In this document: in pieces, positions 1 through 35,923 of the stretch | Layout of the letters: every line of letters begins with the position of its first letter | Position numbering within the stretch: the stretch's first letter is position 1 | DNA from: a bacterium | GTDB taxonomy: Bacteria > Patescibacteriota > Dojkabacteria > JAKAPS01 > JAJZLI01 | DNA length: 35,923 bases | Direction: 5' to 3' | NCBI GenBank assembly: GCA_021791275.1 | Contig: JAJYWX010000014.1 | Span: 1 to 35,923 of the forward strand | The notes under the pieces: model-generated | What the model saw: the letters and a program-made list of their open reading frames with translations, nothing else | Database searches by the model: none | Told to the model about the DNA's origin: nothing | Position numbers and translations under genes: made by a program

Positions 1-478
1 AATATGTCTTGATGCCGTCAAATTTTAATTTTGGAAACTCCTCTTTTCTGTTTGCAGAAAAAAATAAACTTATATTATATTTATTTTTATTATCCTCTAT
101 CATCTGATAGAGTGGGGAAATCCCGCTCCCTGTTGCAATAAACCATATATTTTCTGATTTATCATTCTTATTAAATTTAAAATCCCCCAAAGGTCCTATA
201 TATGATACTTTTTCATATGTTACAAATTGCCTTATACTTCTTCTTCCTATCCCATCACCATTTATATTAACTATTATTGAAAAGTTCTTTTTATCCTCTG
301 ATACAGAAAATATAGAATAATTCCTTGGAACTATATTTGCAATAAATAAAGTTATATACTCCCCTGGAGTATATTCTATATGATTGGTTTTAAAATCAAC
401 CTTTAATAAATTATTAGAGATTTTCTCTCTGGATATTATTACAGCTTTGTTCTTTTGATGTACTAAATTTTTAAACAT
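1..478 (-). CDS. Ferredoxin-reductase-type FAD/NAD(P)H oxidoreductase, C-terminus missing (partial)
   Basis: The first 159 residues are present; the gene runs off the left edge. It begins with ATG at 478. An FAD-binding barrel carries R52-N-Y-S55 (the RxYS flavin-binding motif) and GPLGDF at 95-100, followed by the start of a nucleotide-binding Rossmann domain with ATGSGISP at 115-122. This order is that of the ferredoxin-NADP reductase superfamily, which moves electrons from NAD(P)H through FAD to a heme or iron-sulfur partner. There is no heme-globin or membrane part in the visible portion. Its start overlaps the end of the upstream four-helix membrane protein by 8 nt, so the two are probably co-translated and the membrane protein is the likely electron acceptor. 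Family assignment is firm; the physiological acceptor is inferred. The missing end could hold a 2Fe-2S domain. Confidence 0.85.
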   Translation of the reverse strand, partial: MFKNLVHQKNKAVIISREKISNNLLKVDFKTNHIEYTPGEYITLFIANIVPRNYSIFSVSEDKKNFSIIVNINGDGIGRRSIRQFVTYEKVSYIGPLGDFKFNKNDKSENIWFIATGSGISPLYQMIEDNKNKYNISLFFSANRKEEFPKLKFDGIKTY

Positions 479-926
479 GTATTATTCTAAGTATTTCCAA
501 AACTAAAGGAAGGTGGAATATTAAAACACCCAAAACCATATGTACAAATATGAAAAATACCGCGATTCCTCCTAATATATAATGATATTTAGATGAAGGA
601 AGTTGATATTTTTTAAAAATTTTAATATTAAATTTCTTAATAATCCCTGTTATAAAAGCTAGTATAAAGAAAAATAGAGCAACCACCCCTGCCCAATAAT
701 CTATGTTTTGAGATTGAAAATCAGAGAGAGCTAAACTTACATGTATAAAGACAAGTATTGCCGTTGTATATCCCAAAAGAACATGAAATTTATTTGCAGG
801 CACTTGATATTTTACCCAAAATTTAAGGTTGAATTTCTTAATTAATGCAGTGATTATGAGTAAGCCCAAAGAAAATGCCGCAAGAACACCTGTAGTAGCT
901 ATATAAGTTAATATACTAAATTGCAT
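471..926 (-). CDS. Four-helix membrane protein, cytochrome b561/ferric-reductase-like, internally duplicated
   Basis: A 151-residue integral membrane protein with helices near residues 8-30, 47-68, 78-97 and 114-138. Each half contains the pattern KKFN-x-K, KYQ-x-P and K-(F/Y)-H, and places two histidines 14 residues apart: H48/H62 and H115/H129. Such His pairs inside helices are how b-type hemes are ligated in cytochrome b561 and ferric reductase-like proteins, so two hemes (or one heme bridging the repeats) are possible. The next gene is a flavin reductase, overlapping by 8 nt, which supports a transmembrane electron-transfer pair. It is shorter than usual ferric reductases (about six helices). 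What is seen: helices, duplicated halves and paired His. What is inferred: heme binding and redox function. Confidence 0.65.
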   Translation of the reverse strand: MQFSILTYIATTGVLAAFSLGLLIITALIKKFNLKFWVKYQVPANKFHVLLGYTTAILVFIHVSLALSDFQSQNIDYWAGVVALFFFILAFITGIIKKFNIKIFKKYQLPSSKYHYILGGIAVFFIFVHMVLGVLIFHLPLVLEILRIIHV

Positions 927-993
927 AATTTGTTATATTGAAAGAAAAATCTCTTCAGATGCCCTAGAATAGAGTATATTTATTAATAAACAA

Positions 994-1800
994 TTAAATT
1001 CCTCTCATTATCTTTATATACTCAGGAATAAAATTTCTATTCCTTTTCAAGTATATCGGGAATTTTATTGTATCATAAATTTTTGCTATATAGATTTCCC
1101 TTTTTGTTTTGTGCTTTTTTAATAACCTATATTTATTCTTAAGAGAGTATCTAAGATTTCTATAATTGTTCTCATCTCCTCTTATATGTATACAATATGC
1201 ATCTTTCACTAAAACATTTTTATATCCATTTTTAATAAATCTTATTCCTAAATCTACATCTTCATAATAAGATACGAATCGTATATCAAAAAAGCCTATT
1301 TTTTGAATTACTTCTTTTCTATATATTGCTGCTGCTGCACAACATGCCATGATGTATTTGTTTTCTTTTGGAACTCTTTTTATATCGTTTGCGCTGTATC
1401 CAAAATTTAGATATATCCCACAACTATCAACAATCTCTTCATGGGCACTTTTATAATATATCCCTTGTGCCGAAGCTATATTATCATCTTTTTCCATCAC
1501 TTCTATTATTTTTTGTATATATGCGGGAGTAAGGTAAACATCATGATTAAGAGTTAATACATATTTCCCCTTAGCTTTTTTAAGCCCCTGGCTATTGGCT
1601 CTTGCAAATCCAACATTTCTCTTATTTTTTATAACTTTCTGATCTTGTTTTATTTCTTTTATAAATCTTAATGTATGGTCTTTAGAATTATTATCAATGA
1701 TTATGATTTCTATATTTTTATAGGTCTGCTTAATAACCCTAAGCAGGGTTTCCTTTATAAATTTCTCGCTATTGTATGTAACAATTATTACACTTACCAT
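994..1800 (-). CDS. Glycosyltransferase family 2 (rhamnosyltransferase-like)
   Basis: A 268-residue GT-A fold enzyme. The N-terminal strand VSVIIVTYN and IDNNS (35-39) bind the nucleotide; the metal-binding DXD position reads N85-H-D87 rather than the more usual N-N-D; EDVD at 180-183 is the conserved acceptor/catalytic acidic motif of the GT2 rhamnosyltransferase (WbbL-like) subgroup. Such enzymes add one sugar from an NDP-sugar to a cell-surface glycan on the cytoplasmic side. There is no membrane segment, but the C-terminus is strongly basic. It follows the exported-enzyme genes on the same strand, yet has its own -10 box eight bases before the ATG, so it can be transcribed alone. The donor and acceptor cannot be read from sequence. 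Confidence 0.85.
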   Translation of the reverse strand: MVSVIIVTYNSEKFIKETLLRVIKQTYKNIEIIIIDNNSKDHTLRFIKEIKQDQKVIKNKRNVGFARANSQGLKKAKGKYVLTLNHDVYLTPAYIQKIIEVMEKDDNIASAQGIYYKSAHEEIVDSCGIYLNFGYSANDIKRVPKENKYIMACCAAAAIYRKEVIQKIGFFDIRFVSYYEDVDLGIRFIKNGYKNVLVKDAYCIHIRGDENNYRNLRYSLKNKYRLLKKHKTKREIYIAKIYDTIKFPIYLKRNRNFIPEYIKIMRGI

Positions 1801-1808
1801 ATAGTGCC

Positions 1809-1814
1809 ATTATA
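1809..1814 (-). promoter_or_regulatory. -10 box of the GT2 gene, leaderless arrangement
   Basis: On the minus strand the bases read TATAAT, followed by 8 nt and then the ATG at 1800. A start of transcription 6-8 nt after the box would fall on or beside the A of the ATG, leaving no room for a ribosome-binding site. No good -35 is seen. Confidence 0.5.
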
Positions 1815-1834
1815 CCCTATATGGCAAGTTACTC

Positions 1835-2374
1835 TTAATTACAAGTGGAGATACTCCTGTTTGTTATTCCAGAGTTAGGATTATTAAAACAGTAAGAGTT
1901 TGTAAGTATCCATTTATTATTTATATTTGATAAATCAAACTCTTGTATGTCTGAGGAATTTTCTCCTGAAACTTTTATTATTGATATTGAAGGAAGTTCT
2001 GTAATTATAGAATAACTTGGATTTGTGTAAGGCCCAATTAATCTGGTAATAGGATTTAGCTTTCCTCCATTTTTGATATATTGTGATGCTCTTTCTCTGA
2101 AGTTTTCAGATATTGGGCAATTACTGCTTTCAATACAATTTTTGTAATTGTTTATTATATATTGCATTACAGTAATAGGGTCTTGTTCTGGGAAAGATAA
2201 GTTTTTAGAAGCTTTTTTAGTGTTAATACCTTTTATTTGAGTATAAATTCCTGAAATATTAGAATTTTTGACTGAATTTTTTTTATAACTGTTGTATAAA
2301 AGTATTGATAAAACTATTACAGCTATAGCTAATATTACTATTATTGTATTTTTAAAAATATTCTCTTTTTTCAT
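1835..2374 (-). CDS. Small membrane-anchored extracytoplasmic protein with four cysteines, unknown function
   Basis: 179 residues. Residues 1-8 are basic, 9-28 form one hydrophobic helix (signal anchor), and the remainder lies outside the membrane. After a Lys/Asn/Ser linker (to about 60) a compact domain follows with C80, C86, C162 and C178, which could form two disulfides. The helix-rich DPITVMQYI segment and the later alternating strands ending in NKWIL resemble the outline of NTF2-like lipoprotein domains, but this is only a shape impression. It lies 15 bp downstream of the subtilase gene on the same strand and is probably co-transcribed with the protease and the GH18 gene, so a role at the cell surface is likely. 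I do not recognise the family. Confidence 0.6.
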   Translation of the reverse strand: MKKENIFKNTIIVILAIAVIVLSILLYNSYKKNSVKNSNISGIYTQIKGINTKKASKNLSFPEQDPITVMQYIINNYKNCIESSNCPISENFRERASQYIKNGGKLNPITRLIGPYTNPSYSIITELPSISIIKVSGENSSDIQEFDLSNINNKWILTNSYCFNNPNSGITNRSISTCN

Positions 2375-2389
2375 ATAAATATAAATTTG

Positions 2390-4498
2390 TTATCCAGAGA
2401 CAGAGACTGAGTTTATGCCATAAATACTTCCAGAGTAGTTGGCATCTCCAAAGGTATATATAGCCCCATCTCTTTCTAGTATATAATATCCAATATTATC
2501 ATTTGTTAAAAGAAGGTCTACTGGTATATTTGAAGGAACTGCGGATGGATTTATATTATACATCGATCCATAAAATTGGGCATTTCCAAAGGTATATATA
2601 GCTCCATCTTGAGTTAAAAGATAATATCCAAGATCATTTTGTGTTACTTTTAGAGTAACACTTGTCTTTACGGGAGCATTTGGAATATTGTATACAGATC
2701 CATAGAATTGAGCATTTCCGAATGTATAAACAGAACCATTTTGAGTTAGTATATAATATCCTCCTCCATCCGGCGTGATTGCAAACGCCACAGGATTTCT
2801 ATCTGGTATTGCAGAGCTTGGAATATTGTACAAAGATCCATAAAATTGGGCATTACCGAATGTATATACAGCACCATCTTGGGTTAATATATAATATCCT
2901 CCTCCATTTGGAGTAGGTACTATCGCGACAGAATTTCTATCTGGAGGATTGGAAATATTATACATGGATCCATAAAATTGAGCGTTTCCAAAAGTATAAA
3001 CAGATCCGTTTTGAGTCAGTATGTAATATCCAAGATTGTTGGAAGTTTCACTTATATCAACAACACTTCCATAATTTTGATTTATAGATTGCATACTACC
3101 ATAGTTGGGAATTCCACCTTCTGAGTAGACTCCACCAGAGGAGGAGAGTATGTTGTATGCTGATGTATTATTTTGTCCATTATTTTGAGATAACATTGCA
3201 TTAACATTTAAAAGTCCATATCCAAATTCATTGGCATTTCCAATATTAGTGGAGCTTTGCTCCAGTGCATTTTCAATTACATTTAGAGGCTGTATTCCAT
3301 ATTTAGACTCATACAATGCTACAGCTGCAGTTACCTGTGGTGCTGAAAATGATGTTCCTGCTGCGTATTGATTTGCGAAATTACTGTATCCTGATACACT
3401 TCCAGATCCAAAACCTGCATAGCTTTGCTGATATACTAATGGATTATTATATCCAACCGGAGCTACTAATGTTTGGCAGTTTCCAAGAGAGCTACAACCA
3501 TAGTTTGAATAACTCGTAAGTGCATTTTGAGAATTTGTTGCACCAACAGCTATTACATTAGGGTATCCTGCAGGGTAATCTATACTTGATGTTCCCTCAT
3601 TTCCGGAAGATGCAACAACTATAATTCCATCAGATATCGCCTGCTCAACCATATTCTCCTCTTGGGTGTTGGGAGTAGACCCTGTAAAGCTCATATTGAT
3701 TATATTTGCATGATTATTGATTGCCCATTGAATTCCTAAAAGCTCTGCACTCAGAGGTATTCCAGAAGAATTTCCAACCTTTATAGGCATTATAGAAACA
3801 TTAAATGCTATTCCTGCAACTCCATATTCTTGAGATCCAGAAGCGTCATTGTTTGTGCCAGAAGCGATAACTCCCGTTACAAAAGTTCCATGACCCACAC
3901 TATCATATGGATCATACAGGTCTTGAGTGTCTCCTTGATATTGAGCTAATGCGTTATATGGATCAACTATATTAGTTTGAGATAAGGCAGGGGATTGGGA
4001 ATATGTCGTCCCCGTCAAAGGATTGGTATATGTTTGATATTCTACTCCAGAGTCAAGAACAGCTACCTTTATATTACTTGATCCTCCTAAAGATTGGGAG
4101 AATCCAGAATTATCTACTACTGGAGCGTTTATATCAAAGAGATTTTTTTGTAAATTTATATCAACATTATTTGGAAGTGAGGCAAAATGCCTTATATAAT
4201 TAGGAGAAACACTGCTTACACTTTTATTAGCGATAAGGGAGGTAAGAAACGTTTTATAATTTTCATTTTTTGGTTTATCAACTATTTTAATATTATTGTT
4301 GACATTTATAACCTTAGCCCCATCAAAGTTTTTACTCTTAGAGCTTACGATTACAGAATTTTGAGAATAGTCTTTTCCGGAAGTTAGTTTTTGATACTTT
4401 GAGTTTATGTTTTGTATATTTACATCTGATGCATATAATCTTCCCACAACAGAAGAAAATATTATCGTAGCAATACTGATAATTAATATTTTTTTCAT
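2390..4498 (-). CDS. Secreted subtilisin-like serine protease (S8) with six C-terminal propeller-like repeats
   Basis: 702 residues. A signal peptide occupies 1-23 (cut near YAS), then an I9-like propeptide at about 46-104, then an S8 catalytic domain at about 115-440. The triad is D149 (AVLDSGV), H203 (GHGTFVTG) and S383 (GTSFSAP); the oxyanion Asn is N300 (SSGNEG). All key residues are present, so it should be an active exported endopeptidase. From about 446 to 695 there are six repeats of roughly 45 residues with the core GYYILTQ-DG-x-VYTFG-x-AQFYGS; the first copy is degenerate. Similar GYW..DGG..FGDA repeats are known in actinobacterial surface proteins and are likely beta-propeller blades. 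The GH18 gene ends 2 nt upstream and carries the same repeats, so both probably bind the same surface target. The substrate is unknown. Confidence 0.93.
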   Translation of the reverse strand: MKKILIISIATIIFSSVVGRLYASDVNIQNINSKYQKLTSGKDYSQNSVIVSSKSKNFDGAKVINVNNNIKIVDKPKNENYKTFLTSLIANKSVSSVSPNYIRHFASLPNNVDINLQKNLFDINAPVVDNSGFSQSLGGSSNIKVAVLDSGVEYQTYTNPLTGTTYSQSPALSQTNIVDPYNALAQYQGDTQDLYDPYDSVGHGTFVTGVIASGTNNDASGSQEYGVAGIAFNVSIMPIKVGNSSGIPLSAELLGIQWAINNHANIINMSFTGSTPNTQEENMVEQAISDGIIVVASSGNEGTSSIDYPAGYPNVIAVGATNSQNALTSYSNYGCSSLGNCQTLVAPVGYNNPLVYQQSYAGFGSGSVSGYSNFANQYAAGTSFSAPQVTAAVALYESKYGIQPLNVIENALEQSSTNIGNANEFGYGLLNVNAMLSQNNGQNNTSAYNILSSSGGVYSEGGIPNYGSMQSINQNYGSVVDISETSNNLGYYILTQNGSVYTFGNAQFYGSMYNISNPPDRNSVAIVPTPNGGGYYILTQDGAVYTFGNAQFYGSLYNIPSSAIPDRNPVAFAITPDGGGYYILTQNGSVYTFGNAQFYGSVYNIPNAPVKTSVTLKVTQNDLGYYLLTQDGAIYTFGNAQFYGSMYNINPSAVPSNIPVDLLLTNDNIGYYILERDGAIYTFGDANYSGSIYGINSVSVSG
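2414..3163 (-). repeat. Six protein repeats (~45 aa) in the protease tail
   Basis: Repeat starts lie at protein residues of about 446 (degenerate), 490, 534, 580, 624 and 670. Each carries a GYY(I/L)LTQ(N/D)G strand, (V/I)YTFG, and AQFYGS(M/V/L)YNI, followed by a variable 12-18 residue link. The repeats are similar at the DNA level as well, including copies shared with the neighbouring GH18 gene. Confidence 0.9.
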
Positions 4499-4500
4499 AA

Positions 4501-6597
4501 TTAAGGTGAGAGATTAAATCCTTGCGTGCTATTAAAAATACCTATACCAGTACCATCATAAACCGCATTTCCGAAAGTATAAATACCTCCATCTTGAGTG
4601 ACCAAATAATATCCTTGATTATTATTTGTAACAGCGAATGCTATTGGTGTAGTATTAGGAGCTCCACTTATATTATACATAGAGCCAAAGAATTGAGCAT
4701 CTCCAAAGGTATAAACTGCTCCATCCTGAGTAGTTATATAATAACCTCCTCCGTCTGGAGTTAAAGCAAGATTTACTGCATTTTTATTAGGAGCTTGAGG
4801 AATATTAAATACAGATCCATGGAATTGAGCATCTCCAAATGTGTAAACTGCTCCATTGGATGTCATTATGTAGTAACCCTCTCCATCTGGAGTAACTGCA
4901 AATGCAACAGGAGTTCTATCTGGTATTGCAGAAGAGGGTATGTTATATAAAGATCCGAAGAATTGGGCATCTCCAAAGGTATAGACACCCCCATCTGCCG
5001 TTAATACATAGTATCCTTTTCCATCTGGAGTAGTTGCTATAGTCACGGGGGTCTTTACTGGAGCATTCGGGATATTGTATACAGACCCGTAGAATTGGGC
5101 CGAGCCAAAAGTATAGATACCACTATCTTGGGTAAGTATATAATAGCCCGTGTCATTTGGAAGTGGGGACATTGAAACTGCATTATAATTAGGTGCATTA
5201 TTTATGTAAGACATATCTCCGTAATAATTAGCTTCTCCTAATGGTAATATTTTTCCATGCGAAGATAGTATATAGTATGCACTGTTATTTTTTGAAAATA
5301 TTGAATTCTCTGTGAAGTAGCTATTTATAGCACCTGTAAGCTCAGTGGATGGCTGTTCATATCCTAGTGTCCATATGCTTACTCCTCTTAAGTTTGATTG
5401 TAATACTTGTGAGTACACCAACCCCAGTGATGTGGCATTGGAATAATAGCCCTCTCTTAACTGATCTCCAGATGCACAATTCGGAGGAGTATTATTTGAT
5501 GTATAACAGTATCCATACCATGGGGTTGAGCTTTGCGAATCCCAGTGTTTAGTGTTTTGATTTTTGTACTCATCATTTGTTTGTCCATAAGGCTCACTTA
5601 TGCCAGTTCCACTAACTACGGATGCATTTTGAGAATCATTTGTTGTTTGATAATCATTTCCGTAATATGGGATTCCCAATATTATTTTATTAGGATTTAT
5701 TGCAGACGCATAATCAAGTATTGTTCTTCTGACATCGTACCATAAAGGTCCTGCCCCATTATTATATCCAGTAAAAGGATTCACGGGTTCTGCTACAGTT
5801 GAAGATGGGGTATAGTAATCGTACGCCATAACATTTACTGCATCTGCAGCATTTGCAAGTGCAGGGATGTTATACAAGGATCCTTGCCAACGTACTGCTG
5901 ATGCAATAGTATCAACGCTTACAAACGATCCTGGTATTTGTTGGTGTGTTTCACTTGTAAGATTCGCAACAAAAGATGTGAAATTGTTTATTGTTGTAGT
6001 ATCTGGGGTACCTTCTGATCCTGGGTCATATTCAAAATCTATATTTATACCCTGAAGGTTATATTGCTTTGTTATTGCTATTATATTGTTAATAAAATTT
6101 TGAGAATTTGTGGAGTTGTTTACGACACTCTCTATATCTGATAGATTAAAAATTTTTGCTGTTATAACTACCCTTACATTATATGAGTGTGCAATATTTA
6201 CCATATTTGTAAATTGTGCGGATGTAAGCCCTGCGTATCCATTTCCACCACCTGCTCCTGTTCCAAAATTACCATTTCCATCAGATGTTATTCCAAAATA
6301 ATCTATTGTTGTTAGGTTCTGATATGGATAATTTAGATATGCACCTGAAGAAAGGTCCCAATATGGAGCAAATCCCATAACTTCTTTTTGAAGTCCCTGA
6401 GGGCCATAACTTGCAAACTGATCAAATGGGGTTGGTTTAACAGTTGTTTTTACAAAAGAATAGGATTTATTCTGGTATAGTGAGTTAAGGTACATATTCC
6501 CCATATATGCTGATTGCGGGGGAGGGGTTTGTGCAAACACCTTTCCTGAAAAAGATAAGAAAACTAATGCAATAATTAAAGGTATATATTTTTTCAT
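4501..6597 (-). CDS. Secreted GH18 family glycosidase (YaaH/CFLE-like) with six C-terminal propeller-like repeats
   Basis: 698 residues with a signal peptide at 1-22 (cut near FAQ). The GH18 barrel spans about 70-430. Its active-site strand reads GINIDFEY at 183-190, so the catalytic acid E189 and the assisting D187 are kept, while the outer Asp of the chitinase DGxDxDxE signature is Asn (N185). The same NIDFE form occurs in spore-cortex YaaH/CFLE-type enzymes that act on peptidoglycan N-acetylglucosamine bonds. Other family marks are GFAPYW (75-80), VNVMAYDYY (254-262), ILGIPYYG (306-313) and GVSIWTLGYE (405-414). Residues from about 439 to 690 form six repeats of the same type as in the downstream protease. 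A glycan substrate (peptidoglycan or another GlcNAc polymer) is likely; which one is not shown. Confidence 0.9.
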   Translation of the reverse strand: MKKYIPLIIALVFLSFSGKVFAQTPPPQSAYMGNMYLNSLYQNKSYSFVKTTVKPTPFDQFASYGPQGLQKEVMGFAPYWDLSSGAYLNYPYQNLTTIDYFGITSDGNGNFGTGAGGGNGYAGLTSAQFTNMVNIAHSYNVRVVITAKIFNLSDIESVVNNSTNSQNFINNIIAITKQYNLQGINIDFEYDPGSEGTPDTTTINNFTSFVANLTSETHQQIPGSFVSVDTIASAVRWQGSLYNIPALANAADAVNVMAYDYYTPSSTVAEPVNPFTGYNNGAGPLWYDVRRTILDYASAINPNKIILGIPYYGNDYQTTNDSQNASVVSGTGISEPYGQTNDEYKNQNTKHWDSQSSTPWYGYCYTSNNTPPNCASGDQLREGYYSNATSLGLVYSQVLQSNLRGVSIWTLGYEQPSTELTGAINSYFTENSIFSKNNSAYYILSSHGKILPLGEANYYGDMSYINNAPNYNAVSMSPLPNDTGYYILTQDSGIYTFGSAQFYGSVYNIPNAPVKTPVTIATTPDGKGYYVLTADGGVYTFGDAQFFGSLYNIPSSAIPDRTPVAFAVTPDGEGYYIMTSNGAVYTFGDAQFHGSVFNIPQAPNKNAVNLALTPDGGGYYITTQDGAVYTFGDAQFFGSMYNISGAPNTTPIAFAVTNNNQGYYLVTQDGGIYTFGNAVYDGTGIGIFNSTQGFNLSP
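4528..5283 (-). repeat. Six protein repeats (~45 aa) in the GH18 tail
   Basis: Repeat starts lie near residues 440, 484, 528, 574, 618 and 662, each with GYY(I/V/L), (D/N)G(A/G), (V/I)YTFG(D/N)A and FxGSxxNI. Two links (IPSSAIPDR-x-PVAFA and NIPNAPVKT-x-VT) are nearly identical to links in the protease tail but in the opposite order. Confidence 0.9.
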
Positions 6598-6618
6598 AAT
6601 TTTTATTTATCCATATTT

Positions 6619-6647
6619 AATTTAGCATATAATATATATACAGACAA
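6619..6647 (-). promoter_or_regulatory. Possible promoter for the GH18-protease-membrane protein operon
   Basis: On the minus strand TTGTCT (6647-6642) and TAAATT (6624-6619) are separated by 17 bp, about 21 nt before the ATG at 6597. The region is very AT-rich, so several other -10 choices are possible. Confidence 0.35.
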
Positions 6648-6695
6648 TAACCAAGTTTAGTTTTCAAGATAACTTTTATTTAAAGGCATTTGTTA

Positions 6696-6724
6696 TTGAT
6701 TAAATGGGCCTGTTATCTTATAAT
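6696..6724 (+). promoter_or_regulatory. Promoter of the tandem glycosyltransferase operon; decides the start at 6735
   Basis: TTGATT (6696-6701), a 17-bp spacer and a perfect TATAAT (6719-6724) lie just before the ATG at 6735, leaving 10 nt. Transcription should begin at or within a few bases of that ATG. This rules against the upstream alternatives TTG 6690 and ATG 6723, which lie inside the promoter. Confidence 0.65.
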
Positions 6725-6734
6725 GTTGCAATCT

Positions 6735-8507
6735 ATGAATAGATTCACAACTCTTTTTAAAAAAAGCATAAGGTATATAAAGAATTTTGGATTAATTGAA
6801 TTTTTTAAAAAAGCCAAAGATTATATCAAATCTAAACTAAAGAAAAAGCAGGATAATCTAGAGTATTCAAAGTTAATCTCTATTGAGAAATTTAATAAAA
6901 ATAGTATTAGAAAAGAGATTAATGATTTTAAATACAAACCATTAATCTCTGTTGTGATCCCAACATATAAAACTCCAATAAAATATTTAAATGAAGCTAT
7001 AAAGTCTGTAGAAAATCAATTTTATGATAATTTCGAAATCATAGTCTATGATGATGGATCAAGGGATCTTGACTTAGAAAACTATCTAAAAAGATTAAGT
7101 GCTAAAAAATTAAAGGTATTTTTCTCGAAAAAAAATTTGGGTATTTCAAAGATAACAAATCTAGCTGTTAGCAAATCAGAGGGTGAGTATATAGTTTTTC
7201 TTGACCATGATGACACACTTTCTCCAAACGCCTTGTATGAAGTTTTGAAAATTATTAATAAAAATAAGAATGTAGACTATATTTACTCAGATGAGGACAA
7301 ATTGTCAGAAAAGGGTGAAAGAGAAGATCCATTTTTTAAGCCCGATTTCTCCTATGATTTACTTTTATCTTGTATGTATATAACACATATAAGGGTTATA
7401 AAAAAAACTACTTTTGAAAAATTAAATGGATTAGATTCATCTTATGATGGTGCTCAAGATTGGGATTTTGCACTTCGTCTATATGAGAAAAAAGGTAATT
7501 TCTTCCATATACCAAAAATACTTTATCACTGGAGAAAAAGTGCAAGCTCTACAGCTTCTGAAAGTTCAAATGCTAAAAACTATGCATATCAAAGGCAAAA
7601 GAAACTTTTAGAAGATCATTTAAAAAGGATTAAAGTTAATGCAACTGTTAAAGATGGATTATGGAAAGGGTCATATAAAATAGATTATACAATAAGTGGT
7701 AATCCAAAAGTTGAGATAATAATACCATTTAAAGATAAGGTCGAATATCTTGGGGACTGTATAGATTCTATAAAAAGAAAAACTACATATAAAAATTATG
7801 AAATTTGTATAGTTAACAACCAAAGTGTTAAAGATGAGACCAAGAAGTATATATCTGGATTGAAAGATGTTGTAGTTCTAAATTACAATAAATCGTTTAA
7901 CTTTTCTTTAATTAACAATTTTGCTGTAAAAAGAACTCAGTCAGACTATATAATATTTTTAAACAACGACACTAAAATAATAACACCAAACTGGATAGAG
8001 AATATGTTATCCCTTGCACAAAGAAAAGATACAGGAGCTGTTGGGGGATTACTTCTATATAAAGATAATACTGTACAACATGCTGGAATCATTGTGGGGC
8101 TAGGAGGAGTGGCAGCGCATTCACATAGGGGATTTGACTCTCACTCAAACGGGCACGGAGGACTTTTAACGGTTATAAGGGATGTGTCTGCAGTTACTGC
8201 GGCATGTATGATGGTTGAAAGGTCTAAATTTTTAAAAATTAAAGGCTTTGATGAAAATTTAAAGATAGCATATAATGATGTTGACCTATGTTTAAGGCTA
8301 TTAAATTTAGGGTACAGGTCTGTATATACGCCGTATGCGAAGCTTTATCATTATGAGTCAAAAACAAGGGAAAAAACTGTAGGGGAAAATGATCATGATA
8401 CTGGGATATTTTTAAAGAAATGGAAACATTATATTAAGAAGGGAGATTCTTTTTATAATATAAATTTAACTCATTCAAAAGAAGATTATTCTTTTAGAAA
8501 AATATGA
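6735..8507 (+). CDS. Tandem two-domain glycosyltransferase (GT2-GT2)
   Basis: 590 residues from the ATG at 6735. A basic helical N-terminus is followed by two complete GT2 domains. Domain 1 (about 69-295) opens with PLISVVIPTYK and has the metal motif D157-H-D-D160, then SDEDK, and ends with LYHWRKS. Domain 2 (about 324-545) has VNNQS, the metal motif N410-N-D412, HAGII, and NDVDL at 514-518. This pairing is typical of O-antigen/rhamnan-type glycan polymerising or bifunctional transferases, in which each domain adds a different sugar or linkage. There is no transmembrane helix, so it acts on the cytoplasmic face. Its TGA stop overlaps the next ATG by 4 nt, so the next enzyme is translationally coupled. 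Donor sugars are not readable. Confidence 0.9.
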   Translation: MNRFTTLFKKSIRYIKNFGLIEFFKKAKDYIKSKLKKKQDNLEYSKLISIEKFNKNSIRKEINDFKYKPLISVVIPTYKTPIKYLNEAIKSVENQFYDNFEIIVYDDGSRDLDLENYLKRLSAKKLKVFFSKKNLGISKITNLAVSKSEGEYIVFLDHDDTLSPNALYEVLKIINKNKNVDYIYSDEDKLSEKGEREDPFFKPDFSYDLLLSCMYITHIRVIKKTTFEKLNGLDSSYDGAQDWDFALRLYEKKGNFFHIPKILYHWRKSASSTASESSNAKNYAYQRQKKLLEDHLKRIKVNATVKDGLWKGSYKIDYTISGNPKVEIIIPFKDKVEYLGDCIDSIKRKTTYKNYEICIVNNQSVKDETKKYISGLKDVVVLNYNKSFNFSLINNFAVKRTQSDYIIFLNNDTKIITPNWIENMLSLAQRKDTGAVGGLLLYKDNTVQHAGIIVGLGGVAAHSHRGFDSHSNGHGGLLTVIRDVSAVTAACMMVERSKFLKIKGFDENLKIAYNDVDLCLRLLNLGYRSVYTPYAKLYHYESKTREKTVGENDHDTGIFLKKWKHYIKKGDSFYNINLTHSKEDYSFRKI

Positions 8508-11275
8508 AAAAAGATAAGTATAAGACCTTTGAAGATTATAACTTAGAGTATGATAAAGAGTATTATGATGTCGATTGTGATAGGGGCCATAATACAAAGT
8601 ATGAAATCTCTAATCCTCAATGGTTTTCATATTTTGATACTTTATCAGATCAGATTATTGAACAGTATAATCCCAGGAAAGTTATAGATGTCGGATGCGC
8701 AAAAGGTTTTTTGGTCTCTTTACTAAGAGATAAAGGAATAGAAGCCTTTGGCATAGAAGTGTCAGAATATGCTATCTCAGAAGTGAGAGATGATATAAGG
8801 AAATATTGCAATCTTGTATCTATTCTTGAAAGTTCAGAGATTAACAAACTTGGGAGGTATGAACTCGCGGTATGTATCGAAGTATTAGAGCATTTACCAA
8901 AGGAATTTGCAGAAGAAGCAATATCTAATCTAGTAGGACTATCAGACAATATATTATTTTCATCAACTCCAGATGATCATGAAGAAGAAAGTCACGTTAA
9001 TGTGCAACCACCTCAATATTGGATCTCACTATTTAAGAAATTTGGGTATTACATAGACCCTTTTATCTCAATAAATTCGATTCCACATTCTTTGTCTTTA
9101 TCAAAGTTGGATTTAATAATAAATAAATTTTTAGATAACCCTTATTCAAAGGAAAAGCTTCAGATTCTCTATGGAGAAGATTTAAATATTGATGAATTGA
9201 AAAAAGAGAAAAATATGAAGTTATATGAGATTCTGTATGAACTTTTTTTTGTAAATAAAAAGGAATTTGAATTTAATGAATTTAGAAATAATATACTTGA
9301 CAAAAATAGGCATATTAGAAATTTAGAGAAGCAAATAGAATTAAAAGATAAAAATACTAAACAATTAGAGAAGCAAATAGAATTAAAAGATAAAAATACT
9401 AAACAATTAGAGAAGCAAATAGAATTAAAAGATAAAAGAATTATTGAGTATACACAGGCAATTAATTATTATAGGGAGGTAGAATCTAGATTAGAATCAA
9501 ATATAAATACCTTAAATACAAAACTGAATAATATTTTTAATTCTAGGTTGTGGCTGATTTACACTTTATATTCAAAGATAAAAAAACTTTTTGTTATAAA
9601 ACGTAATGTTTATGAAAAACTAGAACGGGAATTAGAAAATAATAGATTTTCTAAGTTTGACGAAATAAATTTAAAAAAGGAATTATCAAAATCAAAATAT
9701 AATCCTCTTATAAGCGTTATTATTCCAGTATACAAAATAGATATTAATATATTAAAAATGACAATTAATTCTGTAAAGAGACAAATTTATAGAAATTGGG
9801 AGATCTGTATCGTTGATGATAATTCTAAATCTATCGTCCTATTTTTATACCTCTCATATACATCCCTTACAAATAAAAATATAAAAATTAAATTTTCATT
9901 GAAGAATAAGGGGATTGCAGAAACAAGTAACAAATGCATAAAAATGTCTAAAGGAGAATATATAGCACTACTTGATGATGATGATTTACTTTCAAGAAAT
10001 GCTTTGGCAGAAAATATTCTTCTATTAAATAGGGAAAAAAATGTGGATTTAATTTATTCGGATGAAGATAAATTAAATAATAAGAATGAGTTAATAGAAC
10101 AGTTCTTTAAGCCGGATTGGAGTAAATATAGATTTTTATCCAATATGTATACCTCCCATCTAAGTCTATATAGAAAATCTATAATAGACGAAATCGGCGG
10201 ATTTAGATCTGGGTTTGAAGGAGCTCAAGATTATGATTTGATGCTTCGTTTTATAGAAAAGACTGAGAATATATATCATATACCAAAAATTCTATATCAT
10301 TGGAGAAAAATTGAAGGATCTACTTCTACAAAATATGATGCAAAACCAGTAGCATCGCTATCATCGATCAAAGCTTTAAGTGAATATTTAGATAGGAATA
10401 ATATTAAGGGTAAAGTTTTGAAAGATAGGTATCCAGGGCTATTTAAAATAGATTATAAAATTTTAGATAATCCCAAAATATCTATAATAATTCCAACAAA
10501 GGATAAGGTTAAATATTTAAAAAAGTGTATTCAAAGTATATTGGAGAAAACATCATATAAAAATTATGAAATTATTATAGTAGATAACAATAGTACAGAA
10601 TCTTCGACTTTTCAATATTATAAAGATCTTGAAAAAAATAAGGATGTAAGAATATTTTATTATAGAAGGAAATTTAATTTCTCTGCAATAAATAATTTCG
10701 CTGTATCAAAAATAAATACAAATTATGTATTATTTTTAAATAATGATACCGAAGTAATTAACAAAGGATGGTTGTCGGAAATGCTTCAATATATACAAAA
10801 GGATGATGTGGGTATAGTTGGAGCAAAACTTCTATATCCAAACAAAACAATACAACACGCAGGATTGCAAATAGGCTATTATGGTATCGCTGGGCATACA
10901 TATAGATATATGAAAGATGAAGCTCTCTATTTTTTCAATCCACAGGAAATTAGGGAAGTCTCTGGAGTTACAGGAGCCTGTCTACTTATTAAAAAAGACT
11001 TATTTAATAGAGTTAAAGGATTTGATGATATCAATTTGAAGATAGCTTTTAATGATGTAGATTTATGTTTGAAGGTGAGAAAATTGGGTTATAAAATTGT
11101 ATATACTCCATATGCCAGATTGTATCACTATGAATCCTTATCAAGAGGAAGTCAACTAGATAGCAATGAGGTAGAATTTATGTTAAAAAAATGGAACAAA
11201 ACTTTAGAGAGAGACCCTTATTATAACCCTAATTTACCCATGCATTCTGAAAATCCATTGAAAATATTTGAATGA
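8504..11275 (+). CDS. Methyltransferase - coiled coil - GT2 - GT2 fusion
   Basis: 923 residues in four parts. (1) A class I SAM methyltransferase at about 36-190, with VIDVGCAKG at 60-68 and IEVLEHLP at 125-132. (2) A charged coiled coil at about 265-345 containing perfect 14-residue repeats. (3) GT2 domain 1 at about 400-600, with VDDNS, a D491-D-D-D494 metal motif, SDEDK and YHWRK. (4) GT2 domain 2 at about 656-890, with VDNNS, N746-N-D748, QHAG and NDVD at 850-853. The last two domains closely parallel the upstream gene. In O-polysaccharide systems such as WbdD/WbdA, a methyltransferase and a coiled coil control chain length by capping the polymer end; a similar use here is an attractive inference. 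The start is the ATGA overlap at 8504. Confidence 0.88.
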   Translation: MKKDKYKTFEDYNLEYDKEYYDVDCDRGHNTKYEISNPQWFSYFDTLSDQIIEQYNPRKVIDVGCAKGFLVSLLRDKGIEAFGIEVSEYAISEVRDDIRKYCNLVSILESSEINKLGRYELAVCIEVLEHLPKEFAEEAISNLVGLSDNILFSSTPDDHEEESHVNVQPPQYWISLFKKFGYYIDPFISINSIPHSLSLSKLDLIINKFLDNPYSKEKLQILYGEDLNIDELKKEKNMKLYEILYELFFVNKKEFEFNEFRNNILDKNRHIRNLEKQIELKDKNTKQLEKQIELKDKNTKQLEKQIELKDKRIIEYTQAINYYREVESRLESNINTLNTKLNNIFNSRLWLIYTLYSKIKKLFVIKRNVYEKLERELENNRFSKFDEINLKKELSKSKYNPLISVIIPVYKIDINILKMTINSVKRQIYRNWEICIVDDNSKSIVLFLYLSYTSLTNKNIKIKFSLKNKGIAETSNKCIKMSKGEYIALLDDDDLLSRNALAENILLLNREKNVDLIYSDEDKLNNKNELIEQFFKPDWSKYRFLSNMYTSHLSLYRKSIIDEIGGFRSGFEGAQDYDLMLRFIEKTENIYHIPKILYHWRKIEGSTSTKYDAKPVASLSSIKALSEYLDRNNIKGKVLKDRYPGLFKIDYKILDNPKISIIIPTKDKVKYLKKCIQSILEKTSYKNYEIIIVDNNSTESSTFQYYKDLEKNKDVRIFYYRRKFNFSAINNFAVSKINTNYVLFLNNDTEVINKGWLSEMLQYIQKDDVGIVGAKLLYPNKTIQHAGLQIGYYGIAGHTYRYMKDEALYFFNPQEIREVSGVTGACLLIKKDLFNRVKGFDDINLKIAFNDVDLCLKVRKLGYKIVYTPYARLYHYESLSRGSQLDSNEVEFMLKKWNKTLERDPYYNPNLPMHSENPLKIFE
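9323..9436 (+). repeat. Perfect 42-bp in-frame tandem repeat in the coiled coil
   Basis: The unit of 42 bp encodes LEKQIELKDKNTKQ. Units lie at 9323-9364 and 9365-9406, and the first 30 bp of a third at 9407-9436, all without a mismatch. The identity at third codon positions shows a recent expansion. A change in copy number would lengthen or shorten the linker by 14 residues without breaking the frame. Confidence 0.95.
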
Positions 11276-11285
11276 TTGAGGTATC

Positions 11286-12113
11286 TTATTGTGGCGTAAT
11301 AATAGTAATATTAGGGATGTTCAAATTTTGTACACTGTGGACATAATAATTTATTGAAAATAATAATATTCCTATTATTAAATTGGTTATTATTATGTTT
11401 TTAATTGATTTATTATATAGAAATAAAAATTCAAATAATGTAACCAAGGTAAATAATATTATTGGATAAGATAATACTATTAAATATATATATCTTCCTT
11501 TAAAGAAATATGGATTTTTAGGATAGAGTTTTTGATATATTATATCCAAAGATTCAGAGAAAGAATAATTATTCTTGTATGTTTGCACTAAATCTAAAAC
11601 ATTTTTTTGTAATTTACCATTTATGTACAATTTATTATTTTGAGTATTTGTTTTTGTAAAACCCCATAATGCGATTGAATCATTTACTGTAGCATTTTTG
11701 GAATAAATTTGAAGTTGGAATTTCTGATTTTTAGAATCTGATTGAGTTGGGAAGTCTATTTTATATAGAGCATTATTAACAAAATTTACAGCATTTTGAC
11801 ATTTAAAGTATAAATCAATATTGGTATTTACATTTCTTAACAATATGCATAAATTAGAATTGTCAACCCTTTCATAATTACCTATCCTTATTTCTATTGA
11901 GTAAAGGTTATCATATTGAGAAATAAAACTGTCTCTCACTAAATTATTTTTCGTTACAGCAATTGCAGGTATACGTGAACTTGCAATTGAACTTGCATGA
12001 ATATTATTTGTATTAACCTTTTTGATAATACTACCTAGGGAATTTTGGTATATTATTATTCCCCACATTAAAGATATTAATAGTACTATTATTATTTTTA
12101 CTCTATCGTTCAT
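11286..12113 (-). CDS. Membrane protein with an extracytoplasmic domain, partner of the GT-C enzyme; unknown
   Basis: 275 residues. One helix at about 7-23, an outside domain of about 24-200, and two C-terminal helices at about 208-229 and 235-256. The outer domain alternates polar and hydrophobic residues, with C87 and C104 and phrases such as YSIEIRIGNYE and KFQLQIYSKNA that look like a beta-sandwich. It starts in a 4-nt ATGA overlap with the end of the upstream GT-C gene, so the two are translationally coupled and probably work together. Comparable outer beta domains are found attached to some membrane glycosyltransferases, here possibly split into a separate protein. I do not recognise the family. 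Its end meets the convergent large glycosyltransferase gene with only 10 bp between. Confidence 0.6.
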   Translation of the reverse strand: MNDRVKIIIVLLISLMWGIIIYQNSLGSIIKKVNTNNIHASSIASSRIPAIAVTKNNLVRDSFISQYDNLYSIEIRIGNYERVDNSNLCILLRNVNTNIDLYFKCQNAVNFVNNALYKIDFPTQSDSKNQKFQLQIYSKNATVNDSIALWGFTKTNTQNNKLYINGKLQKNVLDLVQTYKNNYSFSESLDIIYQKLYPKNPYFFKGRYIYLIVLSYPIILFTLVTLFEFLFLYNKSIKNIIITNLIIGILLFSINYYVHSVQNLNIPNITIITPQ

Positions 12114-13345
12114 ATTCTAAAATTGGTCAGAAAAGTTAATGAGAAAAGGTTAAAGAAAATCATACATATTATTAGAAACATATATAATTGATCATAATAT
12201 TTTGTTGGAATAAAAGTTCTTATCCCTACTATAGATCCAAGTGTAATTATTGATATTACTGGGAAAAAATATCTTCCCTGTACAAAATTTGTTCCATAAT
12301 GAGATACAACACCAAAGTCTAATAAATATACAAAAAGAAAAGTTAAAATAACCTGTATTATTATATAAATTTCATAATCTTTTATTTTTCTTGTTTTGAT
12401 TTTGTTAAATATTGTTATCGCAAGTCCAAATAAAATCATATCTACAAATATTTTTATAGCAGAATATAAAGCTGTAGGATGAATTAATTGATACATATAT
12501 CCAAATGTTGCAAAAAAGGATGTAAATACTATTCCATGAGAAGAGAAATATTTTCCATCAGTGAAATATGCATAATAATCTAAAATGGAGTAGTTATTAC
12601 TAGGGATAAGTTGCTTTAACCTAGGAAGTACGGTGTTATTAAGCCCAGAATGTAATCCTAAAATAGCTACTAATATTAATATAAATCCTAAAATTAAATA
12701 TTTAAGGTATTTTTTTAACAAACCATTTTTGTATAGTAGATATATTGATAATCCTATATATATTGGTATGTTGAGATACATATTTTGTTTTGAGAGTAGC
12801 CCTAATATAAGGAACAATGTAAGAAGTATAAAGTCCCTTAAATTAAATTTGTTTTTCAAAAGTTTCAGGGAATAATATATAAATGCTGTATACATAGCAA
12901 AAATTAGAGCATCCATATCTATTGCCATCCCCATATATGTGAACATGGGGAATAAAGCCACAAGTATAGTCCCGGTAATAGCTATTTTCTCTTCATTATC
13001 AAATAATAATTTAAATATTTTATATGTGAATATTAAAGTTATAAAAGAAAATAGGACTGCCATAATTTCTAGCAATCTAAACTGTGAATATATTCTTGTA
13101 TTAAGAACAAGCTTATCTATATTGCCATCAATAAAATAAAATAAGGGTGCTGATTCCCCTATTACATGAGCATGTATTCCTTTGGCATAATTTTGAATAT
13201 TTCCAAATCTCACTTGAGAGTCTGGAGTAGAATATGGAGGATTTACTGGACTTATTATTATCCAAGAGAGTTCTATTATAAAAAATGAAAATAAAATTAT
13301 TATCAAATATTTGTATTTTGCAACTATTTTAAAAAATTGGTTCAT
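12110..13345 (-). CDS. GT-C fold membrane glycosyltransferase (GT39/ArnT- or DUF2142-like)
   Basis: 411 residues with about ten hydrophobic helices. A short first helix (about 13-31) is followed by an outside loop with PPYSTPDSQ, where D42 sits at the place of the catalytic Asp in GT-C enzymes, and SAPLFYFIDG further along. Later, IDMDALIFAMY matches the N/D-D-A-L helix of DUF2142/ArnT-like proteins. Such enzymes take a sugar from a polyprenyl-phosphate carrier on the outer face of the membrane and put it on a protein or glycan. Two polyprenyl-phosphate sugar synthases in this window (22789-23925 and 33144-33854) could make the donor. It is translationally coupled to the downstream membrane protein. 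The class is fairly sure, the acceptor unknown. Confidence 0.7.
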   Translation of the reverse strand: MNQFFKIVAKYKYLIIILFSFFIIELSWIIISPVNPPYSTPDSQVRFGNIQNYAKGIHAHVIGESAPLFYFIDGNIDKLVLNTRIYSQFRLLEIMAVLFSFITLIFTYKIFKLLFDNEEKIAITGTILVALFPMFTYMGMAIDMDALIFAMYTAFIYYSLKLLKNKFNLRDFILLTLFLILGLLSKQNMYLNIPIYIGLSIYLLYKNGLLKKYLKYLILGFILILVAILGLHSGLNNTVLPRLKQLIPSNNYSILDYYAYFTDGKYFSSHGIVFTSFFATFGYMYQLIHPTALYSAIKIFVDMILFGLAITIFNKIKTRKIKDYEIYIIIQVILTFLFVYLLDFGVVSHYGTNFVQGRYFFPVISIITLGSIVGIRTFIPTKYYDQLYMFLIICMIFFNLFSLTFLTNFRI

Positions 13346-13379
13346 AAAAAATTAAACTCTCAGATTTTTATATTTTACC

Positions 13380-13385
13380 ATTATA
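13380..13385 (-). promoter_or_regulatory. -10 box for the GT-C operon
   Basis: TATAAT on the minus strand, 34 nt before the ATG at 13345. This gene therefore has a short leader, unlike many neighbours. The rest of 13346-13452 is AT-rich and holds no other feature I can support. Confidence 0.35.
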
Positions 13386-13452
13386 TCTTTTTTTTTATTT
13401 TGTTGCACTTAAATATTGATAACTTACCTTAAAAATAATTTTCAGTTATTTA

Positions 13453-13950
13453 CTAATGGCTACTGTTTCGACTTAATTCCTTAAGAGTATAAACTTTATT
13501 ATTTTCTAAAGAAAGCTCAGTTTCATAATAAATGGGTATTGAATGAAATTTTATTTTATCTCTTATCAATAAATCTCCCAACGCAATTGATCTATGTAAT
13601 CCATCTTCTAACCAAGAACTAAAATCATTATGATTAATTTCAGGTTCTTTAATATTATCTTGAACTATTTGTCTAATAGTAATGTGAGGTATATATTGAA
13701 AATACTCGTCAGAACATTTTTTACTATATCTTGTACCTTATTCACTCTTTGTACATCAATAAATCATCTGATGTAGATTCATTAACACAGTTACGTAAAT
13801 CTAGGAATGTAGTCTCAAAAATAATATTTCCCAAATACCAATTTAAAGTATTTTTATCTCCTGCTAGACTTTCACCAAAAAGGAGTTCTATATCATACAG
13901 AGAAGATTTCTCAATAATTTTTAAAAATTGTGTGCCCTTTCTACCTTCAT
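13453..13950 (-). pseudogene. Broken gene with three single-base frameshifts; possible ParB-like DGxHR motif
   Basis: The ATG at 13950 overlaps the TGA of the upstream gene (ATGA), but that frame stops after nine residues. Three minus-one shifts, each at a short homopolymer, restore one continuous reading to the TAG at 13453: at the T5A5 run (13918-13927), at AAA (13748-13750), and at the A6 run (13717-13722). Together they bring the frame back exactly to that of the start codon. The rebuilt protein would be about 167 residues and well mixed in composition. It contains EDGLHRSIALGDLL followed by HSIPIYYE, which recalls the DGxHR...A...(V/I)P(V/I) core of ParB/sulfiredoxin-fold proteins; this is a weak match. 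It sits at the end of the 16622-to-13453 operon. It may be a decayed gene, an assembly error, or expressed by slippage. Confidence 0.6.
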
Positions 13951-14585
13951 ATTAGTTTATTACTATATCCCTTTATACCAATCAATCTCATTTTACTTGT
14001 AGTTCTAATTTGAAAAATTTGCATTGCCCAAATAGGGAATAATATCAAAATCCAAAAACCATAATGAAAAAGTAGTAAAAATAACATATCCCAAAATATT
14101 CCAACAGAAATTATTTTCGCACTTTCATTTTCAAAAATTATTATAGATAAATTCATACCATTTTTGCTTGCCATTCTCTGACGATAAATAGAATATTCAT
14201 TTTTATCTTTATCATATATATCTGCTACAATCATCCAATTAATAATCTTTGATGGAGATGTGAAATTTTTACATACATATTTTATGTATATAATACATTT
14301 ATTCCTGTTTTCTATCTTTTTATGAAAATTAACTAATGTTTCTAAAAATAAGGAAATGTTTTTCAATGTTATGCCTATAAATGTGAGTACACAGATTGCT
14401 ACTACAATATATGATAAATTTAATATATTAAGCTCTTTAAACCAGAAACTTATTAACTGCATTATATTATGATTATGTAATTCTATAAATAAATAATCTA
14501 TAAACAATAAAATTATTACAGAATAAATATATATTAGGATTTTAATGAATAAATTGCTATCTATTTTATCTATTATGTTACCCAT
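13947..14585 (-). CDS. Membrane protein with about four helices, unknown function
   Basis: 212 residues. Helices near 15-35, 55-78, 160-177 and 178-195 flank a cytoplasmic-type stretch (about 80-155) rich in Lys, Tyr and Asn, with FTSPSKIINWMIVADIYDKDK and RQRMASKNGM. The topology (two helices, a soluble domain, two helices) resembles a small sensor or scaffold, but no family motif is seen. Its TGA overlaps the start of the broken gene by 4 nt, so the two were once coupled. It lies in a glycosyltransferase operon and has its own promoter-like sequence just upstream. Composition is as AT-rich as the neighbouring transferases. Function not assigned. Confidence 0.55.
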   Translation of the reverse strand: MGNIIDKIDSNLFIKILIYIYSVIILLFIDYLFIELHNHNIMQLISFWFKELNILNLSYIVVAICVLTFIGITLKNISLFLETLVNFHKKIENRNKCIIYIKYVCKNFTSPSKIINWMIVADIYDKDKNEYSIYRQRMASKNGMNLSIIIFENESAKIISVGIFWDMLFLLLFHYGFWILILFPIWAMQIFQIRTTSKMRLIGIKGYSNKLI

Positions 14586-14592
14586 ACCATAA

Positions 14593-14627
14593 ATTATATG
14601 TATATATACCTAATATTCATAGGTCAA
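14593..14627 (-). promoter_or_regulatory. Promoter-like sequence before the 14585 membrane protein
   Basis: On the minus strand TTGACC (14627-14622), a 17-bp spacer and TATACA (14604-14599), with an overlapping TATAAT (14598-14593) only 7 nt before the ATG at 14585. Either box would give a very short or absent leader. Confidence 0.4.
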
Positions 14628-15742
14628 CTAAATTTTTTATAAAATTTAATATACTCGGCAATAGTATTTTTAAGATTATAGTTTCTACTTAAAATTAAAG
14701 ATTCTCTAGATATTTGATTATATAATCCTCTATTATTTATTAAATTCTCAATCTGGCTCCCTATTAAAATGGCATTTTTTGATTCTATTAGAATACAATT
14801 TTGATTATTTATAAAATTTGAAGGAGTATTTCCCCCTTTTGTTGTAATAACTGGTTTTCCATAGGATACAGCTTCTAGAAATGTTCCATTTCTTTCTGAT
14901 ACACCTAAATTGAATGGGAGTACGACAGCAAAGGAGCTGGCTATTTTTTGGGCAATCTCTTTTCCATCTTTTGGATTATTTAATATTATATTATCTTCTA
15001 AATTTAATGCCCTTATTTTATCGACTATTTTTTTATGATAGCTATTTACCTTAGGATTTAAATTGGTAAGAATATCTAATTTAATATTGATATTCTTATC
15101 CTTTAATAATTTTATTGCATCTATAAGATATTCAATACCTTTTTTATTATCAATAGTTCCAATATAGCAAAAATTCTTTCCAATCTTGATGGGTGTATTA
15201 TAGTGATTGTTAGGAAATATAGGTATAATGCTTATTTTTATTGAGTTGAATATTCTTAATTTTTTAAAATATTTGAGATCATTGTTGTTGGTAAATACAA
15301 TGTGGTCAAAAAAAGGAAGTATTGTTAGATTTCTTATTCTAGCAATAGGATGGGCTTGTGATAATTCATGTTCAGTTATTATTTTAGGTATATTAGGAAA
15401 ATTCTTTTTTAATTTTAATCCTAATATAAGAGTATCAAATCTGAATTGATATGCTAGGGTAGGGTGTTGAAAGTGAATTATATTAGGATTAATTTTTTTT
15501 ATAATACTTACTATTTGATTAAATGTTTTTATGTTCCATTCCTTGCTCACTTTATATATTTCTACATTATTTATATTTTGAATATTCTTGATATCGGATG
15601 TAATAACATAAATATCTAATGTTTTCTCTGTGCTTAATTCCTCTAGTAATCTATATGAATACATTCCAACTCCGCATAGAGTCGGGGGGAGAGTTCCTGT
15701 TATAAATACTATTTTTTTAGATTTTTTTTGTAATTCCATCAT
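14624..15742 (-). CDS. Glycosyltransferase family 4 (GT-B fold)
   Basis: 372 residues. The N-terminal half begins VFITGTLPPTLCGVGMYSYRLLEEL, the glycine-rich loop of GT-B retaining enzymes, and includes a basic IRNLTILPFFDH stretch facing the membrane. The C-terminal half has IGTIDNKKGIEYLIDAI and the E-x7-E nucleotide-sugar motif in SERNGTFLEAVSYGKPVITT. Such enzymes transfer a hexose, mannose or related sugar from an NDP-donor with retention. The start is ambiguous (MM): 15742 or 15739. The gene overlaps the end of the preceding GT2 gene by 26 nt, a sign of one transcript. The sugar cannot be read from sequence. Confidence 0.88.
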   Translation of the reverse strand: MMELQKKSKKIVFITGTLPPTLCGVGMYSYRLLEELSTEKTLDIYVITSDIKNIQNINNVEIYKVSKEWNIKTFNQIVSIIKKINPNIIHFQHPTLAYQFRFDTLILGLKLKKNFPNIPKIITEHELSQAHPIARIRNLTILPFFDHIVFTNNNDLKYFKKLRIFNSIKISIIPIFPNNHYNTPIKIGKNFCYIGTIDNKKGIEYLIDAIKLLKDKNINIKLDILTNLNPKVNSYHKKIVDKIRALNLEDNIILNNPKDGKEIAQKIASSFAVVLPFNLGVSERNGTFLEAVSYGKPVITTKGGNTPSNFINNQNCILIESKNAILIGSQIENLINNRGLYNQISRESLILSRNYNLKNTIAEYIKFYKKFS

Positions 15743-16622
15743 ATAAACCTGAATATATTGAAGGTATCAATTTTAAATTTTTTCCTTTTATTATAGCAAT
15801 TCCAATCCAAATAAATTGTCTTATTATCAAAAAATATAAAATTTGTGATAAAAGGTATCTTCTTTCTAAATTTAATCTTGTTGTCCAAAAAGAATTTCTA
15901 ATCTGAAGATAAAATGATAAGGGTGAATACTTCTTTGCTGTGATACTTACTTTATGCCATATAACAGATTTTGGTTCGTATATTAGTTCTCCATGAATCT
16001 TTTTTAATCTTAGTGATAAATCTACATCTTCTGAGTATGCAAAAAAACTATTATTGAACCCTCCAAGTTTTCTTAATGTATGTCTTGGTATAAACAGAGT
16101 ACAGCCGGTAAGGTAATCGTTGCTAATATTTGTATACTCCAAGTACGAAGTTTTATATAGGTTTTTATGCTTTGTAGCACCTGTTAGTTTATTATAGTAT
16201 CCTCCTCCAAACCATATAATATCTTTTTTCCCTTTATAATTATAAAATAAGATTCTTGGGGCAATAATAAAATCTTTATTTTTATACTTTTCTGCCGTAT
16301 TAAGTAGAGGTTTTATAAAATTCTTGTCTACTTCAGTATCATTGTTTATTATTAAAATATATTTATATTGTTTGTGATTTAGGAAATATTCTATTCCCCT
16401 ATTAAACCCTCCTGTAAATCCATAATTCTTGTCCAGGTTGAGCACATATATATTTTTATATGTAGGATAATCTTTGCTATTTAGTTTTTCTTCTGATTTT
16501 GATCCATTATCTATAATTAACGTATCAAAATTTTCGAGACATCTTTGTAGACTTTTTAATAGTTCTAATGTTACTTGTTTTTGGTTATAATTGACCGTAA
16601 GTATTAATATTGGACTATACAT
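15717..16622 (-). CDS. Glycosyltransferase family 2 (rhamnosyltransferase-like)
   Basis: 301 residues. LILTVNYNQ at the N-terminus, LIIDNGS (35-41), the DXD-type motif N93-N-D95, and E198-D-V-D201 with SLRLKK after it place it in the GT2 rhamnosyltransferase/WbbL-like group. The C-terminal 60 residues hold hydrophobic stretches (LSQILYFLIIRQFIWIGIAI) likely to lie on or in the membrane. It is the first gene of a minus-strand run: GT2, GT4, membrane protein, broken gene. A -10 box lies 6 nt before its ATG, and the plus-strand GT4 gene starts only 33 bp away in the opposite direction. Likely role: one sugar addition in a surface glycan. Confidence 0.88.
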   Translation of the reverse strand: MYSPILILTVNYNQKQVTLELLKSLQRCLENFDTLIIDNGSKSEEKLNSKDYPTYKNIYVLNLDKNYGFTGGFNRGIEYFLNHKQYKYILIINNDTEVDKNFIKPLLNTAEKYKNKDFIIAPRILFYNYKGKKDIIWFGGGYYNKLTGATKHKNLYKTSYLEYTNISNDYLTGCTLFIPRHTLRKLGGFNNSFFAYSEDVDLSLRLKKIHGELIYEPKSVIWHKVSITAKKYSPLSFYLQIRNSFWTTRLNLERRYLLSQILYFLIIRQFIWIGIAIIKGKNLKLIPSIYSGLYDGITKKI

Positions 16623-16628
16623 TTTAAT

Positions 16629-16634
16629 ATTATA
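16629..16634 (-). promoter_or_regulatory. -10 box of the 16622 operon in a 33-bp divergent gap
   Basis: TATAAT on the minus strand, 6 nt before the ATG at 16622. The whole space between the two divergent genes is 33 bp, so both promoters must overlap or one lies inside a gene. Confidence 0.45.
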
Positions 16635-16655
16635 TCATTTTTTATTTTAACGATT

Positions 16656-17780
16656 ATGAAGTCTAACAATAAGATATCATTTTTATTGCCAAGTCCTGGG
16701 AGATATCCTGTTGGGGGATTTAAAATAGTATATCAATATTCTAATTATTTAGATGAGCTTGGATATGATGTCACCATATATTTTTGTCCTATTTTTGAGC
16801 CTGAATATCAACTCAGAGTAAATGTTAATCTATTTAAAGTTTTATTACATTATTTTGTGAAAAAATATACTAAAACTTACGAATATAAACCTAATTGGTT
16901 TAAATTTAATAAAAATATTAAATTGCGATATATTCCTTTTATAAGAGATAGATTTATATCTAATTCAGATTATATTATTTTCTCCTGTTATGGCGTCGCG
17001 AATATAGGGAAATATCTTTCTAATGAGAAAGGTAAAAAGCTATTTATGATACAAGAATATGAGGGATGGATGAAAGCAGATAAAGATATGAAATTAAATT
17101 ATAAAAGGATATTTAATGAAAAAAATATTGAAAATATAGCTATTTCGGTTCCTGTCAAAAGAATATTGACTGAATGTAATGCAAAAATTTCATTATACCT
17201 TCCAAATTTTATAGATTTTAAACAATTCGATATAGATATAAAAATTAATAGTAAAAAAAGAACTTCAATAGGATTCCCAACAAGAAATGAATCTCATAAG
17301 GGGATGAGAGAAGCTGTGGAAGTTTTAAAAATAATAAAAAAAACATATAAAGATATAGATATTTGGTCTTTTGGTTTAAATAAGCCAGAGTATTTTCCTG
17401 AATGGATAAAATTTTATAATACACCTTCAAATGGAAAATTAAGAGTATTGTATAATACTTCAAAAATATTTATGTTAACATCTTATTACGAAGGATGGGG
17501 GTTACCTGGCACAGAAGCAATGGCTTGTGGTTGTGCTTTAGTTTCAACTAGAAATGGGGGAGTAGATTCTTATGCTGTCGAAGGGGAATCTGTTTTATTG
17601 AGTGATATAAAAGATGTAGATTCCATGGCAAATAATATAACGAAATTATTAAATGATAATAAGTTGAGAATTAGAATTGCAAAAAATGGGAGTAGGTATG
17701 TAAAACAGTTTAGTGCCGATAATTCTACAGAAATACTAAGTAATTATTTGCAAAATCTAAAGGATAAATTTGCTTTTTAA
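16656..17780 (+). CDS. Glycosyltransferase family 4 (GT-B fold)
   Basis: 374 residues. It opens with ISFLLPSPGRYPVGGFKIVYQY, a glycine loop seen in GT4 enzymes of the WsaF-like type that add rhamnose or other sugars to surface glycans. The C-terminal Rossmann half has IGFPTRNESHKGM (205-217) and the E-x7-E motif E279-GWGLPGT-E287, followed by AMACGCALVST. No membrane helix is present. It is the only plus-strand gene in the 11.3-19.9 kb stretch; it starts divergently from the 16622 gene and its end overlaps the convergent GT4 gene by 24 nt. The ATG at 16656 has no clear ribosome-binding site. Substrates unknown. Confidence 0.87.
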   Translation: MKSNNKISFLLPSPGRYPVGGFKIVYQYSNYLDELGYDVTIYFCPIFEPEYQLRVNVNLFKVLLHYFVKKYTKTYEYKPNWFKFNKNIKLRYIPFIRDRFISNSDYIIFSCYGVANIGKYLSNEKGKKLFMIQEYEGWMKADKDMKLNYKRIFNEKNIENIAISVPVKRILTECNAKISLYLPNFIDFKQFDIDIKINSKKRTSIGFPTRNESHKGMREAVEVLKIIKKTYKDIDIWSFGLNKPEYFPEWIKFYNTPSNGKLRVLYNTSKIFMLTSYYEGWGLPGTEAMACGCALVSTRNGGVDSYAVEGESVLLSDIKDVDSMANNITKLLNDNKLRIRIAKNGSRYVKQFSADNSTEILSNYLQNLKDKFAF

Positions 17781-19100
17781 CCTTATAAATATATCCTCAT
17801 ATCTATCTATAAATTTTATTATTAATATTAGTAATATATCTAAAAATTTTTCGTACATATTCAAATATGTCTTTTGATAATCAAGCAACCTTCTATTATA
17901 GGATTTCTGATAATCATACATTTCTTTTAGTGAAGGATGTATATAGGTTGATTTTCTCACTTCAGAATAAAAATTATTAATATTGCTATTTTTTAAATAA
18001 AGTAATAAATATGTTTCCAAAGAACGAGTACTTCTTTCCATATCATAATTAGATTTTATTTTGATAATGGCATTTTCCCCTAAAGATTCTAGAGACATTC
18101 TTTTTTTTGAGGAGGTCAGATTTTTAATAATTTTAGTGATATAGATAGGCCCACCCTTAATAATAAGGCCATTTCTATCATTATCGATTAATTCTATTTG
18201 AGCATTATCTTTGTTTTTAGTGAGGTTTGATATCACTGGTGTAGCACAATACATCGATTCTGCTATGCTATATCCGAAAGATTCTCCTATTTTTGAAAAA
18301 TTAAATGTAATGTCAGATATTTTATATATTGATAATATATCCTTCTCATCTAAAGTTACAGGTAAATTTATAAAATTATTTTTTAATATTTTTTTAAATA
18401 TTTTTTCTCTTTCTTTTGGTATACTTCTGAAAATAAATATTATATTTTTATTGTTGTTATGAAGAAGTAGGGCCACTATGGTAGTTAAATCTGTCCATTT
18501 AGACATTGACGGCCTGGCAGTTCTTGATATTACAAAGTCATCATTCTTTATTCCGTATCTGCTTTTAAACTTTTCAATATTTATTTTTGTTAAATTTTTA
18601 TCTATATTTTTTAAATCTAATCCATTATATATAACGAAATTAATTTGGCTGTCTTTTTTATCCCAAGTTTTTTTATTTATCATATACTTAAGTATACTAG
18701 TATTAGATACATGGAAGTGTAAATTAATATCATTATATGTGGATTTATCATATAGCCCGAAGACATTAATTTCTGCGATTAATTTAATTTTAAGTTTTTT
18801 TGCACATTTTATTATTTTAAATTCATTATTATTATAGTTCCCAGCTCTATGAATTAACAATACATCTATTGAATATTTTTTCAAATAATGTTCAAATTTC
18901 TTTATATTCCCATCACAGGTTAAAGAATTTAATTTGTTCTTTTTAATTATTTTACCTCGGTTTTTGTTATCAAAGAATCCCACATTATAAATTTCAAATT
19001 TTTCTTTATTTATCGAAGAAGCTATATTTTGGAAATTCCTTTCTGTCCCTCCAATTCCAAGAGAATTTGCTACCTGTAATAGTTTAATCTTCTTTCCCAT
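17757..19100 (-). CDS. Glycosyltransferase family 4 with an extended C-terminal helix
   Basis: 447 residues, longer than most GT4 enzymes. The N-terminus has LLQVANSLGIGGTERNF, the usual glycine loop, and the C-terminal Rossmann half has VISRTARPSMSK and the E-x7-E motif in GESFGYSIAESMYCATPVIS. After about residue 370 there is an extra segment rich in Tyr, Lys and Leu (YQKSYNRRLLDYQKTYLNMY) and then FLDILLILIIKFI, which would form an amphipathic or coiled helix tethering the protein to the membrane or a partner. Its start overlaps the end of the GT2 gene 19084-19920 by 17 nt. The 3' end overlaps the convergent GT4 gene. Confidence 0.82.
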   Translation of the reverse strand: MGKKIKLLQVANSLGIGGTERNFQNIASSINKEKFEIYNVGFFDNKNRGKIIKKNKLNSLTCDGNIKKFEHYLKKYSIDVLLIHRAGNYNNNEFKIIKCAKKLKIKLIAEINVFGLYDKSTYNDINLHFHVSNTSILKYMINKKTWDKKDSQINFVIYNGLDLKNIDKNLTKINIEKFKSRYGIKNDDFVISRTARPSMSKWTDLTTIVALLLHNNNKNIIFIFRSIPKEREKIFKKILKNNFINLPVTLDEKDILSIYKISDITFNFSKIGESFGYSIAESMYCATPVISNLTKNKDNAQIELIDNDRNGLIIKGGPIYITKIIKNLTSSKKRMSLESLGENAIIKIKSNYDMERSTRSLETYLLLYLKNSNINNFYSEVRKSTYIHPSLKEMYDYQKSYNRRLLDYQKTYLNMYEKFLDILLILIIKFIDRYEDIFIRLKSKFIL

Positions 19101-19920
19101 TTATTTTTAATTTTTTATATTTCCAAATATAAATATCTAAAAAAATAACATAGTAAATATTCAATAATATTACCTTGAAGATTTTGAAAGAAATATCTTT
19201 TCTGAATTCCAAACACATTGAGTAAACTATATTTGAAATATCAATGGGAATAAATATCAGAGGGAAAGATCGTCTTATTTCTTTTGGAAATGGCCATTTG
19301 TGAATAGTTTTAGAATATCCTATTTTTTCTACTTTATCAAAATCTTTTGACAAAGTTTTTGCTTGGATTTTTGCCCACTTTAGCCATTTAGATTTAAAAA
19401 CTTTTAAGGTAAAGTTGTCATATTGAGGTTTATGTTCTAAAGTTATATTTACATTTTTTGTTTTTCCATTTTTCAAATTAATCATTTCGTGGGGGGAGGC
19501 GATAAATTTCATCTCAGATTTTTTTACTAGGCATGTTTTATGGGGAGAGTATTTTGTTATATATTTTTCTCCATCCCACAATTTCCATAAAAAAGCATAT
19601 CCATTTATGTTTTTATTTTCAATCAATCTTCTAATTTTTGTGTGTTCATTTTTATTAATATATTCATCGGCATCTATTTGCAGGATCCATTCATATGAAG
19701 TTTTTTCAAAAGAAAATATTCTATGTCCTTCTGCCTCTCCTATATGTTTTCGTGTGTAAATTTTATCAGTATATTTTTTGCAAATCTCTAGGCTTCTATC
19801 TTCACATTTTCCATCATGTATAACAATAATCTCATCAGCAAGTCCCTTTATGCTTTCTAAACACCTTTTAATTACTTTCTCTTCATTATAGATCACTAGG
19901 ACTGCAGAAATTCTATTCAT
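19084..19920 (-). CDS. Glycosyltransferase family 2, LgtF/WaaE-like
   Basis: 278 residues. ISAVLVIYNEEKVIKRCLES, then IIVIHDGKCEDRS (usually DGSTDRT) and QIDADEYI with the metal motif D83-A-D-E86, mark the branch of GT2 that includes lipopolysaccharide beta-1,4-glucosyltransferases (LgtF, WaaE). KWPFPKEIRR is followed by a hydrophobic C-terminus (IYYVIFLDIYIW) that may rest on the membrane. It is the first gene of a two-gene run with the 19100 GT4. Upstream, 19921-20031 is an AT-rich divergent gap holding the promoter of the plus-strand 20032 gene. The sugar and acceptor are unknown. Confidence 0.85.
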   Translation of the reverse strand: MNRISAVLVIYNEEKVIKRCLESIKGLADEIIVIHDGKCEDRSLEICKKYTDKIYTRKHIGEAEGHRIFSFEKTSYEWILQIDADEYINKNEHTKIRRLIENKNINGYAFLWKLWDGEKYITKYSPHKTCLVKKSEMKFIASPHEMINLKNGKTKNVNITLEHKPQYDNFTLKVFKSKWLKWAKIQAKTLSKDFDKVEKIGYSKTIHKWPFPKEIRRSFPLIFIPIDISNIVYSMCLEFRKDISFKIFKVILLNIYYVIFLDIYIWKYKKLKINGKED

Positions 19921-20016
19921 TGTTTTTTATGAAATATTCTATGATATTAATATAATTTTGTCATCCATCTTGGCTATTATATCAAATGAAATTTTAAAAT
20001 AATATAATGTTTGTAG

Positions 20017-20022
20017 TATAAT
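20017..20022 (+). promoter_or_regulatory. -10 box of the 20032 gene, leaderless arrangement
   Basis: TATAAT followed by 9 nt and the ATG at 20032. The spacing puts the transcription start at the start codon. The -35 region is weak. Confidence 0.5.
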
Positions 20023-20031
20023 CCTGGAATT

Positions 20032-20625
20032 ATGGAAACATTGCAAATAGAAGATAGTGATGAAAGTGTTTTGTTTGAAATATTTCAAGAAGAGATTAAA
20101 TCTGGATCTCGGATTGAGATTAATGAAGGGGAAAGCTCGCTTAACCCAATATTGAGAGCACATGGATATATAGATTTTTCTCTTGTTAATCCAGATGGAA
20201 GTCTTTCAAGATTCCTTCTGTTAGCTGGTCGTGCTACTTTACCACCAATCTTTGATAGAAGTCTAAGGTATGTTGTAAAGGATTCTTTGCGTACGATTAA
20301 TTTGCAAAGATTTACAGGCTCACTTTCGCAATTTGTGTTATACCATCTTCCACTAGATACGGTGCCAATTTTGAGATCATCTATGGATAGTGAAGAAATA
20401 GCAAATGTGATTAGAGAGTTTTGTATATATTTAAGGGAGAATGGAATTCTTTGCTTCCAACCTTTAAATCCAAAATATCTGGTTTTGTCTGATGGAGAAG
20501 TTCTATTTGTTCCTGGTAGAATGGAGTTATTCATGGTTGCTAATATATATAGAGAGAGAGAGGATGTTTGGTCAGCGCGATTTTGTGACCCTGAATCTCC
20601 ATTCTGGAGAGGGGGAATTAAATAA
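20032..20625 (+). CDS. Unknown soluble protein (197 aa)
   Basis: 197 residues with no signal peptide or helix long enough to cross the membrane. The N-terminus is acidic (many Glu/Asp in the first 45), the middle has FLLLAGRATLPPIF and SLSQFVLYHLPLDTVP, and the C-terminus has LNPKYLVLSDGEVLFVPGRMEL. The last phrase faintly recalls the HxxNxL...DG...D layout of kinase-fold proteins, but the catalytic residues are not there and I do not assign it. The plus strand is chosen because the frame is longer than the opposite one and a good -10 lies 9 nt before the ATG. Base composition looks less AT-rich than in the adjacent transferase genes. Confidence 0.6.
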   Translation: METLQIEDSDESVLFEIFQEEIKSGSRIEINEGESSLNPILRAHGYIDFSLVNPDGSLSRFLLLAGRATLPPIFDRSLRYVVKDSLRTINLQRFTGSLSQFVLYHLPLDTVPILRSSMDSEEIANVIREFCIYLRENGILCFQPLNPKYLVLSDGEVLFVPGRMELFMVANIYREREDVWSARFCDPESPFWRGGIK

Positions 20626-20638
20626 AGTTTTTTTGTGG

Positions 20639-20660
20639 TATAATTTATTTATAAGGAGGT
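20639..20660 (+). promoter_or_regulatory. Promoter and strong Shine-Dalgarno for the 51-residue gene
   Basis: TATAAT (20639-20644) is followed, after a likely start near 20651, by AAGGAGGT (20653-20660), seven bases before the ATG at 20668. This is the clearest ribosome-binding site in the window; most genes here lack one. Confidence 0.65.
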
Positions 20661-20667
20661 ATACAAA

Positions 20668-20823
20668 ATGATGCATAATTACTCATCTTGGACTCATAAT
20701 CATATGATGGTTAGTCCCGTAGGAATTGTTTTGGCAATAATACTGTATCTTGTAATATTAATAGATTTAATACTATTTGGGATATTCTTGTATGCAAAGA
20801 TTAAAAAGTCTTTTAAAAGTTAA
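20668..20823 (+). CDS. Small single-helix membrane protein with a Met/His-rich N-terminus (51 aa)
   Basis: 51 residues from the ATG at 20668 to the TAA at 20821. The first 14 residues contain four Met, three His and one Trp (MMHNYSSWTHNHMM). One strong hydrophobic helix follows (about 15-44), then a short basic tail (KIKKSFKS) expected to stay inside. The Met/His cluster would face outside and could bind copper or another soft metal, an inference only. A strong ribosome-binding site and a -10 box support that it is a real, well translated gene. It may be co-transcribed with the next small membrane protein, 64 bp away, though that gene has its own -10-like sequence. Family not recognised. Confidence 0.7.
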   Translation: MMHNYSSWTHNHMMVSPVGIVLAIILYLVILIDLILFGIFLYAKIKKSFKS

Positions 20824-20887
20824 ACCTTTTCATTAGATCTTAATCTTTTTTATTAATAATCTTTTATAAGGTTTAGTATAAAAAAGC

Positions 20888-21163
20888 ATGAATAAATTTT
20901 TGTCATCTAAACTTTTTGTTGCAATAATAGCATTTGTTGTTGGTATTGTTGTGGGTTGGTTTCTGTGGTATCTTGTCTACCCAAATCTACATACAAGTGG
21001 ATCTCAGGTCTGGACTGGAAACTTAAATCCTTCTAATTCTAAGGTAAGCAGTAATACAAATACAAAGAAAAGCACTAAACCTAAAAGCTCAACTAATAGT
21101 TCTAGCAATTATTCATCAAGTACAAATAGTAGCAGTTCGAGTTCGAATTCGTATTCTTATTAG
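20888..21163 (+). CDS. Membrane-anchored protein with a Ser/Asn/Thr-rich outer tail (91 aa)
   Basis: 91 residues. One hydrophobic helix (about 8-31, AIIAFVVGIVVGWFLWYLVY) follows a short basic start, then about 60 residues outside made almost wholly of Ser, Asn, Thr, Lys and Tyr and ending SSSSSNSYSY. Such low-complexity tails act as spacers at the cell surface and are frequent sites of O-glycosylation; here this fits the surrounding glycosyltransferases, but it is not proved. A TAGTATAAA sequence ends only a few bases before the ATG, so the transcript may have almost no leader. Function unknown. Confidence 0.6.
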   Translation: MNKFLSSKLFVAIIAFVVGIVVGWFLWYLVYPNLHTSGSQVWTGNLNPSNSKVSSNTNTKKSTKPKSSTNSSSNYSSSTNSSSSSSNSYSY

Positions 21164-21205
21164 TAGACTATTATTTTTTTATTCCTTTTACAGACTAAGC
21201 TGTGT

Positions 21206-21592
21206 TTAAATCCTTCTAAAGGAGTGCGGATCATTTTTATCACTTATATATAGAGGGAATGGTTTGGTTTGAGGTTTAAACAGAAAACACATTGGGGAAT
21301 TTATTGAGATACGAGTTTCTTGAAAATCTGTATCCCTAATTCCTTCTTTGTGGGGTATGGTGAAACTGTCATCTTCTTGGTCATATGATATTTCCCCTAA
21401 GTGTGTTATTAGAAATGAATGTTCATCTGGAGTCTGACCCTCTTCTTGTGGATTCAATAATCTTACTGTCATGGTAATAGGTTTTCCATTTGAAGCAGCT
21501 TTCAAATCTTTAATATCCTCATTCAATGCTTTTGATAACCCCTCTGGATTAAATTGAGTGTTTTTTGTTTCACTTTCGACTATTGTAGGCAT
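21206..21592 (-). CDS. Unknown small protein, possible member of a four-gene local family
   Basis: 128 residues, soluble, no signal peptide. It has an N-terminal helix (NPEGLSKALNEDIKDLKAAS), a strand (TMTVRLLN), then FLITHLGEISYD, a polar turn and a second set of strands (RISINSPMCFLF). The order helix, strand, FxI-x4-I strand, acidic turn, strands is shared with the products of 23959-24339, 24385-24741 and 24755-25174, although direct identity is low. A TATAAT box (21604-21599) lies 6 nt before the ATG. It is separated from the other three by two glycosyltransferase genes. Not recognised as a known family. Confidence 0.55.
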   Translation of the reverse strand: MPTIVESETKNTQFNPEGLSKALNEDIKDLKAASNGKPITMTVRLLNPQEEGQTPDEHSFLITHLGEISYDQEDDSFTIPHKEGIRDTDFQETRISINSPMCFLFKPQTKPFPLYISDKNDPHSFRRI

Positions 21593-21598
21593 TTATAT

Positions 21599-21604
21599 AT
21601 TATA
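21599..21604 (-). promoter_or_regulatory. -10 box of the 21592 gene
   Basis: TATAAT on the minus strand, 6 nt before the ATG, preceded by TTGG; close to a leaderless arrangement. Confidence 0.45.
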
Positions 21605-21619
21605 CCAAACTTATAGTAT

Positions 21620-22729
21620 TTATTCAATTGTCGATTTTTCTTTTATGAGATTTAAATATATTGGGATTATATTGCGATTAAGATATTTTTCTGATAGTTT
21701 TTGGGAATTCTTTGAATAGAATGTATATTTTTTTAAAATTTCATCTATTGATTTTGATATTTGATGTAAATCAAGGTCTACAAGTATTCCATTTTTTTTA
21801 TTAACTATTAAGTCTTTTGCACCATTATCATTTCCGTTATAGCAGATTACTGGAAGACCCAAGTACATTGCTTCTAGCGTTGATATAGAAAAACCTTCTC
21901 TTTCTGATAACATCATATATATTTTTGAAGAGCTTAGGTATTTGTAGAGCTTAGACTGGTCTTTTATAAAGCCTGCAAACTTTATATTCTTAGACTTATA
22001 CCTATTTTTTAAATATTGTAGATCGGGACCTTCTCCTGTTATGAGAATTTTTAAATTATTATTGATATCTAATAAATCTAATATTTTATCAATATTTTTG
22101 AAATTAATTATTCTTCCTGTATAGGCCAGATCGTATATTTTTCTCTTATTCTTTACTTTTATATCATCGATTCCATTTGGAATCACAGTTATTTCTTTTC
22201 TTGTTACTTTTGAAAGTTTTTCTTTGGTAAAATCACTTACAGATATAATATTTTTAGAAAGTTTTAAGGCAAGGTTTTGTATTATGAACCCTATAGACCC
22301 TGTAAGATAAGAGGAATATTTAATCCAATAATCTCTATCCCAGTATTCATGCCAAGTTGTAAAAAGAGTAGTATTTTTGTTTCCCAATAAAGCTAGTCTT
22401 ATTGAGAAGATATGAAAAAAGGGATTTGCAGTAGCATCAATAATATCGAATTTGTTCTTTCTTAAAAAAAAGTATATATCTATTGCAAATTTAACACTTA
22501 GCCCTATCTTCCTTTTACCATCTTCGGTATAAAGATCGGTGTAGCTTGTCAGCATATGATATTTTACTCCGTTGTCCTTTATTTTCTCTTTTGTATTATT
22601 TTTCTTCATTCCCACTATATGTGTTTCAAAATCATTTTTCACATATTGAGATAGGGAATATATTCTTTTTTCAACACCCCCTAGTTGGTAGGGGTAAATA
22701 CAATCATAAATAAATAGGATTTTTTTCAT
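21620..22729 (-). CDS. Glycosyltransferase family 4 (GT-B fold)
   Basis: 369 residues. ILFIYDCIYPYQLGGVEKRI is the N-terminal glycine loop; TTWHEYWDRDYW is the acceptor-side segment with the conserved His; the C-terminal half has YTGRIINFKNIDKIL and the E-x7-E motif in EREGFSISTLEAMYLGLPVICY. It is typical of retaining hexosyl- or mannosyltransferases using NDP-sugars. It has its own promoter-like TACAAT box 9 nt before the ATG and stands between unrelated small genes, so it may be expressed by itself. It is more AT-rich than the genes flanking it. The specific sugar is unknown. Confidence 0.88.
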   Translation of the reverse strand: MKKILFIYDCIYPYQLGGVEKRIYSLSQYVKNDFETHIVGMKKNNTKEKIKDNGVKYHMLTSYTDLYTEDGKRKIGLSVKFAIDIYFFLRKNKFDIIDATANPFFHIFSIRLALLGNKNTTLFTTWHEYWDRDYWIKYSSYLTGSIGFIIQNLALKLSKNIISVSDFTKEKLSKVTRKEITVIPNGIDDIKVKNKRKIYDLAYTGRIINFKNIDKILDLLDINNNLKILITGEGPDLQYLKNRYKSKNIKFAGFIKDQSKLYKYLSSSKIYMMLSEREGFSISTLEAMYLGLPVICYNGNDNGAKDLIVNKKNGILVDLDLHQISKSIDEILKKYTFYSKNSQKLSEKYLNRNIIPIYLNLIKEKSTIE

Positions 22730-22738
22730 TTGTTTCTG

Positions 22739-22744
22739 ATTGTA
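22739..22744 (-). promoter_or_regulatory. -10 box of the 22729 GT4 gene
   Basis: TACAAT on the minus strand, then 9 nt, then the ATG at 22729: the same spacing as at several other genes here. Confidence 0.4.
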
Positions 22745-22788
22745 TCATTAAAATAAGGCAATATTAATTATTGATATAGTCAATATAT

Positions 22789-23925
22789 TTATTTTTTAAG
22801 CTCGATTATCTTTGAGAATAATCCAGAAAATATTGTTTGTGCTCCAAGTATGAAAATTGTAACTCCAGCGATAACCTTTCCTGAGCTTAATAGTACTCCG
22901 AAATGATTTCTTGACCATGCAATATATGCATCTGCCAATATACCTATACTCAGTAATATTAAAAATAAACCAAATAATAATATTTTATTCATATTGATGG
23001 ATTTTATAATTTTTGTGATTCTGTCTGGTTTAATAAATTTCTCGTTTGAAGAGTATTGTTTTGTAAGTATGCCAAATATAAGTATATTATATCCTAGTAT
23101 TACTAGTATCGAGGCAATATAAAGAACATGGTAGTAGAATGTTCTTCCAAATATAGTGAAATGTCCAGGAGATAGTAGTATAAATATTATAACTCCAATA
23201 ATAAAGATTAGAATCCCCGGATATATAAAAGTAAAATTTGTTCCTTGTGTGAGTAAAAAAGATAGATGTCTCCATCCATCAGAGAAGGTGGATAGCTTGG
23301 CTTCAGAACCTTTCCTTTTTGATAATGTTACGGGGACTTCCGCTATATTCAATTTTCTTTTTCCTGCCTTAACTATCATTTCTGAAGCAAATTCCATCCC
23401 CTCAGTCTGCATATTTAATGATTTATATGCATCTTTTGAAATTCCTCTAATCCCGCAGTGAGCATCTGAAATTTTTGTATGGTAAAATGTGTTTAGTATA
23501 AAAGTCAGTATTGGAGCACCTATTTTGTGAGAGAAGGGGGTTGCACCCTTTTCTATTTTTCCTCTCCTATATCTGTCTCCCATAACGAGGTCGTAGCCTT
23601 GTTTTAATTTTTTATATATTTTTTTTGATTCATAAAAATCATATGTATCATCAGAATCTGCCATAATGACATATCTACCTTTAGCTTCTTTAAATCCTCT
23701 CTTTAGTGCATTTCCATAACCTGCTTTTCTCTCTCTTACTACTTTGGCTCCTGCTTTTAGTGAATTTTTTATGGAATTATCGGTAGAGTTATTATCTACA
23801 ACAATTACTTCTCCTTTGATTTTTAAATCTTTAATTGCTTTTTTTGCTTTTTTCACACATATGCCAACGGTCTTTTCTTCATTAAAGCATGGCATTATGA
23901 TTGATAACTCTATATCATTTCTCAT
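22789..23925 (-). CDS. Polyprenyl-phosphate glycosyltransferase (GT2, DPM1/DPG synthase-like) with four C-terminal helices
   Basis: 378 residues. The GT2 domain at about 6-215 has SIIMPCFNEEKTV, VVDNNSTDNS (42-51), the metal motif D90-S-D-D93, MGDRYRRG, and DAHCGIRGI, the features of dolichol/undecaprenyl-phosphate hexose synthases. Four hydrophobic helices follow (about 236-252, 268-287, 315-333, 350-372), as in the membrane-bound subgroup. The enzyme would move a hexose from an NDP-sugar to the lipid carrier, giving the donor for GT-C enzymes such as 12110-13345. An extended -10 sequence (TGATATAAT, 23946-23938) lies just before the ATG. Family strong; sugar unknown. Confidence 0.88.
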   Translation of the reverse strand: MRNDIELSIIMPCFNEEKTVGICVKKAKKAIKDLKIKGEVIVVDNNSTDNSIKNSLKAGAKVVRERKAGYGNALKRGFKEAKGRYVIMADSDDTYDFYESKKIYKKLKQGYDLVMGDRYRRGKIEKGATPFSHKIGAPILTFILNTFYHTKISDAHCGIRGISKDAYKSLNMQTEGMEFASEMIVKAGKRKLNIAEVPVTLSKRKGSEAKLSTFSDGWRHLSFLLTQGTNFTFIYPGILIFIIGVIIFILLSPGHFTIFGRTFYYHVLYIASILVILGYNILIFGILTKQYSSNEKFIKPDRITKIIKSINMNKILLFGLFLILLSIGILADAYIAWSRNHFGVLLSSGKVIAGVTIFILGAQTIFSGLFSKIIELKK

Positions 23926-23937
23926 TATTAAGAGTTG

Positions 23938-23946
23938 ATTATATCA
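23938..23946 (-). promoter_or_regulatory. Extended -10 promoter of the 23925 gene
   Basis: TGATATAAT (TG-N-TATAAT) on the minus strand, ending 12 nt before the ATG. The TG extension can replace a -35 box. Confidence 0.5.
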
Positions 23947-23958
23947 CAATGGATAAGA

Positions 23959-24339
23959 TTAAAATAATACATATGCCTCCTTATATAATCTTATATATAT
24001 AGGGGTTTCAGGTAGCATTTCATCTTCTGAGGGAGGAAATATGTTTTTTCTGGAAAAGAATACTACAAAAGGTCCATTTTCAAATTTCAAAATCGTATCT
24101 TTTCCATGATCTTCATATCTTAGAGAGAATACATCTTTATCATCTGGAAGTATTTCTTTTATATCATTAATATTTATAAATACCACTTTATCTTTATTTT
24201 TATAACCACTTAGTCTATATCGTATTATCATGTAGAAAGTAGTATCTGATTCCCTTTTTAATTCTTCAATATTATCTAATAGCATTTGTGGTATCTTAGA
24301 TAGAGGTACTCTGTTTTCTGCTTTTGGTTCTTCTTCCAT
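23959..24339 (-). CDS. Unknown small acidic protein, possible member of a four-gene local family
   Basis: 126 residues, soluble. An N-terminal helix VPLSKIPQMLLDNIEELKRE is followed by the strand FYMIIRYRL, then VVFININDIKEILPDD, an aromatic-rich middle (FSLRYEDHG), FVVFFSRKN and a C-terminal IYIRLYKEAYVLF. Layout matches the gene products at 24385 and 24755: helix, strand, FxI-x3-(D/A)-x-(E/S)-I strand, polar turn, strands. No catalytic motif is seen; the form suggests a binding or structural domain. It has a TATAAT box 10 nt before the ATG (24355-24350), so it can be transcribed separately from the two genes upstream. Not recognised. Confidence 0.55.
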   Translation of the reverse strand: MEEEPKAENRVPLSKIPQMLLDNIEELKRESDTTFYMIIRYRLSGYKNKDKVVFININDIKEILPDDKDVFSLRYEDHGKDTILKFENGPFVVFFSRKNIFPPSEDEMLPETPIYIRLYKEAYVLF

Positions 24340-24349
24340 AAGTATATTT

Positions 24350-24355
24350 ATTATA
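24350..24355 (-). promoter_or_regulatory. -10 box of the 24339 gene
   Basis: TATAAT on the minus strand followed by 10 nt and the ATG at 24339. Confidence 0.4.
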
Positions 24356-24384
24356 TGAGATTCTTCTGAACTCTTAAATAGATT

Positions 24385-24741
24385 TTAAAGAGGAGGGAAC
24401 ATATATTGATTTGAGTCAAAAAGTTCTGCAGAATCTATCTCTATAGATTTTCCTTCTGACGTTGTAATTATGGATATTCTTTTTGGCAATCGATCTGTTG
24501 TTATTAATGGTGACCCGAATCCATTGTGACATTGTATTCCTCCTTTGGGTAGTGCTCTCAAAGAATTTATTTCTATTTCTGTTGTTAGAGTTACAACTCC
24601 AGTTGGGTCTTCTCCAAATTCCAGCAACAAAGAATATTTGTTACCTCGATTTAGTTCTCCTAATTTAGAAATAGTTTTTTTAAAATAGTCCACGGTACTT
24701 TCTGGATCTTTAGTATTTTCAAGAGTTTCTTTTTCTATCAT
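24385..24741 (-). CDS. Unknown small protein, tandem paralogue-like neighbour of 24755
   Basis: 118 residues, soluble. An N-terminal helix (VDYFKKTISKLGELNRG), the strand YSLLLEFG, EIEINSLRALPKGG, then RISIITTSEGKSIEIDSAELFD at 88-109. The ending (I/V)IDSA-x-L also occurs near the C-terminus of the upstream product (TVIDSAILI), and both proteins share the same order of elements. The two genes are 13 bp apart and probably arose by duplication followed by strong divergence. There is no signal peptide, no transmembrane helix and no motif I can name. It is likely in one transcript with 24755-25174. Confidence 0.55.
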   Translation of the reverse strand: MIEKETLENTKDPESTVDYFKKTISKLGELNRGNKYSLLLEFGEDPTGVVTLTTEIEINSLRALPKGGIQCHNGFGSPLITTDRLPKRISIITTSEGKSIEIDSAELFDSNQYMFPPL

Positions 24742-24754
24742 AGCTGTCTATAGA

Positions 24755-25174
24755 CTAAATCTCACCTAATTTGTAAACTTCATGATTTGGTTGGCCATAT
24801 ATTAGTATCGCAGAGTCTATAACTGTAGTTGTTCCATCTTCATTAATCTTTTCTATTAGTATTTCTCCCGGAGAGTTATATACGAGCATAGTTCTTTCTC
24901 CCAATATCTTTCCCAATCCTCTTAATCTCCTAGGTAAATGGAATGTTATTCTTCCTCTTGGATCTAGCTGAATTGATTCCGCATTTTTTGCTGAAATAAT
25001 AAAATCGCCTTCGGATGGAGGATTTACTGCAAAACGCTTCATCCTTATTTGATAAACTTCATTCGGATTTTGTTTTGACACCCCCTCCAAAGTATTCTTC
25101 ATTATTTCTAGAGTTTCTTGGAGTGGAAATCTGTTTCTTTCTTCTGTTTCTTTGCTAATTCCTTCTATATACAT
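24755..25174 (-). CDS. Unknown small protein, first gene of the 25174-24385 pair
   Basis: 139 residues. An N-terminal helix (FPLQETLEIMKNTLEGVSKQ) leads to VYQIRMKRF, then FIISAKNAESIQLDPRG, a basic stretch (LPRRLRGLGK) and TMLVYNSPGEILIEKI, with VIDSAILIYG close to the end. It is the most basic of the four similar small proteins; the LPRRLRGLGK patch could touch nucleic acid or membrane, but that is guesswork. A TATAGT box lies 11 nt before the ATG. The 25175-25266 gap to the divergent 25267 gene is AT-rich and shows no other signal. Not recognised. Confidence 0.55.
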   Translation of the reverse strand: MYIEGISKETEERNRFPLQETLEIMKNTLEGVSKQNPNEVYQIRMKRFAVNPPSEGDFIISAKNAESIQLDPRGRITFHLPRRLRGLGKILGERTMLVYNSPGEILIEKINEDGTTTVIDSAILIYGQPNHEVYKLGEI

Positions 25175-25266
25175 TCGGAGATTTTACTATAATTTGGAAT
25201 ATTTTTCAAAGTGTAGATTTTTATAAGTTGAAATAATGTGGTATCATATGTCATAAAAATTTTTAT

Positions 25267-26013
25267 ATGGAATCATTAGGAACTAAAAAAGATAATTTAG
25301 AAAGAGAACCCTTTTCTTTAGAGAGTTTTGTGCCGCTTCCTGCATCTAAGTTTTTTGGTGATTTTTTTGAGAAGTTATCTGGATACCCTGAAGAGATTGG
25401 AAGATATCTTAAAGAAAATTTTCAGTATTTCTGTGTTTCTGGAATATATGATCCTCTAGGTGCAGACATTCAATTTTTTAAGAATAATGGTAGGAAGTCA
25501 TCTGTGGATAAGACGGAGACTTTTAAAAGATTTTTCCCTAGTGGTTTTGCTAACATAGGTTATTATTTATGCTATTTCGCGGGAATTGAAGGTGGGGTTA
25601 CAGAGGAGTCAGCAGAGGATATTTTGCATAGTGTATCAAATGAGATGTCTAGGTTAAGAGGTATGTTTCCTCAATTAGGGGATGTGTTTCTGCTAAGAAA
25701 TCTTCTGCGGAGTAGGGATATTGTTGGTTTTGATGGGGTGGTTTCTCAGTTAGAACTTTTTGAGGATTTGAAGAGCAATGATCCATGGTTCCAATCAGCC
25801 TCATTATCCTTATTAGAGGCTGTTTCTTTTTTTGCAACTACTAGAGATGATTTTAAGATAGAAAGGTTTAAATATAACGCAGATGATCTTTCTTCGATAT
25901 ATATGAATGCACCTCTAAGTTATATTTACTGCGCACTGCTATACTCAAATAATCCAGACTATGCTTTGAGGACTATGATTATAAGCAGATTTAGTGCGAT
26001 TTCAGTCGTCTAA
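25267..26013 (+). CDS. Unknown soluble, mostly helical protein (248 aa)
   Basis: 248 residues without signal peptide or membrane helix. It is rich in Phe and Leu (FFGDFFEKLSGYPEEIGRYL near the start) with helices such as SAEDILHSVSNEMSRLRGMF and LSLLEAVSFFATTRDDF, and it ends in a Tyr-rich, Asn-rich stretch (YIYCALLYSNNPDYALRTM). No catalytic motif stands out. Its end overlaps the convergent 26002-26628 gene by 12 nt. A TATCAT box about 19 nt before the ATG may serve as promoter. In size, strand and general look it resembles 26747-27526, but no clear alignment can be made by eye. Function unknown. Confidence 0.6.
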   Translation: MESLGTKKDNLEREPFSLESFVPLPASKFFGDFFEKLSGYPEEIGRYLKENFQYFCVSGIYDPLGADIQFFKNNGRKSSVDKTETFKRFFPSGFANIGYYLCYFAGIEGGVTEESAEDILHSVSNEMSRLRGMFPQLGDVFLLRNLLRSRDIVGFDGVVSQLELFEDLKSNDPWFQSASLSLLEAVSFFATTRDDFKIERFKYNADDLSSIYMNAPLSYIYCALLYSNNPDYALRTMIISRFSAISVV

Positions 26014-26628
26014 ACTAGATGTGAAACTTGAAAGAGCGGTGAATTCTCCTTTATGGTTTTTGATCCCAATTGTTGTATTTACTATAAATCCAGAGAAAGC
26101 TGAATTTGTTCCAAAGGTCAAAACATTATTGGTTTGCTCATCTATAATTTTCCCTTCTGAACGTGTAGATGTTTCAAAGGGTACAATTTCAGCTGATTGA
26201 ATATTTAAAGGATAGTCAGGCCCATTAATTGTGTCATATGCAGTACCTTTACATTCGACTTCCAATTGTTTTCCTCTAGATCTTAATCCGTTAATAATTC
26301 TTTGAGCATATTGGGGTATACCGATTTGGACATTTCCCCAGGTTATACCATTTCCGTTTTGTATATATACCTCACCCGGTTTCAAGTCATATACTCCCTC
26401 GGTATTTACTTCTATGGTATTTGTTATTTTGTCTGTAATGGGATGTAATACATTTGGACCAGAATTTTGCTCTATTGATTTTGTGGCTGTAAATGCAAGA
26501 AAAGCTGCGAATGCTGTTGCGGCTAACCTTTTTGCCTTTACTTTTCTAGATACAGATCTTCTTCTATTCACACTTTTTTCCTTTAGTGAGCTATTAGCTC
26601 TATGTATATCTGTTTCCATTTTGTTCAT
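26002..26628 (-). CDS. Membrane-anchored extracytoplasmic protein, unknown function
   Basis: 208 residues. A long, strongly basic start (residues 15-35, RRRSVSRKVKAKR) precedes a short hydrophobic helix at about 36-50 (LAATAFAAFLAFTATK), acting as signal anchor or signal peptide. The outer part (about 55-208) is rich in Gly, Asn, Thr and Ile, with VYDLKPGEVYIQNGNGITWG and PQYAQRIINGLRSRGKQLEVEC, consistent with a beta-rich domain; one Cys only. Start could also be the Met at 26619. Transcribed divergently from 26747. No family recognised. Exported position is likely; role unknown. Confidence 0.6.
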   Translation of the reverse strand: MNKMETDIHRANSSLKEKSVNRRRSVSRKVKAKRLAATAFAAFLAFTATKSIEQNSGPNVLHPITDKITNTIEVNTEGVYDLKPGEVYIQNGNGITWGNVQIGIPQYAQRIINGLRSRGKQLEVECKGTAYDTINGPDYPLNIQSAEIVPFETSTRSEGKIIDEQTNNVLTFGTNSAFSGFIVNTTIGIKNHKGEFTALSSFTSSLDD

Positions 26629-26704
26629 ATTTTAAAACCTATAATATTATTAAATTAGATGTTATTATATCCTATAATTTTTGTCAATAGGGAATATTTT
26701 TTAT

Positions 26705-26732
26705 TTGATTTATGTTGATATGGTGATATAAT
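26705..26732 (+). promoter_or_regulatory. Promoter of the 26747-31462 operon
   Basis: TTGATT (26705-26710), 16-bp spacer and TATAAT (26727-26732) with a TG extension at 26724-26725. The ATG of the first gene follows 14 nt later, so the leader is only about 7-8 nt. This promoter probably drives the unknown gene, the peptidase and the translocase-like genes. Confidence 0.6.
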
Positions 26733-26746
26733 TCTGTTTTATAAAA

Positions 26747-27526
26747 ATGTCACATCCTGAAGATTCCAAGATAACTGAATTTGCCCCATGGTTGCAATCA
26801 AGAGGAGAAAAATCTCCCTATCTTCCAGATTCTCCTTTTTATCCTGATATACACTCTTCGAGTGAAAAGTCTTTCTCGTTAAGCGTTGTTTCATATCAAG
26901 ACGAAGGCATAACTCCTGGATCTTCTTTTAGGGCGGGTATAGAAGCAATTAAGATGATAAAAAGACAAGATTATGATTCTTTAATAATTTCTTCTGGATT
27001 TAGTTCTTTCACTTCTCAAGGAAGAATCGTGGGGGCAAGCGAAGTGGAGAGTCACAACTTGGTAAGGTATAATCCATTTATATCACCTTTTTCTCATGAA
27101 GTTTTTTTAGCTTTGGGTATGGATTTTTCAGAAGATGTGGCTATAAGTATATTAATTAAATATTTAGTTAATGATTTGGGATGGGATAAAAGAGCTGCAA
27201 TATTATATCTATCAATTTATATGGATTCAGATCCTCTTAGGATAGAAAAAGGTTATGAGCAAAGATTTCATAGACACGATGGCGAAGAATATATAAAAAA
27301 GTCACTGAGTGTAGCCAGAAGTTTATCACGAGCAATTTTTGCCTTAACTGCAAATAGATATCTTACAGGAGAGACGCTGGTTGTTTGTAGCATAACAGAG
27401 GCATCTATATTGGGATTTGGAGAAAGTTCAGGCCCCCCTGTCATATCTCGCCCAGAGGCGGTGTACTTACTTCGTTCTATTAGAAATAGAGACTCGATTT
27501 TAGCTAAATATATTCTATTATATTAG
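26747..27526 (+). CDS. Unknown soluble protein (259 aa), first gene of the translocase operon
   Basis: 259 residues, no signal peptide. The first 50 residues are Pro/Ser-rich and probably flexible. From about 60 on it is helical, with FRAGIEAIKMIKRQDYDSL, VFLALGMDFSEDVAISIL and VARSLSRAIFALTANRYL. It has charged clusters (EQRFHRHDGEEY) but no motif I can name. It lies 3 bp before the S51-type peptidase gene and 764 bp before the ATPase gene, with no room for another promoter, so it is likely expressed with them. Whether it takes part in their function is not shown. A good promoter upstream and coding-like composition support it as real. Confidence 0.6.
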   Translation: MSHPEDSKITEFAPWLQSRGEKSPYLPDSPFYPDIHSSSEKSFSLSVVSYQDEGITPGSSFRAGIEAIKMIKRQDYDSLIISSGFSSFTSQGRIVGASEVESHNLVRYNPFISPFSHEVFLALGMDFSEDVAISILIKYLVNDLGWDKRAAILYLSIYMDSDPLRIEKGYEQRFHRHDGEEYIKKSLSVARSLSRAIFALTANRYLTGETLVVCSITEASILGFGESSGPPVISRPEAVYLLRSIRNRDSILAKYILLY

Positions 27527-27529
27527 AAG

Positions 27530-28285
27530 ATGAGAAAAATGAAAAATTCAATATTATTTCTTGCTGGATCAGGAGAATTTACAAGTTCGATGTTAGATAT
27601 AGACAAAAACCTTTGCACATATATCCAAGGGAAAGTTAATGTAGGAATAGTGCCTCTCGCGGCTGGAAAAGAACGAGGTTATATGAAATGGATTGAAGAT
27701 GGTATATCTCATTTCAAAAATTTAGGAATAGATACTATTGGATTTGATATTAAATCTAAAGAAGATTGCTTTACTGAGAAGAATATCAAAAGCTTAGAGG
27801 ATATAAATTTTTTATATTTTTCAGGAGGAGATCCTAAATATCTACTTGAATCTTTAGAGGATACTCCATTTTGGTTAAAGGTAATGGAAAAGTTTAATAA
27901 AGGTAATTTTGTGCTGGCAGGATCATCTGCGGGAGCAATGGTAATGGGAAAAGCTATCCCTAAAAGTTTGAATATGGGATTTCTCGCATCTAAAGAGAAT
28001 AGGGATTTATGGCAGAAGTCATTTGGTTTGGTTAATTTTCCTATAATACCTCATTTTGATAAATTCTCAAGGTTTCTAGATATAAATTATTTTAAAAATA
28101 GGTTCTTTAACTCTTTTGGTAATAATAATTTGATATTAGGTATTGATGAGGATACTGGAGTAAAGACCTCTGATTTCAAGACTTTTGAGGTATTAGGGAA
28201 GGGTAGAGCTGTTATACTTTCAAAAGATAGCGACACTATTGAATATAAAAGCTCAAATAAGTTTTCAATAAATGATAAAATCTAA
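27530..28285 (+). CDS. S51-family peptidase (dipeptidase E/cyanophycinase-like)
   Basis: 251 residues. The N-terminus FLAGSGEFTSSML and the nucleophile elbow G131-S-S133-A-G-A mark a class I glutamine-amidotransferase-like fold of family S51, in which S133 would be the catalytic serine; LYFSGGDPKYLLE (95-107) is the conserved FSGGD(x)xxLL segment and H175 in IPHFDKF is the expected catalytic His. Members cut after Asp in dipeptides or degrade cyanophycin-like beta-linked peptides. Several relatives have no known substrate. The alternative start is the Met at 27539. It sits 3 bp after the unknown gene and 5 bp before the ATPase gene, so it belongs to the same operon, which is unusual company for this family. 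Confidence 0.82.
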   Translation: MRKMKNSILFLAGSGEFTSSMLDIDKNLCTYIQGKVNVGIVPLAAGKERGYMKWIEDGISHFKNLGIDTIGFDIKSKEDCFTEKNIKSLEDINFLYFSGGDPKYLLESLEDTPFWLKVMEKFNKGNFVLAGSSAGAMVMGKAIPKSLNMGFLASKENRDLWQKSFGLVNFPIIPHFDKFSRFLDINYFKNRFFNSFGNNNLILGIDEDTGVKTSDFKTFEVLGKGRAVILSKDSDTIEYKSSNKFSINDKI

Positions 28286-28290
28286 TTATT

Positions 28291-30282
28291 ATGATTTTTG
28301 TAATTTATCAGATTATTGTACTCTTATTTTATATATTTCTTATTATTTTCCCATATAGTTTATTTATTTGGGTTTTTTTATTTTTAATAATCTTTTTTAA
28401 TCTGGCAAAAGAAAGGGGAGGGGTTTTTAAAAAAATTGGAGCCATGATATATAAATATTCTTGTAGTATAAAAAGAACTTATGGTGCAAGCTTAGCACCT
28501 GTAATAGTCTTTTTTGCCTATTCAGATAAATCTCTTTTTACTCCTCTCTTTCTACTCGCCTTAATTCTTATTTTTATATACTGCCTAATCTATATAAATT
28601 CTTTATTTATATTTAGAAGGAAAAATTTATTGTTAAGCGAATCTGATATTAAGGATGAAAAAAGACTATATGATCTTTTAAATTATTTGCCAATTGATTT
28701 GTCATATATATCTTGTGATGAAGGGAATAAGGTTATAATAAGTTTTGATTATAAAAAAAATATTTATGTAAAAGATATATTGAAATCTATATATCCTACT
28801 ATTAATTTTAAATATGAGAAATCTGAGAAAAAATTTGAATATTCAAAATATGTTTTGATTGGGAAAAGTGATATCTATAGGGATTTAATATTATCTGATT
28901 TGAGAGAAAATAATAATATAAAAATAAAGTTCTTTTTGAGAAATCCCTATAAAATGCAAGGTGAATTTATATCCTTTATAAAAATTGAATCAGACTCCAA
29001 AAATACTCTAGATAAGATATCAAAGAAGTTTATATTAAAAAAGGATAAGAGTCTCATCGTAAAATCGGAAAATATTGTTGAAATTTTCAAGTTACCTTCA
29101 AATGGTGAACTTATAGACATAGATGACAAAAACTTTGAAATTAGGGCACCAAGGGAGTTTTATATTGCCAAAGATTCTCTGCTCTTGGGTACAAATTTTA
29201 ATAGAAAGGTTTATCTTGGATCTAAATATCTAAATTCCCATTCATATATAGTAGGAAAAACAGGTTCGGGTAAAAGTACTTTTATGAAGAACCTGATAAT
29301 ACAAAACCTAAGTTTGGGAAAACCATTAATTGTTATAGACCCGCATAATATTTGTGATGAGATATATTCAAATATTGATCATGATATGAAGAAAAGGGTA
29401 GTATTTCTAGACTTTAAAAAACCTAAATACTCTCTAAACCTTATGGAGAATTTACAAAAAGGAGAAGAATATCTGATAATAGATAACATAGTATCCATAT
29501 TTAAAGATTTATATGAAGATTTTTGGGGGCCTCAGACAGATGATATATTACGAAGGTCAGTCTCTGCTTTAATTTTTTCAGAGGAAAAGTACGATTTATC
29601 TCATTTAGAAGAATTTTTAACAGATGAACATTTTAGGCTAAAGGTCCTATATTCCGTTTCAGATAAAAACACACTTAACTATTTTAATGATGTGTTTTCT
29701 AAATGGGATAATAGGTCTAGGATGGAAAAGATTTCTCCACTTATTAACAAGATTGGAAGATTAAAATCTGATAAAGCAATATATGATTTTATATCAGGAA
29801 AGCATCCCCAGCTAGATATTCTAAATGCTATTAAGAGTGGAAAATCAATATTCATATCTACTCCGAAGTCCTCTTTGGGAAGTGAAAATTCTAAATTCCT
29901 GGGATCACTTATTCTAAACCAGATTAAATACACACTTATCAGGCATAAGGATATTGAATCATATATTTATATAGATGAGTTTCAAAACTTTCTTACGGAA
30001 AATATCTTATTTTTCTTTTCAGAGGGAAGGAAGTTTGGAATTTATTTAACAGTAGCAAATCAGTATACAGAACAAATAGATAAAAAATATTTAGATGTTA
30101 TTTTGGAAAATATTTCTAATTTTTATATTCTAAACTCAGGGGAAAGAACCAAGGCATATCTATCATCCATTTTGAACTTTAAATTTGAAAATAAAATCAG
30201 AGATTATTTTGCTTACTCAAAGATAAGAAGTAATCCAATTTTTACAATAAAAATCAGTGATGAAAAAAATAGACAGAAATAA
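28291..30282 (+). CDS. Membrane-anchored VirD4/TraG-HerA-like DNA translocase ATPase
   Basis: 663 residues. Helices at about 4-37 and 68-108 form an N-terminal membrane anchor; a linker domain (about 115-290) follows, then a RecA-like motor: Walker A VGKTGSGKST at 321-330, PLIVIDPHN at 345-353, Walker B YIYIDEFQNF at 558-567 (D562, E563) and the sensor-like VANQY at 588-592. IFISTPKSSLG and EGRKFGIYLTVANQ are typical of VirD4/TraG/DUF87-type hexameric pumps. Such enzymes dock and drive DNA (or protein-DNA complexes) through a membrane channel. The remaining pieces of a type IV secretion system are not visible here. The next gene overlaps by 23 nt, and the replication-relaxation gene follows. 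ATPase class firm; DNA as cargo inferred from context. Confidence 0.85.
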   Translation: MIFVIYQIIVLLFYIFLIIFPYSLFIWVFLFLIIFFNLAKERGGVFKKIGAMIYKYSCSIKRTYGASLAPVIVFFAYSDKSLFTPLFLLALILIFIYCLIYINSLFIFRRKNLLLSESDIKDEKRLYDLLNYLPIDLSYISCDEGNKVIISFDYKKNIYVKDILKSIYPTINFKYEKSEKKFEYSKYVLIGKSDIYRDLILSDLRENNNIKIKFFLRNPYKMQGEFISFIKIESDSKNTLDKISKKFILKKDKSLIVKSENIVEIFKLPSNGELIDIDDKNFEIRAPREFYIAKDSLLLGTNFNRKVYLGSKYLNSHSYIVGKTGSGKSTFMKNLIIQNLSLGKPLIVIDPHNICDEIYSNIDHDMKKRVVFLDFKKPKYSLNLMENLQKGEEYLIIDNIVSIFKDLYEDFWGPQTDDILRRSVSALIFSEEKYDLSHLEEFLTDEHFRLKVLYSVSDKNTLNYFNDVFSKWDNRSRMEKISPLINKIGRLKSDKAIYDFISGKHPQLDILNAIKSGKSIFISTPKSSLGSENSKFLGSLILNQIKYTLIRHKDIESYIYIDEFQNFLTENILFFFSEGRKFGIYLTVANQYTEQIDKKYLDVILENISNFYILNSGERTKAYLSSILNFKFENKIRDYFAYSKIRSNPIFTIKISDEKNRQK

Positions 30283-30715
30283 AAATATTGTTATTTGCTT
30301 TGATAGAGACTTTACATCACATTACGTGAAAGAGAAGTTAACATTAAATAGTTTAAATTATAACGCAATATCCATTTATACCGATAGCCAATTATCTGGA
30401 AAGAGAGGGATAATAGATAAAAGTGATACATCTATTTACTCATTTGAAAGGAGGGGGAATATTCTTCTCTCGGATTGTTTTGAGTTTGTAAAAAAATCAA
30501 ATTCGCTGTTAATATTGAATTATGAAAAAAATAATATTAAGGGTTATGTTGATTCATTTTCTTTCTTAAATATGGTTTTTGCGAGTATACTTTCTAAAAA
30601 GGTTGTTACTCTAAATAATGTTATGAATAATGTGGCTTATTATCCAGAGATTTCTTTAATAAAAACGATATCTTTGAAAGGAAATATAAAGAATATATCT
30701 AATTATATATATTGA
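30260..30715 (+). CDS. Small Rossmann-like protein resembling nucleoside 2-deoxyribosyltransferase-like proteins
   Basis: 151 residues from the ATG at 30260 (a GTG three bases earlier is less likely). The first strand IVICFDRDF is followed by a helix. The middle has SLLILNYEKNNIKGYVDSF, then a helix LNMVFASILSKKVVTLNN. This pattern (LxLNYEKNxIKxYxGxxxFxEMxFAxxxxKKIxLLN) is one I know from NDT-like proteins of CPR bacteria and archaea, where Glu precedes Met; here Asn (LNM) stands in that place, so catalytic power is doubtful. Its start lies inside the end of the ATPase gene (23-nt overlap) and the replication-relaxation gene follows 12 bp later, so the three are clearly one unit. Role in DNA transfer unknown. 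Confidence 0.55.
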   Translation: MKKIDRNKNIVICFDRDFTSHYVKEKLTLNSLNYNAISIYTDSQLSGKRGIIDKSDTSIYSFERRGNILLSDCFEFVKKSNSLLILNYEKNNIKGYVDSFSFLNMVFASILSKKVVTLNNVMNNVAYYPEISLIKTISLKGNIKNISNYIY

Positions 30716-30727
30716 TTTAAAAGTTTT

Positions 30728-31462
30728 ATGTATACAGAATTTAAACAAGAAGATTTGCAGATTTTAACATTCATAGATTCACATCCATTCCTTAATTCTT
30801 ATGAAATAAATCTATTTTTTGGGTATAAGATTAACACACTAAGGAAAAGGCTTAGGATTCTTTATGAGTATAAATATGTATCATATATTATTTCCAGAAA
30901 TTATGGTGGATATAAATATTACTTTACTACAAATTTAGGTCATAAAAATTCTTTTAATTCAAATTTTAGATATTTTAAAAGAGATGTCCAAAGTATAAAA
31001 CTATTTCTTTTTCATGATATAGAATCAAATAAATTCTTTATAAATTTAAAAGAATTCTCTTTGAAAAATAAAGTTGAATTTTCAAATTGGATATCTGATA
31101 TATATACCAAGATTGAATTCAGGTATTCGGGAAGGACATTTACTCTAATACCAGATGGATTTATAAATTTTGCGGGATTAGATATATATTTAGAACTTGA
31201 TAGGGGAACTGAAGATTTTTTTAAAATATTAAAAAAGATAGAATATTATTCTAATTTCTATTTATCTTTGGAATATAGAAAGTATTTTAAAAAATTTCCG
31301 CATGTAATTTTTATACTACCAGATGAAAAGAGAAAAACTTTGATGGAGTCTAAAGTTTCAGATTATTTAAATATTAATAAGTACAAAGATGAATTGAATT
31401 TCTTTAGATTTTTTACTAAAGATGAATTCTATTCTGATCCTAAAATTATCTATATGGTATAA
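30728..31462 (+). CDS. Replication-relaxation family protein (winged helix plus nuclease-like domain)
   Basis: 244 residues. Residues of about 5-70 form a winged helix-turn-helix (ILTFIDSHPFLNSYEI, INTLRKRLRILYEYKYV, then a YKYYFTT wing). The second domain carries LIPDGFINF (140-148) and IYLELDRGTEDFFKILKKIEYY (153-174), that is D143, E156, D158 and K169/K170, the PD-(D/E)xK-like core of the replication-relaxation family known from mobilisable plasmids. These proteins bind plasmid DNA and help nick or relax it. Position right after the VirD4-like ATPase and the small Rossmann protein matches a DNA-mobilising role. No relaxase (MobA) of a known class is visible, so this protein may recognise or cut the DNA itself. 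Its stop overlaps the promoter of the next gene. Confidence 0.72.
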   Translation: MYTEFKQEDLQILTFIDSHPFLNSYEINLFFGYKINTLRKRLRILYEYKYVSYIISRNYGGYKYYFTTNLGHKNSFNSNFRYFKRDVQSIKLFLFHDIESNKFFINLKEFSLKNKVEFSNWISDIYTKIEFRYSGRTFTLIPDGFINFAGLDIYLELDRGTEDFFKILKKIEYYSNFYLSLEYRKYFKKFPHVIFILPDEKRKTLMESKVSDYLNINKYKDELNFFRFFTKDEFYSDPKIIYMV

Positions 31463-31463
31463 T
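31458..31463 (+). promoter_or_regulatory. -10 box of the short-chain dehydrogenase gene
   Basis: TATAAT (preceded by GG) lies across the stop codon of the preceding gene, followed by 8 nt and the ATG at 31472: another leaderless-type start. Confidence 0.5.
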
Positions 31464-31471
31464 AAAGTTAT

Positions 31472-32245
31472 ATGAAAAAGGGATATGTACTAATAACAGG
31501 TGCTACAAGTGGGATAGGTTATGAGCTTATGCTTCTTTTTGCAAAAGATAGAAATAATCTTTTCCTGGTGTCAAGGAATAAAGAAAAACTTTCTTTAATA
31601 AAAAAGGATGTAGAAAAGAAGTTTTCTGTAGATGTAGAATATTTGCCAATAGATCTATCATTACCGGAATCACCCAAGAAGGTTTATGATTTTGCTAAAA
31701 GGAAAAATTTAAATGTAAGTGTGCTGGTTAATAATTCTGGATTTGGATTAGGAGGAGAATTTGTAAAACTTGATATTAAAAGAGAAGAAGAGATGATAAA
31801 TCTTAATATACTTGCACTTACAAAACTTACCTACTATTTTCTGCAGGATATGAAGAAAAAGAATAGGGGGAAAATCCTAAATGTTTCATCTTTAGCCGGG
31901 TTTTTGCCTATACCATATATGAACGTTTACTCTGCAACCAAATCATATGTGCTATCTTTTTCTGAGGCTCTATCATTTGAATTACAAAATACTAATATCA
32001 CTGTTTCTGCACTTTGCCCTGGGGCAACAAGGACAAATTTTGCAAAAGTAGCGATGATGGATGAGAGCAATTTTAATAAATTCTCAATGAGTTCAAATAA
32101 GGTTGCATTGGCAGCATACAATGGTTTGATGAAGGGGAAGAGGGTTATTATCCCAGGTTCAAGTAACAAATTAGGGGCCTCTGCAGTTAAGATAACACCT
32201 CACTCACTTTTAGGTAAAATCCTAAAAAATTTTAATAATAATTGA
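31472..32245 (+). CDS. Short-chain dehydrogenase/reductase (classical SDR)
   Basis: 257 residues. The cofactor loop TGATSGIG at 9-16, NNSG at 87-90, catalytic S140 (NVSS), Y153 and K157 (YSATK), and the PG(A)TRT motif after the sixth strand place it among classical SDRs. R35 in VSRNKEK suggests NADPH preference. The overall sequence resembles the DltE/YqjQ-like group, whose substrates (3-oxoacyl, hydroxysteroid-like or sugar ketones) are not well known. A C-terminal stretch (HSLLGKILKNF) could touch the membrane. It has its own promoter and lies between the translocase operon and a small peptide gene. Confidence 0.9.
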   Translation: MKKGYVLITGATSGIGYELMLLFAKDRNNLFLVSRNKEKLSLIKKDVEKKFSVDVEYLPIDLSLPESPKKVYDFAKRKNLNVSVLVNNSGFGLGGEFVKLDIKREEEMINLNILALTKLTYYFLQDMKKKNRGKILNVSSLAGFLPIPYMNVYSATKSYVLSFSEALSFELQNTNITVSALCPGATRTNFAKVAMMDESNFNKFSMSSNKVALAAYNGLMKGKRVIIPGSSNKLGASAVKITPHSLLGKILKNFNNN

Positions 32246-32270
32246 AATATAAATATATTTTTTGTATACT
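32242..32270 (+). promoter_or_regulatory. Promoter of the 36-residue basic peptide gene
   Basis: TTGAAA (32242-32247), 17-bp spacer, TATACT (32265-32270), then 9 nt to the ATG at 32280. Both boxes differ from consensus at one base and the spacing is ideal. Confidence 0.6.
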
Positions 32271-32279
32271 CCATAGACT

Positions 32280-32390
32280 ATGAGAAGAAAAATAGTTAGA
32301 GCAAAAGAAAAATTAAAAGCTAAGGAGCAAAGAGAGAGGATTAGATTAAGGAAGAAATTAAGGCTGGAAAAGAAAGAATTAAAGAAATAG
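32280..32390 (+). CDS. Very basic 36-residue peptide
   Basis: 36 residues, ATG at 32280 to TAG at 32388. About two thirds of the residues are Lys, Arg or Glu, arranged as one long charged helix (MRRKIVRAKEKLKAKEQRER, then more of the same). Nothing else in it is recognisable. A promoter with both boxes and good spacing directly before the ATG supports expression. Composition fits a nucleic-acid or ribosome-binding peptide, or a small coiled-coil partner, but this is only a guess. It ends 4 bp before the convergent GT2 gene. Confidence 0.5.
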   Translation: MRRKIVRAKEKLKAKEQRERIRLRKKLRLEKKELKK

Positions 32391-32394
32391 TAAT

Positions 32395-33147
32395 CTAGGC
32401 TATGCCCCATTTAAAAATATAAGAAATATATCCCTTAATTAAAAAATATCTTCTTTTTAATCCCAATTTTTTTGTACTTTGTCCGTAATGATGTATTATT
32501 TGAGCATCTTTTAAAAAATATGTTTTTACTCCGTTTACATCCATTCTTTTGAAAAAATCCACATCATTAAAATATAGAGGAAATCTAGTATCAAATAGTC
32601 CGAATTTATCGATTATACTTTTTCTTATGAGAATACATGTTGCTTGAGGTTGCTTGACCTCTTGTGAGTTATTGTGATCCCAATAACTAAGTTTATATTC
32701 TCCCCAGAATCTGGATTTCTTTGAAAAATCGAAAAAACTTTTTATAACGTTTATTAATGTTGGAAAATTCCTACAAGATGGTTGTATCATTTTATCACTA
32801 TTGAGTATTTGAGGAGCTACAATACCATACTCTTTTTTTCTATCTAGAAAATCTATCATTTTATCAATCGCATCTTTTAATATCTTAGTATCTGATCCCA
32901 GTAGTAATATGTATTCTCCCTGAGCTATACTGAAAGCTTGATTATTAGCTTTTGCAAAATACAAATTAGAATCATTTTTTATTAATTTTATATATGGATT
33001 TATCTTTAAAAGATCATCAATCGGTTTTTTAGAATTATTATCTACTAGTATTATTTCATATGTATATTTTATATTCTTAATACTTTCAATAGTTTTCTTC
33101 ACAAGATCCTTTGTGTTCCAGTTTATTATTATTATAGATAATTTCAT
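32395..33147 (-). CDS. Glycosyltransferase family 2 (rhamnosyltransferase-like)
   Basis: 250 residues. LSIIIINWNTKDLVKKTIES, LVDNNSK (34-40), a metal motif reading G84-S-D86 instead of NND, ATCILIRKSIIDKFGLFD and NDVDFFKRM give a WbbL-like GT2 fold. KSRFWGEYKLSYWDH lies in the acceptor-binding part. No membrane helix; the C-terminus is basic and aromatic. It starts in a 4-nt ATGA overlap with the end of the polyprenyl-phosphate mannose synthase gene, so the two enzymes are made together. Sugar not known. Confidence 0.87.
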   Translation of the reverse strand: MKLSIIIINWNTKDLVKKTIESIKNIKYTYEIILVDNNSKKPIDDLLKINPYIKLIKNDSNLYFAKANNQAFSIAQGEYILLLGSDTKILKDAIDKMIDFLDRKKEYGIVAPQILNSDKMIQPSCRNFPTLINVIKSFFDFSKKSRFWGEYKLSYWDHNNSQEVKQPQATCILIRKSIIDKFGLFDTRFPLYFNDVDFFKRMDVNGVKTYFLKDAQIIHHYGQSTKKLGLKRRYFLIKGYISYIFKWGIA

Positions 33148-33854
33148 ACGTCTTTATATTTATTCTTGATTTTGTTTATTTTTGTAAAATACTCTAGTAT
33201 ATCATTCACTGATAATTTTGATTTACCTTTTATTCTGTCTGTAAAATTAATCGGTATCTCCTTTATTTTTAAATTTTTTTTATAGAAATAGTAAAGTATT
33301 TCAACTTGAAAAAGATATCCATTTGAATTTATTTTTCTTACAAAATTTGTATCTAAAACTTTTGAATTGATTAACTTAAACCCAGATGTACAATCTTTAT
33401 AAGGCATTTTTAATATAAATCTTGTAAAATCGTTTCCAAATTTTGAATTCATTTTTCTAATATATCCCCAATCATCTGGTATACTTCCTCCTTTGACATA
33501 TCTTGATCCTATGACAATATCATAATCTTTTGACTCTTTAATCAATTCCTTTAAGTATTTAGGATTATGTGATAGATCTGCATCCATCTGTATTATATAT
33601 TTAGGGTGAAGTTTATTTTTTGCATAAAGGAATCCCTTTTTGTAAGCCTCCCCAAGACCCTTTTTCCTTCCGGTTATTAATAAAATATTTTTATTCTTTT
33701 TTGAAAAATCTCTAATATATTCTCCTGTACCATCAGGGGACAAACCATCTACAAATAATATATGGATATCTTTTTTTATTTGAAAAATCTTTTTTAAAAG
33801 ATTATCTATGTTTTCTCTTTCATTATATGTAGGTATAATTATTAAATATTCCAT
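33144..33854 (-). CDS. Polyprenyl (dolichol-type) phosphate mannose synthase, soluble GT2
   Basis: 236 residues when begun at the ATG at 33854; an upstream Met at 33914 would add 20 residues unlike the family and lies before a -10 box. YLIIIPTYNERENID, MDADLSHNP, IGSRYVKGG, CTSGFKL, GYLFQVE and DRIKGKSKLS are classic DPM1 motifs. The second motif reads VDGLSPDGT (D36-G37-L38) in place of the usual VDDNSPDGT, an uncommon change beside the nucleotide. The enzyme makes polyprenyl-phosphate-mannose (or a similar hexose) from GDP- or other NDP-sugar. No C-terminal membrane helices, as in the single-domain type. It is transcribed away from murJ. Confidence 0.9.
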   Translation of the reverse strand: MEYLIIIPTYNERENIDNLLKKIFQIKKDIHILFVDGLSPDGTGEYIRDFSKKNKNILLITGRKKGLGEAYKKGFLYAKNKLHPKYIIQMDADLSHNPKYLKELIKESKDYDIVIGSRYVKGGSIPDDWGYIRKMNSKFGNDFTRFILKMPYKDCTSGFKLINSKVLDTNFVRKINSNGYLFQVEILYYFYKKNLKIKEIPINFTDRIKGKSKLSVNDILEYFTKINKIKNKYKDV

Positions 33855-33875
33855 GTCTGCATTTTTAATGACTAT

Positions 33876-33881
33876 ATTATA
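33876..33881 (-). promoter_or_regulatory. -10 box of the polyprenyl-phosphate mannose synthase gene
   Basis: TATAAT on the minus strand, 21 nt before the ATG at 33854 and inside the reading frame extension to 33914; this supports the shorter start. Confidence 0.4.
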
Positions 33882-33917
33882 ACATTTTTGACCTATAAAT
33901 ATATTAATAATCATTCT

Positions 33918-33945
33918 TTTACAATATATATTTTAGTGATATACT
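33918..33945 (+). promoter_or_regulatory. Promoter of murJ
   Basis: TTTACA (33918-33923), 16-bp spacer and TATACT (33940-33945) with a TG extension at 33937-33938. The leader to the ATG at 33969 would be about 16 nt with no Shine-Dalgarno sequence. Confidence 0.5.
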
Positions 33946-33968
33946 TTCAAAAATTATTTATTTAAATT

Positions 33969-35777
33969 ATGACTATAAGAAGTATCTTTACTAGTTTCCA
34001 GAAGAATGGAACTTCATTTTTTGTAAAAAGACAGAATACTATTGTATCTGCAGCATTTGTTATTATGGCTGTTACGATAATATCTAAATTTTTAGGCCTT
34101 TTTAAGTTAACTCTTCTTGCAAATTTCTTTGGATTATCTAGAAGCTTGGATATATTTTATGCTGCAGATTCAATACCTCAGATATTTTTTAATATTCTTA
34201 TTGTAGGTGCATTTAATACTGCACTTATACCTATACTGGGGGAGCTTATCTATAAGAGAAAAAGTAAATCAATGTGGAGAATATTTAACTCTTTTTTAAA
34301 TATTTTTGCAATAATTTTACTTGTAATTGGGATACTGGGGATTCTTTTTGCAAGGGAAGTAGCTGAATTGTTTGTTTATTTCTCTTCACTTTATAGATCT
34401 TCCGCGATACCAAATTTTCAGCCTTCTGATATATCTACTCTTGCCTCATTGATGCAAATACTTTTTATATCTCCAATTATATTAGGTGTGTCATTTATAT
34501 TTAGTTCTCTTCTGCAGGTATATAAAAGATTTTTAGTTACCCAGATTGCTACAATTGTATATAATCTGGGATTCATAATTGGAATTTTATTTTTTTCTCC
34601 TTTCTTAGGAATATATGGACTTTGTTGGGGAATAGTGTTAGGAAGTGTTTTTCACCTATTAGTACAATTTCCTGTAGCAAGGTATTTAGGCTTTAGCTAT
34701 AAGAGTAAGGTAGTAAATTTGAAGAATAAATATATGAAAGAATTGGTGACACTTTCACTACCAAGGTTTTTAGGGCTAGTATTTTCTCAGCTTGCATATT
34801 TTGTTGAATCTTTCATTGCATTCTCTCTTGTTCCTGGTTCTCTAACAGCATTTAATTGGGCTACAAGTCTATATCTTTTTCCTGTGGCAATAATTGGATG
34901 GAGTTTTGCCCAAGCTTCTTTCCCAACTCTAACAGATGAATATTCTGGTAATATGATGGAGGCTTTCAAGAAAACACTTTCAAAGACTATTAATCAGACA
35001 TTATTTTTATTAATACCAATTTTTGTAATAATATTAATACTGAGGCTTCCAATTGTAAGGTTAATACTTGGACCTGGGTCAAATAGTCAATTTGGTTGGA
35101 ATGATACTATACTTACTTCATGGATACTTTTATTTCTCTCTCTTTCAATAATAGGGCAGGCATTACTCTCAATACTTATTAGGGCTTTCTACTCTTTAAA
35201 GGATACAAAAACCCCTGTCATTGTTGAAATGTTGTCATTTGTATTAAACATACTTTTAGCACTTTACTTTGTTAGAGTTTTTGGAAATTTCCCTGTAGTC
35301 TCATCTACTATTGGAAATCTTTTAAATATACATTATTACATAACTTTTAATAGTAAATTTACATGGAAAGCAATAGGGGGTCTTGGATTTGCATCTGCAA
35401 TCGCAGTTACCCTTAATGTTCTAGTATTGGTATATATATTGGCAAAAAAATTAAATGGATTTTCTTTTTCAGAATTTTATTCTCCAATATTAAAAAAACT
35501 CTTTAGTGGAATTTTCATGTCAGTAATAATGTATTCTATTTATAAACTGTTAAGTGATATATTCAACACATCAAGAACAATAGATGTAATATTCTTATTT
35601 ATATTAACAATCTATGTTGGAGTTTCAGCTTATCTTATCTCTGCATTTATATTGAATGATCCGGACTTAGATCTGGTAACAAGGGCTATACTTACAATCA
35701 AGGACTTCATATATGGTAAAAGATTAAAGATGCTAAATTCTGTAGATCAAAGCGATCCCGGGACTCCTGATAGTTGA
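33969..35777 (+). CDS. murJ: Lipid II flippase MurJ (MviN family)
   Basis: 602 residues with about fourteen hydrophobic helices. The N-terminal half shows VIMAVTIISKFLGLFKLTLL, FYAADSIPQIFFNILIVGAF, NTALIPI and ARE, the marks of MurJ in the MOP exporter superfamily. The Ala-Asp-Ser-Ile-Pro segment corresponds to the A-F-x-(I/V)-P loop of helix 2, and basic residues needed in the central cavity (such as the Arg in IKPHHKR-like positions of helix 1) appear as K40. It moves lipid-linked peptidoglycan precursor across the membrane. The C-terminus ends in a short polar tail. No partner glycan polymerase is present here, so I assign it to cell-wall synthesis rather than to glycan export. Its TGA lies inside the -35 box of groES. 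Confidence 0.92.
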   Translation: MTIRSIFTSFQKNGTSFFVKRQNTIVSAAFVIMAVTIISKFLGLFKLTLLANFFGLSRSLDIFYAADSIPQIFFNILIVGAFNTALIPILGELIYKRKSKSMWRIFNSFLNIFAIILLVIGILGILFAREVAELFVYFSSLYRSSAIPNFQPSDISTLASLMQILFISPIILGVSFIFSSLLQVYKRFLVTQIATIVYNLGFIIGILFFSPFLGIYGLCWGIVLGSVFHLLVQFPVARYLGFSYKSKVVNLKNKYMKELVTLSLPRFLGLVFSQLAYFVESFIAFSLVPGSLTAFNWATSLYLFPVAIIGWSFAQASFPTLTDEYSGNMMEAFKKTLSKTINQTLFLLIPIFVIILILRLPIVRLILGPGSNSQFGWNDTILTSWILLFLSLSIIGQALLSILIRAFYSLKDTKTPVIVEMLSFVLNILLALYFVRVFGNFPVVSSTIGNLLNIHYYITFNSKFTWKAIGGLGFASAIAVTLNVLVLVYILAKKLNGFSFSEFYSPILKKLFSGIFMSVIMYSIYKLLSDIFNTSRTIDVIFLFILTIYVGVSAYLISAFILNDPDLDLVTRAILTIKDFIYGKRLKMLNSVDQSDPGTPDS

Positions 35778-35803
35778 CAATGTACTATTTTATCTGGTAA
35801 TAT
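35774..35803 (+). promoter_or_regulatory. Promoter of groES
   Basis: TTGACA (35774-35779, perfect -35, overlapping the murJ stop), 18-bp spacer and TAATAT (35798-35803). Transcription would begin near 35810, at the edge of the inverted repeat described next. Confidence 0.6.
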
Positions 35804-35808
35804 TCCAA

Positions 35809-35835
35809 TTGGCAAAGTAATATTTTATTTGCTAA
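35809..35835 (+). promoter_or_regulatory. CIRCE-like inverted repeat (putative HrcA operator) before groES
   Basis: TTGGCAAAG, 9 bases, ATTTGCTAA. The 9-9-9 layout and the outer TT-x-GC / GC-x-AA bases are those of the CIRCE element (TTAGCACTC-N9-GAGTGCTAA); the inner bases differ. The arms pair at seven of nine positions. It lies at the expected transcription start, where HrcA usually blocks groESL transcription until heat shock. Confidence 0.5.
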
Positions 35836-35859
35836 ATTTAGTTTAGGTAATATAAATAT

Positions 35860-35923
35860 ATGGCAAAAAATATTAAGATTAAACCTATTGGAGATAATAT
35901 TGTAGTTAAACCTCTAGAGGAGG
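35860..35923 (+). CDS. groES: Co-chaperonin GroES, N-terminus only (partial)
   Basis: The first 21 residues are present, MAKNIKIKPIGDNIVVKPLE and one more Glu; the gene runs off the right edge. This matches the GroES start (IKPLGDRVLVKPLE). GroES caps the GroEL folding chamber. The promoter and CIRCE-like operator upstream agree with a heat-shock operon, and groEL is expected just beyond the window. D12-N13 replaces the more usual D-R. The leader of about 50 nt has no clear ribosome-binding site. Confidence 0.88.
   Translation, partial: MAKNIKIKPIGDNIVVKPLEE

Follow-up and report, generated by a model that had tools for sequence, protein, structure and literature searches.

The RCC1/BLIP-II class of beta-propellers, characterised by seven blades, includes BLIP-II, a secreted protein binder (PMC10817188, PMC9218822) whose blades each comprise three strands and a helix (PMC10817188, PMC6121496), and RCC1-like propellers such as those of RPGR, HERC1/2 and RCC1. 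Two neighbouring genes of the window (the whole stretch of 35,923 nucleotides that was analysed) encode exported enzymes whose C-terminal part resembles these propellers by RCC1 sequence similarity and by predicted three-strand blades, most with a helix, but differs from them by six units instead of seven, by a unit length of about 45 residues and by its fusion to exported enzymes. One of the enzymes shares its catalytic residues and a Pfam match with subtilisin-type S8 proteases but ends in a six-unit ring, whereas its relatives in the same bacterial class bear an Asp-box/BNR tail or DUF5648. The other shares a Pfam match and the D-x-E, Tyr and Trp positions with GH18 chitinases and related GH18 enzymes; it differs from the chitinases by its added C-terminal ring and by the sequence Q-G-I-N-I-D-F-E in place of the classical D-x-x-D-x-D-x-E, of which the last Asp and the Glu alone are kept.

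The GH18 hydrolase gene (4501-6597, minus strand; 698 aa, P0002), the first of the pair, encodes a signal peptide, a catalytic domain and the C-terminal ring. Its stop is separated by 2 bases from the S8 (subtilisin) protease gene (2390-4498, minus strand; 702 aa, P0001), which encodes a signal peptide, a likely prodomain, a catalytic domain and the C-terminal ring, and the gene of a 179-aa membrane protein comes next on the same strand. An earlier note made from the sequence alone had described an exported S8 protease beside an exported GH18 enzyme; both open reading frames are present and both proteins match the corresponding Pfam families. Inspection of the two sequences revealed an N-terminal hydrophobic signal in each, with no other membrane-like segment and no LPxTG-like end.

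The GH18 protein matches Glyco_hydro_18 (PF00704) at aa 118-413 (E 9.4e-33) and its best sequence matches are solved chitinases (E 6e-14). The N185-I-D187-F-E189 motif, Y259 and W409 are kept in all seven complete GH18 orthologues, the catalytic Glu of the family domain being E189 within the conserved NIDFE. In the protease, Peptidase_S8 is matched at aa 141-428 (E 1.5e-42), and D149, H203, N300 and S383, which correspond to the Asp-His-Ser triad and the oxyanion Asn, are invariant in the eight orthologues aligned. A prodomain-like region at aa ~31-101, modelled at pLDDT 68-90, is likely a prodomain. Only this region and the tail were used from the full-length model, as the model cannot be relied on for the catalytic half (pLDDT mostly 27-57, shallow alignment); Foldseek on the full-length model yielded nothing further. 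A scan of genome contigs with the protease as query gave only three loci of the family and a weak S8 match in Photobacterium.

The earlier note had counted six repeats per tail, and a hidden Markov model of the unit finds the same number in both proteins, namely six units of ~45 residues in the protease (2393-3160, minus strand; aa 447-702) and six in the GH18 protein (4504-5280, minus strand; aa 440-698). The position of the tails is close to that first proposed, and their bounds extend slightly beyond the 446-695 and 439-690 given there. In both tails, the scores of units 2-5 lie at 74-84 bits. The degenerate unit 1 (12 and 40 bits in the two tails) begins at the second strand of the pattern, while unit 6 matches the first 27-29 of the 43 model positions (40 and 29 bits) and then continues into a divergent terminal strand. 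Judged from sequence, a degenerate first unit together with a partial last unit and a divergent last strand is the pattern that a self-closed ring would show. In 1000 shuffled tails no unit scored above 9.5 bits, and none of these tails had more than one unit of at least 7 bits; since the model was built from the same proteins, these shuffles exclude composition and give no independent evidence of homology. All 26 complete tails from eight genomes in five genera have six units, so that the unit count, which the earlier note had proposed to check among close relatives, does not vary.

The predicted fold agrees with these counts. AlphaFold, run on the GH18 tail with an alignment of 26 tails, gave 18 strands, three per unit (pLDDT 95.6, pTM 0.92), with a short helix called by DSSP in units 1, 2, 3 and 5 and none in units 4 and 6. 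The protease tail, modelled within the full-length protein, also has 18 strands (pLDDT mostly 88-97, with parts of unit 1 at 72-80). In Foldseek searches of the PDB with the GH18 tail (best E 1.8e-10), the matches listed are beta-propellers or chains known to contain propellers of the WD type; against solved propellers, most of them seven-bladed, the TM-scores stay at about 0.5-0.66. The propeller-like tail of the earlier note is thus borne out by a high-confidence beta-propeller prediction, ordered and probably closed. DSSP calls a C-terminal strand in both tails and, from strand count and DSSP rather than from coordinates, only the N-terminal hairpin lacks a partner. Because the C-terminal strand has only this hairpin left for pairing, we infer that both tails form a closed six-bladed ring in the models.

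Sequence comparisons place this ring in the RCC1/BLIP-II class, with six blades instead of the seven of that class. PF13540 (RCC1_2) is above the cut-off in both proteins and a profile search among known structures retrieved RPGR (E 6.7e-9), HERC1/2 and RCC1; BLIP-II itself is absent from the sequence matches of the ring up to E 10. The predicted beta-propeller fold and the three strands per unit, with a helix in most units, correspond to the class and to blades of the BLIP-II type. A more distant relative is a tail-region protein of the phage Caudovirales GX15bay (QBQ74878.1; 26% identity over 98% of the ring, E 2e-13), which resembles the ring by arrays of six motif units each, as counted by eye (L109 2636-6550), and differs from it by its phage origin, by the presence of two arrays and by a divergent sequence (GYW, not GYY). 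GYW-type repeats are found in actinobacterial relatives. Searches using the GX15bay array found nothing further. Carriage of the ring as phage or plasmid cargo was rejected, as no match was found in plasmids or viral contigs and this distant protein is the only phage one.

Rings are present in all eight genomes of the bacterial family, in none of 78 other genomes of the class (two of the sister family and 76 further) and in none of the non-family genomes among 380 sampled from the phylum. No such ring was found for small bacteria in the literature searched. Every one of the eight family genomes has the S8 and GH18 genes, both with rings, side by side; in the seven relatives the gap measures -1 to 21 bases. 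The earlier note had suggested a search for other catalytic domains fused to the repeat; four further kinds of N- or C-terminal part were found, all in exported proteins. The ring is joined to Kelch-like N-terminal parts, to C-terminal parts read as Ig-like and to a Cys-repeat protein, and it lies at the N-terminus of proteins of 1025 aa (L066 4432-7509) and 1015 aa (L076 297-3344), where it is followed by YadA-like-looking repeats; the latter protein also has a sub-threshold H-type lectin match (E 1.3e-4). Some of the ring proteins have no recognised enzyme domain and some are encoded far from the S8-GH18 pair. An extra tail on contig C34 of the same assembly (G000) was rejected as a genuine third copy: it is a contig-end fragment collinear with 1-2.6 kb of the window, of which it is a diverged copy (L005 13568-16396), the last 82 ring residues of the protease being 93% identical, and it is likely a strain variant or an assembly overlap.

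Across architectures, units of the same index share 53% mean identity and units of different index 46%. The closest match of a unit in another architecture bears the same index in 97 of 156 cases, where 26 would be expected. These index-matched units indicate that the ring spread as a whole module, and rule out independent repeat growth within each protein as the sole account.

Searches with the catalytic parts alone revealed pairs outside the ring-bearing family. Another family of the class has, in four genomes, a GH18 gene with an S8 gene immediately after it, at gaps of -4 to 10 (L131 5515-10059 in G055; L132 5341-9903 in G054; L133 5088-9768 in G049; L134 5477-9987 in G048). The tail of these proteases is of the Asp-box/BNR type: three of the genomes show six or seven Asp-box motifs in it, and in G049 three can be recognised. 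There is no propeller domain on the GH18 protein of these pairs. A shared ring is therefore unnecessary for the pair as such. The GH18-S8 pair probably predates the ring, or else came together on two occasions, and its binding part probably differs between families. A protease-glycosidase pair found in two families with two propeller-type protease tails suggests a functional unit with an exchangeable binding part.

The third gene (1835-2374, minus strand), which the earlier note had tentatively attached to the pair, does encode a membrane-anchored protein (179 aa) whose four Cys are invariant among the five aligned homologues, but its membership of the system is weak. Homologues are present in six of the eight genomes and lie beside the protease in only four of the eight (genera g1 and g2); in G004 and G007 the homologue is ~8-9 kb from the pair, and none was found in g4. 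This protein is thus only loosely linked to the pair. The next gene, at 994-1800 on the minus strand, encodes a family 2 glycosyltransferase (PF00535, E 1.1e-35), and all seven relatives have, close to the pair, a gene of 266-273 aa with the same N-terminal sequence. Glycosyltransferases and surface-glycan genes abound in the region, and the loci of relatives hold an ABC-type exporter pair, interpreted here as exporting polysaccharide. Another conserved product, an exported protein of ~440-450 aa (L062 5566-6885, L065 11685-13004, L064 12010-13365, L061 4925-6283) is encoded just upstream of GH18 in three of four genomes and ~8 kb from the pair in L061; a Pfam scan of the L062 copy gave no match. 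In G007, the GH18 gene is preceded by one (L074 5608-6813) for an exported coiled-coil protein, which in its C-terminal half resembles a C39-type peptidase by eye.

Taken as a whole, the system could be viewed as follows. Both enzymes would be made from nearly abutting genes and exported via Sec-type signal peptides, the protease probably maturing through removal of its prodomain. In both tails, each blade of ~45 residues would consist of three strands, the last strand of the chain completing the first blade. The ring would serve for binding rather than catalysis and would have been transferred in one piece between exported proteins of a single family, and we infer that it targets both enzymes to one surface, as the earlier note had suggested. 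Sharing this ring would keep the two enzymes together at one surface site, where protein and glycan of one structure could be cut together. The most likely site would be the envelope or glycocalyx of the producing cell, which is favoured because one conserved ring sits on unrelated exported proteins of one genome and because the locus is a surface-glycan cluster. We would give an even chance to the full reading, that is, a closed six-bladed propeller of the RCC1/BLIP-II class acting as a family-specific binding module that holds the two enzymes at one surface, likeliest the own envelope. Sortase genes are present in 8/8 family genomes; they represent at least one other anchoring route in the family, which counts against a holding role of the ring, and they rule out the lack of sortase as its reason for being.

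The earlier note had pointed to the envelope of another cell, and the ring could bind a host or neighbour envelope that the enzyme pair would digest to feed or attach a host-dependent small cell. The family genomes, of 0.6-0.9 Mb, do suggest a host-dependent life, a protease and a GH18 hydrolase could attack a foreign envelope, and the distant relative of the ring belongs to the tail region of GX15bay; phage tail proteins often face the host surface. However, the ring sequence is strongly conserved across five genera, whereas host-binding parts often diversify, and it is also borne by the proteins without recognised enzyme domain. This reading therefore appears unlikely, and the observations agree no less well with the envelope of the producer itself than with host digestion. 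Similarly doubtful, and to our mind rather improbable, is a wider scheme in which the family, independently of the sortase route, would have developed a six-bladed ring that addresses a whole set of exported proteins, from the protease and the glycosidase to adhesin-like and Kelch-like proteins, to a single surface, and would use it to digest the envelope of the cell it lives on.

The rings might instead join proteins to each other, ring-ring or ring-partner contacts building one complex of the exported enzymes or regulating them, as BLIP-II does with beta-lactamases. The near abutment of the two genes and the protein binding by BLIP-II, a three-strand-per-blade propeller of the class (PMC10817188, PMC9218822), are in keeping with this, but rings on proteins encoded far from the pair, and the existence of the pair without a shared ring in another family, make it quite improbable. 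A mere stabilising cap or spacer without specific ligand, for exported proteins in acid water, is very improbable: the tails carry few charges (KR 1.9%, DE 5-6%) and much Tyr/Phe and Asn/Gln/Ser/Thr, a composition that might be favourable in an acid medium, and the relatives are probably mine MAGs, but the catalytic parts of both enzymes are low in charge too, and exactly six units with index-specific sequence would be needless for a spacer.

The reading preferred here, a binding module that addresses both enzymes to one surface, bears on a question that is directly testable, since the ring is small (~255 aa), has a high-confidence structure prediction and can be produced without growing the organism. 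Should it indeed serve for addressing, its ligand would tell whether the secreted enzymes of an uncultured small cell end up on the coat of that cell or on another cell.
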